DNA from: Eubacterium sp.
GTDB taxonomy: Bacteria; Bacillota; Clostridia; Oscillospirales; Acutalibacteraceae
DNA: 64,000 bases
Assembly: GCA_017445905.1 (NCBI GenBank)
Contig: JAFSRX010000063.1
Location: 1-64,000, forward strand
Direction: 5' to 3'
Shown: piece by piece, positions 1-64,000 of the stretch
Layout of the letters: every line of letters starts with the position of its first letter
Numbering within the stretch: position 1 is the first letter of the stretch
Notes under the pieces: model-generated
The model's database searches: none
What the model was told of the DNA's origin: nothing
Seen by the model: the letters and a program-made list of their open reading frames with translations, nothing else
Translations under genes and position numbers: made by a program

Positions 1-72
1 ATCTTTTTAAGTATTGCTATTTGCTATAATTCAATTTTTACTGGTCAAGACGGATAAGCGGCGCAATAAGTT

Positions 73-98
73 AAGGCAGGGATGAAAACCCCTGCCTT
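73..98. terminator. Hairpin downstream of the LCP gene
   Basis: An 8-bp perfect stem (AAGGCAGG/CCTGCCTT) with a 10-nt loop lies just beyond the LCP gene stop. It has no clear T-tract on either strand, so its role as a terminator is uncertain. Confidence 0.35.
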
Positions 99-137
99 GC
101 TGATAATAATTAATTTTTAACCCTATTTATGTAGGAC

Positions 138-156
138 GCCCCATATGGGCTTTTTT
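138..156 (+). terminator. Short hairpin followed by six T
   Basis: A GCCC/GGGC stem with a five-base loop is followed by TTTTTT on the plus strand. It would fit termination of a plus-strand gene converging from outside the window. The stem is only 4 bp. Confidence 0.35.
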
Positions 157-1492
157 ATTTAATCTGAGTATAAAATACGTCAAGAACGGTTTCCATAAGG
201 CTATCTTCATCGGGATAGAATTCAGCATGAACAACATCCGGAATGAGCGGATCTTCATCAGCCTTCATCTCTCCCTTAATTGAATAGCTCTCAAAACTTG
301 TTACTCCCTTAGAAAGAAGAAGCGAACCAACATAGGTTGCGTTATTGAGAGAAAGGTTTGTTCTCGAATATTTTGATGAGGTATTATAAAGTCTTGAAAT
401 TGTTGAAAAGTCTTTAACCACCGCAGGAAGCGCCTGATCTGCAAAGGCTTTAACGTACTGCATCTGTCTGTCAGTTCTGTTTAAAGAAGCTTCAATATTA
501 TCCATATCACGTGTTCTTACATACGCTTCAGCCATATCACCTACAAGAGTAACTTTATCCCCTACTTTAACATTATAATTAGGAAGAGGATATGTTGCCT
601 GAACGGTTACTCCTCCTATTGCATCGTTAAGAGGTGCAATACCGTCAAGATCAAGAGCAAAATACTTCTGAATAGGAACATTGTAAAGAATACGGCTGAT
701 TGAGTTTATTGCGTTTTCGCAGCTCTTTACTCCGCCGTCTCCATATGCATATGCAAGACAGAGCTGAGTTTTCTCTGTTCTGAGGAATATTCCGCTTGTG
801 CTCCAGATATCAACATCAACCATAGTATCACGCGGAACTGCAATAATCTTTGTTTCGCCCGTTTTAGTGTTAACTGCAACAACGATATCGGCATCCGTTG
901 CGCCAACGAAATCAGTATTTTTAACATCTTCAAGAGTTCTCTGGTCAACGCCTAAGAATGCAAGCGCAAAAACATCGTCATTAAACTGATAGGTATGACC
1001 CTTATATTCAATGGTTTCCTGGTAAGCAATTTCGCCGTTTACACTTTCTTTTTTCATAAGATCAGTCTGTCCGACATATCTCATTACAAAAAACGCAGCA
1101 CACGCAATAACAACAGCCAAAAGAAGGAATAAAAGAATTCCTATTGCAACTCTTGCTGCAACGGGCATTTTCTTTTCATCCTTGCTCTTCTTGCTGCTTG
1201 ATGAATGATGATGGTGGTGGTGATGCTGATGGTGATGAGTTGAATTAACATCTGCTATCTGATTTGGAGTTTTAACCTTATCTGTTAACCCTTTCAGAGA
1301 CTTAACCTCAATTTCATCCATAATCTCCTGAACAGAAATAGTTTCGTCTTCTTTTTCAGGAATAGCTTCACCTGTGTTTTTATCAACAAGGTTGAATAAG
1401 CCCTCTCTTTTATTGTCTTCGTTAAGATTTAAATCCTGGAGGAGTTCTTCTTCACCTGAATTTCCAAGATTAGGATCAATAGGTTTTTTCAT
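155..1492 (-). CDS. LytR-CpsA-Psr (LCP) family cell-wall ligase with cytoplasmic His tract
   Basis: LCP enzymes transfer undecaprenyl-linked glycopolymers onto peptidoglycan at the outer membrane face. The 445-residue product has a long charged cytoplasmic N-terminus (about 1-110), one membrane helix (about 111-137) and an extracellular LCP domain. The LCP signature is visible as a DADIVVAVN stretch, a PRDT motif and the NRTDRQ arginine region. Residues 86-96 are almost entirely histidine (ten His, one Gln), followed by four serines, just before the helix; this is unusual for the family. The start overlaps the upstream sortase gene by 17 nt, so the two are probably one operon. The exact substrate cannot be told from sequence. 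Confidence 0.9.
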   Translation of the reverse strand: MKKPIDPNLGNSGEEELLQDLNLNEDNKREGLFNLVDKNTGEAIPEKEDETISVQEIMDEIEVKSLKGLTDKVKTPNQIADVNSTHHHQHHHHHHHSSSSKKSKDEKKMPVAARVAIGILLFLLLAVVIACAAFFVMRYVGQTDLMKKESVNGEIAYQETIEYKGHTYQFNDDVFALAFLGVDQRTLEDVKNTDFVGATDADIVVAVNTKTGETKIIAVPRDTMVDVDIWSTSGIFLRTEKTQLCLAYAYGDGGVKSCENAINSISRILYNVPIQKYFALDLDGIAPLNDAIGGVTVQATYPLPNYNVKVGDKVTLVGDMAEAYVRTRDMDNIEASLNRTDRQMQYVKAFADQALPAVVKDFSTISRLYNTSSKYSRTNLSLNNATYVGSLLLSKGVTSFESYSIKGEMKADEDPLIPDVVHAEFYPDEDSLMETVLDVFYTQIK

Positions 1493-2267
1493 TCTTCTCT
1501 AACACCCCACAAACTAAATATCTGCTACTTCTCTGATTTGTTATGCATGTTGACAAAACAACAATGTTATCATCGAGTTCGAGTTTTCTTTTCATATCTC
1601 TGACGTTTTTATTGCTTGAAACAGGATCCTGAATCATTTCAAGAAATTCTTCAAAAACATCATCGTTCTGGAAATCAAAGCTGTTCATAATATGTCTGTC
1701 GTCATACTTGAACGCCGAAACTATTTTATATGTCAGCTTTGACTTCGGAGTATATATTATAAATGTTTTATGCTTATCAAAAAAGTCTTTTTGTTCAAAT
1801 CTATGAAGAGTTGTAAACATCGTATCGGAATAACCGTTATGACCGTATATCAAAGTTACCCTGTCTTCAAAAGAAGTAGTATTAACCATTTCAGTATAAA
1901 TGGCACCGCTGGCAAGCCAGGATTTATCAATCGCGCTATGCTTCAGATACATCTCATCACTTTGCTGGCTCTGAACAATCGGATAATCAACCTTTGTTCC
2001 TTTAACCTTTATCCAGGCATAAATGTCGCTGTTCTTTTTTCTCAGTGATTTAAAATCTATCGGGTTTTTAACAGCCTTTTCACCGGTTGTTCCCTCGAGT
2101 GTATCCTGAGTTGATGAAACAATTGATGATATTTCATTATCATTTTGTTTTGCGCGATAATCAGAATACAGATGATATCCGAGAATTGATACTCCACAAA
2201 GAATTAAAACAAGCGCAATAATCAGAAGAACGGCTTTTTTATTCTTATTGTTAGCATTTTCGCTCAT
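1476..2267 (-). CDS. Class B sortase
   Basis: Sortases cleave a C-terminal sorting motif and attach the protein to the cell wall. The 263-residue product has an N-terminal signal anchor (about 11-33) and a sortase domain. The catalytic triad is visible: His143 in YGHN, Cys241 in VLSTC and Arg249 in SSRY. The helix-rich insertion between His and Cys (about 195-230) is typical of class B. It lies directly downstream of a gene for a secreted protein ending in an SPKTG sorting signal, the likely substrate; from memory, Clostridioides difficile SrtB recognises (S/P)PXTG motifs. A hairpin sits 19 nt upstream of the start. Confidence 0.9.
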   Translation of the reverse strand: MSENANNKNKKAVLLIIALVLILCGVSILGYHLYSDYRAKQNDNEISSIVSSTQDTLEGTTGEKAVKNPIDFKSLRKKNSDIYAWIKVKGTKVDYPIVQSQQSDEMYLKHSAIDKSWLASGAIYTEMVNTTSFEDRVTLIYGHNGYSDTMFTTLHRFEQKDFFDKHKTFIIYTPKSKLTYKIVSAFKYDDRHIMNSFDFQNDDVFEEFLEMIQDPVSSNKNVRDMKRKLELDDNIVVLSTCITNQRSSRYLVCGVLEKNEKTY

Positions 2268-2285
2268 TTATGTGCTCCTAACATA

Positions 2286-2319
2286 AAAACACCTGTAACA
2301 TAAGAGTTACAGGTGTTTT
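2286..2319 (-). terminator. Terminator/attenuator between substrate and sortase genes
   Basis: A perfect 14-bp stem (AAAACACCTGTAAC/GTTACAGGTGTTTT) with a six-base loop runs into T-rich sequence on the minus strand. It should end most transcripts of the abundant substrate gene and let only read-through reach the sortase, a common way to set substrate-to-enzyme ratio. Confidence 0.8.
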
Positions 2320-2331
2320 AAATCAATCAAA

Positions 2332-2826
2332 TTACTCAGCGTCTTCCTTTTTTCTTAATGCAAGAAGAATAGCTGCACCTGCACCTGCAGCAGCAAGTCC
2401 TGTTGCAGTTGCTGCACCGGTCTTAGGTGATTTGCCTTTACCGCTGCCTTCTGATGACTTCTTAGTTGACTTCTCTTTTACGATAGCATTAGCTGTAACT
2501 TCATCATCATAACCGTTAAGAAGTCTGATTGTAATGCTGTTTCCGTCCTGAGATACGATCTCGTAATCAGTTCCTTCAACCATACCTTCAAATTCCCAGC
2601 CATCAAGAGTGCCTGAACCTGTATATGTGAATGTGATTTTTGCAGGATCGTCAGGATCGGTCTTATAAGTTACGTCTTTTGTTGTGTTACCGTTTACTTC
2701 AACAGTAATTTTAGTGCTTGTTTTTGTTGTTTCCTGGCTCTGTACGTCTGCAAATGCATTTACTGCAACAGCACTTACAGAAACGAGCATAACCACAGAA
2801 AGCAGAACAGAAATTAACTTTTTCAT
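2332..2826 (-). CDS. Secreted protein with SPKTG sortase signal
   Basis: This 164-residue protein has a signal peptide (about 1-27), a Thr/Asp-rich extracellular part (about 28-120), a Gly/Ser/Lys linker and a classic cell-wall sorting signal at the C-terminus: SPKTG, then an Ala/Gly/Leu hydrophobic stretch and a basic RKKE tail. The start at 2826 is preferred because GAGGTG lies six bases upstream; an earlier in-frame start has no such site. It precedes the class B sortase, which probably anchors it. I do not recognise the extracellular domain; it may be a wall-anchored beta-sandwich protein. Confidence 0.85.
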   Translation of the reverse strand: MKKLISVLLSVVMLVSVSAVAVNAFADVQSQETTKTSTKITVEVNGNTTKDVTYKTDPDDPAKITFTYTGSGTLDGWEFEGMVEGTDYEIVSQDGNSITIRLLNGYDDEVTANAIVKEKSTKKSSEGSGKGKSPKTGAATATGLAAAGAGAAILLALRKKEDAE

Positions 2827-2871
2827 TATAAACACCTCATAATTTTTGTTTTTTTATAATTAATCAAATAG

Positions 2872-2900
2872 ATTATATCACGGGGCACCTGATTTGTAAA
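2872..2900 (-). promoter_or_regulatory. Sigma-A promoter of the sortase-substrate gene
   Basis: On the minus strand TTTACA, a 17-bp spacer and TATAAT lie about 45-75 bases upstream of the chosen start. Confidence 0.75.
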
Positions 2901-3032
2901 GCCTTTTTTATCAAAAATTTATTTCCTTTTTGTTTTTGTAATTAATGGTCAAACGTGTTGTGTTACAATATATTTTTTTAATTTTAAACCGCAATATATT
3001 GATTGGAAAAATTATAAACTTTTTGAAACAAT

Positions 3033-4883
3033 TTATGAAAGCTGCGCTTTTCCCGTGCATAATTCATAATATCTTCCGCCCTGCTCAAGAAGAGATTCAT
3101 GGTCGCCGCGTTCAATGATTTCTCCGTTTTCAAGAACCATTATTGCATTCGCATTTCTGACAGTTGAAAGTCTATGGGCGATAACGAAAACCGTTCTTCC
3201 AATCATAAGTCTGTCCATACCGTGTTCAATATGGGCTTCCGTTCTTGTGTCAACAGAGGAAGTTGCTTCATCAAGAATCATAACAGGCGGATCTGCAACA
3301 GCAGCACGTGCAATAGCAAGCAGCTGGCGCTGTCCCTGTGAAAGATTTGCTCCATCGCCCGTTATCTCGGTATCATATCCTTTTTCAAGGTGGCGGATAA
3401 AGGAATGAGCAGACGCCAGTTTTGCCGCCTCAATACATTCCTCATCGGTTGCATCAAGTCTTCCGTAGCGAATATTATCCATAATTGTTCCGGTAAACAA
3501 ATGAGTATCCTGTAAAACCATTGCAAGCGATTTTCTTAAATCTTCTTTTTTTATGCGTTTTATATCAATTCCGTCATAGGTTATAGCGCCTTCCTGAATA
3601 TCATAAAACCGGTTTATCAGGTTTGTTATAGTTGTTTTACCGGCTCCCGTTGAGCCAACAAAGGCAATTTTCTGCGACGGTTTTGCATAGAGATTGATGT
3701 CGTGAAGAACAACTTTATCCTCAACATATGAGAAGGTAACCTCATCAAAAACAACTTTTCCCTCAACCGGAATTCTGTTTTCACCGTCAATCCAGAACCA
3801 TTTCTTTCCTTCAGGAGTTTTAATCTCTTCAAGTGTTACGGTTCCTTCATCAACCTCGCTTTCGGTATCCATAACCTCGAAAACTCTTTCGGCGCCTGCA
3901 AGGGCAGAAAAGATATTGTTCATCTGATTCATTATCTGGTTTATCGGCTGAGTGAACTGTTTTGAATAGCTTAAAAATGTAAAGAATGTTCCGATATCAA
4001 GATTGCTCATTAAAACAAGTATTCCGCCTGTAAGCGTTATTGTTGCATAAGACGCATTATTAATACCCGTTGAACAGGGACCCATAATTCCCGAATAGAA
4101 ATTAGCCTTTTCGGCAACTTCCCGGTATTTATCGTTCAGCTCATTGAAATCCTCAATCGCGCTTTCCTCGTGGTTAAATACCTTAACAACCTTCATTCCC
4201 TCGATTGTTTCTTCAATATTTCCGTTCATTTCGCCGAGCGCTTCCTGCTGGGCTTTATAATACTTTTTCGTTTTCTTTGCAATATTTGCGGAATTAACAA
4301 TCATAATTACAAGGAAAATGCAGGCAACGATGAACATTCTCCACTCAAGAACAACCATCATAACAATTATGCTGATAAAAGTGAAAACTGATGAAACAAG
4401 CTGAACAACGGTTTGTTCAAGCATCATCTGGATATTATCAACATCGTTTGTAAAGCGGCTCATAACCTCGCCATGAGTTTTTGAATCAAAAAATCTCAGC
4501 GGCAGAGTCTGAAGATGGTCAAATAGCTCTTTTCTTATGATATTCGTTGTTTTATATGAGATATTAACCATTATCTTTGCCTGAATGAAGCTGAAAAGCG
4601 ACGCTCCAACATAGAATGCGGAAACAATAACAAGGTTAAATATCAGCTTTTTAACGCCCTCGGTTGCAAAATTACCCGCCTCTATTGATGATTTAACATC
4701 GTTGAGTATGGGTTTGAGCCAGTATGAAGCGCCTGTCTGACAGAGCGTGCTCAGAATAAGCATAAGGAAAACAACAAAAAGCAGAAGTTTGCTTCTTCCT
4801 ATATATCCTAAAATTCTTGTTACGGATTTCTTTGTGTTTTTGGGCTTAACAAGTCCGGGGTTTCTTCCTCCCATTGGCGGCAT
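3033..4883 (-). CDS. ABC exporter, fused membrane and ATPase domains (partner 2)
   Basis: A 616-residue exporter half-transporter with six predicted membrane helices (about 30-330) and a C-terminal nucleotide-binding domain. Visible motifs are Walker A (GSTGAGKTT), the signature LSQGQRQ, Walker B (VMILDEATSSVD) and the switch His (IAHRLST). Its ATG shares one base with the TAA of the upstream exporter gene (TAATG), so the two are translationally coupled and probably form a heterodimer. The substrate is not deducible; such pairs often export drugs, lipids or peptides. Confidence 0.92.
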   Translation of the reverse strand: MPPMGGRNPGLVKPKNTKKSVTRILGYIGRSKLLLFVVFLMLILSTLCQTGASYWLKPILNDVKSSIEAGNFATEGVKKLIFNLVIVSAFYVGASLFSFIQAKIMVNISYKTTNIIRKELFDHLQTLPLRFFDSKTHGEVMSRFTNDVDNIQMMLEQTVVQLVSSVFTFISIIVMMVVLEWRMFIVACIFLVIMIVNSANIAKKTKKYYKAQQEALGEMNGNIEETIEGMKVVKVFNHEESAIEDFNELNDKYREVAEKANFYSGIMGPCSTGINNASYATITLTGGILVLMSNLDIGTFFTFLSYSKQFTQPINQIMNQMNNIFSALAGAERVFEVMDTESEVDEGTVTLEEIKTPEGKKWFWIDGENRIPVEGKVVFDEVTFSYVEDKVVLHDINLYAKPSQKIAFVGSTGAGKTTITNLINRFYDIQEGAITYDGIDIKRIKKEDLRKSLAMVLQDTHLFTGTIMDNIRYGRLDATDEECIEAAKLASAHSFIRHLEKGYDTEITGDGANLSQGQRQLLAIARAAVADPPVMILDEATSSVDTRTEAHIEHGMDRLMIGRTVFVIAHRLSTVRNANAIMVLENGEIIERGDHESLLEQGGRYYELCTGKAQLS

Positions 4884-6622
4884 TATTCAAGCACCCCCTT
4901 CTGCTGAGTCTTATAAATCTCCTGATAAATCTCGCAGTTTTTCATAAGCTCGTCGTGATTTCCTATCTCATCGACCTTGCCCTCATCGAGAACAATTATT
5001 TTATCAGCATCCTTAACCGATGAAATTCTCTGAGCAATAATAATAACCGTTGTGTCCTTGAATTCGTTATAAAAACTATCTCTGATTTTCGCTTCGGTTG
5101 CAGTATCAACAGCCGAGGTTGAATCATCAAGAATAAGTATTTTCGGGCTTTTAATCATCGCTCTTGCAATACAGAGTCTTTGTTTCTGTCCGCCTGAAAG
5201 ATTTAATCCGCCCTGGGATAAATCAGTTTCATATCCGTCGGGCTGTTCCATAATAAAATTATGCGCCTCGGCAGCCTTGCAGGCTTTTATTATCTCTTCG
5301 TCGGTTGCATCGGGAGAGCCCCATTTTATATTATCCTTGATTGTTCCCGAAAAAAGAACATTTTTCTGAAGAACAACGCCGATAATCTCACGAAGCGCGC
5401 TGATATCATAATTTCTTACATCAACTCCATCCACAAGAACCTCACCCGAGGAAACATCATATAGTCTTGGAATAAGATTAACTAAACTCGTTTTTCCGCA
5501 ACCTGTTGAGCCGATTATTCCGATAATATTTCCCGCATCGGCTTTAAATGAAATGTTTTCAAGAACATTATCGCCCTCATAGTATCCGAAATTAACATTT
5601 TTAAACTCAACACATCCCTTAGGAGAATCCGGAACAAACGGATTTTCGGGATTAACGATATCTATTTCTGTATCAAGAACTTCGCAAACACGCTCTCCGC
5701 AGGCTTTCGCTCTTGTTAACTGCAGCATAAATATTGAAATCATCATTATGTTAACAAGCACCTGAACTATGTATGAGGCAAGAACTGATATCTGACCTAC
5801 ATCCATTTTCCCTGCTGCAGCGTTTTTTGCGCCGCTGTAATATATGAAAATAATAACAACATTCATAAGAAGCATCATTATCGGCATAACTGTTACAACA
5901 AGTCCTGCCGCCTTGCTTCCCTGTTTTGCGAGTTCGTCGGATGCGCTGTGGAATTTTTCTTTTTCCCTCTCCTCGCGGACAAAGGCTTTAACAACTCTTA
6001 TTCCGATAAGATTTTCCTGAACAACTCGGTTTATGTTATCAATTTTCTTCTGCATTTTTCTGAACATCGGAAAACCGAATTTTAAAACAAGTGCAACAAT
6101 AACACCAATTATCGGCAGCATAACAACAAGAATCATTGAAATTCTTGCATTTATTGAAAAAGCAAAAAATGCGGAAACAACAAGAAGCGCAGGTGCTCTT
6201 ACAAGAATTCGAAGCGTCATAATCAGTGTGTTCTGAAGCATTGTTACATCATTCGTCAGTCTTGTTGTTAAGGACGAGGTTGAAAATGTATCAATGTTTT
6301 TGAAAGAGAATGCACTGATTTTTTCATACATAGCCTTTCTCAGTCTATAGGAAAATCTCTGACTTGCAACGGAGGAAACCTTCATTGTCATAAGCCCGCC
6401 CGCAAGACCAAAAACAGCTAAGCCAAACATAGCAGCGCCGATTTTTATAACATAAAAAGTTATGTTTTCACCGCTTTGCTGAGCCGCCGAAACATTTTTA
6501 TAGACCATATTTGCAATTGACGGCAAAGCAAGCTCGCAAATTGCTTCAATAATCATTCCGAGTCCGCTTAAAAAGCATAGACCCCAAAGGCCGTGCAAAT
6601 ATTTTGCAAGTTTTTTCAGCAT
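4883..6622 (-). CDS. ABC exporter, fused membrane and ATPase domains (partner 1)
   Basis: A 579-residue half-transporter with six predicted helices and an ATPase domain showing Walker A (GSTGCGKTS), signature LSGGQKQ and Walker B (ILILDDSTSAVD). The residue after the Walker B aspartate is Asp instead of the usual catalytic Glu, and the switch position is Gln (IIAQRIS) instead of His. This suggests a degenerate ATP site, as in asymmetric heterodimeric exporters whose partner carries the intact site. A strong AAGGAG lies upstream of the ATG at 6622. It is coupled to the next gene by a one-base stop/start overlap. Confidence 0.92.
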   Translation of the reverse strand: MLKKLAKYLHGLWGLCFLSGLGMIIEAICELALPSIANMVYKNVSAAQQSGENITFYVIKIGAAMFGLAVFGLAGGLMTMKVSSVASQRFSYRLRKAMYEKISAFSFKNIDTFSTSSLTTRLTNDVTMLQNTLIMTLRILVRAPALLVVSAFFAFSINARISMILVVMLPIIGVIVALVLKFGFPMFRKMQKKIDNINRVVQENLIGIRVVKAFVREEREKEKFHSASDELAKQGSKAAGLVVTVMPIMMLLMNVVIIFIYYSGAKNAAAGKMDVGQISVLASYIVQVLVNIMMISIFMLQLTRAKACGERVCEVLDTEIDIVNPENPFVPDSPKGCVEFKNVNFGYYEGDNVLENISFKADAGNIIGIIGSTGCGKTSLVNLIPRLYDVSSGEVLVDGVDVRNYDISALREIIGVVLQKNVLFSGTIKDNIKWGSPDATDEEIIKACKAAEAHNFIMEQPDGYETDLSQGGLNLSGGQKQRLCIARAMIKSPKILILDDSTSAVDTATEAKIRDSFYNEFKDTTVIIIAQRISSVKDADKIIVLDEGKVDEIGNHDELMKNCEIYQEIYKTQQKGVLE

Positions 6623-6637
6623 TCACACCATCTCCTT

Positions 6638-7188
6638 TTAATAAATATCCTTTAACTCATCAAGAGTTATAACATATTCGCTGTTATAGACTTCGTTTAA
6701 TCTTTCAATCGGATTATCGTTTGTTATATATGTTGTGTGCCAGGTCATAAACCATACCCAAGGCACCGCTTTAAACTGATTTACGCTTGGAATCAAGCCC
6801 GTTTCGTGCATTGCAAGGGGTTTTGAATCACCAACAACTTTACGGACAGGATTAAACAGTCTGCTCTCGGCACCGTTTTCGGATACCTCGTAGCTATCCG
6901 CACCAACAACATCACAGTATCTTCCGCCGGGATACCAACGTTCGAGGCTTTCCCCGTAGTTTGTTCCGTTATGTGAATAACCTAAAACCCAGATAAGATT
7001 GTTGAATAGTTTTCGCCGTAACCAATACCGTTGACGGTGAAAACCCCGTCGTCGCTCAGCGCCCATTTCAGCGGACCCGAGTCGCCGTTTGTTTTTGCGA
7101 ACGCACGAAAACCAAGCACTGCAAAAACAGAACTCAAAAGCGCAATAATCAGTATTGACGATATGATTATTCTGACTTTTTTCTTCAT
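6638..7188 (-). pseudogene. Broken GH26-like (beta-mannanase family) gene remnant
   Basis: Two reading frames carry pieces of a secreted protein. From 7188 a signal peptide (MKKKVRIIISS...) leads into about 40 residues including KWALSDDGVFTVNG, and that frame stops near 6982. In another frame, from about 7003 to 6638, the sequence reads as the C-terminal part of a glycoside hydrolase family 26-like enzyme (NLIWVLGYSHN, WYPGGRYCDVVGADSY, LAMHETG, WFMTWHT). The roughly 200 residues that would hold the acid/base region are missing and the frames do not join. I read this as an internal deletion plus frameshift between two exporter genes; the N-terminal fragment may even come from a different protein. 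Confidence 0.7.
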
Positions 7189-7239
7189 TACGTTCGCCGT
7201 CAGCATTATAGCACATTATTTACTGATTGAAAACAAAAA

Positions 7240-8967
7240 TTAATTCTCCCTGAACTGCAAATCATAAAGCTTTTTATATGTTCCGTCCTTTGCCATCAGT
7301 TCTTCGTGTGTTCCTGTTTCGGCTATCTTTCCTTCGGTAACAACAGCTATCGTGTCGGCATTTCTTATAGTTGAAAGACGGTGGGCAACAACAAGAGTTG
7401 TTCTCCCCTTACAAAGCTCATCAAGCGCCTGCTGAATTAAAACCTCAGTCGTGTTATCAAGCGCACTTGTTGCCTCATCGAGAATGAGAATTGCGGGATT
7501 TTTCAGGAATACTCTCGCTATTGAAATTCTCTGTTTTTGTCCGCCTGAAAGTTTAATTCCCCTCTCGCCGATTTCAGTATCATATCCGTCAGGAAGACTC
7601 ATAACAAACTCATGCATATTTGCGCTTTTCGCAGCCATTATGACCTCTTCATCGTTTGCGTCAAGACAGCCGTATTTTATATTATCCTTTATCGTTCCGG
7701 AAAAGAGAAAAACATCCTGCTGCACTATACCGATGTTCTTTCTTACGGAATCCATAGTTAAAGCTCTTATGTCTTTGCCGTCAATAAGAATGCTACCGCC
7801 GTTTTCATCGAGCTTATAAAAATTCGGAATAAGATGGCAGATTGTTGTTTTTCCGCCTCCCGAAGGACCAACAAGCGCAAGCTTTGTTCCCCTTGGAATT
7901 TTCAGTGATATATGGTCAAGAACGCCTTTTTCATCGTTCTCGGTATAGGAAAAGCAAATGTCCCTGAGTTCTATGTCTCCCTTGGCAGTTCCCATATCAA
8001 TCGCATCGGGGGCATCCTCTTCCTCGGGTATATCCATAATTTCAATAAATCTTTTAAAGCCCGTTGCTCCGTTTTGCCACTGCTCTGTAAAGTTAACAAG
8101 GGTCTGAACCGGCTGAATAAACAGGTTGACTGAAACAATAAAGGTTGAATATTCTCCGAAATTGATTTTTCCGTCATAGAGAAAAAGTCCGCCTGCGATA
8201 AGAATTATAACATTGAAAACATCGGTAATAAAAGAGGTTGAGGAAAAGAACCTTCCCATGGCCTTATATGATTTCACCGAGGCGTTGACAAACTTATCGT
8301 TTCCAACCTCAAACTTTTCAAGCTCTTTATCAAAATTTGTGAATGCCTTTGTAACACGAATGCCCGTTATCGAGCTTTCAAGAGACGCATTTATAACCGC
8401 ATTGCTCTCTCTTCTCTCGGCAAAAGCCTGGCGCATTCTTTTTCTGTAGTATGCCGAAACTATTGCAAGAAGCGGAACGCATGCAAAGATAATCAGAGTC
8501 AGCCAGACATTTATTGTAAGAAGATAAACAAAGCTCAGAATTATCATAATCGAGCTTGTCAGAAGATTTTCGGGACCGTGATGAGCAAGCTCAACAACCT
8601 CGAATAAATCATTTGTCATTCTCGTCATTATTGAGCCTGTTTCGTGGTCATCAAAAAACGAAAACGGCAATCTTTCAAGATGAGTAAAAAGCTCTGTTCT
8701 CATCTGTGCCTGCATTCTCGTTCCAACAATATGTCCCTGATACTGAACAAAATATCTAAGCAGCATTCTCAGAATATATAAAAGCAACACGCCGATACCT
8801 GCAATTATTATTGCTCTGTATTTTCTGTTAGGAATATAATCATTAAGCATGCTGTTTGTCATAACGGGGTAAACCATACCCAAAAGCGATATTAAAACAG
8901 ATGCAGCCATATCAGCTGAAAACAGTGCAAGATGCGGTTTATAATATGAAATAAAACGCTTAGCCAT
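7240..8967 (-). CDS. ABC exporter, fused membrane and ATPase domains
   Basis: A 575-residue exporter with six predicted helices and an ATPase domain: Walker A (GPSGGGKTT), signature LSGGQKQ, Walker B (ILILDEATSALD) and switch His (VAHRLST), all canonical, so it can act as a homodimer. The start at 8967 is chosen because GAGGAG lies ten bases upstream; a longer frame to 9006 begins with TTG and lacks a site. It resembles lipid/multidrug exporters of the MsbA-like group. It is separated from the exporter pair by the GH26 remnant. Confidence 0.92.
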   Translation of the reverse strand: MAKRFISYYKPHLALFSADMAASVLISLLGMVYPVMTNSMLNDYIPNRKYRAIIIAGIGVLLLYILRMLLRYFVQYQGHIVGTRMQAQMRTELFTHLERLPFSFFDDHETGSIMTRMTNDLFEVVELAHHGPENLLTSSIMIILSFVYLLTINVWLTLIIFACVPLLAIVSAYYRKRMRQAFAERRESNAVINASLESSITGIRVTKAFTNFDKELEKFEVGNDKFVNASVKSYKAMGRFFSSTSFITDVFNVIILIAGGLFLYDGKINFGEYSTFIVSVNLFIQPVQTLVNFTEQWQNGATGFKRFIEIMDIPEEEDAPDAIDMGTAKGDIELRDICFSYTENDEKGVLDHISLKIPRGTKLALVGPSGGGKTTICHLIPNFYKLDENGGSILIDGKDIRALTMDSVRKNIGIVQQDVFLFSGTIKDNIKYGCLDANDEEVIMAAKSANMHEFVMSLPDGYDTEIGERGIKLSGGQKQRISIARVFLKNPAILILDEATSALDNTTEVLIQQALDELCKGRTTLVVAHRLSTIRNADTIAVVTEGKIAETGTHEELMAKDGTYKKLYDLQFREN

Positions 8968-9154
8968 AAAACTATTTCTCCTCAATGCAGATGTATGCCT
9001 TTTCAAATCTGAGTTTTTCTCTGTTACTGAACTAAACAGATGTACAATAACATATAATATATCACAAAAAAATTAAGAATACAATTAATAAATGTTTTAA
9101 TTTTTATAGTTATGTGATATAATTAACTCAAGATTTTAAACGGATGGATAAATT

Positions 9155-9592
9155 ATGGATTGGATTATAAAAAAATTTGACGAGCTTTCACCAAAAGAAA
9201 TATATGAAATACTCAGGTCCAGGGGTGAAATTTTTGTAAAAGAACAAAAAATCTGCTGCACTGACCCCGACGGTGTTGATTATGAAAGCGTTCATTTCTT
9301 TTGTATGAACGAGGGCAGAGTTTCGGCATATCTCAGAGCATTTCAGTATGATGAAAACACTGTTAAAATCGGAAGAGTTCTGACTCTTGTTCACAGAAAC
9401 GGACTCGGCAGCGAGCTTATGAAAACAGCAATAAAAAAGATTCCCGAAATATTCAACTGCGAAAAAATCTATGTTGCTGCACAAAAACAGGCTATTCCTT
9501 TTTATGAGCATTGCGGTTTCACAGTAACCTCGGGCGAATACCTTGAAGAAGGAATTCCCCACCACGATATGATATTAAAAATTCAGAATTGA
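9155..9592 (+). CDS. GNAT family N-acetyltransferase, ElaA-like
   Basis: A 145-residue single-domain acetyltransferase. The N-terminus (LRSRGEIFVKEQKICCTDPDGVD) and the acetyl-CoA loop region (VLTLVHRNGLGSELMKTAI) match the ElaA branch of GNAT enzymes, which transfer an acetyl group from acetyl-CoA to an amine; the substrate is unknown. The C-terminal FYEHCGFTVTS and IPHHDMIL segments are also typical. It starts 16 bases before the ferredoxin-nitroreductase gene ends the gap, so the two are probably cotranscribed. Confidence 0.85.
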   Translation: MDWIIKKFDELSPKEIYEILRSRGEIFVKEQKICCTDPDGVDYESVHFFCMNEGRVSAYLRAFQYDENTVKIGRVLTLVHRNGLGSELMKTAIKKIPEIFNCEKIYVAAQKQAIPFYEHCGFTVTSGEYLEEGIPHHDMILKIQN

Positions 9593-9607
9593 AGAAAGGG
9601 TTATGCT

Positions 9608-10375
9608 ATGGATAAGATTGTTATTGACACATCAAAATGCGTTGGCTGCGGAAAATGCGTTAAAGACTGCGTTGCTTCAGCGCTTTTTCTTGAAAACAAG
9701 AAAGCAAAATTGAGAGAAGGCTGCATTGAATGCGGTCACTGTTTCGCTATCTGTCCGACAGGCGCAGTTGATATGCCCGAATATGATAAGGAGGGATGCG
9801 TTGAAGTCACTTCGATGACGGATATAGACAGCGATATTCTTCTTCAGGCAATGAAAAGCAGAAGAACTATCAGGCAATATAAAAATACTCCTGTTGAGCA
9901 GGAAAAGATTGATAAAATTCTTGAGGCGGGAAGATATGCTCCGACGGGAAGTAATTCGCAAAACGTTGCTTTTACAATTCTCGGAAGTAAAAAAGAGCAG
10001 CTCGAAAAAGAATGCGTTAAGCTTTTCAGAACAGGCGTTGGCATCGGCTCAAAGTTTTCAGCCAGCCTTAAAAATACAAATATTAACGATACCTTTTTCT
10101 TTAAAGGCGCTCCGTTAGTTATAGTTGTTTCGGCGCATAACACCGTTAACGGAACTCTTGCCAGCGCATATATGGAAATTATGGCAAACAGCCTCGGTCT
10201 CGGAGTTTTATACAGCGGTTTTTTCTGCGCCTGCACAAAGATTAACCCAAAAATCAAAGCAATGCTCTCTCTCCCCAAAGGTCATAAGGCAGTAACCTGT
10301 ATGATTATCGGATATCCCGATGTTGAATATCAGAGAATTGCTCCGAGAAAGCAGCATGAAATTAAAAAGCTATAA
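9608..10375 (+). CDS. Nitroreductase family protein with N-terminal 2[4Fe-4S] ferredoxin domain
   Basis: A 255-residue fusion. Residues about 1-60 carry two iron-sulfur motifs (CVGCGKCVKDC and CIECGHCFAICP), and residues about 75-255 form an FMN-binding nitroreductase fold beginning SRRTIRQYKNTPV and containing GRYAPTGSNSQN. Such fusions pass electrons from ferredoxin clusters to flavin and are common in anaerobic Clostridia; their physiological substrate is usually unknown. AAAGGG precedes the ATG. A strong terminator follows directly. Confidence 0.9.
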   Translation: MDKIVIDTSKCVGCGKCVKDCVASALFLENKKAKLREGCIECGHCFAICPTGAVDMPEYDKEGCVEVTSMTDIDSDILLQAMKSRRTIRQYKNTPVEQEKIDKILEAGRYAPTGSNSQNVAFTILGSKKEQLEKECVKLFRTGVGIGSKFSASLKNTNINDTFFFKGAPLVIVVSAHNTVNGTLASAYMEIMANSLGLGVLYSGFFCACTKINPKIKAMLSLPKGHKAVTCMIIGYPDVEYQRIAPRKQHEIKKL

Positions 10376-10381
10376 TAAAAG

Positions 10382-10412
10382 ATGAGTCCTTATATTTGGA
10401 CTCATTTTTTTA
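10382..10412 (+). terminator. Terminator after the nitroreductase gene
   Basis: An 8-bp perfect stem ATGAGTCC/GGACTCAT with an 8-base loop is followed by seven T. Confidence 0.85.
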
Positions 10413-10540
10413 TTTTTGTTGTATGTAATTGTTTTATATGATATTTTGTATTCGGGCGGAAGAACAAAAACTGTATTTTTCAACTTTCCTTTTGCCTTTC
10501 AGCAAATCATTTTCTGTAATGTTTTTCCGCCTATCAACTA

Positions 10541-10580
10541 AAAATCTGCCGCTTCAAAAAACGAAGAGGCTGATTTTTTA
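10541..10580. terminator. Terminator downstream of small acidic gene
   Basis: A long stem with two mismatches (AAAATCtGCCgCTTC against GAAGaGGCtGATTTTTT) lies at the 3' side of the minus-strand gene ending at 10583; the flanking A and T runs would make it work in both directions. Confidence 0.65.
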
Positions 10581-10582
10581 TA

Positions 10583-10783
10583 TTATTCTTTAATTTCAAT
10601 AACAAGCTGTTCAAGATTTGCATAAACCGAAACAACCTCATAATCTGAATACTCGGAAATATCCTCGCCCTCAATATCGTTTGTTTCAAGAACTATATCA
10701 TCTAAATCAGCTTCATCATCAAACACTCTGACAAGAACATCGCCCTGAACCATAATTTCATCAACAAGAGTTTCAAGTGTCAT
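10583..10783 (-). CDS. Small acidic hypothetical protein
   Basis: A 66-residue, strongly acidic protein (MTLETLVDEIMVQGDV...). The start at 10783 follows GGCGGAG; a start six codons earlier is less well placed. No membrane segment or known motif is visible. It is a single-gene unit with its own terminator. The acidic, beta-strand-rich pattern could fit a small binding or antitoxin-type protein, but that is a guess. Confidence 0.6.
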   Translation of the reverse strand: MTLETLVDEIMVQGDVLVRVFDDEADLDDIVLETNDIEGEDISEYSDYEVVSVYANLEQLVIEIKE

Positions 10784-10912
10784 TTTTTCTCCGCCTTTCA
10801 TTATTAATTCCTATACAATATCTATACAGCATTTTTATCTTACTGTCAACTGTTTATTCTATTAAAAATCTAATTTGTTATTATACCGATGGACAAGAAA
10901 AAGGCGAAGCTG

Positions 10913-11287
10913 TTATTTTATAAATTCCCGTATTGCCTTGTTAACGGAACGGGCAATAACCAAACGCCGTGCCCGTTTTTTGCTGCGTTTGATTTGTTTT
11001 TTACGGCGTTTTGCTGCTGCCTTTTTACTGTGCCTAACAGCACTTTCGTGAACAATTTGTGGGTCACAAAAAAAGTCGACAAAGCCTTTGAGTTGCTTTT
11101 TTGCCGCGTCGGGTCGGCTTTTCAGATACGAAACAAGCAAATAAATAAGAACAACAAGAAAGCCAACTGCATAAATTAGCGCTAACGGCATAAGCACAAC
11201 TGTTTCCGCACCGATAATAAAAACTGCTATCATTCCCAAAAATCCGAATATAACTATTTTTGAAATTTGCTTATCAGTTAGTTTCAT
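10913..11287 (-). CDS. Small membrane protein with strongly basic tail
   Basis: A 124-residue protein with two predicted membrane helices (about 10-30 and 33-53) and a cytoplasmic tail very rich in Lys/Arg (about 58-124, including KKAAAKRRKKQIKRSKKRARR). GAGGTGG lies upstream of the ATG. Function unknown; the basic tail suggests contact with nucleic acid, ribosomes or acidic membrane lipids. Confidence 0.65.
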   Translation of the reverse strand: MKLTDKQISKIVIFGFLGMIAVFIIGAETVVLMPLALIYAVGFLVVLIYLLVSYLKSRPDAAKKQLKGFVDFFCDPQIVHESAVRHSKKAAAKRRKKQIKRSKKRARRLVIARSVNKAIREFIK

Positions 11288-11509
11288 AAAACCACCTCTT
11301 TGTATCTTCTGCCATAAATATATTGAAAAAAGCGCACAGTTTCAACAAAAATCGATTCAGAGTCCAAACATTTGGACACAAAACAATTATCCTATTTTCA
11401 ACGGTGTTTTTTCGTGATACATTGGCGTTGACAGGGAAACAAAAACTCCTTTCTCAACTTAACTTTCACTCTTGCGCTCCGTTTCTCAGTCCGGATTTGA
11501 GGTGAACTT

Positions 11510-11650
11510 ATGCTAACTTTTATATCAATCATTCTATTGTTAATTTTTATATTCGGTGGTAAATCAGAAAATTCGGGCAACAGCTTTGATGAGGATGACG
11601 AAATTCTTGAAACTCTTTACTACATGGATATGATGGACCATCATAAATAA
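11510..11650 (+). CDS. 46-residue membrane peptide
   Basis: A short gene reading MLTFISIILLLIFIFGG followed by an acidic tail (SFDEDDEILETLYYMDMMDHHK). GAGGTG lies four to seven bases before the ATG. The product is a single hydrophobic helix plus an acidic cytoplasmic tail, a form seen in small membrane regulators and type I-like toxins. It is followed within 25 bases by the long hairpin region. No homologue is recognised. Confidence 0.6.
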   Translation: MLTFISIILLLIFIFGGKSENSGNSFDEDDEILETLYYMDMMDHHK

Positions 11651-11671
11651 AAAAATAAAAATACCTGTAAA

Positions 11672-12029
11672 GAGCGTGTGAGGGATAAGCCCTATGAACA
11701 CGCAGCTCGTCAAAACATCCGACGTGATCGAAATAGTTCACTCTGTTTTAACTAATTGAAGTGAACTATTAATAATCACTATGGATGTTTTTCCTTTCAG
11801 ATGCAGTACAAGTATCCGCATCTGCATTACAAATCAAAAAGCAGCATTGCGAAATTTTGATTTGAGAGGAGGAGAAACTGAAGCGATTTTTAATATATTG
11901 CTCATTCAAACAACTAAGAGCAATGTATTCTAATCGCGGAGTTTTCTTCGACGAAAGGTGCTAAAGCTTGACCTATGGGTATCTTAAACGCTCTTTTTGG
12001 AATATATCATTTTAAAAGGAGCATTTTTT
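11672..12029 (+). ncRNA. Dense hairpin region ending in a terminator (candidate structured RNA)
   Basis: After the 46-residue gene there is no further coding frame, but several long stems. These are a clover-like hairpin 11672-11708 (GCGTGT/ACACGC with inner AGGG/CCCT), a three-tier stem 11715-11788 (ACATCC/GGATGT, GTGAT/ATCAC, AATAGTTCAC/GTGAACTATT), AGATGC/GCATCT at 11799-11823, ATCAAAA/TTTTGAT near 11833-11862, and a long stem joining about 11875 and 11945. It ends at 11990-12029 with a GCTC/GGAGC stem and six T. It could be a trans-acting RNA or a structured 3' region of the peptide mRNA. I cannot match it to a named family. Confidence 0.45.
11990..12029 (+). terminator. Terminator at the end of the hairpin region
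   Basis: The stem GCTCTTTT/AAAAGGAGC (with one G-T pair) encloses an AT-rich loop and is followed by TTTTTT. Confidence 0.65.
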
Positions 12030-12043
12030 ATGGTTTGTTTTCG

Positions 12044-12170
12044 GCCGCTCCCAGTGCGAGATGAAGGGAGCATTAAGAGCTTAGCCGCGGTCGAATTTTC
12101 ATAATGCCGTATCGGGCGTTAAATGAAATTTCGAGCACCTCAATGCAGCAGTTAATTAGCTAATCCAGAG
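12044..12170 (+). other. Second hairpin-rich segment upstream of a 30-residue reading frame
   Basis: Two further stems are visible: GCTCCC/GGGAGC at 12047-12072 and a nested stem TCGAATTTTCAT/ATGAAATTTCGA at 12091-12134 that encloses ATGCC/GGGCGT. The segment leads directly to the GAGAGGAG ribosome binding site of the short frame at 12187, so it may be a regulated leader. Confidence 0.4.
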
Positions 12171-12186
12171 AGGAGTTTGGACAATT

Positions 12187-12279
12187 ATGAATCAAAAATC
12201 AGAAGCCAAAAGAAAGAAATACGGTCTGTACGATAAAGGCGGAAATTTCCTGTGTTACCGTATGACTAAAAAGGATTAA
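12187..12279 (+). CDS. 30-residue basic peptide, possibly a recombinase N-terminal relic
   Basis: The frame starts at an ATG preceded by GAGAGGAG (spacing about 11). The peptide is Lys/Arg-rich and includes KKYGLYDKGGNFLCYRMT, which weakly resembles the AP2-like arm-binding N-termini of some tyrosine integrases (R-x-K-x-G-x-Y ... x-Y-R-x-T). It ends 11 bases before the recombinase catalytic domain, in a different frame. It may be an independent peptide or the remnant N-terminus of that enzyme. Confidence 0.4.
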   Translation: MNQKSEAKRKKYGLYDKGGNFLCYRMTKKD

Positions 12280-12290
12280 AAACGAAAAAT

Positions 12291-12953
12291 GTGAGTACGA
12301 TGTACTCACCGCAAAATCAAAAAAGAGCGTCACCGATTGCAGATGAGGAAAGAAAACTTATTCTTGAAACAGCAAAAACACATTACGCCGGAACAATGTT
12401 CCTAACAATGCTTTACTGCGGACTCAGACCAATAGAAATACGCAATCTGAAATGGGCAGATATCGACTTTGAAACCGATGTGCCGACTGTAACCAAGTCT
12501 AAAACAAAAGCCGGAGAAGGCAGACTTCTGCCGATACCTCTGCAACTTAAGAAAGCCTTGCTCGAACATAAACTTAAAGGGCAAAACAACGAGTGGGTGT
12601 TTGTTAGGTACAAGAATCATAAACTGCCGCTGGACACCAACGTCTTCTATCATGCATGGCATAATTTCTGCAGGCAGATGGATATTGAAAACGGCGCTAA
12701 GGTGTACCTCAATCAGATTGTGGAAAGTGTGCTGGCTTCCGACCTGGAACCCTACCTGCTCCGACACACGTTCTGTACCGACTGTCAGGCAGCGGGCGTT
12801 CCGCTGAATGTGGCGAAGGAACTTATGGGGCACAGCGATATATCGGTAACGGCAAAAATCTACACGCACATGGTGGACGAGGTATTCGAGCAGAACCGCA
12901 AGCGCCTCGCCGACTATGCAAACGAAAAAGAAGAACTGTCACAAATGGCGTAA
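12291..12953 (+). CDS. Tyrosine recombinase/integrase, catalytic domain only
   Basis: The 220-residue product has the complete catalytic residues of tyrosine site-specific recombinases: Arg46 (GLRPIEI), the YLLRHTF box with Arg158-His159, His181 (GHSDIS) and the nucleophile Tyr191 (IYTH). The usual core-binding (SAM-like) and arm-binding domains, about 100-170 residues, are absent, and the start (GTG 12291 or ATG 12300) lacks a good ribosome binding site. Either it is a truncated remnant of an element integrase or a stand-alone catalytic protein. It sits in an accessory island with an ImmA/ImmR-like pair and near a tRNA-Gln copy. Confidence 0.8.
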   Translation: MSTMYSPQNQKRASPIADEERKLILETAKTHYAGTMFLTMLYCGLRPIEIRNLKWADIDFETDVPTVTKSKTKAGEGRLLPIPLQLKKALLEHKLKGQNNEWVFVRYKNHKLPLDTNVFYHAWHNFCRQMDIENGAKVYLNQIVESVLASDLEPYLLRHTFCTDCQAAGVPLNVAKELMGHSDISVTAKIYTHMVDEVFEQNRKRLADYANEKEELSQMA

Positions 12954-12959
12954 AAGAGA

Positions 12960-12986
12960 AAGGCAACGGAGCAATTCCGCTGCCTT
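12960..12986. terminator. Bidirectional terminator between recombinase and immunity-like gene
   Basis: An interrupted stem AAGGCA-a-CGGA / TCCG-c-TGCCTT lies between convergent genes. T-tracts are weak. Confidence 0.6.
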
Positions 12987-13000
12987 AAGTTTCCTGCACA

Positions 13001-13246
13001 TTAGTAAATCCAGATATCATTATCGCTAATTGACTGAATCATTGAAATGACTGTTGCCCCGTCTCGTTCTATTTCAAGAACATCCTCGGGATTTTCAGCT
13101 TCAGTGGTTTCTTTGTTAAATTCGCAAAACGAGAATACATGTTTGCCTTCTAATATGCCCTGAGTAATTGAGAACATTTTTTCGTTGAACTTAAACTCGA
13201 TTTCTCTACCACAATTTAGATATTCTAACAGTTTATCTTTCGTCAT
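13001..13246 (-). CDS. Putative immunity protein of the adjacent toxin-like gene
   Basis: An 81-residue acidic protein (MTKDKLLEYLNCGREIEFKFNEKMFSITQG...) without signal or membrane segments. It overlaps the 3' end of the toxin-like gene by four bases (ATGA) and its AGGAGG site lies inside that gene, so it is translationally coupled. Size, acidity and position fit a cognate immunity protein that binds and neutralises the toxin in the cytoplasm. The assignment rests on context; the pattern E-F-x-F-x-x-x-x-F-S-I-T recalls small immunity-like proteins of Firmicutes, from memory only. Confidence 0.6.
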   Translation of the reverse strand: MTKDKLLEYLNCGREIEFKFNEKMFSITQGILEGKHVFSFCEFNKETTEAENPEDVLEIERDGATVISMIQSISDNDIWIY

Positions 13247-13635
13247 TTATTAAGACCTCCTTTAGGCTCGTGTTCTCTTATAAGATTACCATCTTTATCA
13301 TAATGAATCTTGTGTTCGTGCGGAACGTGAGGATGCAACTTGGCATTTCCGTGATTTGTATAATCTATATCAAGATAAGCATTTCCATTATTGTCATAAT
13401 AACGCTCAGAAGACAGTTTACCGTTTTTATAATTCTGTGAAACTGAATTTGGTTGACCATGCTCTGGAACGGTATGTACGTTATTTGTTGTGGTAACACT
13501 GTCAACTTTCCCAACAGATTTTGAACCCGCAGCATTATAATCGGTTTTGTTCCTTGGCTTCGATTTGCCCGTGCCGCTATCGTTTTGAGCCCCCTGCGTG
13601 CCGCCACCAAATCCGCCGTGAAAACCAGTTCCCAT
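13243..13635 (-). CDS. Putative polymorphic-toxin C-terminal domain, free-standing
   Basis: A 130-residue protein with a Gly-rich start (GTGFHGGFGGGTQG), a polar linker and a C-terminal domain rich in His and Asp: RYYDNNGNAYLDIDYTNHG, HPHVPHEHKIHYDKDGN. This resembles the H-rich domain I remember as polymorphic toxin type 24, proposed to be a nuclease; this is unverified. It has no secretion signal. Its ATG overlaps the stop of the DUF4417 gene by one base (TAATG) and its end overlaps the immunity-like gene, giving a three-gene coupled unit. Catalytic residues are not known to me. Confidence 0.55.
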   Translation of the reverse strand: MGTGFHGGFGGGTQGAQNDSGTGKSKPRNKTDYNAAGSKSVGKVDSVTTTNNVHTVPEHGQPNSVSQNYKNGKLSSERYYDNNGNAYLDIDYTNHGNAKLHPHVPHEHKIHYDKDGNLIREHEPKGGLNK

Positions 13636-14300
13636 TAGGCGCTCACCGCCTTTCGGGATAGATGAAACTCACTTTGAAACTGAATTATCTGTATGCCCGC
13701 TTTAATATACTTATCAAAAATGTAATTCGGTGCAGTTCCATAAACGACAATGACTGACGGCTGTAATGCTTTCACAATGTAGTCAAGGCCGTCAATCAAA
13801 TACTCTCTGTCACGGTTAACTTTTATACAACCATGAGTTCCGATAGCAATGACTGAGTGTTTTTCGACACCTAAGCAACAGCTTTCGTAAGTTCTAAAAT
13901 CAGCAAAACGAATATTAGGGATTACCTCAATACCGTTATTTTGTAGCCAACAGGCAATTGCCCTGTTTCGGTAAATATTCCACTGTTGCATTACCAAAGG
14001 CATATCCCTGTATAAACTAAAATCGGGCGAGATAACACCTTTGAATTTTTTCAGTATGGGCAAGTATTTTTGAGGATTGTTCCATATCCTTTCAAAATTA
14101 GTATCGTCTTCATAGAAATGCACCCAACACTCATAATCTGTTGAACGAATCGCTTTTGAAAAAGTGATTACTTTTTCGGGGACAGAAAATGAAGGTTTCA
14201 ATACCGGCAATTCGAGGTTACCGGCAAACTTTGCTCCTCTTACTAAATAGGAGCGAAAGACGTCTTTACACCCGTTACGGGCGGAATTCTTAATAGCCAT
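13635..14300 (-). CDS. DUF4417 domain protein
   Basis: A 221-residue protein with the features I associate with DUF4417: FSLYRDMPLVMQQWNIYRNRAIACWLQ, IPNIRFADFRTYE, VIAIGTHGCIK and a C-terminal QSEFHLSRK. The fold is likely a TIM-barrel-like or nuclease-like domain, but the function is undescribed. Such genes are often found in phages and conjugative elements. AGGAGG precedes the ATG. The stop overlaps the start of the toxin-like gene, so it may be a chaperone, delivery partner or N-terminal half split from the toxin. Confidence 0.75.
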   Translation of the reverse strand: MAIKNSARNGCKDVFRSYLVRGAKFAGNLELPVLKPSFSVPEKVITFSKAIRSTDYECWVHFYEDDTNFERIWNNPQKYLPILKKFKGVISPDFSLYRDMPLVMQQWNIYRNRAIACWLQNNGIEVIPNIRFADFRTYESCCLGVEKHSVIAIGTHGCIKVNRDREYLIDGLDYIVKALQPSVIVVYGTAPNYIFDKYIKAGIQIIQFQSEFHLSRKAVSA

Positions 14301-14360
14301 TAGAAGCTACCTCCTTTGAAAAATGTAATATTGTTATCAATTATGTCATAAATATTGCAT

Positions 14361-14422
14361 TTTTCTCCGAAAGGTGCTATGCTAATAATACCACTTATCC
14401 GAATAGCGATATTCGGAGAAAA
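14361..14422. repeat. 11-bp inverted repeat, 40-bp spacing
   Basis: TTTTCTCCGAA at 14361-14371 is repeated inverted as TTCGGAGAAAA at 14412-14422 between the DUF4417 start and the protease stop. It may be a regulator site or part of a larger RNA structure. Confidence 0.6.
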
Positions 14423-14465
14423 ACGCTTTGCGGATTGGTTACTATACAGTCCGCAGGGTGTTTTT
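14420..14465. terminator. Terminator of the repressor-protease operon
   Basis: A stem AAAACGC/GGTGTTTT encloses an inner GCGGA/TCCGC stem; T- and A-runs on both sides allow termination in both directions. Confidence 0.65.
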
Positions 14466-14504
14466 ATTTTGTTTTAACACAATCAATATAACCACGCTCC
14501 TTCA

Positions 14505-15062
14505 CTAATTATCTAACAAATTAATCAACGGCTTTTCGTAGTCGAATATTTGTTGGCCAAAATATTGCATACGATTAATAGCGCTACTTATAGCATTTTC
14601 AGCTATTGTCTTACTTACCCCGAATCTAGAGATGACTTCATCAACATCTGTGATATTATGTTTTACTAAATATGGAGTGGGACAAGCTAAATATCTCCCA
14701 AAATGCTCAGCTAAATCGTCATCATCAGGATTATCGTCATAATATTCTTCACAAACATAGTGTTTAATTTCATGAAATATTGTTTGTCGCATACAGCCAA
14801 CCGATTTGACCATATTAGTATCGTCGTTGAAATAGATTTTTGCTGCTTTATTTTTAAATGGCGGAACTAAAAAACCATAAAATGACCTTTTTAATAAAAC
14901 ATCTCGTTCTTCATCTTCATAAGACGAATACGGAATTAGCAGTACTCCTAGTTTATTACATAATTCTTTTGCTTTTATCGGGAAAGAATTAATGCCATAA
15001 TCAATGTATAAATCAATAACCAGCTTGTCTAAATTCTCATATACTTTTCCATCTCTATACAT
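14505..15062 (-). CDS. ImmA/IrrE family metallopeptidase
   Basis: A 185-residue protein with the zinc-protease motif HEIKH (His97, Glu98, His101) in TIFHEIKHYVCEE and a downstream acidic segment (DDDLAEHFGRYLACP) that should give the third ligand. By analogy with ImmA of ICEBs1, it would cleave the adjacent phage-type repressor when the element is induced. It overlaps the repressor gene by eight bases. A terminator follows about 40 bases downstream. Confidence 0.88.
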   Translation of the reverse strand: MYRDGKVYENLDKLVIDLYIDYGINSFPIKAKELCNKLGVLLIPYSSYEDEERDVLLKRSFYGFLVPPFKNKAAKIYFNDDTNMVKSVGCMRQTIFHEIKHYVCEEYYDDNPDDDDLAEHFGRYLACPTPYLVKHNITDVDEVISRFGVSKTIAENAISSAINRMQYFGQQIFDYEKPLINLLDN

Positions 15063-15372
15063 TTCGATTCAAACCTAAAATTAATGCGATGAGTTTATTT
15101 TGCTCTTCTGCAGACAATTCATTACCTTTCCTTGCAACAGCTGTGGCGATATAATTGTATGCAGATTCGGAAGTTTCACTTTCGTCTAACAAATACTGCG
15201 TTTCAATTTCCAATGCTTTTGCAATATTAATTACAATATCCATTCTTGGACGTTGTTCAGAATGTAGGTATCTAGAAAGAGAACTTTCTGCAATACCGCT
15301 CTTTTCTGAAAGCTGTTTTTGAGAGACACCATTTCTTTTCATTAATTCGTTTACTTTTTCATTCCATTTCAT
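15055..15372 (-). CDS. XRE-family repressor (ImmR-like)
   Basis: A 105-residue Cro/CI-type DNA-binding protein. The helix-turn-helix lies at about residues 15-40 (GVSQKQLSEKSGIAESSLSRYLHSE), followed by a short C-terminal region. The start at 15372 has AGGAGG at ideal spacing; the longer frame to 15423 would begin inside the -35 box and is rejected. The promoter directly upstream has an inverted repeat in its spacer, so it very likely represses itself. Partner of the overlapping metallopeptidase. Confidence 0.88.
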   Translation of the reverse strand: MKWNEKVNELMKRNGVSQKQLSEKSGIAESSLSRYLHSEQRPRMDIVINIAKALEIETQYLLDESETSESAYNYIATAVARKGNELSAEEQNKLIALILGLNRNV

Positions 15373-15394
15373 AATAATTGCCTCCTTTGAGAAC

Positions 15395-15423
15395 ATTATA
15401 TATTCCAAAATCGGAATTGTCAA
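15395..15423 (-). promoter_or_regulatory. Consensus promoter with operator in the spacer
   Basis: On the minus strand: TTGACA, exactly 17 bases, TATAAT, both boxes perfect. The spacer holds ATTCC-GATTTT-GGAAT, an inverted repeat that a repressor dimer could bind and so block RNA polymerase. Confidence 0.88.
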
Positions 15424-15491
15424 TACCTAATATAAAATAATTTCAATATATGTGCTTTTGTGGAGGTTGATTACACAATATATAGAATTAT

Positions 15492-15524
15492 AGTCACTCA
15501 AGAGTCACTCAAGAGTCACTCAAA
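15492..15524. repeat. Three tandem 11-bp repeats AGTCACTCAAG
   Basis: Two exact copies and one copy with a single final change follow head to tail with an 11-bp period. They lie between the repressor promoter and a copy of the tRNA-Gln 3' end. AGTCACT is also the core of phage lambda integrase arm-type sites, so they may be recombinase arm sites; one turn-of-helix phasing fits protein binding. Confidence 0.7.
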
Positions 15525-15529
15525 GAACC

Positions 15530-15558
15530 GCCGAGAGCCGCCAAGATCCGCTCTCGGC
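15530..15558. terminator. Strong GC hairpin beyond the tRNA-Gln 3'-end copy
   Basis: GCCGAGAGC and GCTCTCGGC form a 9-bp perfect stem with an 11-base loop. It takes the position of a second terminator after the duplicated tRNA end. Confidence 0.55.
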
Positions 15559-15599
15559 GTTGTGCGTTTTTGTGGTCTGTTTGGGTCTCTTAAGGTCTG

Positions 15600-15612
15600 G
15601 GCAGAGGTATAA
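15600..15612 (-). repeat. Copy of tRNA-Gln 3' end (candidate attachment site)
   Basis: GGCAGAGGTATAA exactly repeats the last bases of tRNA-Gln (15783-15795), same orientation, 183 bp away. It lies at the edge of the accessory island. Confidence 0.65.
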
Positions 15613-15749
15613 CAACCTGTCAAGTCACGGTAGTATTTGCTTCGCAAATCTCCACCTTAAAGACTTGACAGAACGTTGTTACGGGTTTAAAGCCATTTTA
15701 AACCCGTAATAAGGATTCTTCGAATCCTCAATTTCTTTTGAGAAAGAAA
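15613..15749 (-). other. Hairpin unit between the two tRNA-Gln 3' ends
   Basis: No gene is seen. Three stems fill the segment: TTACGGGTTTAAA with its complement around 15677-15710, GGATTC/GAATCC near 15713-15728, and TGTCAAGTC/GACTTGACA spanning 15617-15671 with an inner ATTTGC/GCAAAT. The same layout recurs after tRNA-Gly and rpsI. Confidence 0.5.
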
Positions 15750-15775
15750 AACAGGCATCCGTTTGGATGCCTGTT
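15750..15775 (-). terminator. Terminator of tRNA-Gln
   Basis: An 11-bp perfect stem AACAGGCATCC/GGATGCCTGTT with loop of four, followed on the minus strand by TTTTCTTTCT. Confidence 0.85.
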
Positions 15776-15781
15776 CCTCTT

Positions 15782-15855
15782 TGGCAGAGGTATAAGGATT
15801 CGAACCTTAAATGACGGAGTCAGAGTCCGGAGTGTTACCGTTACACTATACCTCT
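15782..15855 (-). tRNA. tRNA-Gln (anticodon CUG)
   Basis: On the minus strand the 74-nt sequence folds as a tRNA: acceptor AGAGGTA/TACCTCT, D-stem GTGT/ACAC, anticodon loop CTCTGAC giving CUG, T-arm with GGTTCGAATCC, discriminator G and an encoded CCA. The outermost anticodon-stem pair is C-U. It reads CAG glutamine codons. A terminator follows, and its 3' end is duplicated 183 bp downstream. Confidence 0.93.
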
Positions 15856-15945
15856 ATATCTTTTGCAAGAGATAATATAACACAAATCGTTTTAATTATC
15901 AAGAGTTTTTTTATTTTTAATAAAAATTTTTATTTTAGATAATGT

Positions 15946-16001
15946 GGGTACGGGCGTCGCCCGTCCGAAATTCTCCATTCTCAACTCTCAATTTTCAATT
16001 A
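15946..16001 (-). repeat. Copy of the GAATGAAGAATTTCGGGT repeat family
   Basis: On the minus strand AATTGAGAGTTGAGAATGG is followed by AGAATTTCGGACGGGC and a GGGC/GCCC hairpin. Similar A-rich leader plus hairpin units occur at 41362, 42182 and 51935. Confidence 0.5.
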
Positions 16002-16003
16002 TT

Positions 16004-16037
16004 AAAAATGCTGTCTCACAAGGAGACAGCATTTTTT
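16004..16037 (-). terminator. Terminator of the CdaR-type gene
   Basis: A 14-bp perfect stem AAAAATGCTGTCTC/GAGACAGCATTTTT with a five-base loop; it overlaps the stop codon. Confidence 0.9.
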
Positions 16038-17121
16038 AATACTTAATCGGGGTTGAGTTGAGGTATCTGTTAACCATCAGGGCTACTTTGAAAACGATTG
16101 CATCATCAAATTCTCTTAAATCGAGCCCTGTTAACTTTTTAATCTTTTCAAGTCTGTAAACGAGAGTGTTTCTGTGGACAAAAAGCTTTCTTGAGGTTTC
16201 GGAAACATTGAGGTTGTTTTCGAAAAACTTCTGAATAGTGAAGAGTGTTTCCTGGTCGAGAGAATCGATTGAGCCCTTCTTGAAAACTTCTTTTAAGAAC
16301 ATATCGCAAAGCGTTGTCGGGAGCTGGTAGATAAGTCTTGCAATACCAAGATTCTCATAGCTGATAATTGAACGCTCGGTATCAAACACCTTGCCGACTT
16401 CAAGAGCAACCTGCGCTTCCTTGAAGGATTTTGCAAGCTCTTTAATTCCTGTTACACAAACGCCGATTCCGACTATTGCATTGCAGAAAAATTCGGTTGC
16501 AAGAGTATCGCAAATTGACTGAGCAAGCTTTTCAAGATCCTTGCTTTCAACATTCGGACGAACCTCTTTAACAAGCGCAATATCGGTTTCGTTTATATTA
16601 ATGATATAATCCTTTGATTTATCGGGGAAGAAATTCTGGATAACGTCAAAAACAGAAATATCAGTATTTCCGACCACTCTTATAAGGAATACAACCCTTG
16701 AAGCATCGTTATTGAAATGAAGCTCGCGGGACTTGATATATATATCCCCCGGAAGAATATTATCAAGAATAACGTTCTTAACAAAATTCGAACGATCAAA
16801 CTTCTCATCATTGCTCTTTTTTATCTGATCAAGTGCAACTGCAATAATTCCTGCATAACTTCTGCTGACTTCATCCGTTCCTTCAACAAAAGCTGCATAT
16901 TCGGGATGAATGCTGTCGCCGAAAGCCTTATAAGTGCAGGATTCAACGCAAATCTGAGGTCCGTTGAAAACGCCCGCTGCAATAACGCCCTTCTTAACTT
17001 CACCGATAAGTCCGAGCTCACTGCAGGAGATAATTGAACCGCTTTCATCAATAACGCCGATAACTCTGTCTGTTACCTCACGCATCTGGTTTACAACGCC
17101 CTGGAATAATCTGTTTGGCAT
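16036..17121 (-). CDS. CdaR/PucR-family transcriptional regulator
   Basis: A 361-residue regulator. The N-terminal third (VIGVIDESGSIISCSELGLIGE) resembles the sugar-diacid recognition domain, the middle part a GGDEF-like PucR linker domain, and the C-terminus the PucR helix-turn-helix (NNLNVSETSRKLFVHRNTLVYRLEKI). Such proteins sense small organic acids, purine breakdown products or similar and usually activate nearby genes. It is monocistronic with its own promoter and terminator, and transcribed away from the membrane protein gene at 17388, a possible target. Confidence 0.85.
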   Translation of the reverse strand: MPNRLFQGVVNQMREVTDRVIGVIDESGSIISCSELGLIGEVKKGVIAAGVFNGPQICVESCTYKAFGDSIHPEYAAFVEGTDEVSRSYAGIIAVALDQIKKSNDEKFDRSNFVKNVILDNILPGDIYIKSRELHFNNDASRVVFLIRVVGNTDISVFDVIQNFFPDKSKDYIININETDIALVKEVRPNVESKDLEKLAQSICDTLATEFFCNAIVGIGVCVTGIKELAKSFKEAQVALEVGKVFDTERSIISYENLGIARLIYQLPTTLCDMFLKEVFKKGSIDSLDQETLFTIQKFFENNLNVSETSRKLFVHRNTLVYRLEKIKKLTGLDLREFDDAIVFKVALMVNRYLNSTPIKY

Positions 17122-17187
17122 AAATTAGCCTCCCTTATCTGAATTTGCAACAATAATGCACAAAAAATCATCATAGCAGTTGTTAAT

Positions 17188-17216
17188 ATTATACAAGGCT
17201 TTTTAGTGTTTTGCAA
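17188..17216 (-). promoter_or_regulatory. Promoter of the CdaR-type gene
   Basis: TTGCAA, a 17-bp spacer and TATAAT on the minus strand, about 70 bases before the start codon. Confidence 0.7.
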
Positions 17217-17336
17217 CCTTTTTCACAAAAAATATTTTAAAAAACTGTGAATTTTGCATAAAGTGAACAAAATAACGCAATATATTGTGTTGTTTTTAAA
17301 ATTTGTTTCATTATTTAGTCTAAATATTTTCTTCAT

Positions 17337-17365
17337 TTGACAAAAAGCCTTCTCAAATATATAAT
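17337..17365 (+). promoter_or_regulatory. Promoter of the membrane protein gene
   Basis: A perfect TTGACA, 17-bp spacer and TATAAT, just upstream of an AGAGGTG ribosome binding site. Confidence 0.85.
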
Positions 17366-17387
17366 GGTTTAAAGAGGTGATAATACT

Positions 17388-18140
17388 ATGGATAAAAAGT
17401 TTTTTACAAAAGAAAACATTATGTGTGTTCTCGCAACAATGATAATTGTTTTATCTTACGGTGCTCAGAGAATTATTGAAGTTGCTCTTTCACCGGATAA
17501 GAGTTTGGCGCTTATTCTCGCTATTGTTTATACGCTTCTTTTGGCTGTAGTTCTCTTCCTTATATCTAAAAGCAATAATTCATATTTCGGAATTCTTGCG
17601 GCTCTTATCGGATACAAAATGATGCCGCCCCCGGTTAATTTTCTTTCACAAACAACTGTTGACGGTTCAACGCTCTATTTTCTTGTTGGAAAAGCAGCGG
17701 CACTATTATTCGTTATCGTTATTTATAAGCTGTATAAATCACAGGAAGAGCCTCATGAAATAAGGTCGCTACCGCTTCTTGTAATTCTGCTCAGCATTCC
17801 GTTTTTCTCTGAAATAGCGCAAGTTATATCAAACTATTTCATGTTTAAAACAGGTGATATGCTATATTGCTATTTCGTTCAGTTTGCACTCTATGCAGCT
17901 GCGGTTTTAGTAGTTCTTGGAGTTGCATATGTCAGTGGATACAGTTCGCTTAAATTCACAAAATATTTTGAATGCGTTGCGCTTTCAATTAATATTCTTC
18001 GCCGGCTCGGTAAAATAGGCTATTTGGCAATCAGCCATCAGCATATCAGCAAAAGCAATTATGTTTGGATTGCGCTTTACATAGTTCTTATAATTTGCTT
18101 TTTCGTTGCAGAAAAGAAAAAGAAAAAAGAACTCTCATAA
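17388..18140 (+). CDS. Polytopic membrane protein, unknown function
   Basis: A 250-residue hydrophobic protein with about seven predicted membrane helices (near 12-30, 40-58, 65-82, 88-110, 128-148, 158-182, 222-244) and a lysine-rich C-terminus. No catalytic motif is recognised. It has a perfect promoter and strong ribosome binding site and is divergent from the CdaR-type regulator. It is followed by a 312-bp inverted-repeat element. Confidence 0.8.
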   Translation: MDKKFFTKENIMCVLATMIIVLSYGAQRIIEVALSPDKSLALILAIVYTLLLAVVLFLISKSNNSYFGILAALIGYKMMPPPVNFLSQTTVDGSTLYFLVGKAAALLFVIVIYKLYKSQEEPHEIRSLPLLVILLSIPFFSEIAQVISNYFMFKTGDMLYCYFVQFALYAAAVLVVLGVAYVSGYSSLKFTKYFECVALSINILRRLGKIGYLAISHQHISKSNYVWIALYIVLIICFFVAEKKKKKELS

Positions 18141-18141
18141 C

Positions 18142-18453
18142 AAAAAAGGATTTCCGTTTAGGCGAGGTGCGGTAACGAAGAATAGGTTTTGACTTTGTCC
18201 TTTTGTCCCTAAAAGCATTAAAAATCCCTGCATACGCAAGTATGCAGGGATTTTTGTAATACATTTATGAACTAAAATTACTTTGTCAAAACTGCTTTGC
18301 ATCCTAAAATCAGCAGATTTTTTGTCAGAACAAAGCACAAATGTCCGTTTGGGCTGACGCCCTAATGGACATTTTAATGTAGTTTTGGCGGAAAAGATGC
18401 GATTTTTGGACTAACCTTCGTTATCGCACCTCGCCTTTTGGAAATCCTTTTTT
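18142..18453. mobile_element. MITE-like element with 38-bp inverted ends
   Basis: The left end at 18142-18180 (AAAAAAGGATTTCC, then AGGCGAGGTGCG and TAACGAAG) is matched, inverted, by 18416-18453, with only a few changes. Inside are a perfect ATCCCTGCATAC/GTATGCAGGGAT terminator-like hairpin (about 18221-18256) and an ATGTCC/GGACAT stem (about 18341-18373). There is no coding frame. It fills the gap between the membrane protein and the DUF3048 gene and resembles a non-autonomous mobile element or a large folded RNA. Confidence 0.65.
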
Positions 18454-18579
18454 AGTTAGGAGCTTCGCGAATCGTGTGTCGCATATCGTAATTTCGCCTC
18501 TTGCATTATACTTCAACATATGGTATAATTCATCTTGTTTATTATCTATATATTAGTTATATGAAAGAGGATTTATGTT

Positions 18580-19635
18580 ATGAAAAAAGCACTGTCACTT
18601 CTTTTGTGTGCTGTTATTGTTTTCGCATTTTTCGGATGTTCAAAAAAAGAAGAAACTGTAACAACCACAACTACTCAAACTACCGTTACAACTACAAAAG
18701 CACCTGAAATAACTAATCCGCTTACAGGTAAGCCGGGCTATAAAAAGTCAGCCATTGGCGTTCGTCCTGTTGCGATTGTTGTTGAAAACCTCTCTCCCGC
18801 AAGACCTCAGTGGGGAATTAAAACTCCTGATATAATTGTTGAAGGAGAGGTTGAGGGCGGAATCAGCCGTATGCTCTGGCTCTATGCTGACTATAAATCA
18901 GTTCCGGATAAAATCGGTCCCATTCGTTCTGCGCGTCCTTCATATGTTAAGTTCAGTGAATTCTTTGATTCAATTTATGTTCACTGGGGCGGAAGCCATC
19001 AGAGAAAAGCTCAGGGTTATATTGGAGGCTACACCCTTATCAGAAAGGATAAAGTTGACCATATCGACGGTATGGACGGCGGAATTCTTTTCGGCAGAGA
19101 TTCAACAAGACGTGTTTCTTCCGAACACAGAGGAATTGTTCACGGCGACAAGCTTGCAAAGGTTATCAAGCAGAAGAAATTCAGAACAAAGCTTGATGAA
19201 AGCAAGTTTTCAACTCTCGCATTCAACGAAAAGGTTGAAAAGGTTTCAAACGATAAAGCGTTACAAATCAATTCAACCTTCTCATTAAGAACCGATACAA
19301 GAAAGTTCACTTACAAAAACGGTAAATATCATACGGAAGACTGGAAAAAAGACGTTGCGTTCCAGAATGTTATTATTCTTATGGACCAGACAAAGTATAT
19401 AACAACGCCTTACAAGGGTTCTTCAACAACCTACCTTAACTATTTATACACAGGAAGCGAAGGTTACTACGCTTCAAACGGAACCCAGACTAAAATCAAA
19501 TGGGAAGTTAAAGACAACAAGCTCTATCTCAAGGATTTAAACGGAAACGCACTGAAGCTCAATCCGGGTAAATCCTACATTGGACTTGCTTCCTCAAACA
19601 ACGGCGGAAAGGTTACTTTCAGCAGTTCAAAATAG
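18580..19635 (+). CDS. DUF3048 lipoprotein (YerB-like)
   Basis: A 351-residue lipoprotein: signal peptide with lipobox ending at Cys20 (FFGC), a Thr-rich linker (about 27-45), then a DUF3048 domain beginning NPLTG and containing RPVAIVVENLSPARPQWG, EGGISRMLW and IGPIRSARPSYV. YerB of Bacillus is the known relative; its biochemical role is not established. The Thr-rich linker suits a protein held on the outer membrane face. A terminator follows the stop. Confidence 0.88.
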   Translation: MKKALSLLLCAVIVFAFFGCSKKEETVTTTTTQTTVTTTKAPEITNPLTGKPGYKKSAIGVRPVAIVVENLSPARPQWGIKTPDIIVEGEVEGGISRMLWLYADYKSVPDKIGPIRSARPSYVKFSEFFDSIYVHWGGSHQRKAQGYIGGYTLIRKDKVDHIDGMDGGILFGRDSTRRVSSEHRGIVHGDKLAKVIKQKKFRTKLDESKFSTLAFNEKVEKVSNDKALQINSTFSLRTDTRKFTYKNGKYHTEDWKKDVAFQNVIILMDQTKYITTPYKGSSTTYLNYLYTGSEGYYASNGTQTKIKWEVKDNKLYLKDLNGNALKLNPGKSYIGLASSNNGGKVTFSSSK

Positions 19636-19647
19636 GCAGTATTACCC

Positions 19648-19677
19648 CGGCGCGATACTAAATCGCGCCGTTTTTAT
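19648..19677 (+). terminator. Terminator after the DUF3048 gene
   Basis: CGGCGCGAT/ATCGCGCCG stem, five-base loop, then five T. Confidence 0.9.
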
Positions 19678-19688
19678 AAGGATTTATA

Positions 19689-21044
19689 ATGAAACGAAAG
19701 ATTGATATGCTCGGCGGAAGCGCAATTAAAAATATTATTCTTTTCGCACTTCCGATAATGTTTTCTTCTCTTCTTCAATATAATTATGCACTTGTTGATA
19801 ATATTATTGTCGGCAGATATGTCAGCACGGACGCACTCGCTGCAGTCGGAAATGTTGGCTCGATAAACTCCTTTATCATCGGCGCAGCTCTTGGACTGAC
19901 AAGCGGTTTTACTATTCCTGTTGCTCACGCCTTTGGTGCAGGAGATTCGAAAAAAGTTGCGAGATATTCGGGCAGCAGCATTGTTGTTGCTTTTTCCATA
20001 GGCGTTTTTATCGTTATCGTTGCCCACATTATTTCAACTCCGCTTTTAAGACTTATCGGAACACCGAATGAAATTATTAAGCTCTCTGCGGCATATGTTA
20101 ACATTCTCTATTTCGGAGTTCCGTTTCAGATGCTCTCAAACAATTTCACTGCTATATCAAGAGCAGTCGGCGAAAGCAAAAAGCCGCTCTATTTCTTTAT
20201 GATAAGCGTTTTTATAAACTTCCTTTTAGACCTTCTCTTTGTTAAAAGATTTTCATGGGGAGTTGAGGGCGCTGCGGCTGCAACGCTGATATCACATATT
20301 ATTGCTGCCTCGCTGACAGGTTTTTATATAATTAAGCTGAATCCCGATGTTAAGATTTCAAAAGGAGACCTCAAGCCCGATCTGAAAATAGGATGGGAAC
20401 AGGTTAAACTCGGAATTCCGGTTTCTCTTCAGTTTACTATAACCTCCGTTGGAACAATGTGTCTTCAAAGTGCGGTTAACTCCTTTGGCGCAAATGTTAT
20501 AGCAGGCTTTACGGCTGCGGGAAGAGTTGAAAATCTGACAAATCTTCCTATGTCGGCGCTCGGAGTTGCAACTCAGACCTTTGTTGGTCAGAATTACGGA
20601 GCAAAGAATTATCAGAGAATAACTAAATCCGTAAGCAAAATTTTCCTGCTTGACCTTTGCATTTCGGTTATAATGAGCCTTACGCTCTATCTCATCGGTA
20701 TGCCGATGGTTTCCATATTTATGAAGGAACAAAACCCTGAAATTATGCACGCTGCTCAGAGATATCTTCTTGCAACCGTTGAATGTTACTCGCTTGTTGC
20801 CATTCTCTTTGTTCTTAGAAACACCCTGCAGGGACTCGGCTTCACATATGCAAATATGATTGCCGGCGCAGGAGAATTTATCGGAAGAATCTCGATTGCG
20901 TTTATCTTCTCAAGGATTATAGGATTTACGGCTGTTTGCTATGCCGCTCCCGCCGCCTGGCTCTTTGCGGATATTCCGCTGATAATTATCTATCTGATAA
21001 AAAGAAAAGAATTGCTTAAACAACAAAAACTCACAGATAACTAA
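19689..21044 (+). CDS. MATE family efflux transporter
   Basis: A 451-residue transporter with twelve predicted membrane helices in two homologous halves. Visible features are the N-terminal LGGSAIKNIILFALPIMFSSLLQ and the D/N pair in VDNIIVGRY, both typical of MATE proteins, which expel drugs or metabolites in exchange for Na+ or H+. The start lies about 12 bases after the preceding terminator, so expression depends on read-through or a promoter within that gene. Substrate unknown. Confidence 0.92.
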   Translation: MKRKIDMLGGSAIKNIILFALPIMFSSLLQYNYALVDNIIVGRYVSTDALAAVGNVGSINSFIIGAALGLTSGFTIPVAHAFGAGDSKKVARYSGSSIVVAFSIGVFIVIVAHIISTPLLRLIGTPNEIIKLSAAYVNILYFGVPFQMLSNNFTAISRAVGESKKPLYFFMISVFINFLLDLLFVKRFSWGVEGAAAATLISHIIAASLTGFYIIKLNPDVKISKGDLKPDLKIGWEQVKLGIPVSLQFTITSVGTMCLQSAVNSFGANVIAGFTAAGRVENLTNLPMSALGVATQTFVGQNYGAKNYQRITKSVSKIFLLDLCISVIMSLTLYLIGMPMVSIFMKEQNPEIMHAAQRYLLATVECYSLVAILFVLRNTLQGLGFTYANMIAGAGEFIGRISIAFIFSRIIGFTAVCYAAPAAWLFADIPLIIIYLIKRKELLKQQKLTDN

Positions 21045-21059
21045 CCTGTGAGTTTTTTC
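21028..21059 (+). terminator. Terminator of the MATE gene
   Basis: AACTCACAG/CTGTGAGTT stem overlapping the stop codon, then six T. Confidence 0.85.
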
Positions 21060-21110
21060 TATAATCAAGTGCGAATGTGTCGCCCATAATTATGCCTTAT
21101 GCACTATGCA

Positions 21111-22274
21111 CTAATTAAGGCTGTTTATCATAGAAAGATGTTTAAGATAAAATTCTTTAACATCATTTTTCTTTGTTAAGCCTCCCTGGAGAGACATATG
21201 GTCGCCGTCATAAATCGGCATAATATTCCATTCTCCACGGCTTACATTCCCCTCTTCATATTCCTTCTGAGGTGATTCAAAAGGCGCGAGGGCTGAAACG
21301 GTATTAACGAGTCCGTCGTTCATAAACCATTTTTCATTAATCTCAAAGCCTTTTGGAGTTGTTTCTTTAAGCTTGCCCATAAGAATCGAGCTTCTTACAA
21401 ACATTGACTCGGTTTTGCTCTCATCGGGAAGATATGTTCCGTCCTTCTGTTTAACCGAAGAATTACAGGGTACTGAGAAATAATAAACATTTTCCAGTGT
21501 TTCAATTCTTCTGTTGATTTCAAGCGCATTATCAATGAGCATATCATAATTCGCATAATCATAATCTGCTCTGCCATCTGATTTCGGGCTGTTTGCCTTC
21601 GCCATAATTTCGCTGAGCCGGTTCTGAGATTTGCTTCCTGCGTCTTCATCGGGATCAATATCATATGCCGTTGTTCCGTTATGGGGTGATGCGAGAGCGG
21701 TTATGCTGTTTATGTAGTCAGCTTTTCCGCCTGTAAAAAGGGGTGAAATATCCTCGCTGTCGGTTGCTTTTATTTCCGCTTCGCTTCCGTTTGCCATAAG
21801 CTCTGCCAGAAGGCGAACTGTTACACCGCCGAAAGAATGTCCCAAAAGGTTGATTTTGTTCTCGCTGTCCCATTTTTCAATCAGTGGTTTTTTGCTGTAA
21901 TCAGTTCCAAACCTTTCGTGTTTGCAACGCTTGCTATGCTCTTTTCCGTAGTCAACAACGCTTCCGCTAAGCTGTGCGTAAAGCTCACAGGCTCTGTCCC
22001 AGGCGCTGCCGTGGGGCGCAACAGAAGCGGCAACACAGTTGAAACCCTGAGAATTAAGATATTCCATAAGATTGCCTGTTCTCATTCCCCAATAGGGTAA
22101 AAATTTATTCTGTTTATCATAACTTCCCCAGCCTGAAAGACCGTGGCAGAAAACAAAGGTATAATTCGTTTTAAATTCATCCTTATTAATCTTTACTGCG
22201 GGAGCGCTTTTTGCACAGGAAGAAAACAAAAGAATAACTGCTATAACCAAAGATAATATTTTTACTTTTTTCAT
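21111..22274 (-). CDS. Staphylococcal-type lipase, lipoprotein
   Basis: A 387-residue alpha/beta hydrolase. A signal peptide ends at a lipobox with Cys20 (LLFSSC). The mature part follows the staphylococcal/Geobacillus lipase pattern: FCHGLSGW (oxyanion loop), SVAPHGSAWDRACELYAQL, VDYGKEHS and the nucleophile elbow GHSFGG (Ser147); ASPHNGT and a late GDHMSL histidine complete the picture. It probably hydrolyses acylglycerol or other esters outside the membrane. The start at 22274 follows GGTGA. Confidence 0.85.
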   Translation of the reverse strand: MKKVKILSLVIAVILLFSSCAKSAPAVKINKDEFKTNYTFVFCHGLSGWGSYDKQNKFLPYWGMRTGNLMEYLNSQGFNCVAASVAPHGSAWDRACELYAQLSGSVVDYGKEHSKRCKHERFGTDYSKKPLIEKWDSENKINLLGHSFGGVTVRLLAELMANGSEAEIKATDSEDISPLFTGGKADYINSITALASPHNGTTAYDIDPDEDAGSKSQNRLSEIMAKANSPKSDGRADYDYANYDMLIDNALEINRRIETLENVYYFSVPCNSSVKQKDGTYLPDESKTESMFVRSSILMGKLKETTPKGFEINEKWFMNDGLVNTVSALAPFESPQKEYEEGNVSRGEWNIMPIYDGDHMSLQGGLTKKNDVKEFYLKHLSMINSLN

Positions 22275-22285
22275 ATCTTTCACCG

Positions 22286-22563
22286 TAAGCAGAGTAAGAT
22301 AAATCCAAACACGGTTTAAAATGGCAGATTTGCCCTATCTCTGTGTTAAAAATTCTCGGAATACGAAAGTATTCCTGCGTTTTTTGCCTTGACCTATGCC
22401 AAATCTGCTCATTTTAAACTGCAAAGCACCTGAAATGCTTGGAGTTAAGATGAAATTTGGTATTTGAGGTCGCAGCTTTGCTGGCGCAAAGCAAGAACGA
22501 AAATGCCGAAGTTCGCTTAAATACTGCATTTCAGGCGGTTCGGGTTTATCTTGCTCTGCTTAA
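22286..22563. mobile_element. MITE-like element with 25-bp inverted ends and nested stems
   Basis: The outer ends (TAAGCAGAGTAAGATAAA at 22286 and its inverted counterpart ending at 22563) match at 22 of 25 positions. Inside, GTTTAAAATG-CAGATTTG pairs with 22390-22425, and CCTGAAATGC pairs with GCATTTCAGG (22429-22534). There is no coding frame. It separates the lipase from the thioredoxin genes. Confidence 0.6.
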
Positions 22564-22568
22564 CAAAA

Positions 22569-22592
22569 CCCCAACAGTTTAAACCGTTGGGG
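22569..22592 (-). terminator. Terminator after trxA
   Basis: CCCCAAC/GTTGGGG with inner GTTT/AAAC pairing, then TTTTG on the minus strand. Confidence 0.8.
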
Positions 22593-22602
22593 ATTATTTG
22601 TC

Positions 22603-22908
22603 TTATTTAAGTGCGTTAACAATGCTCTCTTTATCGGTTACGCCGATAAAGGTTTCAGCAATTTCGCCGTCTTTGAAAACGATGAGAGTCGGAATGCTCA
22701 TAACGCCGAACTGCATTGCAAGCTCGCCTGCTTCATCAACATCAACCTTGCCAACTGTTACATCGGGCATTTCCTCTGCGATTTCATCAACGAGGGGTGA
22801 CATAATTTTGCAAGGTCCGCACCATTCAGCAAAGAAGTCTATTAAGCAAGTTTTTCCGCTTGCGATTACTTCGCTGTCAAAATTTTCATTAGTAATCTCT
22901 TTAACCAT
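22603..22908 (-). CDS. trxA: Thioredoxin
   Basis: A 101-residue thioredoxin with the active site WCGPC (Cys30, Cys33), the buried Asp in LIDFFAEW and the cis-proline in MSIPT. It reduces protein disulfides in the cytoplasm. AAGGAG precedes the start, and the gene overlaps the reductase gene by eight bases, so the two form one operon and a working redox pair. Confidence 0.95.
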   Translation of the reverse strand: MVKEITNENFDSEVIASGKTCLIDFFAEWCGPCKIMSPLVDEIAEEMPDVTVGKVDVDEAGELAMQFGVMSIPTLIVFKDGEIAETFIGVTDKESIVNALK

Positions 22909-23767
22909 TTTTCTTCTCCTTAAGATATTTTACTGCGCTCAAGCCTGCCTCAGCGCCCTCATAAACAGCCTTGCATACCTGAAGAAGTCCGCCCGTTATG
23001 TTTCCGCAGGAAAAAACTCCGGGAACATTCGTTGACATATCTTCTTTAACTTTTATGCTGTCGCCGTCCAGAGCAATACCGAGTTTCTTGGCAAAATCTG
23101 CTCCGCCTGCAACTCCGAGAGCAATAAAGAGTCCGTCTATTTCAAGATTTTCTCCGTCTTCAAACGCAATTTCACGAATTTTCATATCGCCTTTGATTTC
23201 GGAAATCTTCTTTGTTATAACTTCATATTTATCAGTTTCGGGAGCAGGCTCGTCGTTAGTTAGAATATACACCTTTTGAGCAATATTTTCAAGGTCTGCT
23301 GCTTCACTTAAAGCATAATCGCCGTTTCCAAGCACTGCAACGGTTTTGTTTCTGTAGAAAAATCCATCGCATATTGCACAGTAGCTTATTCCCTTTGCCT
23401 CTAAATCAGCAACGCCTTTTATATTTGGTCTGAGCTTTTTGTTGCCCGTTGCCATTATCAGCGCCTTGCCCGTATATTCATTATCTGCGGTTTTAATCTC
23501 ATAATTCATATCTTTATTCATTGATATATGCAAAACCTCTTCGTTTTTAACCTCAACTCCGAGAGTTTTTGCCTGAGAAATACCGCCATTATATAAATCT
23601 GTTCCCGAAATTCCGCCGTCAAAGCCATAGTAATTATCAATTAAATGAGCTTTTTCGAGCTGGCTTTCGCCATAGTATATAACAAGAACGCTTTTATTTG
23701 CTCTTTTTGCATAAAGCGATGCCGAAATTCCCGCAGGACCGGCGCCGATTATTATAACATCATACAT
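22901..23767 (-). CDS. trxB: Thioredoxin reductase
   Basis: A 288-residue flavoprotein with the FAD-binding GAGPAGISASLYA, the redox motif CAIC (Cys130, Cys133) and a second nucleotide site (AVLGNGDYAL). That second site lacks the GGGDSA form and basic patch of NADPH-dependent enzymes, so ferredoxin or flavin electron donors should be considered, as known for some clostridial reductases. It overlaps trxA. An inverted repeat lies across its start region. Confidence 0.88.
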   Translation of the reverse strand: MYDVIIIGAGPAGISASLYAKRANKSVLVIYYGESQLEKAHLIDNYYGFDGGISGTDLYNGGISQAKTLGVEVKNEEVLHISMNKDMNYEIKTADNEYTGKALIMATGNKKLRPNIKGVADLEAKGISYCAICDGFFYRNKTVAVLGNGDYALSEAADLENIAQKVYILTNDEPAPETDKYEVITKKISEIKGDMKIREIAFEDGENLEIDGLFIALGVAGGADFAKKLGIALDGDSIKVKEDMSTNVPGVFSCGNITGGLLQVCKAVYEGAEAGLSAVKYLKEKKNG

Positions 23768-23769
23768 TT

Positions 23770-23925
23770 TATTCCCATAGCCTTTCTGCCCAAAATATTA
23801 TAATTCACACTGAAAACTAACCCTGTTGGGCAGACAAGGCGTAAGTGGGAATATAGCCATCGCTCGTTGTTGCCCTGCAACAAACTGAGCGGGCAATATA
23901 ATTAATAATATTATGTGTGATTTTC
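23770..23925. repeat. Inverted-repeat intergenic structure
   Basis: TATTCCCA...CTGCCCAA (23770-23792) pairs with TTGGGCAG...TGGGAATA (23826-23852), followed by a GCTC-GTTGC/GCAAC-GAGC hairpin (23862-23890) and a GTGTG/CACAC hairpin near the glutathione peroxidase stop. The first stem covers the trxB ribosome binding region. Confidence 0.5.
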
Positions 23926-23928
23926 ACA

Positions 23929-24393
23929 CTATAATATTGCCTCAACCTTTGATTCAATTTCTTCGGGAGTTACCTTTGAGCCAAAGCGCTCAACGATATT
24001 TCCCTCTCTGTCGATAAGGAACTTTGTGAAGTTCCAGCCGATTTTCTTTCCGCCGGTCTGCTCAACAAGGTATTTATAAAGCGGAATTGCATCCTTGCCG
24101 TTTACCTTAATCTTCTTAAATCTCGGGAAGGTTGTTCCGAACTTCAATGAGCAAACCTTGTTTATTCCCTCATCGCTCTCTCTTGCCTGAAATGCAAACT
24201 GATTGCAGGGGAAATCAAGGATTTCGAAGCCTTTGTCGTTATATTTTTTATACATTGCTTCAAGCCCGTCATACTGAGGAGTGAAGCCGCAGTGAGTTGC
24301 TGTGTTTACAATAAGAAGAACCTTTCCGCTATACTCAGAAAGAGAAACCTCTTCGCCCTTTTGATTTAATACGCTGAAATCATGTACATTCAT
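23929..24393 (-). CDS. Glutathione peroxidase family thiol peroxidase
   Basis: A 154-residue peroxidase. The catalytic cysteine is Cys35 (NTATHCGFT, codon TGC, so not selenocysteine), with the partner Gln in FPCNQFAFQ and Trp in GWNFTKFLI. A second Cys (FPCNQ) could serve thioredoxin-dependent recycling. In anaerobic Firmicutes these enzymes normally use thioredoxin, and trxA/trxB lie immediately downstream. The start at 24393 is set by GGAGGG upstream. Confidence 0.9.
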   Translation of the reverse strand: MNVHDFSVLNQKGEEVSLSEYSGKVLLIVNTATHCGFTPQYDGLEAMYKKYNDKGFEILDFPCNQFAFQARESDEGINKVCSLKFGTTFPRFKKIKVNGKDAIPLYKYLVEQTGGKKIGWNFTKFLIDREGNIVERFGSKVTPEEIESKVEAIL

Positions 24394-24487
24394 TTTTGTT
24401 CCCTCCATAAATTTTGTAAAATTAAATTGCGTACAATTTATTTTTAATTACATTATACTCCGTTTTTTACATTTGTCAAGAGTTTTT

Positions 24488-24522
24488 TGAAAAAAATTAG
24501 GAGAGGCTAACCAGCCTCTCCT
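24488..24522 (-). terminator. Terminator of the TPM gene operon
   Basis: AGGAGAGGCT/AGCCTCTCCT, 10-bp perfect stem with a four-base loop, then a T-rich tract on the minus strand. Confidence 0.9.
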
Positions 24523-24537
24523 GAATATAAAGAACTA

Positions 24538-25350
24538 TTAGAATTTTCCACTGCCGCCGCCATGCGTTGAGCCGCTTGATGAGGTATGCGTTGAGCTTCC
24601 TCCTTTTGAGGATTCGGATTCAATTTTTGTTTTTGTTACATTGCTGTAAAGGAAGCGGTCGTATTCACTGGTGAGATGAAGGCTTCCGTCAACAAGATAG
24701 TCCGCAGCATCCGCTTTAAATCTTACAGGCTTATAATTGCCTTTAACGATTAATACAACTACCGCCGCAATTACCGCAGCAACAACTATTGATATTAACG
24801 CAGACTTTGCACTTAAATCCCAATTCTTTCCTTTTTTATATGTTTTGCCGTTTTCGTTAGTATATGTATTATCAACGTCATATGCGCAGTTATTTTTTGC
24901 TTCGGCGAGAAATTCGTCAACAATACCTGCATATTTCTGAAAACCGCCAGCCCAGTTATCCTCACCGAAATACGGCTTAATAACTTCGCCTTCAATAACC
25001 TCTATTCCGTAATCGGTTATTGCCGTTATTCCATAGCCCTTTGTTGAAATGCTCCAATCGCGGTCGGTGCTTATCATAAGAAGGCATCCGTCATATCTAT
25101 AGCCGTTATTATCATAATAATCATCGGCATATTCCTGAGCGCTCTTGCCTTCGAGTGAATTAACTGTCAGCGCAACAACATCAAAGGAATATTTCTCGGA
25201 AATATTATTAAGCTGTTCTTCAAGAGCTGTTTCCTCTGCTTCGCTGAGCAAATTTCCGTTATCAACAACGTAATCGGCTTTTGCATAAGCGCTGAGCGGA
25301 AGAATAAGAATCACTAACGTGATAATAAAAGTTACTATTGTTTTTTTCAT
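24538..25350 (-). CDS. TPM-domain (TLP18.3/Psb32/MOLO-1) secreted membrane protein
   Basis: A 270-residue protein: signal peptide, TPM domain (about 25-160; VVDNGNLLSEAEETALEEQLNNI, YDGCLLMISTDRDWSI, GYGITAITDYG), a membrane helix (about 185-205) and a Ser/Gly/His-rich tail. TPM domains are linked to membrane protein turnover and acid phosphatase activity in plants. The start at 25350 follows AGGGGG. The gene is the last of three that look like one operon with a zinc-ribbon membrane protein and an SPFH protein. Confidence 0.8.
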   Translation of the reverse strand: MKKTIVTFIITLVILILPLSAYAKADYVVDNGNLLSEAEETALEEQLNNISEKYSFDVVALTVNSLEGKSAQEYADDYYDNNGYRYDGCLLMISTDRDWSISTKGYGITAITDYGIEVIEGEVIKPYFGEDNWAGGFQKYAGIVDEFLAEAKNNCAYDVDNTYTNENGKTYKKGKNWDLSAKSALISIVVAAVIAAVVVLIVKGNYKPVRFKADAADYLVDGSLHLTSEYDRFLYSNVTKTKIESESSKGGSSTHTSSSGSTHGGGSGKF

Positions 25351-25362
25351 ACTGCGCACCCC

Positions 25363-26445
25363 CTATATCAATCCGAAAAATTTTCCGACAATAAATATTA
25401 TCGGGGTTGCGATTACTGTTATTCCTGCAAAAAGCGCAGCAAGCTTTGATGTGCTGCAGGGAATGTTTCCAACAAGCTTTCCGCTCTGACCGTTCATTGC
25501 AAAGGTAAGAGTTTCGCCTTTATATTTAGTATTAATCATCCAGACAGGATAAAGCGCATATTTTGCCGCTCCGTTTGAAATCCGAACTGAACTGTTGTTT
25601 ATCATTACAGTTTCATAACCGTAAACAGTATTACTAAGAGTTTCTTCACAGCTTGATTTAACTCTGGCATTTGCTCTTTCGATGCTTTCTTCCATGCCTA
25701 CATCATATTTATCAGCAAGATAGCCTGAAAGATACGCAGTCTGAAAATCAACTGCTTCGCCGAAATCAAACGGCTCAATAGATTCCATTAACTCATCAGC
25801 CATTTTAGTAGATCCGTCAACGGGAATATTTTCAAATCTCATATTACCCTTTCGGAAAACATCATAGTGGTCGGTTTTAGTATATCTGTATTTTCTGTCA
25901 GACCAGGTTGTTGTTCTTGTTGCCCTGAAGGAAGCCGCTGCGTCGGCATCGGAATCAAAAAGCCAGAAAGGAACATATATTCCCTTAATCTCTTCAAGTT
26001 TATTTTCGCTTGCAAAGAGCTTTGGCGCAAATTTCTTTTTGCCGATGTAGCTTTTGAGCGTTTCTTTTGCCTGTTTTTTATCAAGTTTAAACGGAATAAC
26101 ATATTCGGGTTTGAGCGTTCCCGAAAGCCTTCCGGACATAACAACGGGATTATCGCAATACGGACAGGAGGTTGCCGCAGTATTTTCATCGCAGACAATT
26201 TCACCGCCGCAGGATTTGCAGACAAAGATGCTCATTTTTTCCTCTTCGCCTTCCTCCCACTGATTGCCCCCGTTGTTCCAGGCGAATTCATCGGGCTGTT
26301 CTTCGTCGAGGCGGTTATCCATATTTTTAAGCGCTTCAACGTCAAACTCACTGTCGCAATACGGACATTTCATCTTCTGAGTTCCTGAATCAAACTCAAC
26401 CGAACCGCCGCAGTTAGGACATTTATATTCAAATAATTCAGACAT
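25363..26445 (-). CDS. Zinc-ribbon membrane protein
   Basis: A 360-residue protein with two N-terminal zinc ribbons (CPNCGGSVEFDSG...CPYC at about 9-32 and CKSCGGEIVC...CPYC at about 76-98), a central domain of unknown fold, and a C-terminal membrane helix (about 335-358). The first ribbon has the TFIIB-like CPNCG form. The next gene begins 12 bases downstream. It is of the kind found with SPFH/zinc-ribbon proteins in Firmicutes; biochemical role unknown. Confidence 0.75.
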   Translation of the reverse strand: MSELFEYKCPNCGGSVEFDSGTQKMKCPYCDSEFDVEALKNMDNRLDEEQPDEFAWNNGGNQWEEGEEEKMSIFVCKSCGGEIVCDENTAATSCPYCDNPVVMSGRLSGTLKPEYVIPFKLDKKQAKETLKSYIGKKKFAPKLFASENKLEEIKGIYVPFWLFDSDADAAASFRATRTTTWSDRKYRYTKTDHYDVFRKGNMRFENIPVDGSTKMADELMESIEPFDFGEAVDFQTAYLSGYLADKYDVGMEESIERANARVKSSCEETLSNTVYGYETVMINNSSVRISNGAAKYALYPVWMINTKYKGETLTFAMNGQSGKLVGNIPCSTSKLAALFAGITVIATPIIFIVGKFFGLI

Positions 26446-26481
26446 AATTATCTCCTCTTAGCACCTGAGATCTATCGCTTT

Positions 26482-26512
26482 GGGACAACTGGGGACAGTC
26501 CCCGGTTGTCCC
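26482..26512. repeat. REP-like palindrome / terminator
   Basis: GGGACAACTGGGGAC and its near-perfect inverted partner form a 14-bp stem between the SPFH and zinc-ribbon genes. In sequence style it resembles the palindromes beside the transposase at 28.2 kb. Confidence 0.6.
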
Positions 26513-26524
26513 AACAACTGTGAA

Positions 26525-27718
26525 CTATCTTGGTTTTCCGCAGTTTGTGCAGAATTTTCCGTGGTTTTCAGTTCCGCATTCAGAGCAGAACCATTTATCG
26601 CTCTGAGGTCTCGGCTTTCCGCATTCTGTGCAGAACTTTCCGTTATTTTCAGCACCGCATTCGCATTTCCATGCACCCGCTGTTTGCTGGGGAGGCTGAT
26701 TTTGCTGTTGCTGCTGACCCATTGCAAAAAGATTTGCTGCCTGTGAGCCGCCTGCATTCATTGCCATTCCCATTCCTACAAAGCCATTCATTGCTCCGCC
26801 TTCATTTGCAGCAGCAGCACGCATTGCGTCTGCGGTTGCACCTGCGATCTGAGCGCCAGCCATATTCGGATCACGCATAGCCGCGCCCTTCTGGAACTGT
26901 TTGATAAGCTCCTGATCCTCTTCTGGAAGAGTTATCGGATTAAGCGCAACCGAAACAACCTCAAGACCTCTGAGTCTGCCCCACTTTTCGCTGAGCACTT
27001 TGTTCATTGCGCTTTCAAGCTCCATTGTGTGAGCGGCAATCTGATTCGGGCGCATTTCCAAATCTGAAAGCATTGCGAATGCCGGCTGAAGTGCGCTGAT
27101 AAACTCAGTCTTTAACTGGGTGTCAATTTCTTCTCTTCTGTATTCATCAGAAACATTTCCGCAAACATTTGTATAGAACAAAATCGGGTCTGCAACCTTA
27201 TATGAATAAATTCCGCTGCAACGAACAGAAACGTCTATATCAAGACCGATTTTTGAATCAACAACTCTGAATGGAATCGGATTCTGGGTTCCGAATTTAT
27301 TATCAACAAGTTCTTTTGTGTTGAAATAATAAACTCTCTGGTCCTTGGCTGTGTCTCCGCCAAAGGTAAAACGCTTGCCGATTGTTTTAAAGGTTTCTTT
27401 AATTGAAGTTGAGAGCTTTCCTGTAAAAATACTCGGCTCTGTTGAAGAGTCATATGTATATTCTCCGGGTTCAGCGCAAACCTCAACAACTTTACCCTGC
27501 TCAACGATAATCATACACTGACCGTCTGCAACTGCAATTCCCGAGCCGTTTGATATGATATTATCGTTTCCTTTTGTGTTTGATGAACGCGAAGAGGTTC
27601 TCTTCTGTCCCTTTGTAACGAGCACCTCTTTATCTATCGCTTCACAGTAGAAAAACTCCTTCCACTGATCCGCCATTGTTCCTCCGAGCGCTCCTAAACC
27701 TGCTTTGATAAGTCCCAT
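26525..27718 (-). CDS. SPFH-domain protein with C-terminal zinc ribbons
   Basis: A 397-residue protein. An N-terminal region (DQWKEFFYCEAIDKEVLVTKG) and the SPFH core (about 70-270) resemble the YdjI-like virion-core/SPFH proteins; a Gln/Asn-rich linker leads to two zinc ribbons (CECGAENNGKFCTECG and CSECGTENHGKFCTNCG). SPFH proteins organise membrane microdomains as oligomers. The start at 27718 follows AGGAGAAC. It heads the three-gene cluster and has a recognisable promoter that is divergent from the small peptide gene. Confidence 0.85.
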   Translation of the reverse strand: MGLIKAGLGALGGTMADQWKEFFYCEAIDKEVLVTKGQKRTSSRSSNTKGNDNIISNGSGIAVADGQCMIIVEQGKVVEVCAEPGEYTYDSSTEPSIFTGKLSTSIKETFKTIGKRFTFGGDTAKDQRVYYFNTKELVDNKFGTQNPIPFRVVDSKIGLDIDVSVRCSGIYSYKVADPILFYTNVCGNVSDEYRREEIDTQLKTEFISALQPAFAMLSDLEMRPNQIAAHTMELESAMNKVLSEKWGRLRGLEVVSVALNPITLPEEDQELIKQFQKGAAMRDPNMAGAQIAGATADAMRAAAANEGGAMNGFVGMGMAMNAGGSQAANLFAMGQQQQQNQPPQQTAGAWKCECGAENNGKFCTECGKPRPQSDKWFCSECGTENHGKFCTNCGKPR

Positions 27719-27768
27719 AATTGTTCTCCTTTCATATCTTTTTAACAAAAAAAGACTTTCTCAAGTGT

Positions 27769-27797
27769 ATTATAATATAAATTTTTTATAAATTCAA
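27769..27797 (-). promoter_or_regulatory. Promoter of the SPFH cluster
   Basis: TTGAAT, a 17-bp spacer and TATAAT on the minus strand, about 50 bases before the start. Confidence 0.7.
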
Positions 27798-27805
27798 CAA
27801 AACAT

Positions 27806-27834
27806 TTGACTTTTCACAATAAAACGTGTATAAT
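27806..27834 (+). promoter_or_regulatory. Promoter of the 37-residue peptide gene
   Basis: TTGACT, a 17-bp spacer and TATAAT; it lies only nine bases from the divergent SPFH promoter, so the two may share regulation. Confidence 0.8.
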
Positions 27835-27874
27835 GTATATGAATTGGTATCTATAAAAAGAAGGAGAGAGCAGA

Positions 27875-27988
27875 GTGAAGAAGAAATTTATTGAAGCTGA
27901 AATTGAAATTACCCAATACACAATCACATCTGCAATAACCACCAGCGACGACCTCGGTAACGGAGACGATTACGATTGGGAGTTCTAA
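27875..27988 (+). CDS. 37-residue peptide, strongly expressed unit
   Basis: The frame begins with GTG after AAGGAG and encodes KKKFIEAEIEITQYTIT, then SAITTSDDLGNGDDYDWEF. It has a near-consensus promoter and two terminators of its own. Short peptides with a basic start, alternating I/E pattern and an acidic TTSDD tail are common orphan genes in gut Clostridia; some similar peptides are RiPP precursors. No modifying enzyme is seen next to it, so its role is open. Confidence 0.7.
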   Translation: MKKKFIEAEIEITQYTITSAITTSDDLGNGDDYDWEF

Positions 27989-28024
27989 ACAGGATGATTA
28001 AACCTTATATCAAACCTGTTTTTT
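27987..28024 (+). terminator. First terminator of the peptide gene
   Basis: AAACAGG/CCTGTTT stem with a long loop and a T run, directly after the stop codon. Confidence 0.65.
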
Positions 28025-28051
28025 CTACATTAAAAAGTTATAACTATATTT

Positions 28052-28082
28052 AAAGCTCTGTGCGTTGTGCACAGAGCTTTTT
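28052..28082 (+). terminator. Second terminator of the peptide gene
   Basis: AAAGCTCTGTGC/GCACAGAGCTTT, 12-bp perfect stem, then T run. Confidence 0.9.
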
Positions 28083-28129
28083 GTTTGATTTTCATACTTA
28101 TAGTTTTTAGGTATAGGTATATAGGTATA

Positions 28130-28154
28130 GGTACAGGGGACGGTTCTTTGTACC
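28130..28154 (+). repeat. REP palindrome, left of the transposase
   Basis: A 25-base imperfect palindrome starting GGTACAGGGGACGG and ending TTTGTACC, preceded by short GTATAG repeats. One base differs from the inverted copy on the other side of the transposase. Confidence 0.8.
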
Positions 28155-28165
28155 TATTTGTTTGC

Positions 28166-28915
28166 CTAGTTAATTTGCCTTTGGATAAGACTTTTTTCCA
28201 TCCCTGTTAATCTGCTTATTTGTCTAATTGATAAGTGATTTTTTCTAAATTCCGTTATGAATTCTTTTTTCTTTTCTAAAGGCAAATTTTGATAATCTTC
28301 AACTGTATTGCAGCCTGTTAATTTTTTAATAATTCTTTGTGCTTCTTCATCTGTTATTCTTACTCTTGCAGGTTCAATTTCCAGATGTTTGTAGCAATCA
28401 GAACTATTATGAAAATCTTCAAACTGTTGAATGCTCATCATTTCTAAAACAAATTCTCTGTCAATTAATTCTGATTTTCCAAAATATTCGTTATAACTGC
28501 TGTATTCATATTCTTTACAATCACTAACAACCCCTGCTTTAACTGGGTTTTTATGAATATACCTTAACGCAGAAAGAAAATACTCATCTGATTCAATAGC
28601 ACAGCTTTTGTATCTGTCTTGAAACAAATGACCAACTCGTTTGTATTTAGTGTTGTACCAATAAACATATCTACTTCCTATACGTTTGAATATCAAATCA
28701 AGTGGTTCGTTTTCTTCCTTTATGAGCAAATGTACATGGTTTCCCATAAGGCAATATGCATATAGCTTAAATTCACTAATTTGTTTGCAATCAGTAAGTA
28801 CTTTTAGAAATTTTTTATTATCTTCTTCATCGTGAAAAATGGCTTGCTGATTTATTCCGCGAAGCATAATGTGGTATATTCCGCTTGAGCTTTTGGTTCT
28901 TGCTGCTCTCGGCAT
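28166..28915 (-). CDS. REP-associated tyrosine transposase (IS200-like, RAYT)
   Basis: A 249-residue single-strand transposase of the Y1/HUH type. The HUH pair is in GNHVHLLI, and the catalytic Tyr is in the RYVYWYNTKYKRVGHLFQ region; the N-terminal GIYHIMLRGINQQ and HKNPVKAG are typical of RAYTs. A C-terminal extension (about 185-249) may be a DNA-binding domain. The start at 28915 follows AAAGGGTG. It is bracketed by REP palindromes at 28130 and 28971, its probable substrates. RAYTs are usually single-copy, domesticated enzymes. Confidence 0.9.
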   Translation of the reverse strand: MPRAARTKSSSGIYHIMLRGINQQAIFHDEEDNKKFLKVLTDCKQISEFKLYAYCLMGNHVHLLIKEENEPLDLIFKRIGSRYVYWYNTKYKRVGHLFQDRYKSCAIESDEYFLSALRYIHKNPVKAGVVSDCKEYEYSSYNEYFGKSELIDREFVLEMMSIQQFEDFHNSSDCYKHLEIEPARVRITDEEAQRIIKKLTGCNTVEDYQNLPLEKKKEFITEFRKNHLSIRQISRLTGMEKSLIQRQIN

Positions 28916-28970
28916 ATTAATCACCCTTTTATATTATACGCCGCTGCTTAACGCTTGTCAATTCAAAATA

Positions 28971-28995
28971 GGTACAGAGAACCGTCCCCTGTACC
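28971..28995 (-). repeat. REP palindrome, right of the transposase, inverted
   Basis: The 25-base copy is inverted relative to the one at 28130 with one base change, so the pair brackets the transposase like element ends. Confidence 0.8.
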
Positions 28996-29153
28996 TACAT
29001 TTGTTTCATTTGCTTTTTTATCAATGTTTTACTCTTTTTGTAGTAAAATGCATCTCTGTTTCCAGTTCTTGCCAAACCCTCGTCCAAAAAGGAAATCCAA
29101 AGATCAAAAATCATTATTCTAATAAGACCAATTTTCGAAAGTAATGTAATCAT
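28995..29153 (-). CDS. 52-residue hypothetical protein beside the transposase
   Basis: The frame reads MITLLSKIGLIRIMIFDLWISFLDEG, then ARTGNRDAFYYKKSKTLIKKQMKQM. AGGAG lies about 12 bases upstream. Its stop codon falls on the last base of the right-hand REP palindrome. It looks like an amphipathic helix plus basic tail; no family is recognised. It could be chance. Confidence 0.4.
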   Translation of the reverse strand: MITLLSKIGLIRIMIFDLWISFLDEGLARTGNRDAFYYKKSKTLIKKQMKQM

Positions 29154-29217
29154 TTTTTCAACCATCTCCTAAAAGCAGATTTTAATTTATTATACACAGA
29201 AGATGCAATATATGATA

Positions 29218-29263
29218 GGTACAGGGGACGGTTCTCTAGGTACAGGGGACGGTTCTCTGTACC
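29218..29263 (+). repeat. Tandem REP copies
   Basis: One copy lacking its last five bases (29218-29237) is followed head to tail by a complete copy (29239-29263), in the same orientation as the left-hand copy. Confidence 0.8.
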
Positions 29264-29301
29264 TTCTTCATTCTCAAGTCTTCAGTCTTAAGTAAATAAT
29301 C

Positions 29302-31008
29302 TTAGTATTCCCCTCTGAATTCTTCTGCAACTGTTTTTTCAAAGAGGTCAACGAATTTCTTTCTTTCGGCAAGTTCGGACTGAAGATGCTTCTTTGCCAT
29401 TTCTTCGGTATAGTTTTTAAGCGGATAAACCGTTATGTCGAATAATCTTTCTTCGCCTTCCCTTCGGGTTAAATAATTAACCATCGGCATAAGTTTTGGA
29501 TTAACAATAGAAACCTTGCCGTCTTTTTTCTTTAAGGTAAACTGAGCCATACCCTCAAGCATTTTCTTAGTGGCGGTATCCTGGAAGCTGACGTAGTTTC
29601 CAAGCGAATAATAAACCAGCATCTTTTTGCCCGTTTGGCTGTTTGTTACCCATTCAACAGGGGCGATAACATGGGGATGAGTTCCGATAACGATATCAAC
29701 TCCAAGCTCAGAAAACATTTTGGTGCATTTTTTCATATAGCTTGTTACTGTCATATTATATTCCTGTCCCCAGTGAGGATAGGCAATTATTATATCAGAA
29801 TGCTTTTTCGCCTCTTTAACGTCGCGCTCAATTCTGTCTCTTTCGTTGAGATTGGTAAAGAGCCACGGCATATTTTCGGGTCTTGCAGGATTCCGGCTTG
29901 TTTCAGGTCTGTATGTATAATTAAGAACTGCAATTTTTATGCCGTTCTTTTCTATATAGGTTATTGTTTTGTTTTCTTCTTCGGACTGATAAAGGCCGAG
30001 TATTTTAATTTCGGGATGCTTTGTTTTTAAAAAGTTAAGAGCTGAATTAATTCCCTCAATGCCAACGTCCATACAGTGATTTGTTGCAAGGGTCATAATA
30101 TCAAAGCCCGTATCCGAAACTGCGTCGGCAATCTCCTGAGGAGAATTGAATTTAGGAAAACCCGAAAGGGGCGCAATATCACCGCCGAGGATTGTTTCCT
30201 GATTAATCGAGGCAATATCGGCTTCCTTAATATATTTCTTTGTGTTTGCGTAAAAAGCGCGATAATCCCTTGTTCCGTCGGGCTGAACTCCCGATTCAAT
30301 AAGCTCCTGGTGAATCAGGTTATCGCCTACTGCAACAAAGGTTACTTCCTTGTTCAGGTTTCTATAGTATTTAGAAGAATAGGTTGTAACGCTTTTTGAA
30401 GAGGACCATTTTGAGTAGTATTTTTTAGAATTAACCGTTTTATAGCTTCGAACACGAATGAAATATTTTGTTTTTTCGTTAAGCCCTTTAATTGTTCTTG
30501 AACTTGCTGTTTTTGAATAAACAGTAACCCTTTTTGGATTTTCAAAGTTTTTATTAACGCAAAATTGCACCTGATATGCAGAGCTTAGGGACGGCGTTTT
30601 CTTCCACTCAACTTTTATGGTTTTATCAGTCTTACTCAACTTTGTTACAGATGTTGCTTTTGGAATAATCTTAAAGGTCTTGTTTAATGTGCCCTTGTAT
30701 TTTCCCTTGCCCGTTATTTTAACCTTTGCCGTTCCGATTTTTATGTTGTTTGAATAGTTAACATAATAATCTTTTCTGTTGGTTAAGGTCTTGCCGGAAT
30801 GAACGACTTTAACGGTGGGCGTTATTTTTTTGCCCGTATATGCTCTTGAGGCAAGCCCTGTAACTGAAGCACCGGTCAAAGATATTTTGCTGCTGAGCGT
30901 TTCGGTTTCAGAATAGACCTGTGGTTTTGCATAAGTGCAGACGTTAGTAGAGAAAGAAATGTTAACTACTAAAAATACAGATACTAGAAATGAAATTGTT
31001 TTTTTCAT
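29302..31008 (-). CDS. Secreted CapA-family protein with fibronectin-like repeats
   Basis: A 568-residue protein: signal peptide (about 1-28), a bacterial beta-sandwich repeat (ITPTVKVVHSGKTLTNRKDYYVNYSNN), a fibronectin type III-like domain (about 125-212), and a C-terminal CapA/PGA-type metallophosphatase-like domain beginning FVAVGDNLIHQ with ASINQETI, ATNHCMD, YPHWGQEY and IGTHPHV. CapA relatives take part in polyglutamate capsule formation, but many clostridial members are of unknown function. The repeats suit display at the cell surface. Confidence 0.85.
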   Translation of the reverse strand: MKKTISFLVSVFLVVNISFSTNVCTYAKPQVYSETETLSSKISLTGASVTGLASRAYTGKKITPTVKVVHSGKTLTNRKDYYVNYSNNIKIGTAKVKITGKGKYKGTLNKTFKIIPKATSVTKLSKTDKTIKVEWKKTPSLSSAYQVQFCVNKNFENPKRVTVYSKTASSRTIKGLNEKTKYFIRVRSYKTVNSKKYYSKWSSSKSVTTYSSKYYRNLNKEVTFVAVGDNLIHQELIESGVQPDGTRDYRAFYANTKKYIKEADIASINQETILGGDIAPLSGFPKFNSPQEIADAVSDTGFDIMTLATNHCMDVGIEGINSALNFLKTKHPEIKILGLYQSEEENKTITYIEKNGIKIAVLNYTYRPETSRNPARPENMPWLFTNLNERDRIERDVKEAKKHSDIIIAYPHWGQEYNMTVTSYMKKCTKMFSELGVDIVIGTHPHVIAPVEWVTNSQTGKKMLVYYSLGNYVSFQDTATKKMLEGMAQFTLKKKDGKVSIVNPKLMPMVNYLTRREGEERLFDITVYPLKNYTEEMAKKHLQSELAERKKFVDLFEKTVAEEFRGEY

Positions 31009-31109
31009 AAAATCCCTGCTTTCTTTTAAGCATATAGTTTATATACGCTTAAAACAGTATATTTCACTTAATAAGACGATTCTGAAATACTTTTGGTTCG
31101 TTTTATTTA

Positions 31110-31153
31110 TAAAAAACTGTGAATTACTAAAATTCAGTAAGTTCACAGCTTTT
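31110..31153 (-). terminator. Terminator after the aldolase gene
   Basis: AAAAACTGTGAA...TTCACAG stem with inner TACT/AGTA, followed by T-rich sequence on the minus strand. Confidence 0.75.
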
Positions 31154-31163
31154 GCGTAAATAT

Positions 31164-32141
31164 TTAGAAATTATCGAGAAGGGATTTATAGAATTCGCAG
31201 TAGTCGGAACGTTTGTCATCAGTAAACGCCATTGCCGCTCTCGGATGGCGGTTAAGCTGCCCCGTAAACATATACTGCAAGTCAAAGCCCCAGGTTATTC
31301 CGCTTTCTTTCAGAGGAATCATATATTTTTCAATGAAGCTGAGTATTCCGTAGAGATTATATTTCGGATTTCTCAAAAAGCCGAGAAGAAGCTCCATCTG
31401 GCAGTTTCCGGCGCCTCTGCCCATTCCCATTGCAGTTGCATCAAGATAAGAAATACCGTAGGAAAGCATTTCAATAGTGTTTGCAAAAGCAAGATTCTGG
31501 TTGTTATGAGCGTGGAAGCCAACCTTTTTGTTTGCTTTTTCGGCAAAGGCATAATATTTCTTTGCAAGCTCGCCCGCATTCTCAGGATAAAGAGAGCCGT
31601 AGCTATCAACAAGGTAGATAACATCAACGCTCGAATTGCAGAGCATTTCGAGGGCATCTTCAACCTGGTCGGTATTTGCCTGAGAAATTGCCATAATATT
31701 GCAGCTTGTTTCATAGCCTAAGCTGTGGAAATGCTCAACCATTTCAATAGCCGCAGGAATCTGATGAATATAACACGCAACTCTGACTAAATCAATAACG
31801 CTTTCACTTTTCGGCAGAAAATCGGATTTATAGTCACATCTTCCAACGTCAGCCATAACCGCAATTTTCATATCGGATATATTCTCTCCGACAATCGCGC
31901 GCAAATCCTCTTCATCACAGAACTTCCATTTTCCGAATTTTTCGGGGTCAAACATATTCTTGCTTGCCTTATAGCCAAACTCCATATAGTCAACGCCGCT
32001 TCTTATATTCGTTTTATAGAGCTCTCTGACAAATTCATCGCTAAATTCAAAATTATTACATAGTCCACCGTCACGAATAGTTGCGTCAACAACCTTAACA
32101 TCGTCACGAACGGACATTAAATTACCTTTTCTTCCAGACAT
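31164..32141 (-). CDS. HMGL-like aldolase (4-hydroxy-2-oxovalerate aldolase-type)
   Basis: A 325-residue TIM-barrel enzyme of the DRE-TIM group: the N-terminal DATIRDGGLCNNF, the metal ligands in GFHAHNNQNLAFAN and the loop GMGRGAGNCQMELLLGFL. Relatives cleave or form C-C bonds next to a carbonyl. The exact substrate is not clear; a single gene without pathway neighbours. A second in-frame ATG at 32117 is possible. Confidence 0.85.
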   Translation of the reverse strand: MSGRKGNLMSVRDDVKVVDATIRDGGLCNNFEFSDEFVRELYKTNIRSGVDYMEFGYKASKNMFDPEKFGKWKFCDEEDLRAIVGENISDMKIAVMADVGRCDYKSDFLPKSESVIDLVRVACYIHQIPAAIEMVEHFHSLGYETSCNIMAISQANTDQVEDALEMLCNSSVDVIYLVDSYGSLYPENAGELAKKYYAFAEKANKKVGFHAHNNQNLAFANTIEMLSYGISYLDATAMGMGRGAGNCQMELLLGFLRNPKYNLYGILSFIEKYMIPLKESGITWGFDLQYMFTGQLNRHPRAAMAFTDDKRSDYCEFYKSLLDNF

Positions 32142-32284
32142 ATGCTACCTCTTTTGCTTTAATGCTTAAAAGTGTTAAAGCGATTATATCACCGTCGGCT
32201 TCATTTGTCAACATAAATTTTATTGTTTGAGACGAAGCCGAGAAACCAAAATTCGCAATTCGTAACTCGTAATTCGGAATTTTT

Positions 32285-32308
32285 AAGGGGCTGTCGCCGA
32301 CAGCCCCT
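32285..32308. terminator. Hairpin downstream of secA
   Basis: AAGGGGCTGTCG against CGACAGCCCCTT. The T-tract is weak. It is flanked by an A-rich repeat-like stretch (32228-32282). Confidence 0.5.
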
Positions 32309-32330
32309 TATTATTTATATACATTATATA

Positions 32331-35099
32331 TTATTCAGCTTCCTGATCGAGCGGAATTTCGTGACCCGGAATACCGTGGCACTTCTTATATTTCTTTCCG
32401 CTTCCGCATGGACACGGATCGTTAGGACCGATTTTCTTTTCCTTGCGAATTGTTACCTGCTTTGCATTTGAATCAGTTTCGCTTGAAGATGTTGCAGTAA
32501 CTCTTGCAACCGCTCTTCTCTGAACGTCTGCCTTATGGCGAGGCATAAGGGTTAACATCATCTTTGCAGTATCCTCACGGATTGCAGCAGTCATTTCGCT
32601 GAACATATCGTAAGATTCCTCACGGTATGCAACAACCGGATCTCTCTGAGCATAAGCTCTGAGGTGAATTCCCTTCTTGAGCTCTTCCATAGCGTCAATG
32701 TGGTCCATCCAGTAGGTGTCAACATTTCTGAGAAGAATCATTCTTTCGAAATCGCCGAACATATCGTCGCCGAGGATTGCTCTCTTCTCTTCAAGACGTT
32801 TTCTGCCTCTTGCCTGAAGAGTTTCAACTGTATCAGCAACTGTGAGCTCTTCAAGATCGTTGAAGTCGTCATCTGTGCAGATTAACCAGTTCTTATACTT
32901 CTCTTTAAGACCATCGACATTCCAGTCTTCCTTGTTATCGCCTGAGAAGTACATTTCAACAGTTTCCTGAATGTTCTGATCGAGCATTTTAAGAATTGTT
33001 TCGGTTAAATCAAGTCCGTCAAGAACCTGGTCTCTCTGAGTATAGATAAGTTCTCTCTGACGGTTCATAACATCGTCGTACTGGAGAGTGTTCTTTCTGA
33101 TGCCGAAGTTTCTTCCCTCAACCTTCTTCTGTGAGGATTCAACAGTTCTTGAAATGAACTTTGATTCGATTGGCATATTCTCATCATCGGTGAGCTTAGC
33201 CATCATAATCTGCATTTTATCTCCGCCGAACAGACGCATTAAATCGTCTTCACATGAGAGATAGAACTGGCTTGCACCCGGGTCGCCCTGACGTCCTGAA
33301 CGTCCTCTCAACTGGTTGTCGATACGGCGAGCGTCGTGGCGCTCTGTTCCGAGAATGAAGAGACCGCCTGCTTCACGAACTCTTTCAGCCTCGTCTTTTA
33401 TCTCTTCCTTGAACTGAGCTTCAAGCTCAATAAATGTTTTTCTTGCATTTAAGATTTCTTCATCATCAGTTTCAGCGAAGCCTGTTGCCTCTGCAATAAG
33501 AGCGTTGGTGAACTTCATCTTCTTCATCTGAGCCTTTGCAAGGAATTCTGCGTTACCGCCGAGCATAATATCGGTACCACGGCCTGCCATGTTTGTTGCG
33601 ATTGTAACAGCGCCGAACTTACCTGCCTGAGCGATGATTTCAGCTTCCTTCTCATGGTTCTTAGCGTTGAGAACATTATGCTCAATATGCTCTTTCTTGA
33701 GAAGCTTTGAAAGATGCTCACTCTTTTCAATGCTTATTGTACCAACAAGAACGGGCTGACCTTTTTCGTGGCATTCCTTAATCTGGTTGATAACATTATA
33801 ATATTTTCCTTTTTCTGTCTGGAAAATAACATCCGGTTTGTCGTCACGAATCATCGGCTTGTTTGTTGGAATTTCAACAACATCGAGCTTATAGATTTCG
33901 TCGAACTCGGGAGCCTCGGTAGCAGCAGTACCTGTCATACCTGAGAGCTTCTTATAAAGACGGAAGTAGTTCTGGAAGGTAATTGTTGCAAGAGTTTTGC
34001 TCTCGTGCTCAACCTTAACATTTTCCTTAGCTTCAAGAGCCTGGTGGAGACCCTCGTTATATCTTCTTCCTTCCATAATACGGCCTGTAAACTCGTCAAC
34101 GATTTTAACCTGACCGTCTTTAACAACATAGTCGATATCCCTTGTCATAACACCGTGAGCCTTGATAGCCTGGTCGATGTGATGACGAAGAGTTGTATTT
34201 TCAATGTCCATAAGGTTTTCAACAGCGAAGAAGGTTTCTGCCTTTTCAACACCGCTCTTGAGAAGGGTTGCTGTTTTAGCCTTTTCGTCAACTAAATAGT
34301 CGCCTTCGTAGTTTTCTTCGGTATCTTCTTTATCGTCTGTTTTTGCAACCTTAACCATTTTGAGCTGTTTAGCAAAAACATTTGCCTGGCGATAGAGGTC
34401 TGTTGACTGGTCGCCCTTACCGCTGATGATAAGAGGAGTTCTTGCCTCATCGATAAGGATTGAGTCAACCTCATCGACGATTGCGAATACGTGGCCTCTT
34501 TGAACCTTCTGTTCTTTATACTGAACCATATTATCACGAAGATAGTCAAATCCCATCTCGTTATTTGTTCCGTATGTTATATCGCAATTATATGCTTCCT
34601 GACGCTCCGCGTTGCTCTTTTCATGAATGATAAGACCTACGCTTAAACCGAGAAAACGGTAAACCTTGCCCATCCACTCGGAGTCACGCTTTGCAAGATA
34701 GTCGTTAACAGTTACGATATGAACGCCTTCTCCTGTTAAAGCGTTTAAGTATGCGGGAAGGGTTGCAACAAGAGTTTTACCTTCACCTGTTTTCATCTCG
34801 GCAATTCTGCCCTGATGAAGAACGATACCACCGATGAGCTGAACATCGAAGTGGCGAAGTCCGATAACTCTGTCTGCAGCCTCACGGCAAATTGCGAATG
34901 CATCGGGAAGAATATCGTCGAGTGTTTCGCCTGCAGCAAGTCTGTCTTTAAGTATCGGAGTCTGAGCTGCAAGCTCTTTATCGTCCATTGCGCTATACTT
35001 ATCTGCAAGAGAGTTGATTTTATCAACTGTTTTTTTGAGTTTTTTTACCTCTTTTTTGGAATAGTCACCAAAAAGAGCATTTACAAATTTATTTGCCAT
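32331..35099 (-). CDS. secA: Preprotein translocase ATPase SecA
   Basis: A 922-residue motor that drives secretory proteins through SecYEG. Walker A (TGEGKT, about 104-109), Walker B (VDEVDSILIDEA), the DEAD-type helicase motifs (TNMAGRGTDI, LRGRSGRQGD) and the C-terminal zinc motif CPCGSGKKYKKCHG are all present, and length is normal. It has a strong promoter of its own. Confidence 0.98.
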   Translation of the reverse strand: MANKFVNALFGDYSKKEVKKLKKTVDKINSLADKYSAMDDKELAAQTPILKDRLAAGETLDDILPDAFAICREAADRVIGLRHFDVQLIGGIVLHQGRIAEMKTGEGKTLVATLPAYLNALTGEGVHIVTVNDYLAKRDSEWMGKVYRFLGLSVGLIIHEKSNAERQEAYNCDITYGTNNEMGFDYLRDNMVQYKEQKVQRGHVFAIVDEVDSILIDEARTPLIISGKGDQSTDLYRQANVFAKQLKMVKVAKTDDKEDTEENYEGDYLVDEKAKTATLLKSGVEKAETFFAVENLMDIENTTLRHHIDQAIKAHGVMTRDIDYVVKDGQVKIVDEFTGRIMEGRRYNEGLHQALEAKENVKVEHESKTLATITFQNYFRLYKKLSGMTGTAATEAPEFDEIYKLDVVEIPTNKPMIRDDKPDVIFQTEKGKYYNVINQIKECHEKGQPVLVGTISIEKSEHLSKLLKKEHIEHNVLNAKNHEKEAEIIAQAGKFGAVTIATNMAGRGTDIMLGGNAEFLAKAQMKKMKFTNALIAEATGFAETDDEEILNARKTFIELEAQFKEEIKDEAERVREAGGLFILGTERHDARRIDNQLRGRSGRQGDPGASQFYLSCEDDLMRLFGGDKMQIMMAKLTDDENMPIESKFISRTVESSQKKVEGRNFGIRKNTLQYDDVMNRQRELIYTQRDQVLDGLDLTETILKMLDQNIQETVEMYFSGDNKEDWNVDGLKEKYKNWLICTDDDFNDLEELTVADTVETLQARGRKRLEEKRAILGDDMFGDFERMILLRNVDTYWMDHIDAMEELKKGIHLRAYAQRDPVVAYREESYDMFSEMTAAIREDTAKMMLTLMPRHKADVQRRAVARVTATSSSETDSNAKQVTIRKEKKIGPNDPCPCGSGKKYKKCHGIPGHEIPLDQEAE

Positions 35100-35177
35100 A
35101 TGTTTTTCACCTCATATATAAGCAGACTGAATTCAAAATACAATCGTTTCTCAGTCGCCCTTTTTTCACGTTTGTTA

Positions 35178-35206
35178 ATAATAGCATAGTATTTTTTTAA
35201 TGTCAA
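35178..35206 (-). promoter_or_regulatory. Promoter of secA
   Basis: Perfect TTGACA, a 17-bp spacer and TATTAT on the minus strand. Confidence 0.8.
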
Positions 35207-35234
35207 ATATTTTATATATTTATATATCTATATG

Positions 35235-35843
35235 CTATAACGATGCGGAAAAGGTTTTCATAATTGCTCCGAGAGCGCCTCCTGAAACAGCGTTTTCGCT
35301 TTCTTCGTCAAAAACAAGAACAAGGTTTTTTGCGCCCTTTTTAACGCTGAGCGTAACCGTTTGAGGTTTTTGCTGCATCGGCGCGGCTTCAATCTGCTCT
35401 GTAAGCTGAGAGAGGTTGTTGTTTAAGAAATCCTCGTCATTAAGCATACCGAGAAGCTGAAATTCGGTATAGTTGTTGCTGAGCTTCTGAGCAAAATCAG
35501 CTGCAATCTGATATAAATCCCTGTTTTCAACAGAAACTGTTACCGTTGCTTCTTCAAGGTTAATTGACTGAACCTTAATTGAAAGCTCATCAAAAATCGC
35601 CTCGCCGAGCTCTTCAAACTGTTCTTTGCCATTTGAAACGGCAAGAATTTTTGAAAGAGTATCGCTCTCAACATATTTCTTTAAATCCTTTTCATCAAAA
35701 TCCTTGAGGGCTTTTTCAACTTTTGCAACAGTCCAGTTTATATTTTGCTCGTTCAGTTCAGTACCCGCCGAACACGCAGACAGACTGAATGCCATCAATA
35801 AACTCAGAAAAATGCACATACTGTTTTTAGGCATATGTTTCAT
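35235..35843 (-). CDS. Lipoprotein of unknown function
   Basis: A 202-residue lipoprotein with lipobox LSAC (Cys24) and a mature part of mixed helices and strands; VQSINLEEATVTVSVENRDL resembles the small DUF5105-like lipoprotein fold seen in Clostridia, but I cannot confirm it. AAGGAGGTG lies upstream. It is a single gene between secA and a divergent sugar transferase. Confidence 0.75.
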   Translation of the reverse strand: MKHMPKNSMCIFLSLLMAFSLSACSAGTELNEQNINWTVAKVEKALKDFDEKDLKKYVESDTLSKILAVSNGKEQFEELGEAIFDELSIKVQSINLEEATVTVSVENRDLYQIAADFAQKLSNNYTEFQLLGMLNDEDFLNNNLSQLTEQIEAAPMQQKPQTVTLSVKKGAKNLVLVFDEESENAVSGGALGAIMKTFSASL

Positions 35844-36042
35844 TAAAGCACCTCCTTAAAGAAAATATATCTCTACTATTATATTATAAATGCACCCCAC
35901 TTTTCAAGCAAAATATTAAATAATAATAAAAATAATAAATAAATTGCTTTTTTAACAAACATATGGTATAATCATTCAAACTTTACACTTCATTTAGCGC
36001 TTTATACTGAAATGTTATATAGCAACTTGTGATAAATCAGGT

Positions 36043-36666
36043 ATGAATATGAAAGAATTTTTTAAAAAATATTTAGCACCAACAAAGTTTAAACGGCTTT
36101 TTGACATAATCTTTTCCTTTATAGCATTGATTATACTGTCGCCGCTTTTTCTTGTTATTTGCATAATAATATTCTTCACTCCCGACTGTAAAATTTTCTT
36201 CAGCCACGAGAGGAGAGGAAGAAAGGGTAAGCCCTTTAAGATTTATAAATTCCAGACTATGAAGAATTTTACTCCGAACTGCGCAACGGGCGAGCTTGAT
36301 AACCCCGAGCAGTATATAACCAAAATCGGAAAAATTCTAAGAAAAACAAGTCTTGATGAGCTTCCCCAGCTTTGGAATATCCTTAAAGGCGATATGAGCT
36401 TCGTTGGTCCGCGTCCTCTTATTTCAAGCGAGATAAGAATGCACCGCCTCAGACTTGAATACGGCGTTTACCGATACAGACCCGGACTTACGGGACTTGC
36501 TCAGGTTAACGGACGAGATGACCTTTCGATAGTTAAAAAAGCTAAATACGATAAGGAATACTGCGATAACTGGAGCTTAAAGCTCGATATGCAGATTCTT
36601 TTAAAATCCTTCGTAACCGTTGCTAAGCAGGAAGGTTTCCACGAAGGAAGGATTCACAGAAGGTAA
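36043..36666 (+). CDS. Initiating sugar-phosphate transferase (bacterial sugar transferase)
   Basis: A 207-residue member of the WbaP/EpsL-type family that loads the first sugar phosphate on undecaprenyl phosphate. It has one N-terminal membrane helix (about 18-45) and the conserved cytoplasmic motifs ERRGRKGKPFKIYKFQTM, LRKTSLDELPQLWNILKGDMSFVGPRPL and RPGLTGLAQVNGRD. No other polysaccharide genes adjoin, so it may serve an exopolysaccharide made elsewhere. Start could be 36043 or 36049; the ribosome binding site is weak. Confidence 0.9.
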   Translation: MNMKEFFKKYLAPTKFKRLFDIIFSFIALIILSPLFLVICIIIFFTPDCKIFFSHERRGRKGKPFKIYKFQTMKNFTPNCATGELDNPEQYITKIGKILRKTSLDELPQLWNILKGDMSFVGPRPLISSEIRMHRLRLEYGVYRYRPGLTGLAQVNGRDDLSIVKKAKYDKEYCDNWSLKLDMQILLKSFVTVAKQEGFHEGRIHRR

Positions 36667-36710
36667 AAATTTTTCGATGCTATACCGAAAAATTAAAATA
36701 AAATTACTAA

Positions 36711-39791
<3,081 letters not shown>

Positions 39792-39817
39792 ATTTTGTAT
39801 AAAGTTTAAAACAATTC

Positions 39818-39846
39818 TTGACTTTTATCATCAATGGTATTATATT
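39818..39846 (+). promoter_or_regulatory. Promoter of the radical SAM gene
   Basis: TTGACT, a 17-bp spacer and TATATT upstream of an AGAGGA ribosome binding site. Confidence 0.75.
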
Positions 39847-39892
39847 TCAAATTGTGACTTATATTTAAATAAGAAAAGAGGATTTAACTTCT

Positions 39893-41317
39893 ATGTCTAT
39901 TAAAGAAGCTGCTGCAAGCTTTGCAGTTAAGCAGGCGGTAAAATACGCAAGAAAAGATTTCAATAAAAATGCACCTAAAGTTCTCAGCCTTCTTGAAGCT
40001 GCTGACGTAAAAAAGGTTAACCGTTCAACATATGCGGGTCTTCACAAGGTTCTTGATGACCCCGAAAACAACTGGATGCGCTTTGCAAAAAGCGTTATTT
40101 GCGACACAAATGAGGATGTTTTAAACAAGATGATTCCTCCGATTATGAATGTTGCTATCAACTCTTACCAGATAAGAATGGAAAGCATTAAAAAGTATGG
40201 CTGCAACGTTCCGTGGGCAATTCTTATGGACCCGACTGCTGCGTGCAACCTTAAATGTACGGGCTGCTGGGCTGCTGAATACGGCCATTCAAGCCAGCTT
40301 TCATACGAGGATCTTTCAAGAATTATTTCTCAGGCTAAAGAGCTTGGTACATATATGTATCTCTATACAGGCGGAGAGCCTACAATGAGAAGAGCAGACC
40401 TTATGAGACTTTGCCGCGAAAATCCCGACTGTATCTTTATGTCGTTCACAAACGGAACTCTTATAGATGATTCGTTTGCTGATGAAATTGCTGAGGTTGG
40501 TAACTTCTTCCCCGCTTTCTCAATCGAGGGTTACGAAGAGGAAAACGATTTCAGAAGAGGCGAAGGAACCTTCAAGAAATGCACTGCCGCTATGCAAAGA
40601 CTTAAAGACAGAGGCGTTCCTTTCGGAGCTTCACTTTGCTATACCAGCAAAAACACAGACGTTCTTGCAAGCGACGAATATATGGATTGGCTCATTGAAA
40701 GAGGCGTTAAATTTGCCTGGTTCTTCACATATATGCCAACAGGAAACGGCGCAGTAACCGAGCTTATGGTTTCTCCCGAACAGAGAGCGCTTATGTTCAA
40801 GAAAATGCGCGAGTGGAGAGAAACAAAGCCGATTTTCGCACTCGATTTCTGGAATGACGGCGAATATGTTCAGGGTTGTATCGCAGGCGGACGCCACTAT
40901 TTCCACATCAACTCAAACGGTGACTGCGAGCCCTGCGCATTCGTTCACTATTCAAATGTTAATATCAAAGAGCACTCAGTTCTTGAAGCGCTTCAGAGTC
41001 CGCTGTTTATGGCGTACAAACGCAATCAGCCGTTCTCAAACAATATGCTTCGTCCCTGTCCGGTTCTTGATAACCCGGGCGCAATCAGCAAAATGGTTGC
41101 AGAAACCGGCGCATATTCAACCGAAATGCAGCATCCTGAATCGGCAAACGAGCTTTTCGATAAGACAATCGCTGCTGCAAAGGCATGGAAGGTTAAGGCT
41201 GACGAGCTTTTCGACAGAGAAGAATATCTCGCAAAGCATGTTAAAGACGAGAATATGTATAACTTCGAAAAAGACGACAGCGAAAGAGAATTCAACGAAT
41301 TCGAAAAAACTGAATAA
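39893..41317 (+). CDS. Radical SAM protein
   Basis: A 474-residue radical S-adenosylmethionine enzyme. The cluster motif CNLKCTGC has Cys118, Cys122 and Cys125; the SAM-binding GGEP (YLYTGGEPTM) follows, and a later Cys pair (SNGDCEPC) resembles the SPASM-type auxiliary-cluster region. An N-terminal helical extension of about 105 residues precedes the barrel. The reaction is unknown; the gene is alone, with a strong promoter. Confidence 0.88.
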   Translation: MSIKEAAASFAVKQAVKYARKDFNKNAPKVLSLLEAADVKKVNRSTYAGLHKVLDDPENNWMRFAKSVICDTNEDVLNKMIPPIMNVAINSYQIRMESIKKYGCNVPWAILMDPTAACNLKCTGCWAAEYGHSSQLSYEDLSRIISQAKELGTYMYLYTGGEPTMRRADLMRLCRENPDCIFMSFTNGTLIDDSFADEIAEVGNFFPAFSIEGYEEENDFRRGEGTFKKCTAAMQRLKDRGVPFGASLCYTSKNTDVLASDEYMDWLIERGVKFAWFFTYMPTGNGAVTELMVSPEQRALMFKKMREWRETKPIFALDFWNDGEYVQGCIAGGRHYFHINSNGDCEPCAFVHYSNVNIKEHSVLEALQSPLFMAYKRNQPFSNNMLRPCPVLDNPGAISKMVAETGAYSTEMQHPESANELFDKTIAAAKAWKVKADELFDREEYLAKHVKDENMYNFEKDDSEREFNEFEKTE

Positions 41318-41320
41318 TTT

Positions 41321-41349
41321 AAGGGGCATATCTCTCGGATATGCCCCTT
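41321..41349 (+). terminator. Hairpin after the radical SAM gene
   Basis: AAGGGGCATATC/GATATGCCCCTT, 12-bp perfect stem with a six-base loop; no long T tract. Confidence 0.65.
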
Positions 41350-41361
41350 AAAATAGTTAAG

Positions 41362-41423
41362 AATTAAGAATTAAGATTTAAGAATGAAGAATTTCGGGTC
41401 GCTTCGCTCCGAATTATAATACA
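41362..41423 (+). repeat. Copy of the GAATGAAGAATTTCGGGT repeat family
   Basis: A-rich AAGAATTAAG repeats lead to AAGAATGAAGAATTTCGGGT and a GCTTCGC hairpin, then TTATAATA. A second copy lies after pth at 42182. Confidence 0.6.
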
Positions 41424-41424
41424 A

Positions 41425-41548
41425 ATCAAAATGCAAAACATTTTGATTTGAGAGGAGAAACATATGAAGGGATTATTAGGATTTTGCTCGCAAAATTCTT
41501 TAATCCCGTAATATGTTTGGACGAGGCGGACGAATAGACGTTTCCTCT
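41425..41548 (+). other. Structured leader-like RNA upstream of pth
   Basis: Two long stems: CAAATCAAAATG/CATTTTGATTTG (about 41424-41453), then AAACATAT/ATATGTTT (41459-41518) enclosing GGATTATTAGGATTTTGC paired with GCAAAATTCTTTAATCC. AGAGGAGAAAC pairs with GTTTCCTC beyond. It resembles 11833-11955 in layout and partly in sequence. Confidence 0.45.
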
Positions 41549-41589
41549 TAACTTCAGTCTGGTTAAGCGAACATTTGAAAGGGATAATT

Positions 41590-42177
41590 ATGTTTTTTAA
41601 AATAGGTAAAATTGAATATATTATTGCAGGGCTTGGAAATCCCGGAAGCAAATATGAAAAAACAAGGCACAATGCGGGCTTTATGGCGGTTGATTTGCTT
41701 GCAAAAAAGAACGGTTTTTCTTTTAAAAAAGCTAAATTTCAATCGCTTATTGCCGATGAATTTATAGCAGGAAAACGATGCCTTGTTATGAAGCCTCAAA
41801 CGATGATGAATCTTTCGGGTGAAGCAATATATGCCGCTGCATCATATTATAATATTCCCGATGAAAAGATAATAATAATATATGATGACGTTTCTCTTGA
41901 TGTTGGAAAAATCCGAGTTCGCAGAAAAGGCAGTGCCGGCGGTCATAACGGAATAAAAAGCATTATCTCCTGTCTCGGAAGCGAGAATTTTCCACGAGTT
42001 AAAATCGGAGTAGGCAAAAAACCGAGCGCTGATTATGATATGGTAAGCTGGGTGCTCGGCGAAATTCCAAAAGAAAAGCAAGAGGAATATCAAAGCGCTA
42101 TTTCGGATTCCGTTTTAGCAACAGAGGAAATTGTTGAAAACGGCGTTGACAGCGCAATGAACAAATACAGCCACTAA
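41590..42177 (+). CDS. pth: Peptidyl-tRNA hydrolase
   Basis: A 195-residue enzyme that releases peptides from stalled peptidyl-tRNA. Conserved features: GLGNPGSKYEKTRHNAGF with the catalytic His in RHNAG, the MKPQTMMNLSG segment, and the Asp in YDDVSLDVGK. The start at 41590 follows AAAGGGAT; a frame five codons longer is less likely. The neighbour mfd downstream is a common arrangement in Firmicutes. Confidence 0.95.
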   Translation: MFFKIGKIEYIIAGLGNPGSKYEKTRHNAGFMAVDLLAKKNGFSFKKAKFQSLIADEFIAGKRCLVMKPQTMMNLSGEAIYAAASYYNIPDEKIIIIYDDVSLDVGKIRVRRKGSAGGHNGIKSIISCLGSENFPRVKIGVGKKPSADYDMVSWVLGEIPKEKQEEYQSAISDSVLATEEIVENGVDSAMNKYSH

Positions 42178-42181
42178 ATTA

Positions 42182-42236
42182 AATTAAAAATTAAGAATGA
42201 AGAATGAAGAATTTCGGGTGGGCTTCGCCCACACCC
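42182..42236 (+). repeat. Copy of the GAATGAAGAATTTCGGGT repeat family
   Basis: AATTAAGAATGAAGAATGAAG, then AATTTCGGGTGGGC-TTC-GCCCACACCC, a hairpin, and TTATAATA. It differs from the copy at 41362 mainly in the hairpin. Confidence 0.65.
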
Positions 42237-42309
42237 GTTATAATAATTGTCTGAGGCAAAGCCGATAAACCGAAAAACTCGGAACTCGGCGCTCGAAACT
42301 TGCAACTAT

Positions 42310-45300
42310 ATGAGCTGTTTTTCAAAAATCTTCGAAAATAATAATGAATTTATCAGCCTCAGCAGAGGCATTGAATCCCTCAATGCTCCTGTCGGGGCTA
42401 TTGGTCTTTCCGATATAAATAAGGTTTTTCTTGTTCACTCGCTCTGTGTTAACAGCAGAAAGAAAGCCTTTATTATAACTCCCGATGAAGCGAGCGCAGT
42501 TAAATTCTATGAAAATCTCTCACAGCTTCAAAGGGGCGTTTATCTCTATCCCAAAAGAGAGTTTACCTTTCTTGAGGTTGAGGGAATAAGCCGAGAATAT
42601 GAACAGCTTCGCCTTGGCGTTTTATCAAACATAATAAGTGGAAATTATTCGGCGGTTATTGCCTCTGTCGGTGCGGCTATTCAGCTTACTATGCCCCCTG
42701 CTGCACTTCGTGAAAGAAGCTTTAAAATAAAAACCGGCTACAGAATCGACCTTGAACAAACCGCAAACAAGCTCATCAAAGCCGGATACTCGCGCTTTGA
42801 GCAGGTTGACGGAACAAGCCAGTTTGCAATCAGGGGCGGACTTCTCGACATATTCCCGCCGGGCTCAAACAATCCCGTAAGACTTGAGCTTTGGGGCGAT
42901 GAGGTTGATTCAATAGCATATTTTGACGTTTCAACTCAGCGAAGGGGCGAGGTTGCAAAAGAGGTTGAAATAATTCCGGCAACCGAGGTTTTATTTGAGT
43001 CAAGGGAAAAACAGGCAAAGGCTATTGAAGAGCTTTCGCTTACTCTCAAAGGGAAAGCAACAAAGGCAAGAGAAGCCCTTTTAAACGATGTTGATAAGCT
43101 CCGCCAGGGAATTAATCTTAGATGCAGCGATAAATATCTTCCCCTTGCATACGCTTCAAACGGACTTTTTGACTATTTTGAGGGAATGCTCTTCGTTTGC
43201 GAAAGCGCAAGGGTTAAGGAAAAATGCGGCGCACAAAATAAACTTATGAACGAGGAGCTGAAATGGCTTCTTGATGACGGAGTTATCTGCAAGGGCATTG
43301 ATAAATTTCAGCTGAGCTTTGATGATTTGTGCGAAATCTATGAAAAGGATAGCGCAATATATTTTGATTCGCTTCCGAGGGGCAGCTTTGATACTCCGAT
43401 AAGAAATCTTTCGAATTTCAAATCCCAGAGCGTTAATGTCTGGTCGGGAACGATGAGTCAGCTCAAGGAAGAATATCTTCCGCTTTTGAAATCGGGCTAC
43501 ACCATAGCTGTTATGGCGGGCACGGCAAAGGCGGGAAAAGCGCTCTCATATGATATAAACGAGGCGGGCTATGACTCAGTTTTCTTTGAAAAAAGACCTA
43601 AAGAGCTAAAAAAAGGCGCAGTTAATGTTTTATGCGGAACCTTTGATTCGGGCATTCAGCTGAGTGATGAAAAGTTTTTGATGATAACTCATTCAAGAAC
43701 TAATCAGTCAAAGAAAAAACGCAAGCATTTTTCATCAAAAGACGCTCTTCGCTCAATCGACGAGCTTGAAAAGGGCGATTATATTGTTCACAACATCCAC
43801 GGTATCGGAATATTTGAAGGAATAAAAACACTTGAAATAAACGATGTCAAAAAGGATTATATAACAATCGGCTACGCAAAGGGCGACACGCTTTATGTTC
43901 CCGTAACTCAGCTTGATATGGTTTCAAAATATATCGGACCTCAGGATAATGCAAAGGTTAAGATAAACCGTATGGGCTCGGGCGACTGGAAGAAGATTAA
44001 AAGCCGCGTTCGTTCAAGCGTTAAGGATATCGCAAAGGAGCTTATTTCTCTTTACGCAAAGAGAATGAGCACAAAGGGATATGCTTTTTCCGAGGATACC
44101 GACCTTCAAAGAGATTTTGAACTACGTTTTGAATACGAGGAAACGGATGACCAGCTTCGCTGTTCGGATGAAATCAAGGGCGATATGCAAAAGAGCGCTC
44201 CGATGGACCGCCTCCTTTGCGGTGACGTTGGCTTCGGCAAAACCGAGGTTGCGTTCAGGGCATGCTTCAAATGTATCGGCGATTCAAAGCAGTGCGCAAT
44301 TCTTGTTCCGACAACTGTTCTCGCAATGCAACATTTTCAAACGGCGAAAAAGCGAATGGAGGCATATCCCGTCAGAATCGAAATGCTCTCGCGCTTTGTT
44401 TCACCCGCTAAGCAAAAACAGATAATTGAAGATACGGCAAAGGGCAGGGTTGACCTGCTTATTGGAACCCACCGACTTATAAGCAAGGACGTTGCGTTTA
44501 AGGATTTAGGACTTCTTGTTGTAGATGAGGAACAGCGCTTCGGCGTTTCACAAAAAGAAAAAATCAAAGAAAAATTCCCGAGGGTTGATGTTTTAACCCT
44601 TTCGGCAACGCCGATTCCGAGAACTCTTAATATGGCAATGAGCGGAGTTCGCGATATGAGTGTTCTTGAAGAGGCGCCGGGCGACCGCCACCCTGTTCAG
44701 ACCTATGTTATCGAATACGATTTCGGCGTTCTTGTTGAAGCAATGGAAAGAGAGCTTGCAAGGGGCGGACAATGTTATTATCTTCATAATAATATTGACA
44801 CGATAGACCACACCGCTCTTCAGATTAAAAAGGCTATTCCCGATGCAAGAATAGGAATTGCCCACGGCGCAATGAGTGAAGAGGCGCTTTCGGACGTCTG
44901 GGAAAAGCTCCTTTTCGGCGAAATTGATATTTTGGTCTGCACAACGATTATTGAAACAGGCGTTGATGTTTCAAACGTCAACACTCTTATAATTGAAAAC
45001 TCCGACAGACTCGGTCTTGCTCAGCTTCATCAGATAAGAGGACGAGTGGGCAGAAGCTCCCGCCATGGATACGCATATTTCACCTTTGTTCGAGGAAAAG
45101 AGCTTTCGGATATTGCAACAAAAAGACTTGAAGCAATAAGGGAATATACGGAATTCGGCTCGGGCTTTAAAATCGCAATGCGCGACCTTGAAATAAGGGG
45201 CGCAGGCTCGCTTCTCGGAACAAGGCAGCACGGCCATATGGAAGCAGTCGGATATGATATGTATATAAAACTGCTTGAAGAAGCTGTGGCAGAAGAAAAG

Positions 45301-45756
45301 GGCGAAAAAATCCAAAGCGAAGAAGAAGCGCAGTGCCTTATTGATCTTCCCGTTGATGCAAACATTCCGCAAAGCTATATTTCTTCAACTCAGGCAAGGC
45401 TTGATATGTATAAAGCTATCGCAGATATCAAAAACGATAACGATGCAAACGATGTTTATGATGAGCTTACAGACCGTTTCGGCGTTCCGCCCGCTTCGGT
45501 TTACGGACTTGTTGAAATTGCGCTTATGAGAAACAGAGCGCTTGCACTTGGAATAAATGAAATCAAGCAAAGCGCATCATCGGTTAATTTTTATTTAAAC
45601 GATGTTAAGGTTGAATACCTTGTTGCTCTCAATGAAAAAATGAGGGACAGAGCGACCTTCTCAGCCGCTAAAAAGCCATATATCAGCGTTAAAAACCTTA
45701 ACGAAAGTTCGATTGAAACAGTTCAGAATACATTAAATATTCTTGAAAATGCATAA
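42310..45756 (+). CDS. mfd: Transcription-repair coupling factor Mfd
   Basis: A 1148-residue ATP-dependent translocase that removes stalled RNA polymerase and recruits UvrA. It has the UvrB-homology region, the CarD-like RNA polymerase-interacting domain (GDYIVHNIHGIGIFEG), helicase motifs (GDVGFGKTEVAFRA, DEEQRFGV, SATPIPRTLNMA) and the TRG region. The start at 42310 (MSCFSKIFE) is preferred because the preceding in-frame codons from TTG 42247 derive from repeat-like intergenic DNA. No strong ribosome binding site is seen before either start. Confidence 0.95.
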   Translation: MSCFSKIFENNNEFISLSRGIESLNAPVGAIGLSDINKVFLVHSLCVNSRKKAFIITPDEASAVKFYENLSQLQRGVYLYPKREFTFLEVEGISREYEQLRLGVLSNIISGNYSAVIASVGAAIQLTMPPAALRERSFKIKTGYRIDLEQTANKLIKAGYSRFEQVDGTSQFAIRGGLLDIFPPGSNNPVRLELWGDEVDSIAYFDVSTQRRGEVAKEVEIIPATEVLFESREKQAKAIEELSLTLKGKATKAREALLNDVDKLRQGINLRCSDKYLPLAYASNGLFDYFEGMLFVCESARVKEKCGAQNKLMNEELKWLLDDGVICKGIDKFQLSFDDLCEIYEKDSAIYFDSLPRGSFDTPIRNLSNFKSQSVNVWSGTMSQLKEEYLPLLKSGYTIAVMAGTAKAGKALSYDINEAGYDSVFFEKRPKELKKGAVNVLCGTFDSGIQLSDEKFLMITHSRTNQSKKKRKHFSSKDALRSIDELEKGDYIVHNIHGIGIFEGIKTLEINDVKKDYITIGYAKGDTLYVPVTQLDMVSKYIGPQDNAKVKINRMGSGDWKKIKSRVRSSVKDIAKELISLYAKRMSTKGYAFSEDTDLQRDFELRFEYEETDDQLRCSDEIKGDMQKSAPMDRLLCGDVGFGKTEVAFRACFKCIGDSKQCAILVPTTVLAMQHFQTAKKRMEAYPVRIEMLSRFVSPAKQKQIIEDTAKGRVDLLIGTHRLISKDVAFKDLGLLVVDEEQRFGVSQKEKIKEKFPRVDVLTLSATPIPRTLNMAMSGVRDMSVLEEAPGDRHPVQTYVIEYDFGVLVEAMERELARGGQCYYLHNNIDTIDHTALQIKKAIPDARIGIAHGAMSEEALSDVWEKLLFGEIDILVCTTIIETGVDVSNVNTLIIENSDRLGLAQLHQIRGRVGRSSRHGYAYFTFVRGKELSDIATKRLEAIREYTEFGSGFKIAMRDLEIRGAGSLLGTRQHGHMEAVGYDMYIKLLEEAVAEEKGEKIQSEEEAQCLIDLPVDANIPQSYISSTQARLDMYKAIADIKNDNDANDVYDELTDRFGVPPASVYGLVEIALMRNRALALGINEIKQSASSVNFYLNDVKVEYLVALNEKMRDRATFSAAKKPYISVKNLNESSIETVQNTLNILENA

Positions 45757-45761
45757 ATTAA

Positions 45762-45793
45762 AACACCTCGGTCAATACTAAAGCCGAGGTGTT
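45762..45793 (+). terminator. Terminator of mfd that contains the next gene's ribosome binding site
   Basis: AACACCTCGG/CCGAGGTGTT, 10-bp perfect stem. Its right arm contains GAGGTG, placed five to eight bases before the M23 peptidase ATG, so folding would hide that site. The T-tract is weak (TTAATTA). Confidence 0.75.
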
Positions 45794-45797
45794 AATT

Positions 45798-46496
45798 ATG
45801 ACAAATAACAGAAAAGAAAATAAAAATACTAAAGCGCTGTTTTCGGTGGTCTGCCTTTGTATTATTGCTTTGGGACTCATCGTTTATTTTTCAACTAACA
45901 CATCAAAGCCGAAAAATAATACGGTTAACGAGGCAACAACTCTTGAGGTTACAACCGAGGTCCAGCGAGCTGTTACCGTAACAGAAACAACAACAAAAAA
46001 GAAAACAACGAAGGCAAAAGAGAAAACAACAAAACAAAAAACAACCGAACCTGCAACAATGGAACAGGGCGAAAACAATACTCCTTATAAGAGCTATTAT
46101 AAATATCCGCTCAGTGAAGCCGTTGTTAAGGGATATAGCGAGGAGCTTGTTTTCGATAAAACAATGAACGATTATCGAGCTCATCCCGCTGTTGATTTCA
46201 AGGGAAAAGAGGGCGACTCTGTTACCGCCATAAACGACGGACTTGTTATTGCAGTTTATAACGATAATCTTTACGGTCAGGTTGTTGAAATCGACCACGG
46301 CGGAAAGCTTATTGCAAAATACTGCGGACTTAAAAGCCTTGCAGTCAAAAAAGGCTCATATGTTGATATGGGAAACAAAATCGGAACGCTCGGCTCTGTT
46401 CCTGCAGAAAACGAAAACGAAACCCATCTTCATTTTGAAACAATTCTCGACGGAAAAACCGTCAATCCCCTTGATGTTATGGGAAAAACAGAATAA
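45798..46496 (+). CDS. M23 family metallopeptidase, membrane-anchored
   Basis: A 232-residue protein with an N-terminal membrane helix (about 12-32), a long Thr/Lys-rich linker (about 45-90) and a LytM/M23 domain. Zinc ligands are visible as His and Asp in AHPAVDFKG and HLH in THLHFE. M23 enzymes cut peptidoglycan cross-bridges or act as regulators of other hydrolases. The start at 45798 is set by GAGGTG inside the preceding hairpin. It lies outside the membrane. Confidence 0.9.
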   Translation: MTNNRKENKNTKALFSVVCLCIIALGLIVYFSTNTSKPKNNTVNEATTLEVTTEVQRAVTVTETTTKKKTTKAKEKTTKQKTTEPATMEQGENNTPYKSYYKYPLSEAVVKGYSEELVFDKTMNDYRAHPAVDFKGKEGDSVTAINDGLVIAVYNDNLYGQVVEIDHGGKLIAKYCGLKSLAVKKGSYVDMGNKIGTLGSVPAENENETHLHFETILDGKTVNPLDVMGKTE

Positions 46497-46498
46497 CA

Positions 46499-46543
46499 AC
46501 ACCTATGTACAGTTGGGGTACGACCCCAGTTGTACATAGGTGT
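46499..46543. terminator. Bidirectional terminator, REP-like palindrome
   Basis: ACACCTATGTACA-TTGGGGT pairs with ACCCCA-TTGTACATAGGTGT over about 20 bp with one small mismatch, between convergent genes. T-run on the plus side. It resembles the palindromes at 26482 and 28130 in its GTACA/GGGG pattern. Confidence 0.8.
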
Positions 46544-46588
46544 AATATTTTTTGTGGGTTTTTGCAATATTATTATACTAATTGTATA

Positions 46589-47524
46589 TTATTTTGCCAG
46601 CATTTCGGTTGAAAGATATCTGTCACCCGAATCGGGAAGAAGAACAACTATGTTTTTTCCTTTGTTTTCAGGTCTTTTTGCAATGCTTATTGCCCCCCAG
46701 AGCGCTGCGCCACTTGATATTCCAACAAGTGCGCCCTCTACTGACGGAAATTCTCCGCCGATTTCTATTGCAGCTTCGTTCGGAACTTTAATTACCTCGT
46801 CACAAATGCCGGTATCCATAGTTTCAGGAATAAAGCCTGCGCCTATTCCCTGTATTTTATGCGCTCCCGATTTACCCTCGCTTAAAACAGGCGACGTTTC
46901 AGGCTCAAGGGCCACAATTTTAACGTTTGGATTTTGCTCTTTAAGATATTTTCCGACTCCCGAAACAGTTCCGCCCGTTCCAACTCCTGCAACAAAAATA
47001 TCAACCCTGCCTTCTGTATCCCGCCAGATTTCAGGTCCCGTTGTCTGATAGTGGATTTCGGGGTTAACAGGATTAACAAACTGCCCTGCGATAACTGAAT
47101 TATCTGTTTCCTTGTGAAGCTCCTCGGCTTTTTCTATTGCGCCCGCCATTCCCTTTGCTCCTTCGGTCAGAACAAGCTCGGCGCCATACGCCTTCATAAG
47201 ATTTCTTCTCTCTGCGCTCATTGAGTCGGGCATTGTAATAATAACCTTAATTCCCTTTGTTGCAGCATATGAAGCAATGCCTATCCCCGTATTTCCCGAT
47301 GTCGGCTCAATAATAACCGTATCTTTATTAATCCTGCCGTTTTTTATCCCATCATCAATAATCGCTTTCCCAACGCGGTCTTTAACAGAGCCCGCAGGAT
47401 TGAAATATTCGAGCTTTGCAAAAATCTTTGCTTCAAGCTCGTATTTCTTTTCAAAATTTCTTATTCTGACAAGCGGAGTATTGCCGATTATATCTGAAAC
47501 TGACTGATAAAGTGCCAAAATCAT
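46589..47524 (-). CDS. cysK: Cysteine synthase (O-acetylserine sulfhydrylase)
   Basis: A 311-residue PLP enzyme that makes cysteine from O-acetylserine and sulfide. The PLP lysine is Lys48 (AGSVKDR), the phosphate loop is TSGNTGIG, and GTGGTVSG follows. Length and motifs fit CysK. GAGAGGTA precedes the start. It is monocistronic; no T-box-like leader is seen in the 75 bases upstream. Confidence 0.95.
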   Translation of the reverse strand: MILALYQSVSDIIGNTPLVRIRNFEKKYELEAKIFAKLEYFNPAGSVKDRVGKAIIDDGIKNGRINKDTVIIEPTSGNTGIGIASYAATKGIKVIITMPDSMSAERRNLMKAYGAELVLTEGAKGMAGAIEKAEELHKETDNSVIAGQFVNPVNPEIHYQTTGPEIWRDTEGRVDIFVAGVGTGGTVSGVGKYLKEQNPNVKIVALEPETSPVLSEGKSGAHKIQGIGAGFIPETMDTGICDEVIKVPNEAAIEIGGEFPSVEGALVGISSGAALWGAISIAKRPENKGKNIVVLLPDSGDRYLSTEMLAK

Positions 47525-47596
47525 TACCTCTCTTAATGCTTATTACTAAAATATAATAGCACTCAATATCATCCCTGTAAATACATTTTTTCTATA

Positions 47597-47622
47597 ACAA
47601 AAACAGAGGGGCGCTCCCTCTG
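47597..47622 (-). terminator. Terminator of the PepSY operon
   Basis: CAGAGGG/CCCTCTG stem, then TTTTTGTTAT on the minus strand. Confidence 0.8.
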
Positions 47623-47628
47623 CTTTTA

Positions 47629-48324
47629 TTAATCGTCATCGTATTCATCATCGTCATAGTCATAGTCCTTGTCAGACGACTTTGTTTCTTTATCAAAATC
47701 AATTATTTTTCCTGTTTTTGCATCAATTTCATATTCATATTCGGTATTGCCTTTGATAAATTCAATTTCATACTGAGCAACGCCGTCGTCATAATCGAGC
47801 TTTGCCTTTGTAAATCTGACCTGTGACGCGCCTACTCCTGCGTTATTAAGAGCTATTCTTTTTGCAGCGTCAATCCCGATGTTTTCCGATTGCTTTGTTG
47901 TTTTTGCCTTTGTTGTCTGTTTCGTTGTCTTTTGTTTGGAAGCTGTTGTTTGCTTTTCATCTGAAAGAGTTGTTTTTTCTGTTGTTGTTTCTGATTTTTC
48001 CGTTAAGTTTTCTTTTGTTTTTCTTCCTTCAACATCTCTTTTCAGAATCTCTCCTGTTGAAGCGTCAATTTCGTATTCATATTCATTTGAATTAGCGTTA
48101 AACTCAACCTCAAAAACATAAACCCCGTTTTCCTTTTCAAAATTCGAGCTTGTATTTTTTGCCTCTTCCTTACCAACTCCTGCATCATTGAGAGCAATAG
48201 TAAGCGCAGCCGAAGCGCCGATAGAGTCTTCCTCTTTCATTTTTCCCGTTGAAACAAGCACGCCTGTTATAACAACTACCGCTGCAACAACACCGCAGAT
48301 AATTGCAATAATATTCTTTTTCAT
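47629..48324 (-). CDS. Membrane-anchored protein with two PepSY domains
   Basis: A 231-residue protein: an N-terminal membrane helix (about 4-24), a PepSY domain (about 33-105; ALTIALNDAGVGKEEAK ... YEYEIDASTGEIL), a Thr/Lys-rich linker (about 110-148) and a second PepSY domain (about 150-212; AKRIALNNAGVGASQVRF ... YEYEIDAKTGKII), then an acidic DYDDDEYDDD tail. PepSY domains often hold proteases inactive in the envelope. It lies 57 bases after a histidine kinase gene and is probably part of the same operon, perhaps its sensed or regulated product. Confidence 0.9.
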   Translation of the reverse strand: MKKNIIAIICGVVAAVVVITGVLVSTGKMKEEDSIGASAALTIALNDAGVGKEEAKNTSSNFEKENGVYVFEVEFNANSNEYEYEIDASTGEILKRDVEGRKTKENLTEKSETTTEKTTLSDEKQTTASKQKTTKQTTKAKTTKQSENIGIDAAKRIALNNAGVGASQVRFTKAKLDYDDGVAQYEIEFIKGNTEYEYEIDAKTGKIIDFDKETKSSDKDYDYDDDEYDDD

Positions 48325-48381
48325 ATATATTACCCCTTTCTTTTGGTGCTTTCAGCTTAACATATAAATATTAGAGTGGCA

Positions 48382-49785
48382 TTAGAAATCAAAAATTTTC
48401 TGAGAATAAATGAATTCGCTTCCTTCACCCTCGGCACTGTTAACTGTAATTGTTCCCCTGTGTAAATCCGCAATCTTTTTAACAAAGGAAAGTCCAAGTC
48501 CGAAGCCCTCCTGATAACGGGAGCTATCCGCTCTGAAAAATGTATCAAAAATATTATTGATATCCTTCTCAGATATGCCGATTCCGTCGTCTTTTACTAT
48601 CAGTACTGCATTTTCTTCGTTTTCTTTCAGAGAAACATAAATGTGTCCGTTTTCTTTTCCGTATTTATATGCGTTTGAGATAAGATTTGTTATGAGCTGA
48701 ATAATAAGGCTCTGGTTTGCATTAATATATATATTATTTTCTATATCATATTCAAGAGTTATTCCCTTTATCCTATCTTTTTTCATTTCCTCGCAGACTG
48801 CCTTTGCCGTCTTGGAAAAATCGGTTTTTGAAAACTTCGCTTTTTCGCTTCCCGCTTCAAGTCTTGAATATTCAAGAAGGCTGTTAATCATCAGGTTCAT
48901 CTTTTCGCCCTTTGCTTTGATTAAACTGAGCGCTTCTTTATATTCCTCCTCTGTTGCGTCATCCTCAAGCATAAGCTCGCATTCCGAAAGAATAACGCTA
49001 AGCGGTGTTCTCAGCTCGTGGGAAACATCCCTCGTGAATTGTTCCTCCTTGTTGAAGGCTACTTCAAGTCTTTCAAGCATTTCATTAAATGAATTTGAAA
49101 GTCTTAAAACCTCTTTTTCCTGCCTTTTTATAGAAATTCTTTTTGATAAATCCTTTCCTCTTCTGATTTCTCCTGCTGCAAGGCTTATTTCATCAATCGG
49201 CTCAAGCGCTCTTTTCGCTAAAAGGAATGCACCTGAAATTGCAATAATAACTAAAATAGGAATGATGAAAACCGCCTCGTCAACAATGGAAATTGTCTGC
49301 TTTAAAACAAGCGCTTTCGACGCCGTTCCTCTTATCCAGAGATTCTCTGCGTTTTCGCCCATTATTTTTTTATCGTAGATATAATATTTTCCGTTTTCGC
49401 CCTCAACCTCTCTTATTCCCTTTTCGGCAAGAGAAAATTCATCAGTATCAACAAGGCTTTCGCCGTAAAGAACAGAATCACTGTCATAAAGCGAAACAGT
49501 TATTCCGTCTGTTTCTTTAATAAAACCATCGTCTATTTCAATATAAGAGTTTTTATATCTGATTGAAATATCAAATTTATCATCCAGCTTTAAATCCTTT
49601 TTGCTTTTGCATATACTTATTTCGTTTATGTTGTTTTCAACAGCATTTATAAGATTTCTTTTTGTTGCGCTCTGAATAACGCTGTTGCTTATAAAAATAA
49701 CGGCGCAGGATGAAAAAACGGCAATAATAATTGTTAAAACCGAAACCCAGATGGTTATTTTTGTTTTAATTGATGCTTTTTTCAT
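48382..49785 (-). CDS. Sensor histidine kinase
   Basis: A 467-residue membrane kinase: two membrane helices (about 9-31 and 163-183) bracket an extracellular sensor, followed by a HAMP domain, a HisKA domain with the phospho-His in DVSHELRTPLS, and a HATPase domain (NLISNAYKYG, DDGIGIS, GLGLSF). The start at 49785 begins two bases after the regulator's stop. It works with the response regulator just upstream and the PepSY protein downstream. Confidence 0.93.
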   Translation of the reverse strand: MKKASIKTKITIWVSVLTIIIAVFSSCAVIFISNSVIQSATKRNLINAVENNINEISICKSKKDLKLDDKFDISIRYKNSYIEIDDGFIKETDGITVSLYDSDSVLYGESLVDTDEFSLAEKGIREVEGENGKYYIYDKKIMGENAENLWIRGTASKALVLKQTISIVDEAVFIIPILVIIAISGAFLLAKRALEPIDEISLAAGEIRRGKDLSKRISIKRQEKEVLRLSNSFNEMLERLEVAFNKEEQFTRDVSHELRTPLSVILSECELMLEDDATEEEYKEALSLIKAKGEKMNLMINSLLEYSRLEAGSEKAKFSKTDFSKTAKAVCEEMKKDRIKGITLEYDIENNIYINANQSLIIQLITNLISNAYKYGKENGHIYVSLKENEENAVLIVKDDGIGISEKDINNIFDTFFRADSSRYQEGFGLGLSFVKKIADLHRGTITVNSAEGEGSEFIYSQKIFDF

Positions 49786-49787
49786 AA

Positions 49788-50453
49788 TCAACCTATAACA
49801 TATCCCGCACCTCTTACAGTGCGAATTAATTTCTTTTCATACCCTGAATCAATCTTTTTTCTCAAATAGCTTATATAAACATCAACAACATTTGTTCCGC
49901 CCTCATAATCAAAATTCCATATGTGGTCCTCTATTGTTTCTCTTGAAAGAACAATTCCTGCGTTTTTCATAAGATATTCAAGAAGCTGATATTCCTTAAC
50001 CGAAAGGATAATTTCTTTATCCCCTCTTGTAACTCTGTGTTTTGCAGTGTCAAGCTCTAAATCATAAACCCGATATACGCTGCTTTTAGAATTGCCGAGC
50101 TGCCTTGTGTTTGCCCTTATTCTTGCGCTGAGTTCATCAAATGAAAACGGCTTGACAATGTAGTCATCTGCGCCGAGGTCAAGTCCTCTGACTCTGTCTT
50201 CAATGCTATCCCTTGCCGTAAGGAAAATAACAGGGGTGTTTTTTCCTCGACTCCTTATTTCCTTTAAAACTCCCAGTCCGTCAAGCTCGGGCATCATAAT
50301 ATCGAGAATTATGCAGTCATATTCAGCAATGTCGGCGTACTCTGTTGCCTCTCTTCCGTTAAAGCAGGAATCAACGCTGTAGCCATCCTTTTTAAGTTTT
50401 TTCGTTATAATTGCATTGAGGTCTTTTTCGTCCTCTGCTAAAAGAATTCTCAT
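49788..50453 (-). CDS. OmpR-family response regulator
   Basis: A 221-residue regulator: receiver domain with acidic pocket (LLAEDEKD), phospho-Asp in CIILDIMMP, Lys in IVKPF, and a winged-helix DNA-binding domain ending in VVDVYISYLRKKID and TVRGAGYVI. GAGGTGG precedes the ATG at 50453. It is the first gene of a three-gene operon with its kinase and the PepSY protein. Confidence 0.95.
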   Translation of the reverse strand: MRILLAEDEKDLNAIITKKLKKDGYSVDSCFNGREATEYADIAEYDCIILDIMMPELDGLGVLKEIRSRGKNTPVIFLTARDSIEDRVRGLDLGADDYIVKPFSFDELSARIRANTRQLGNSKSSVYRVYDLELDTAKHRVTRGDKEIILSVKEYQLLEYLMKNAGIVLSRETIEDHIWNFDYEGGTNVVDVYISYLRKKIDSGYEKKLIRTVRGAGYVIG

Positions 50454-50612
50454 AATTCCACCTCGATTATAATATATCATATTTTTATTAAAAATTCATT
50501 AGAAGCTATTGAGTTTGAAAAATTTTTCATAAATTATAAACGAGCTTTTGCTATGAAAATTAAAGAAAAATCGAGAAAAACAGAGATATCATAATTTATT
50601 TTAATTTGGGTG

Positions 50613-50641
50613 TTGACATTTTTTTATCCATTTGGTATTAT
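50613..50641 (+). promoter_or_regulatory. Promoter of rplM-rpsI
   Basis: Perfect TTGACA, a 17-bp spacer and TATTAT, leaving a leader of only about 30 bases. Confidence 0.85.
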
Positions 50642-50677
50642 TACTGAGCATTAAATATTTAAACGGAGGAAACGATT

Positions 50678-51106
50678 ATGTCAACATTTATGCCAAAAGC
50701 TGACGAAATCGAGCGCAAGTGGTATGTTATCGACGCAGCAGATAAACCGCTCGGAAGAGTTGCTGCAGAGGCTGCTGTTCTTCTCAGAGGAAAGCATAAG
50801 CCAATCTTCGCACCTAACACAGATTGCGGTGATTTCGTTATTATCATCAACACAGATAAAGCAGTATTAACAGGCGATAAACTCAACAAGAAGTATTATC
50901 AGCACCACACAGGATACATTGGCAACCTTAAGGAAGTTCAATACTCAACACTTATGAGAGAAAAGAGCGATTTCGCTATGCAGCTTGCTGTTAAGGGTAT
51001 GATTCCCGATACAACGCTCGGCAGAAAGCAGCTCACAAGATGCAAGATTTATAAAGACGCACAGCACAAGCACGAGGCTCAGAAGCCTGAAGCTTGGGAA
51101 ATGTAA
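50678..51106 (+). CDS. rplM: 50S ribosomal protein L13
   Basis: A 142-residue protein with the family pattern RKWYVIDAADKPLGRVAAEAAVLLRGKHK and GMIPDTTLGRK. It takes part in early 50S assembly. CGGAGG precedes the start. Cotranscribed with rpsI 16 bases downstream, the standard bacterial pair. Confidence 0.98.
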   Translation: MSTFMPKADEIERKWYVIDAADKPLGRVAAEAAVLLRGKHKPIFAPNTDCGDFVIIINTDKAVLTGDKLNKKYYQHHTGYIGNLKEVQYSTLMREKSDFAMQLAVKGMIPDTTLGRKQLTRCKIYKDAQHKHEAQKPEAWEM

Positions 51107-51122
51107 GGGAGGTATGTAGATA

Positions 51123-51521
51123 ATGTACGAATCAAATCCTTATTTCTACGGAACAGGCAGAAGAAAAGAATCTGTTGCTCGTGTACGCGTTTATGCAGGC
51201 ACAGGTAAAATTACAATTAACGATAGAGACATCGACGATTATTTCGGACTTGAAACACTCAAGCTCATCGTTCGTCAGCCTCTCGCTTTAACCGATACTG
51301 CTGAGAAGTTTGATATCGTTTGCCGTGTAAACGGTGGCGGTGTAACAGGTCAGGCAGGCGCAATCCGTCACGGTCTTTCAAGAGCTCTTCTTCAGTATGA
51401 CGAAAATCTTCGTCCCGCACTCAAGAAGGCTGGCTTCCTCACTCGTGACCCGAGAATGAAGGAAAGAAAGAAATACGGTCTCAAAGCAGCAAGACGCGCT
51501 CCACAGTTCTCAAAGAGATAA
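51123..51521 (+). CDS. rpsI: 30S ribosomal protein S9
   Basis: A 132-residue protein with [27 protein letters not shown] and the basic C-terminus RRAPQFSKR that reaches the P-site tRNA. AGGGAGG precedes the start. The last 21 coding bases and two beyond are repeated exactly 202 bp downstream. Confidence 0.98.
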
Positions 51522-51534
51522 TTTTTCAGAATTC

Positions 51535-51572
51535 AACACCTTTGCTTTGTTGCAGAGGTGTTTGTTTTTTTT
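51535..51572 (+). terminator. First terminator after rpsI
   Basis: AACACCT/AGGTGTT stem with a long loop, then a T-tract of eight. Confidence 0.8.
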
Positions 51573-51590
51573 GCGCGTCTTGCGTTATCG

Positions 51591-51702
51591 GGATCCCCGA
51601 AAAATCGCAGATTTTTTGGGGAGAGGAAGAACAAACGAAGTGTTTGTTATATGCCTGTCTTGCAGGCATATTCGAACACGAAGTTTGTTCTGACGAAGTG
51701 CA
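51591..51702 (+). other. Hairpin unit between the two rpsI 3' ends
   Basis: No gene is seen. TCCCC-GAAAAATC/GATTTTTT-GGGGA (about 51590-51622) is followed by a three-tier stem: AGAACAAAC/GTTTGTTCT, GTGTT/AACAC and TATGCCTG/CAGGCATA (51628-51691). Confidence 0.55.
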
Positions 51703-51725
51703 CCACAGTTCTCAAAGAGATAATT
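51703..51725 (+). repeat. Copy of the rpsI 3' end (candidate attachment site)
   Basis: 23 bases, from CCACAGTTCTC to AGATAATT, repeat 51501-51523 exactly and in the same orientation. Confidence 0.75.
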
Positions 51726-51740
51726 GGTCTATCCAATTTC

Positions 51741-51772
51741 AGCACCCTTGTTTATTCAAGGGTGCTTTTTTT
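51741..51772 (+). terminator. Second terminator, after the rpsI 3'-end copy
   Basis: AGCACCCTTG/CAAGGGTGCT perfect stem with a six-base loop, then seven T. Confidence 0.9.
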
Positions 51773-51856
51773 GTACGATATTACTTTTACTGTGCTGTAA
51801 AGGTTACGTCTATTCGTCCGCCTCGTCCATCCTCAACTGAAGTAAAGAGGGAAAAC

Positions 51857-51913
51857 ACCTCATCCACCGCAAGCGGTCCCCCTTCCCCTCAAGGGGAAGG
51901 TGTGAGGCTTTAG
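51857..51913. repeat. Palindromic repeat around CCTTCCCCTCAAGGGGAAGG
   Basis: CACCTCATCCACC-GC-AAGC-GGT is followed by a perfect 20-base palindrome. The form resembles a palindromic repeat family that I recall as widespread in gut Firmicutes genomes. Confidence 0.65.
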
Positions 51914-51934
51914 TTCGCCGAAAATACAATCGCC

Positions 51935-51970
51935 GTGCGCAGCACCCGAAATTCGCAACTCGTAATTATA
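51935..51970 (-). repeat. Copy of the GAATTTCGGGT repeat family
   Basis: On the minus strand ACGAGTTGCGAATTTCGGGT is followed by GCTGCGCACGG. It is a shorter, divergent relative of the copies at 41362 and 42182. Confidence 0.45.
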
Positions 51971-51972
51971 TA

Positions 51973-51996
51973 AAAAACGCCCCTTTCGGAGCGTTT
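51973..51996 (-). terminator. Terminator of the pduL gene
   Basis: AAACGCtCC/GGgGCGTTT-type stem with loop, then TTTTTTAT on the minus strand. Confidence 0.75.
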
Positions 51997-52007
51997 GATT
52001 TTAGATT

Positions 52008-52586
52008 TTATTTAATTACTCTTCCGATTGTATTAGGTTTCATTCCTGCTGCATTTGCTTCGTCTGTATCAATGTGCATTGCAAGGGCATAGCTATCGGA
52101 AACACGAACAACAACATCGCCGAAGGTAAGCGCTCTGTCGTTTGCAGTCGGAATTTCAACAGAAACAATTTCGCCGTTTTCAAGTCCCATTTCCTCGGCA
52201 TCCTTAACAGTTGCGTGGATATGGCGCTTTGCAGCAACAACGCCCTTTGTGAGTTCAACCTCACCTGCAGGACCAACAAGCTTACAGGTTCCGCTTCCCT
52301 CAAGGTCGCCCGACTCTCTTACAGGAGCGGTAACGCCGATTGAACGTGCATCTGTTAATGAAAGCTCAACCTGAGTTTCAGGTCTTACGGGGCCAAGAAT
52401 TGAAACTGCAGGAAATTCGCTCTTTGTTCCAACAACTCTTACTCTCTCTTCACAGGCATACTGACCCGGCTGAGAAAGCATTTTTTTAACTGTTAATTCA
52501 TAGCCCTTACCGAAAAGTGTTTCAAGGTCTTTTTGTGAAACATGAACGTGGCGGGCTGAAATCTCAACAACAACTTCGTTTTTCAT
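52008..52586 (-). CDS. pduL: Phosphate propanoyltransferase (PduL family)
   Basis: A 192-residue two-domain enzyme that swaps CoA and phosphate on acetyl or propionyl groups. The zinc-binding pattern is seen as SARHVHVS near the start and KRHIHAT in the second half; GPVRPETQVELSLTDAR is typical. There are no microcompartment genes nearby, so it probably serves as the housekeeping phosphotransacetylase in acetate formation. The start at 52586 is set by GGAGG; a longer TTG frame is rejected. Confidence 0.92.
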   Translation of the reverse strand: MKNEVVVEISARHVHVSQKDLETLFGKGYELTVKKMLSQPGQYACEERVRVVGTKSEFPAVSILGPVRPETQVELSLTDARSIGVTAPVRESGDLEGSGTCKLVGPAGEVELTKGVVAAKRHIHATVKDAEEMGLENGEIVSVEIPTANDRALTFGDVVVRVSDSYALAMHIDTDEANAAGMKPNTIGRVIK

Positions 52587-52709
52587 AATATAATCCTCCA
52601 AAAGTTTTACAAATATTTTATTATGACTTTGTTATTTTATAATACTTTTGATTGTTTTTCAACACTTATTTTGTTATTATATAGATATAATCGCAACGAG
52701 GTGAAAAAA

Positions 52710-53273
52710 ATGACTTTGGACGAACTTGAAATTCAGTGTAAAAACTGCAATAAATGCGCTTTATGCGAGGGAAGAACAAATCTTGTTTTCGGAATAGGAA
52801 ATAAAAACGCAGATATTATGCTCATAGGCGAGGGACCGGGCGAAAACGAGGATTTGCAAGGCGAGCCCTTTGTTGGAAGAAGCGGAAAGCTGCTTGATAA
52901 ATTTCTTGAGAGCATAGACCTTTCAAGAAACAAAAATGTTTATATAGCAAATATGGTTAAATGCCGTCCTCCCCACAACCGCGACCCGAAGCCCGAGGAG
53001 CAGGATATGTGCATAACCTGGCTGAGAGAACAGTTTAAAATAATTAAGCCGAAAATAATTATCTGCGTTGGAAGGATTTCAGCTCAAAGACTTATTTCTC
53101 CCGATTTTAAAGTTACAAAGCAGCACGGCGAGTTTATCCAAAAAGGCGGAGTTCTTATGATGGGAACATTTCACCCTGCTGCAATTTTAAGGAATCCGAA
53201 CAACAAAGAGCTTGCGTTTCAGGATTGGCTGAAGGTAAGAGATAAGATTGAAGAACTTGGAATAGAAATATAG
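52710..53273 (+). CDS. Family 4 uracil-DNA glycosylase
   Basis: A 187-residue iron-sulfur glycosylase that removes uracil from DNA. Cysteines near the N-terminus (CKNCNKCALC) and later Cys residues (MVKCRPP and IICVG) ligate a 4Fe-4S cluster; catalytic motif GEGPGENED and the late HPAAILRNP are canonical. The start at 52710 follows GAGGTG. Single gene. Confidence 0.93.
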   Translation: MTLDELEIQCKNCNKCALCEGRTNLVFGIGNKNADIMLIGEGPGENEDLQGEPFVGRSGKLLDKFLESIDLSRNKNVYIANMVKCRPPHNRDPKPEEQDMCITWLREQFKIIKPKIIICVGRISAQRLISPDFKVTKQHGEFIQKGGVLMMGTFHPAAILRNPNNKELAFQDWLKVRDKIEELGIEI

Positions 53274-53324
53274 AATGATGAATGATGAATTAATGGTGGA
53301 CTTCCTTCACACCTGATTGTATTA

Positions 53325-53335
53325 GATCCTCATCC
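53325..53335 (-). repeat. Third GGATGAGGATC motif after a terminator
   Basis: On the minus strand the LRR-gene terminator T-tract is followed by GCAACAAAGGATGAGGATC. The same 11 bases follow terminators at 56894 and 58699. Confidence 0.45.
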
Positions 53336-53347
53336 TTTGTTGCAAAA

Positions 53348-53380
53348 AAAACGAGCTTCCTCATTGAGAAAGCTCGTTTT
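53348..53380. terminator. Bidirectional terminator
   Basis: AAAACGAGCTT/AAGCTCGTTTT stem between convergent genes with A and T runs on both sides. Confidence 0.85.
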
Positions 53381-53390
53381 AATAGTTTTA

Positions 53391-54917
53391 TCAGCTAAGT
53401 GCAACAAATTTTATGTTGTTCTTCTTTGCATATGTTTGCGCTTTTGAGCCTTTTGGCGCGGTTATTGTTACCTCGTACCCATATTCATCAAACTCATCAT
53501 TGTATTTATGAGGTACATAGATAACACTTTCAGAAAGCGCTGTTGATTTTCCTTTTATTGTTAAATTGGTCATTGTGTAATTAAAGAAAGCATAGCTTTT
53601 TATTGTTTTAACACTTGAAGGTATAGTAATCTTTTTAAGTGGTGTTCCGATAAACGCCTCTTCTCCAATCGTTTCCAATTTATTCGGAAGTTTAACGCTT
53701 TTAACACTGGTCCCGTCAAATGTTCTCTTTTTTATTGCTTTCAACGAGGTCTTTGATAAATCAACAGATGTTAAATCCCAATTATATCTGAAAGATTCAT
53801 AGCCCAAGCTTGTTACTGATTTTGGCAAGCTTAATTTATTTATCCTTGTATCTTCATAAGCACGGGCACCTATTGTTGTAACCTTTGATGGAACCTTAAT
53901 TTCCGTTAATGCAGCTCTTGAAAATGCTCCGTTGTCAATTTTTTTCAATTTCGAAGGCAAATTTGCTTTCGTTATCTTTGCATTGTTAAAGGCGTTTTTA
54001 CCTATTGTGGTTACAGTCTTTGGAACTGTGTAGGTTTTTGCAGTTTTTGTAGCAGGATAAAGAATCAGCCTTGTTTTTTTCTTGTTAAACAATACTCCGT
54101 TTTTAAGAGAGTATCTTTTGCTGTTTTTAGGAATAGAAATCGTTTTAAGCGATTTGCAATTTGTAAATGCTTCGCCTGTGAATGTTTGCAAAGCAGCTCC
54201 TATTTTTACCTTGGAAACCGATGAACAATAAAAAGCGTCCGGTTTTAGCTCTTTTACTTTGTTAAGATTTACGGTTTTAACCTTGCTCAAAACAAACGCA
54301 TTGCGTCTGATTGTTTTCACTGTTTTGGGCACTGTGAAGCTTTTGGCTGTTTTTTTGGAAGGATATGCAACAAGCTCTTTTAAATCTTTTGTATAAAGAA
54401 CGCCGTTTTTTACCTTGAAATTTTTATTGCCCTTGTCAATAACTATATTTTTAACAAAGGGAAACGGATTATACTCCATTGTTATAAGCCCTTTTCCGAG
54501 TTTAACTGTTTCAAGAGATTTTGCACCGTCACCAATCCATCCAAACGCGGTAAAATCGTTTGTATCAGAATACATTATTGAACCGTAAAAACCAGCCTTC
54601 TTTGTTTTTCCTAATCTTTTAACAGAGTTTGGAAATACCAGAGTTTTCGGCTTTTGGCCCCAACAGGAGAATCGCTCTACTGCAACAACGCTTTTTCCTG
54701 AAATTTTTGACGGAATGGTTATTGTTTTTGAATTATTGCTTTCTACATACGTATCTTTAATTATAACTTCATTGTTTTGAACAACATAATAATACTCTAT
54801 GCCGTTAATTGTTTTTGACTTAGTTGCCGCCTGTGCGGGAATGCTTACGGAAAAAACCGATGTAAATAAAGCCGTTGCCGACAGCATAAGCGCAATAATT
54901 CTTTTTTTTGTTTTCAT
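53391..54917 (-). CDS. Secreted BspA-type leucine-rich repeat protein
   Basis: A 508-residue protein with a signal peptide (about 1-31) and about ten leucine-rich repeats of the BspA/LRR_5 type (for example VKSVKLPNKLETIGEEAF, LKKITIPSSVKTIKSYAF). Two copies of the NGVLY/NKKKTRLILYPA segment show an internal duplication. Such proteins mediate adhesion or binding at the surface. There is no sorting signal, so it is secreted or loosely held. AGGAGAG precedes the start. Confidence 0.88.
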   Translation of the reverse strand: MKTKKRIIALMLSATALFTSVFSVSIPAQAATKSKTINGIEYYYVVQNNEVIIKDTYVESNNSKTITIPSKISGKSVVAVERFSCWGQKPKTLVFPNSVKRLGKTKKAGFYGSIMYSDTNDFTAFGWIGDGAKSLETVKLGKGLITMEYNPFPFVKNIVIDKGNKNFKVKNGVLYTKDLKELVAYPSKKTAKSFTVPKTVKTIRRNAFVLSKVKTVNLNKVKELKPDAFYCSSVSKVKIGAALQTFTGEAFTNCKSLKTISIPKNSKRYSLKNGVLFNKKKTRLILYPATKTAKTYTVPKTVTTIGKNAFNNAKITKANLPSKLKKIDNGAFSRAALTEIKVPSKVTTIGARAYEDTRINKLSLPKSVTSLGYESFRYNWDLTSVDLSKTSLKAIKKRTFDGTSVKSVKLPNKLETIGEEAFIGTPLKKITIPSSVKTIKSYAFFNYTMTNLTIKGKSTALSESVIYVPHKYNDEFDEYGYEVTITAPKGSKAQTYAKKNNIKFVALS

Positions 54918-55064
54918 TTTTTCACTCTCCTAATTTTTTTCTGATTCTGCACATGGTTGCGCATAAATCAGCATTGCTTATTGTCAACTATTTTGATATT
55001 TATAATATATCATTTATAAAGTTGTGCGTCAATGTTAAAAATATATCTCACAATTTAAAAATAA

Positions 55065-56765
55065 TTAATTGAATATTTTTTCATATTCTTCTATTGCCTG
55101 ATTGCATTCTTTGGGCAAATCAAGACGGGGTTTGTCCGGCAATGAATATGCTTTTTTATCGGTTGTTGCTTTAACATGCTCTAAGTCTGCTTTTAGCTGT
55201 TCCAGTTTTTCAAAGCAATATGTTGCACTGTCATAGTCGCCGTTTTCAAGATATGTTGACGTTACATTAATAAGCATTACGGCATAATCATAGTACTCAT
55301 CATAGAAATACTTTCCGTATTTTAAAGCCGTTGTTTTATATTCTATAGTTTTTTCTATATCGTTTTGAGAAAAATAATATATTGCTTTTGCGCTGTATGC
55401 ATTGCTTATGTATTTATTATTTGAAATAATAATATCTGCTTTTTTGTTGATTTCATCATAGTCTTCGTTTTCATAAAGTGTATCAATCTGCGCCATTGTA
55501 TTATACTTGCATATATGCGTTGCAGCCTCACTTTTGGATAACAAATAAAGGAGCGAGCTCGTTCCCAGGTATAATGAAATTATAATAACAAAACAAAGCG
55601 AAACAACCAAGCTGTTCTTAATAACAGTCTTTTTTATTGAAAACGTTTTGAAATTTTTCACACTTCCCGAAACGCATATTAAAAGTATAAAATCAACAAT
55701 CAGAAACTGAAAGTCAAAATCAAGCATTGAATGAGCGGCGGCAACAAGAAGAATCAATCTGTTCTTTTTTGACATTTCTTTATTAAATATGGCTTTAATA
55801 AAGCATGTCAAAAGCAATATTGCCGGAATCCATCCAATATCAACAAAGAGCTGCAGCAATTCATTATGAACAAAGGTGTTTGAATAAACCGCTGTCTGAA
55901 AAGAGCCCTGAGCGAAATAATAGCCCATATAGCCGATGCCAAACGGGTGAGATAGAATAAACTTAACTGCGTCTTTAAAATAAATTAATCTGCCTGTAAG
56001 CGTTCCTGCCTTAAAAGATATTGTTAAAAATCTTCCTATTGCGCCGTGTTTTCCTGTTATTGCAAAATATATTCCCGCAGCCACAATCATAATTCCTGCA
56101 GAAACAAGTATTGTCTGTTTAACTCGTTTGTTCTCTGCAATAAACAGAATTCCCAAAAAAGCAAAACAAAAAATGATAAATGAAGATCTGCTTCCTGTCA
56201 TGAAAATTCCGAACACATGAACAGCCATACCAAATACGCTGAAAAATTTCAATTCCTTTTTTGTGGATAGAATAATAAGTCCTATTATTAAAAAAAGCGC
56301 AAAAGTGTTTGGATATTGAAAAAAACCGCTTATTCTTGAATCAACGGAAAAATAATCTTTTAAGACATTTATATGCGAAAGCACATATGAAACAACTGTC
56401 ATTATCACACCTGATACAGGAATGAAATCGAGAATATAGTCCTTGTCTATATCATCTTGAAATAAAACAAGCCAATAAAGAAGCAAGGGCAAAAACTTAA
56501 CAAATCCAAGAAGAGAATAATACTTATCTACGCCCCAAAACGCTGTTACTAAAAACCCTGAGCTTATACAGAATACCGCAAGCGTTGTTAAGCAAAAAGG
56601 TATTTTAATTTCTCTGTTTTTGATTGCTTTTATTATGAGCCATATGCCAAGAATAATATTGCAAACCGCTCCCGCAGGCTCGTTAAATAATCCAACTGCG
56701 AATGAGCCGAAAAGCAAAAATATTACGTGAAAATCTTTGAAGAATAATAGTTTTGAATTTTTCAT
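55065..56765 (-). CDS. O-antigen ligase/polymerase-like membrane protein with TPR tail
   Basis: A 566-residue protein with about twelve membrane helices and the Wzy/WaaL-type loop and motif region (MTGSRSSFIIFCFAFLGIL; FVHNELLQLFVDIGW). The C-terminal part (about 440-566) is soluble and TPR-like (NAYSAKAIYYFSQNDIEKTIEY). Relatives polymerise or ligate surface glycans. No other glycan genes adjoin. The start at 56765 follows GTGGTG. Confidence 0.82.
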   Translation of the reverse strand: MKNSKLLFFKDFHVIFLLFGSFAVGLFNEPAGAVCNIILGIWLIIKAIKNREIKIPFCLTTLAVFCISSGFLVTAFWGVDKYYSLLGFVKFLPLLLYWLVLFQDDIDKDYILDFIPVSGVIMTVVSYVLSHINVLKDYFSVDSRISGFFQYPNTFALFLIIGLIILSTKKELKFFSVFGMAVHVFGIFMTGSRSSFIIFCFAFLGILFIAENKRVKQTILVSAGIMIVAAGIYFAITGKHGAIGRFLTISFKAGTLTGRLIYFKDAVKFILSHPFGIGYMGYYFAQGSFQTAVYSNTFVHNELLQLFVDIGWIPAILLLTCFIKAIFNKEMSKKNRLILLVAAAHSMLDFDFQFLIVDFILLICVSGSVKNFKTFSIKKTVIKNSLVVSLCFVIIISLYLGTSSLLYLLSKSEAATHICKYNTMAQIDTLYENEDYDEINKKADIIISNNKYISNAYSAKAIYYFSQNDIEKTIEYKTTALKYGKYFYDEYYDYAVMLINVTSTYLENGDYDSATYCFEKLEQLKADLEHVKATTDKKAYSLPDKPRLDLPKECNQAIEEYEKIFN

Positions 56766-56861
56766 AATCACCACAATGCTTAAATAGGTATAAAATAATG
56801 ATATCACAACAGACTAATGATTTCAACTTTGTAAAATACCCGCACATTCTCTATTTATTCA

Positions 56862-56905
56862 CCTTTGGAAAATTGCCCTGTTCGATCCTCATCCTCTTTA
56901 CCAAA
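56862..56905 (-). repeat. Copy of a 33-bp repeat shared with the tRNA-Gly unit
   Basis: 33 bases, from CCTTTGGAAAATTGCC to GATCCTCATCC on the plus strand, match 58666-58698 exactly. Here they follow a run of A on the plus strand. Confidence 0.7.
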
Positions 56906-56995
56906 AAAAACACCACGAGGGCGCCCGTCATAAAGAAGGTTAGGTTTTAAACAGCTATTTATAACAATACATAAAACTATTAAAGACAATATTAT

Positions 56996-57024
56996 AACAG
57001 CCTTCGGTTTAACCGAAGGCTGTT
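56996..57024 (-). terminator. Terminator of the Fic operon
   Basis: AACAGCCTTCGG/CCGAAGGCTGTT, 12-bp perfect stem overlapping the Fic stop region. Confidence 0.75.
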
Positions 57025-57025
57025 G

Positions 57026-57619
57026 TTATTTCTTGCTTGTAATTCTTTCAAACATTGCGTTGATTTTATCGTAATCGCGGGCGAAGGATTCAGCGCTGGC
57101 GATTATCATTTCATCGGCGGTAACGTCCGAGAAATCCACCTTGTATCCGGTGTGGTCTGCGAGATACTCAATAAATAATCTCTGCGCCCTGCCGTTGCCT
57201 TCACGGAACGGATGAAGAACATTGATTTCGCTCAGGTAATACGCAAGGCGGTGAGCGATATTGCCGTCATAATCAATCAGATAATTATCCGCTTTGAGTT
57301 TGGCAAAGATGTCCGCCGCATACGTCTCAATATGCTGACTCAGGCAAAACTGATTACCCTTTGAGATATTAACGTGACGGGGTTCGCCCGCCCAGGTATA
57401 AATATCTTCAAAGACAAATTTGTGAATTCTTTTAAGGTGTTCAAAATCAAAGTTGCCCTTAATCGGCTCCGCCTTTGCCATCGCTATTTTCAGCGAGGTG
57501 ATTTCTCTTTCGGCGGTAACAAGCTCGTCATGGTTTTTAATACCGAGTTTGTTTATCAGCACACCCGAATCGGGATAACAGTATTCTTTATCCCATTCAT
57601 ATTCGTAACTATATCCCAT
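57026..57619 (-). CDS. Fic-domain protein (toxin, AMP-transferase)
   Basis: A 197-residue protein with the complete Fic motif HPFREGNGRAQR (His136-Arg147) and the flap region upstream. Fic enzymes transfer AMP to hydroxyl groups of target proteins. It lacks its own inhibitory helix, which is supplied by the small upstream gene, so this is a class I FicT/FicA-type toxin-antitoxin pair. It starts 8 bases after the antitoxin stop. Confidence 0.92.
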   Translation of the reverse strand: MGYSYEYEWDKEYCYPDSGVLINKLGIKNHDELVTAEREITSLKIAMAKAEPIKGNFDFEHLKRIHKFVFEDIYTWAGEPRHVNISKGNQFCLSQHIETYAADIFAKLKADNYLIDYDGNIAHRLAYYLSEINVLHPFREGNGRAQRLFIEYLADHTGYKVDFSDVTADEMIIASAESFARDYDKINAMFERITSKK

Positions 57620-57627
57620 AAGCTCAC

Positions 57628-57789
57628 CTATGCGGAATGCTTGAGTATCAGCTCGCGCAGAATCTTCTGAAACTGCTCTTTGCTCGAAAGGGAAATGCGG
57701 ATGCGTTCCTTGTCTGCATCGGTAAGCGGCATTCCCTCAATCGCCATTGAGCCGTTCACTTCATTTACAATTTTATCTATCTCACTCAT
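57628..57789 (-). CDS. Fic antitoxin (VbhA/FicA-like)
   Basis: A 53-residue helical protein with the inhibitory motif S-x-x-x-E-G as Ser14-Met-Ala-Ile-Glu18-Gly19 in NGSMAIEGM. Its glutamate would enter the Fic active site and block ATP binding. The start at 57789 follows AGGAG; the longer frame is rejected. Transcribed first in the operon, as expected for an antitoxin. Confidence 0.88.
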   Translation of the reverse strand: MSEIDKIVNEVNGSMAIEGMPLTDADKERIRISLSSKEQFQKILRELILKHSA

Positions 57790-57819
57790 ACGCTTTCTCC
57801 TTTCGTTTAGTACACCTAT

Positions 57820-57848
57820 ATTATACCACATAGGCGCTAATATTTCAA
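57820..57848 (-). promoter_or_regulatory. Promoter of the Fic toxin-antitoxin operon
   Basis: TTGAAA, a 17-bp spacer and TATAAT on the minus strand. CCTAT/ATAGG inverted half-sites flank the -10 box and could be an autoregulatory operator. Confidence 0.8.
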
Positions 57849-57980
57849 TAAATATAATTGCTTCATTCTATAGAAAAAACGTACTTTTGATATAAGATGT
57901 CAAAAGTGCCATTGCGTTATTCTTGACAAGAGTTACAGAAAAAAGACCGGAAGAGAAAATGCTCTTTCAGTCTTTAAAGT

Positions 57981-58325
57981 TTATTTATTGTTTTTAGCAG
58001 TATTAACAGAAGCAATCAACAATCTGCGTATTGTTCCACATTGATTTAATAACGCTTTTGTAGTCACTTCGGTAAGAAAACCGGCTTTTTGAAAAAGTTC
58101 TAACCAATATTCAGTTTCATATGTTTCTTTGAGCGCTATTTGTAGTTTTGACACAAAGTCTGATTTGCTTTGAGCGTAGTTGGCTTCATGAATGTTTGCG
58201 CCAATACTTGTTGAAGAGCGCTCTATCTGATTTACAAGTGCAGAATGCCCTTTTATTGTTTCAACTACATTTAATACAGCAACAGAAAAATCCATAGACA
58301 AATCAATTAGCTTATTCTCTTTCAC
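57981..58325 (-). CDS. Four-helix-bundle protein (23S rRNA intervening-sequence family)
   Basis: A 114-residue helical protein with the family pattern SSTSIGANIHEANYAQSKSDFVSKLQIALKE and EYWLELFQKA. The start is a GTG at 58325 with GAGGTG upstream; the longer ATG frame is less likely. Related proteins are encoded in 23S rRNA insertions or alone; their role is unknown. Upstream lies an array of short hairpins. Confidence 0.85.
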   Translation of the reverse strand: MKENKLIDLSMDFSVAVLNVVETIKGHSALVNQIERSSTSIGANIHEANYAQSKSDFVSKLQIALKETYETEYWLELFQKAGFLTEVTTKALLNQCGTIRRLLIASVNTAKNNK

Positions 58326-58344
58326 AATATCACCTCTTATGTAT

Positions 58345-58535
58345 TTTAACATATATAATGAAATATTGCTATGCAATATGAAATAATTTGCTAATGCAAA
58401 TTGTGAAATATCTCGCTGTGCTCAATATGAAATAAAATTAATCCACATACGACGCAGGAGTATTTCATTGCGAAGCAATTTCATATTCCGAAGGAATATT
58501 TCTTTAATCCGCAAGGATTAATTTAATTGGGAGAA
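58345..58535 (-). repeat. Array of six short hairpins upstream of the four-helix gene
   Basis: Small stem-loops such as ATATTGC-AT-AGCAATAT-type, TTTGCATTAGCAAA, ATTGCTTCGCAAT, ATATTCCTTCGGAATAT and TAATCCTTGCGGATTA follow one another at about 20-base intervals, separated by TTTCA/TGAAAT-type joints. Confidence 0.6.
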
Positions 58536-58573
58536 CCTTCTTTCCGACGGTTCTCCCACGAGGGTGTTCTTTT

Positions 58574-58592
58574 TTTGGAGCGGATTACGAGG
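58574..58592 (-). repeat. Copy of tRNA-Gly 3' end (candidate attachment site)
   Basis: TTTGGAGCGGATTACGAGG, 19 bases, exactly repeats 58740-58758 at the tRNA-Gly 3' end, same orientation, 166 bp away. A GGGAGAACC/GGTTCTCCC hairpin follows on the minus strand, taking the place of a second terminator. Confidence 0.75.
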
Positions 58593-58710
58593 TCGCTCGG
58601 CTCGCTTCTGCGCTCGCCGACACGCACGCGGGCATCTAAACAGTCCACAGGACTGTTTTTATTTTCCTTTGGAAAATTGCCCTGTTCGATCCTCATCCGC
58701 TTACCAAATG
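58593..58710 (-). other. Hairpin unit between the two tRNA-Gly 3' ends
   Basis: On the minus strand: GGATGAGGATCGAACAGGGC (part of a 33-bp repeat also at 56862), TTTTCC/GGAAAA, AAACAGTCC/GGACTGTTT, and GTCGGCGAGCGC with its partner. There is no coding evidence. Confidence 0.5.
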
Positions 58711-58737
58711 AAAAAGCATCCCGTTTGGGATGCTTTT
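58711..58737 (-). terminator. Terminator of tRNA-Gly
   Basis: AAAAGCATCCC/GGGATGCTTTT perfect stem with a four-base loop; T run on the minus strand. Confidence 0.85.
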
Positions 58738-58741
58738 CATT

Positions 58742-58817
58742 TGGAGCGGATTACGAGGATCGAACTCGCTACCTTCACCTTGGCAAGGTGACGCTCTACC
58801 GAATGAGCTAAATCCGC
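58742..58817 (-). tRNA. tRNA-Gly (anticodon GCC)
   Basis: On the minus strand the 76-nt sequence folds as a tRNA: acceptor GCGGATT/AATCCGC, D-arm GCTC...GAGC, anticodon arm TCACC-TTGCCAA-GGTGA with GCC, T-arm GCGAG-TTCGATC-CTCGT, then TCCA. CCA is encoded. Its 3' end is duplicated 166 bp downstream. Confidence 0.96.
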
Positions 58818-58926
58818 ATTCACTGTAAGTAGTATTATAACCATATAGGCATTTTTTGTCAAGAAAAAATTATGTTTTAATTCGCTCTTGTGTATGCATG
58901 TTCAGTGCTACACAATATAGACTGTA

Positions 58927-58955
58927 TTTACAATAACTCTTTTTTTTGATAGAAT
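58927..58955 (+). promoter_or_regulatory. Promoter of the dnaD-dnaC operon
   Basis: TTTACA, a 17-bp spacer and TAGAAT. Confidence 0.6.
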
Positions 58956-58991
58956 TATATAGTGCGAAAAATGTGTGAAAGGAGTGCTAAA

Positions 58992-60002
58992 ATGAATTAC
59001 CAGATTATGCCGATGGGCAAGGTTTGGGAAGACGGAATGTTTTCCGTTCCCTCTATAATTACAAAAAGCTATATAAAACTTGCAAGCGAATATCAGCTTA
59101 AAGCGCTTCTTCTCATTTTATCAAATGGAGGTAACTCCGACAGCAAACAGATTGCAAAAACCCTCGGCTGCACCGAAAGTGATGCCGATGATTTTCTTGA
59201 GTTCTGGGTTGACGAGGGAGTTTTGATAAGGGATTCCCGGATAACCGACTCCCATATTACAAAAACAGAAGAGAAAAAAGAGGAAAAACCTCCCGAAAAA
59301 ACGCAGAAAAAAGAAAAAACCGAAGCGCTTCCCCTTCCCGTTTTAAATAAGCAGGATATTATTCTGGCAATGGCTGAAAACGAAGAAGTGAACACTCTTT
59401 TACAGAGCGCTCAGGATGTCTGGGGCGGACCAATCAGCCACTCGATTCAGTCGGCTTTGGTCAATATGGTTCAGTACTACGGTCTGCCCTGCACGATTGC
59501 TCTGACCATTTTTCAGTTTTATAAAAATGAGAGAGATAAGGGCAAGGCGCTTGGAATTGCATATGTTCTTGCTATGGCAAAAAACTGGAGCGATGAGGGA
59601 ATAACTTCTCATGACGCGGCTGAGGAAAAGCTCAGATATATTGAAAACACCAATCATCTCTGGAAAGAAATTCTTGCAATGGGCTCTATCCGCTACAGAA
59701 ATCCGACTCCGAAACAGCGAGCTATGGTCAAGGGCTGGGAAGAGGATTTTTCATTTGATTTAATATCCTACGCCTGTGAGCTTATGTGTGAAACAGCAGA
59801 AAAACCGAGCATAAACTATCTTGACGGAATACTTAAAAGATGGAAAAAAGACGGAATAAAAACTGTTGAAGAGGCAAAGGCAAACAAGGAAAACCATACA
59901 AATAAAAAGACAAAAGGGAATCAGAAATTAAAAGGTACGCCGTCTTTTGATATCAATGAAATCGAGAAAAGGGCGATATTTAATGATGATTATGATATAT
60001 AG
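58992..60002 (+). CDS. DnaD-domain replication initiation protein
   Basis: A 336-residue protein: an N-terminal winged-helix (LKALLLILSNGGNSDSKQIAKTLGCTE), a charged linker (about 95-125) and two helical DnaB_2/DnaD domains (YGLPCTIALTIFQFYKN; KPSINYLDGILKRWKKDGI). It remodels DNA at primosome assembly. The start at 58992 follows AAAGGAG. A DnaC/DnaI-type loader gene begins 10 bases downstream; the pair acts in helicase loading. Confidence 0.9.
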   Translation: MNYQIMPMGKVWEDGMFSVPSIITKSYIKLASEYQLKALLLILSNGGNSDSKQIAKTLGCTESDADDFLEFWVDEGVLIRDSRITDSHITKTEEKKEEKPPEKTQKKEKTEALPLPVLNKQDIILAMAENEEVNTLLQSAQDVWGGPISHSIQSALVNMVQYYGLPCTIALTIFQFYKNERDKGKALGIAYVLAMAKNWSDEGITSHDAAEEKLRYIENTNHLWKEILAMGSIRYRNPTPKQRAMVKGWEEDFSFDLISYACELMCETAEKPSINYLDGILKRWKKDGIKTVEEAKANKENHTNKKTKGNQKLKGTPSFDINEIEKRAIFNDDYDI

Positions 60003-60012
60003 AAGGTAGAAT

Positions 60013-60981
60013 ATGGGTTATACAGGAAGTATGTACAGAAAAGCTCAGCGAATTCTTGAGCAGAGAAGGGATAACGCTTTTAACGAGGCTCAACAGCGCA
60101 GTGAAAAAATCAGACAAGTTGTCCCCGAAATAGAGTCAATTCAGAAGCAGCTATCAGGCGTCGGACTTGAAATATCGCAGCTTTTCTTTTATAAAGGTAA
60201 CACCGAAGAAAAGGTTGCCGAGCTGAGAAGCAAAAGCAGAGAGCTTGTTTCAAAGCGCTCAAAAATTCTTAAAGAAAACGGCTACAGCGAGGATGCAATG
60301 CAGCCCCATTATGTTTGCCCCGTCTGTGAGGACAGAGGCTTTGTTAACGGAAGGCTGTGCAGCTGTCATATTCAGTTATTAAAGGATTTAATGAAGAATG
60401 AAATCCGCAAATTTGCACCGCTTGACGATTGCACCTTTGATAATTTCAAGCTTGAATACTACAGCGAAACTCCTCTTGAAAACTCAATAGTTCCCCGTGA
60501 AAGAGCTAAGAAGATTTTTGAATCGGCAAGACTTTATGCTCAGAATTTCTCACTTGAAAGCAAAAACCTTCTTTTCAGCGGAGCAACAGGACTTGGCAAA
60601 ACCCACCTTTCTCTTGCCATTGCAAATGTTGTTATCAATAAAGGCTATGATGTTTGCTACGGAACAAGCCAGAATATCTGCGATGATTTACAATCGGAGC
60701 AGTTTGGCAGAACGGAAAATATTCACTACACAAAACAGCAGGTTCTTGATAGCGATTTGCTCATTCTTGACGATCTCGGATGTGAGGTGAACAATCAATA
60801 TTCAACTGCCATTCTCTATAATATAATCAACTCCCGTATTCTCTCAAAAAAACCGACTATTATCAGCACAAACTGTCAATTTTCAGAGCTTCTTGAGAAA
60901 TACGACCAGAGAATAACAAGCAGAATTACCGGAGAATATACAAATATGATAATCTTCGGAAACGATATAAGAAATCTATAA
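60013..60981 (+). CDS. DnaC/DnaI-type helicase loader ATPase
   Basis: A 322-residue AAA+ protein: N-terminal coiled region, a zinc-binding cysteine cluster (CPVCEDRGFVNGRLCSC), Walker A (GATGLGKTHLS), Walker B (LLILDDLG) and the DnaC signature GEYTNMI. It probably loads the replicative helicase with the DnaD protein encoded just upstream. AGAAGG precedes the start. Confidence 0.93.
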   Translation: MGYTGSMYRKAQRILEQRRDNAFNEAQQRSEKIRQVVPEIESIQKQLSGVGLEISQLFFYKGNTEEKVAELRSKSRELVSKRSKILKENGYSEDAMQPHYVCPVCEDRGFVNGRLCSCHIQLLKDLMKNEIRKFAPLDDCTFDNFKLEYYSETPLENSIVPRERAKKIFESARLYAQNFSLESKNLLFSGATGLGKTHLSLAIANVVINKGYDVCYGTSQNICDDLQSEQFGRTENIHYTKQQVLDSDLLILDDLGCEVNNQYSTAILYNIINSRILSKKPTIISTNCQFSELLEKYDQRITSRITGEYTNMIIFGNDIRNL

Positions 60982-60984
60982 GAA

Positions 60985-61015
60985 AAAACCTCGCCTAATG
61001 CTTGCGAGGTTTTTT
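60985..61015 (+). terminator. Terminator of the dnaD-dnaC operon
   Basis: AAAACCTCGC/GCGAGGTTTT stem with a T-run of six. Confidence 0.9.
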
Positions 61016-61092
61016 AGTTACGCGTGGCGCGTTTCGCGAGTCGCGTGTCGTTTTGCTTCGCTAAATATGAAAACTTATCCTTTGGTTATGAT

Positions 61093-62010
61093 TCAGAATT
61101 CAGTTTTGATTGTTTTTATTGCTCCCGAGGGTGAATAATTCCAGCTTGAAATATGGTTTCCTTTTTCAAAGTAAGTAAGCTGCGTTTCGGTGTTGATATC
61201 GTCAAAAACCTCAACAACGGCAAGTTTTATTTTCATTTTTTCGGGAATAATCGACTTTATGTAGGCAGAAACGAGCTGTCCCTCACAAACTTCATCGCTA
61301 TATTCCGCAAGTCCCGCAAGATTCGGCGTTAGCTCAATAAAAATACCGTAGCTTTCAACACTTCTGACAATCCCCGTAACAGTATCGCCTCTTGAAAAAA
61401 GAGCGGCGTTCTCCTCCCAGGTTCCGAGGAGCTCTTTGAGAGAAAACGTCAGCTTATGAGGCTCTCTTTTTTTCAGAACTGTTCTTATTATCTGTCCCTC
61501 GCTGAGACGTTGAGAAGGGTTGCTTATCCTAGATACCGAAAGCATATCTATCGGAATCAGCGAATTTATTCCGCAGCCTATATCAATAAATGCGCCGAAT
61601 GCTTCAAGATGAGTTACAGCTGCGTCGATAATATCTCCCTGAGAAAGCTTATCAATATAATTCTTTAAACAATCTATCTGAACTATTCTTCTTGAAAGAA
61701 CGGCAATTTTTTCTCCGCTCTGTGTTCTGTGAAATCCGATTATACGAAAACAAACGGTTTTATTCACCTTTGAAATAAGCGCAATATCGCGGAGCGTTCC
61801 CTCCTGAATTCCAAAGGCGCCCTCTCTATAGGGTATAACTCCTTTGCAAACGCCCAAATCAATATGAAGATTATGTCCGCTGTCGCAGAGAAGAACTTTT
61901 CCCTCAACTATATCCCCGCTTTTCATAATATCCTTTATCTGCTGATAACTTTCAAATTTCCTTGAGAGCGCTTTATTTGTTCCTTCGGGATAGTATTTCA
62001 AAATAATCAT
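61093..62010 (-). CDS. Protein with three S1 RNA-binding domains
   Basis: A 305-residue protein with S1-type beta barrels at about 25-100 (GDIVEGKVLLCDSGHNLHIDLGVCKGVIP), 120-185 (GDIIDAAVTHLEAFGAFIDIGCGINSLIP) and 200-260 (GDTVTGIVRSVESYGIFIELTPNLAGLAEY). It resembles a shortened 30S ribosomal protein S1 and likely binds mRNA or regulates translation. Single gene. Confidence 0.88.
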   Translation of the reverse strand: MIILKYYPEGTNKALSRKFESYQQIKDIMKSGDIVEGKVLLCDSGHNLHIDLGVCKGVIPYREGAFGIQEGTLRDIALISKVNKTVCFRIIGFHRTQSGEKIAVLSRRIVQIDCLKNYIDKLSQGDIIDAAVTHLEAFGAFIDIGCGINSLIPIDMLSVSRISNPSQRLSEGQIIRTVLKKREPHKLTFSLKELLGTWEENAALFSRGDTVTGIVRSVESYGIFIELTPNLAGLAEYSDEVCEGQLVSAYIKSIIPEKMKIKLAVVEVFDDINTETQLTYFEKGNHISSWNYSPSGAIKTIKTEF

Positions 62011-62067
62011 TCCTTTTTATAATAAGACCTTTTTATAAATAACTATGATTTAAAAGTATTAATTATG

Positions 62068-62096
62068 TTGATAATGGCAAAAGTTGGTGGTATAAT
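62068..62096 (+). promoter_or_regulatory. Promoter of the DUF951-prfA-tsaC operon
   Basis: TTGATA, a 17-bp spacer and TATAAT. Confidence 0.8.
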
Positions 62097-62127
62097 AAAC
62101 TGAGTTTTTATGTGGGGGGATAAATCA

Positions 62128-62310
62128 ATGGATGTTAAAGTCGGCGATATTCTTATAATGAAAAAACCTCATCCCTGCAAAAACAATGAATTTGAGGTTT
62201 TGAGAATTGGTGCAGATTTCAAAATTCGCTGCACTAAATGCAGCCGCGAGGTTATGGTTGCAAGAAGCAAAATTGAGAAAAACATTAAATCAATAAAAGA
62301 AAATATCTAA
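62128..62310 (+). CDS. DUF951 protein
   Basis: A 60-residue protein with the family pattern VGDILIMKKPHPCKNNEFEVLRIGADFKIRCTKC: three cysteines and a basic C-terminus suggest a small zinc and nucleic-acid-binding protein. GGGGGG lies upstream of the ATG. It precedes prfA by 12 bases and is probably cotranscribed with it. Confidence 0.88.
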   Translation: MDVKVGDILIMKKPHPCKNNEFEVLRIGADFKIRCTKCSREVMVARSKIEKNIKSIKENI

Positions 62311-62322
62311 AAGGTAGAAACT

Positions 62323-63396
62323 ATGTTTGATAAATTGGTTCAGGTTGAAAAAAGATTTGACGAGGTAAACGAGCTTGTATGCAAAAGCGAAATTGTATCC
62401 GATATGGAGCAATACACAAAGCTTATGAAGGAATTAAAACAGCTCTCCCCCGTTGTTGAAAAATTCAGAGAATACAAAAAAGCAAAGGAAACCTTTGAGG
62501 AATCAAAGGAAATGCTTTCCGACAGCTCCCTTGATTCTGATTTTGCCCAGATGGTTAAAGAGGAATTTGAGCAGAGTAAAGAGGATATGGAAAAAATCAG
62601 CGAAGAGTTGAAAATTCTTCTTCTTCCGAGGGACCCCAACGATGACAGAAACGTTATCATTGAAATCCGCGGAGGCGCAGGTGGTGAGGAAAGCGCTCTT
62701 TTTGCAGGCGTTTTATATAGAATGTATAATATGTACGCCGAGGCAAAGGGCTTTAAATGCGAACTACTTTCCTCAAACGAAACAGGTCTTGGCGGTTTTA
62801 AGGAAGTCAGCTTTTCAGTAAACGGCGACGGCGCATATTCCCGCTTCAAGTTTGAATCCGGCGTTCACAGAGTTCAGCGTGTTCCCGAAACGGAAAGCCA
62901 GGGCAGGATTCACACCTCAACAACAACCGTTGCCGTTCTTCCTGAAGCGGATGATGTTGATTTTGAGCTCAACGAAAAGGATTTGGAAATAGATACCTTC
63001 CGTTCAAGCGGTGCAGGAGGCCAGCACATCAACAAGACCTCCTCGGCTATCAGAATAACCCATATCCCCACCGGAACCGTTGTTGAATGTCAGGATGAAA
63101 GAAGCCAGCACAAAAACAAAGAAAAGGCTATGAAGGTTCTTCGCGCAAGACTCTATGACGCTGAAAAGGCAAAACACGATGCTGAAATTGCAGGCGAAAG
63201 AAAAGCACAGGTTGGAACGGGCGACAGAAGTGAGAGAATAAGAACCTATAACTATCCCCAGGGAAGAGTTTCCGACCACAGAATTAACCTGACTCTTTAT
63301 AAGCTTGAGCAGATATTAAACGGCGACCTTGATGAGCTTATTGACGCTCTTATAACCGCCGATACAGCCGAAAAGCTAAAGGCTTCGGAAGAATAA
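62323..63396 (+). CDS. prfA: Peptide chain release factor 1
   Basis: A 357-residue class I release factor: GGQ motif (232-234) that triggers peptide release, the stop-codon tripeptide in the P-x-T position (PET, 188-190), which marks RF1 (UAA/UAG), and the stretch [20 protein letters not shown] precedes the start. Cotranscribed with the DUF951 and tsaC-like genes. Confidence 0.97.
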
Positions 63397-63398
63397 AA

Positions 63399-64000
63399 AT
63401 GGAAACAAAAATACTTAAAAATTCAAAACAGGATATAGCTCTTGCGGGTGAAATAATCAAAAACGGCGGACTTGTTGCCTTTCCGACTGAAACGGTTTAC
63501 GGTCTCGGCGCAAATGCCCTTGACGATGAAGCTGTTAAAAGCATCTACCTCGCAAAAGGCAGACCGAGCGATAACCCTCTCATTGTTCACATTGCAAAAA
63601 AAGAGGATATTCCTCCGCTTGTTAAGGAAATACCGAAAAAAGCCGAAATGCTTATTGATGCATTTTTTCCGGCGCCGCTGACAATTATTCTGAAAAAATC
63701 CGACCTTGTTGGCGATACCGTAAGCGGAGGTCTTGATACAGTCGCTTTCCGTATGCCGAAAAACGAAACCGCAAGGGCGCTAATTGAGGCGGCAGGCGTT
63801 CCCGTTGCCGCTCCGAGTGCAAACACAAGCGGACTTCCCTCTCCAACGAAAGCAAGCCACGTTATCAGTGATATGAACGGAAAAATTGACGCTGTTGTTG
63901 ATGGCGGCGACTGTGAATACGGAGTTGAATCAACGGTTATAACTCTTGCCGGGGAAACCCCCGTTATTCTTCGACCCGGAGCAATAACAAAGGAAATGAT
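63399..64000 (+). CDS. Threonylcarbamoyl-AMP synthase (TsaC/Sua5 family), partial at window end
   Basis: The frame starts two bases after the prfA stop and runs off the window, showing about 200 residues. The YrdC fold is clear: NGGLVAFPTETVYGLGANALDDEAVKSIYLAKGRPSDNPLIVHI, then FPAPLTIIL, APSANTSG and YGVESTVI. It makes the threonylcarbamoyl-AMP needed for the t6A modification of tRNA. It is a Sua5 type if the missing C-terminal domain follows. Confidence 0.95.
   Translation, partial: METKILKNSKQDIALAGEIIKNGGLVAFPTETVYGLGANALDDEAVKSIYLAKGRPSDNPLIVHIAKKEDIPPLVKEIPKKAEMLIDAFFPAPLTIILKKSDLVGDTVSGGLDTVAFRMPKNETARALIEAAGVPVAAPSANTSGLPSPTKASHVISDMNGKIDAVVDGGDCEYGVESTVITLAGETPVILRPGAITKEM

What the first reader, a model, noticed from the sequence alone, without database searches (positions are those of the whole stretch)
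51501..51772. Candidate new class: about 200-bp hairpin units inserted at the 3' ends of housekeeping RNA and ribosomal genes
All three duplications (tRNA-Gln, tRNA-Gly, rpsI) share one plan: gene end, intrinsic terminator, two or three further strong stems, exact copy of the gene end, second hairpin. Interval sizes are alike (183, 166, 202 bp) although the sequences differ. Independent scars of unrelated elements would not be expected to have the same size. A non-autonomous element mobilised by a tyrosine recombinase in trans, or an RNA-level gene-end device, would explain the regularity. The stand-alone catalytic recombinase at 12291 is a possible helper.
Basis: inference. Interest (0 to 1): 0.75.

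Follow-up and report, generated by a model that had tools for sequence, protein, structure and literature searches.

The report
Mobile hairpin units at gene ends
A small DNA hairpin, a relative of the old E. coli rtT repeats, has spread to the ends of many tRNA genes and a few protein genes, and most copies are framed by sequence matching the gene they sit on, which suggests an unexplained way of inserting DNA.

Summary
Presence varies: 13 of 27 tRNAs flagged here, 1 of 32 in a congener; at rpsI 22 of 49 loci are occupied (2 remnants). Near-identical bodies sit on different tRNAs with arms matching each host. E. coli rtT repeats share the anatomy at tRNA-Tyr and tRNA-Pro, and one strain has an empty Tyr site. 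So these look like gene-less hairpins that move between gene ends, with target-matched arms, probably through a folded single DNA strand. The enzyme is unknown. The recombinase at 12291 is a truncated integrase with no detected homologue in the two most unit-rich genomes; IS110, reverse transcriptase and REP transposase do not fit either.

The parts
51123..51521 (+). rpsI gene (target of the unit)
   Evidence: ORF list; NCBIfam S9, 196 bits
51489..51499 (+). A: gene stretch matched by the inverted copy
   Evidence: I3, 11/11
51501..51523 (+). R1: gene end with stop codon, first copy
   Evidence: D1
51535..51570 (+). T1: terminator-like hairpin and T run after R1
   Evidence: (I4)
51573..51583 (+). 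A*: inverted copy of A (GCGCGTCTTGC)
   Evidence: I3
51584..51702 (+). H: body, type II (two stems: 51594-51622, 51628-51691)
   Evidence: the same body type at rpsI in five congeners (by eye)
51703..51725 (+). R2: second copy of the gene end
   Evidence: D1
51741..51772 (+). T2: terminator-like hairpin after R2
   Evidence: (I5)
58742..58817 (-). tRNA-Gly(gcc)
58740..58758 (-). R1 of the Gly unit
58712..58737 (-). T1 hairpin of the Gly unit
   Evidence: I13
58684..58701 (-). A* of the Gly unit; 3 nt (GTA) of the gene missing at its centre
   Evidence: (I12, I16)
58593..58683 (-). H of the Gly unit (two hairpins closed by GGGC/GCCC, then a further stem)
58574..58592 (-). R2 of the Gly unit
15782..15855 (-). 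tRNA-Gln(ctg)
15783..15795 (-). R1 of the Gln unit
   Evidence: D3
15743..15782 (-). T1 hairpin of the Gln unit
   Evidence: I3 of that region
15719..15728 (-). A* of the Gln unit
   Evidence: I10
15613..15718 (-). H of the Gln unit
15600..15612 (-). R2 of the Gln unit
   Evidence: D3

Best explanation
The units are gene-less mobile hairpins, RtT-like. A body H of roughly 80-120 nt with two or more stems inserts at a fixed point of a target core (for the main family, type I, between T-loop C56 and R57 of tRNAs). The product is gene-A-R-[terminator]-A*-H-R: a direct copy of the right half of the target, often with the terminator, keeps the gene working, and an inverted copy of the core (centre altered in several types) lies beside H. 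SHOWN: regular anatomy; presence/absence among congeners and among E. coli strains; near-identical bodies on different tRNAs with arms matching each host. INFERRED: the arms are made from the target at insertion (direct copy by repair across staggered strands; inverted arm by copying the target beside a hairpin joined to it); the active form is a folded single DNA strand. UNKNOWN: the enzyme. Housekeeping Xer or replication and repair functions are the only candidates I know to be common to the unit-rich genomes examined.
For: Anatomy: 70 body matches in congeners (72; two partial ones dropped), 56 within 75 nt of a tRNA or tmRNA; 47 of 56 have a direct copy >=11 nt; R starts at -20 in 42 of 47; spacing 111-168. 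An inverted copy overlaps the T-arm at 44 of 55 tRNA units (the script counts 46, two of them only in the terminator flank); position -23 is covered in 33 and -24 in 3, but -23 to -21 is TTC in these tRNAs, so the informative edge is about -20. Mobility: of 80 bodies, 70 with a tRNA or tmRNA upstream were compared after trimming the arms: the nearest relative is in the same genome on a different tRNA in 19.0 (shuffled mean 8.2, maximum 17 of 500), in a different genome on the same tRNA in 2.8, same in both 8.0, and in the rest, about 40, different in both. One trimmed body is identical at tRNA-Arg in G002 and tRNA-Ser in G007, with different, host-matching arms. rpsI: 22 of 49 loci occupied (2 remnants), by at least three body types (by eye); in six type II units A* matches each species' own rpsI codons over 11-17 nt; a 73-bp exact direct repeat including the terminator in L142. 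E. coli: three units at tRNA-Tyr (L053), one (L411), none (L408), and the same kind of body at tRNA-Pro with Pro arms (L410). DNA level: 20 distinct hp2 stems (from 104 of 116 distinct rows) give 118 Watson-Crick and 0 G.T of 120 pairs, against 38 G.T of 564 in tRNA stems; structure supported by covariation.
Against: No enzyme or intermediate was found. 9 of 56 tRNA/tmRNA units lack a direct copy and 11 of 55 lack an inverted T-arm copy by these tests; some look decayed, some may differ. The body behind guaA (L044) has no detectable arm of guaA. Ectopic gene conversion of bodies between old units could mimic part. The inverted copy covers the left half in some types and the right half in others, which one simple insertion scheme does not predict. 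In the best-covered family it usually stops near -12 instead of running through R, so a plain fold-back at the terminator is not general. In two type V units (L147, L354) the left half of A* does not fit the gene (by eye). The whole alignment contains some G.U pairs, mainly basal.
Confidence: 0.5

Rival explanations
1. Folded-strand attachment cassette: the unit carries its own arms and is recombined into the target core by a tyrosine recombinase acting on a folded single strand, as for integron attC or phage CTXphi attP(+).
For: CTXphi attP is two inverted target-like sites about 90 bp apart on a forked 150-bp hairpin whose half-sites match dif while the centre does not (PMC3089051, passages); attC has antiparallel core sites with a non-complementary spacer and a variable, sometimes branched tip (PMC2727003, passages). 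Here A* and R2 are inverted target copies, with altered centre in several types, around a forked body. tRNA, tmRNA, rpsI are classic integrase targets (recalled).
Against: One body family serves many different cores with arms matching the recipient; a cassette should bring donor arms. No dedicated tyrosine recombinase is shared by the unit-rich genomes examined. 0 exact matches to two body patterns in viral contigs.
Confidence: 0.2
2. RNA device: the units make a small RNA or a processing structure of the transcript (as proposed for E. coli rtT), and the arms stay matched by compensatory evolution.
For: RtT is described as an RNA released from tRNA precursors (PMC4986893, passages) and annotated as sRNA; strong compensatory changes in the stems.
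Against: 41 of 47 units have terminator-type spacing before H; no G.T pairs in the distinct hp2 stems; type V bodies are inverted relative to rpsI and some units lie at tRNA 5' ends (by eye); most tRNAs of a congener lack them (1 of 32); near-identical bodies carry different arms.
Confidence: 0.12
3. Old local duplications whose arms are kept alike by slippage and palindrome correction, while bodies are homogenised between loci by ectopic gene conversion.
For: Direct and inverted repeats of this kind are prone to slippage and template switching (general knowledge); tandem arrays occur; nearest bodies tend to lie in the same genome.
Against: Occupied and empty rpsI sites alternate among congeners with several body types, which differ in the register of A*; an identical trimmed body in two genomes on two tRNAs.
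Confidence: 0.13
4. Scars of unrelated integrated elements with coincidentally similar size.
For: Same target genes as integrases (recalled); some tRNA halves in the set are displaced.
Against: Shared bodies, narrow spacing and A*; not expected of unrelated scars.
Confidence: 0.03

Closest known systems
E. coli rtT / RttR repeats (Rfam RF00391 RtT)
   Same: tRNA end copied every 178 bp, inverted copy GGGGAAGGAT, GATGAGAA...GAGTAATCC around a two-hairpin body; the same kind of body at tRNA-Pro with Pro arms
   Different: The one genus unit that the model matched scores 28.9 bits against a gathering score of 45; here many tRNAs plus tmRNA, rpsI and gyrB; RtT is described as an RNA, not as a mobile unit, in the passages read
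CTXphi attP(+) (Xer-dependent)
   Same: Two inverted target-like sites with altered centre around a forked hairpin of about 150 bp
   Different: No phage seen, target not dif, many different targets, arms match the recipient
Integron attC sites
   Same: Imperfect palindrome with antiparallel core sites, unpaired centre and variable, sometimes branched tip
   Different: No gene cassette in the units; targets are gene ends; integron platforms were not searched for
REPINs / REP elements with RAYT transposases
   Same: Short gene-less palindromes dispersed outside genes (PMC3116915, search listing only)
   Different: No target copies known to me; the RAYT genes of the window's type here are flanked by other palindromes
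att-flanked remnants of integrative elements at tRNA genes
   Same: Direct copies of tRNA 3' ends
   Different: Shared bodies, narrow size range, inverted copy, no cargo

Membership tests
RtT (RF00391) | Score at or above Rfam's gathering score | tested here: not met
   No window hit at gathering score; L027 unit 28.9 versus 45 bits, E 0.00043 in a 161-base search; no RtT match at E <= 0.1 in 11 further sources
RtT (RF00391) | Copies beside a tRNA, each with a copy of the tRNA end | tested here: met
   (47 of 56 with a direct copy)
RtT (RF00391) | RNA released from the tRNA precursor | not testable with these tools
   no expression data
CTXphi-type attP(+) | Two inverted target-like sites with unmatched centre around a forked hairpin | tested here: met
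   by eye (Gly, L341, several type V, E. coli Tyr and Pro); type II has no unmatched centre
CTXphi-type attP(+) | Integration at dif by XerC/XerD | tested here: not met
   targets are tRNA, tmRNA, rpsI and gyrB ends; Xer dependence itself not tested
CTXphi-type attP(+) | Carried by a filamentous phage | tested here: not met
   0 exact matches to two body patterns in viral contigs
Integron attC | R'/R'' box consensus and integron integrase | not tested
   box consensus not scanned
IS110/bridge RNA | DEDD recombinase of IS110 family | tested here: not met
   0 of 19 genus genomes at E <= 0.001
REPIN/RAYT | Cognate RAYT gene flanked by the same palindrome | tested here: not met
   window RAYT 28166-28924 and most of its relatives have other palindromes; body model R1 hits 1 of 38 Y1-gene loci
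Tyrosine-recombinase mobilised element | Dedicated recombinase shared by unit-bearing genomes | tested here: not met
   9 genomes searched, 30 of the 44 matches compared as proteins: of those only the Xer orthologue is shared by unit-rich G000, G002, G007, G016; these assemblies are 88-97% complete

The most novel reading that the evidence does not exclude
A new class of mobile DNA: a hairpin that moves between gene ends of unrelated sequence and acquires both a direct and an inverted copy of each new target at insertion, so that the insertion keeps the gene working. The E. coli rtT repeats would be its best-known member, and the enzyme would be a host function.
Probability: 0.4. Interest if true: 0.92.

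Novelty: new variant of a known kind. Interest (0 to 1): 0.78.

Why it matters
Repeats next to E. coli tRNA-Tyr genes have been known for decades (recalled) and are filed as a small RNA. If they are one member of a mobile hairpin class with target-made arms, a mode of insertion is still undescribed, it has left its traces in E. coli K-12, and it can be tested there. It could also explain some of the small duplications at tRNA, tmRNA and rpsI ends that island finders may mistake for att sites.

Tried and rejected
Helper candidates. (1) Recombinase 12291: truncated; matches in 12 of 60 genus genomes (own included), none at E <= 1e-20 in G002 and G007. (2) Dedicated tyrosine recombinase: none shared among those compared. 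(3) IS110: 0 of 19. (4) Reverse transcriptase PF00078: 3 of 19, none in the unit-rich G000, G002, G006, G007, G016. (5) Y1/RAYT: intact genes occur in the five genomes with 16 or more units and in few others (grouping made after the fact), but the 250-aa family is mostly flanked by other palindromes, and the 165-aa family is absent from G000 and G016; kept only as a weak lead. Fold-back of the whole R-terminator as sole source of A*: the inverted copy usually stops near -12. Phage origin: two body patterns 0 in viral contigs (the pattern was mis-written and their zeros mean nothing); RtT body in 1 of 50,697 phage records, a 515-kb Salmonella record, and 28 of 72,556 plasmid records, all non-mobilizable, several chromosome-sized. 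Literature searches; none of the listings showed a paper describing RtT repeats as mobile, but most subscription papers are not held. One search was capped (115 stretches reported, 80 loci given); one of them, L209 (Saccharibacteria), is judged a chance match (no repeat seen, no tRNA).

Full report
1. Check of the observation. All three stretches fold far better than shuffles (z -12.0, -9.0, -10.5). In addition each unit has, after the first terminator, an inverted copy of the gene end, here called A*: 11/11, 11/11 and 10/10 nt. The plan is gene-A-R1-T-A*-H-R2.

2. How general it is. A search of the window's genome (2.27 Mb, 75 contigs) gave 31 tRNA hits, 30 of them fetched as loci. Of 27 testable tRNA genes 13 show a direct copy (>=13 nt) or A* (>=10 nt); one (Asp) is an artefact of its neighbour, and two more with short flanks (L004, L011) were seen by an earlier scan. 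In congener G013, 1 of 32 tested tRNAs does (of 42 hits). Open-frame ends are rarely hit: 1 of 430 in 464 kb for the direct copy, namely rpsI; random positions 44 of 25,200 for the direct copy and 10 for both signs; the inverted sign alone is common (13 of 430 and 481 of 25,200).

3. Body families. Nine units share a body with two hairpins (type I; alignment A2, model R1). R1 finds 22 matches at E <= 0.1 in the genome, with new sites behind the tmRNA gene (L049; tmRNA 146 bits), gyrB (L043; 17-nt copy at spacing 165, A* 13 nt; gyrB model best by NCBIfam on a partial gene) and guaA (L044; no arm of guaA found), and at a displaced tRNA-Leu end (L034). Of 18 further genomes of the genus, 16 have matches at E <= 0.001, 1 to 40 each; outside the genus 1 of 11 does, weakly. 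In 60 fetched loci R1 gives 72 matches; I dropped two partial ones. Of the 70 cores, 56 have a tRNA or tmRNA within 75 nt, 47 of these 56 have a direct copy, R starts at -20 in 42 of 47, and spacing is 138-168 in 41 and 111-129 in the 6 that lie close to the tRNA. The other 14 mostly follow a displaced tRNA 3' part or an earlier unit (by eye). The 60 loci were taken from the top of the match list, so weaker bodies are under-represented.

4. A* and the centre. At tRNA units an inverted copy covers about -23 to -12; it overlaps the T-arm in 44 of 55 scanned. In several units the inverted copy matches both halves of the core but not its centre: rpsI L341 GCTCT-GCC-AGCTTTCTTAAGA, E. coli Tyr GGGGAAGGAT-GAG-AAGCTTCG (one mismatch in the left half) and Pro GAGGAT-GAG-AACCTCCG, Gly with 3 nt missing. 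Type II at rpsI has no such gap. In L147 and L354 the left half does not fit the gene.

5. Presence and absence. At rpsI I read 49 distinct loci by eye with repeat scans (30, 20, one genome in both; the window's own included): 22 carry a unit or remnant (6 type II, 12 type V, 1 type Ib, 1 other, 2 remnants) and 27 show none. In the six type II units A* matches each species' own synonymous codons (11-17 nt). L142 repeats R and terminator as 73 exact bp. Type V bodies lie in the opposite orientation.

6. Bodies recur on different genes. Of 80 bodies, 70 with a tRNA or tmRNA upstream were compared with arms trimmed. The nearest relative is on a different tRNA of the same genome in 19.0 (label shuffles: mean 8.2, maximum 17 of 500), on the same tRNA of another genome in 2.8 (mean 1.5, maximum 7), same in both 8.0, and different in both in the remaining 40 or so. 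The trimmed bodies of tRNA-Arg in G002 (L115) and tRNA-Ser in G007 (L118) are identical, yet their arms match their own hosts, Arg with one mismatch in A*. Descent at one locus with slow co-evolution does not explain this.

7. E. coli. The rtT repeats next to tRNA-Tyr show the same plan: 21-27-nt copies every 178 bp and A*. The body matches in 4,695 of 5,426 E. coli genomes, 1-14 places each. Strain CKJ_1000_3.1 has a body of this kind (annotated RtT) at tRNA-Pro with Pro arms, and a query covering that locus matches over at least 80% in 2,703 of 5,426 genomes. Strain AH50 has two tRNA-Tyr genes and no unit; the sequence after the gene resembles the flank behind the last copy in unit-bearing strains (by eye). 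Rfam's RtT model matches a genus tRNA-Tyr unit end to end, below its cut-off. A type I pattern also hits two Holophagaceae and one Acidobacteria contig; in L225 and L231 repeats flank it beside tRNA genes, L263 was looked at less closely.

8. DNA or RNA. The stems covary strongly (116 distinct rows, 12 of 16 pairs with changes on both sides, 0 of 500 shuffles as high; the alignment was fitted to the model's structure). Distinct hp2 stems (six pairs beyond the two innermost; found in 104 of 116 rows) show 118 Watson-Crick and 0 G.T pairs of 120, against 38 G.T of 564 in tRNA stems of these loci; the whole alignment has some G.U pairs, mostly basal. Together with upstream terminators, inverted bodies and 5'-end units this points to DNA, but it is an inference.

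9. Mechanism. The nearest working analogues are CTXphi attP(+) (PMC3089051, passages) and integron attC (PMC2727003, passages): folded single strands with target-like inverted arms and an unmatched centre. The difference is that arms here match the recipient. I therefore favour insertion of a folded hairpin with arms copied from the target, enzyme unknown. Helper searches were negative (see Tried and rejected).

10. Verdict. A real, regular and apparently mobile class; RtT-like in anatomy; mechanism open.

Noticed in passing
window 11740-12200 (+): A type II-like body and a stretch like the body of the tRNA-Leu(gag) unit lie just upstream of the truncated integrase; no clear host gene end was found.
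   Followed up: partly
window 12209-12227 versus 51463-51481: 19-nt identity (AAAGAAAGAAATACGGTCT) between the stretch beside the truncated integrase and the rpsI coding end.
   Followed up: no
window 58457-58529 (-): Gut-1 RNA (RF01706, 63.1 bits) right behind the tRNA-Gly unit, in an array of small hairpins upstream of a 23S-IVP-like gene (57981-58376 -, PF05635).
   Followed up: no
window 28166-28924 (-): REP-associated tyrosine transposase (NF047646, 81.2 bits, cut-off 80) with repeats of the type ggtacaggggacggttctctgtacc on its flanks.
   Followed up: partly
L047 84-1298: Tyrosine integrase gene split by an in-frame stop, followed by a displaced tRNA-Pro end with terminator, A* and a type III body.
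   Followed up: no
L023, L025, L026 (tRNA 5' sides): Direct copies of upstream sequence plus tRNA 5' end (17-30 nt, spacing 180-284); at L023 and L026 they enclose a different body (type VI).
   Followed up: partly
L410 700-800: A second, cut rtT unit at E. coli tRNA-Pro runs into a REP-like repeat (by eye).
   Followed up: no
L225, L231 (Holophagaceae): The hp2 and junction motif of type I with flanking repeats beside tRNA genes in another phylum.
   Followed up: partly
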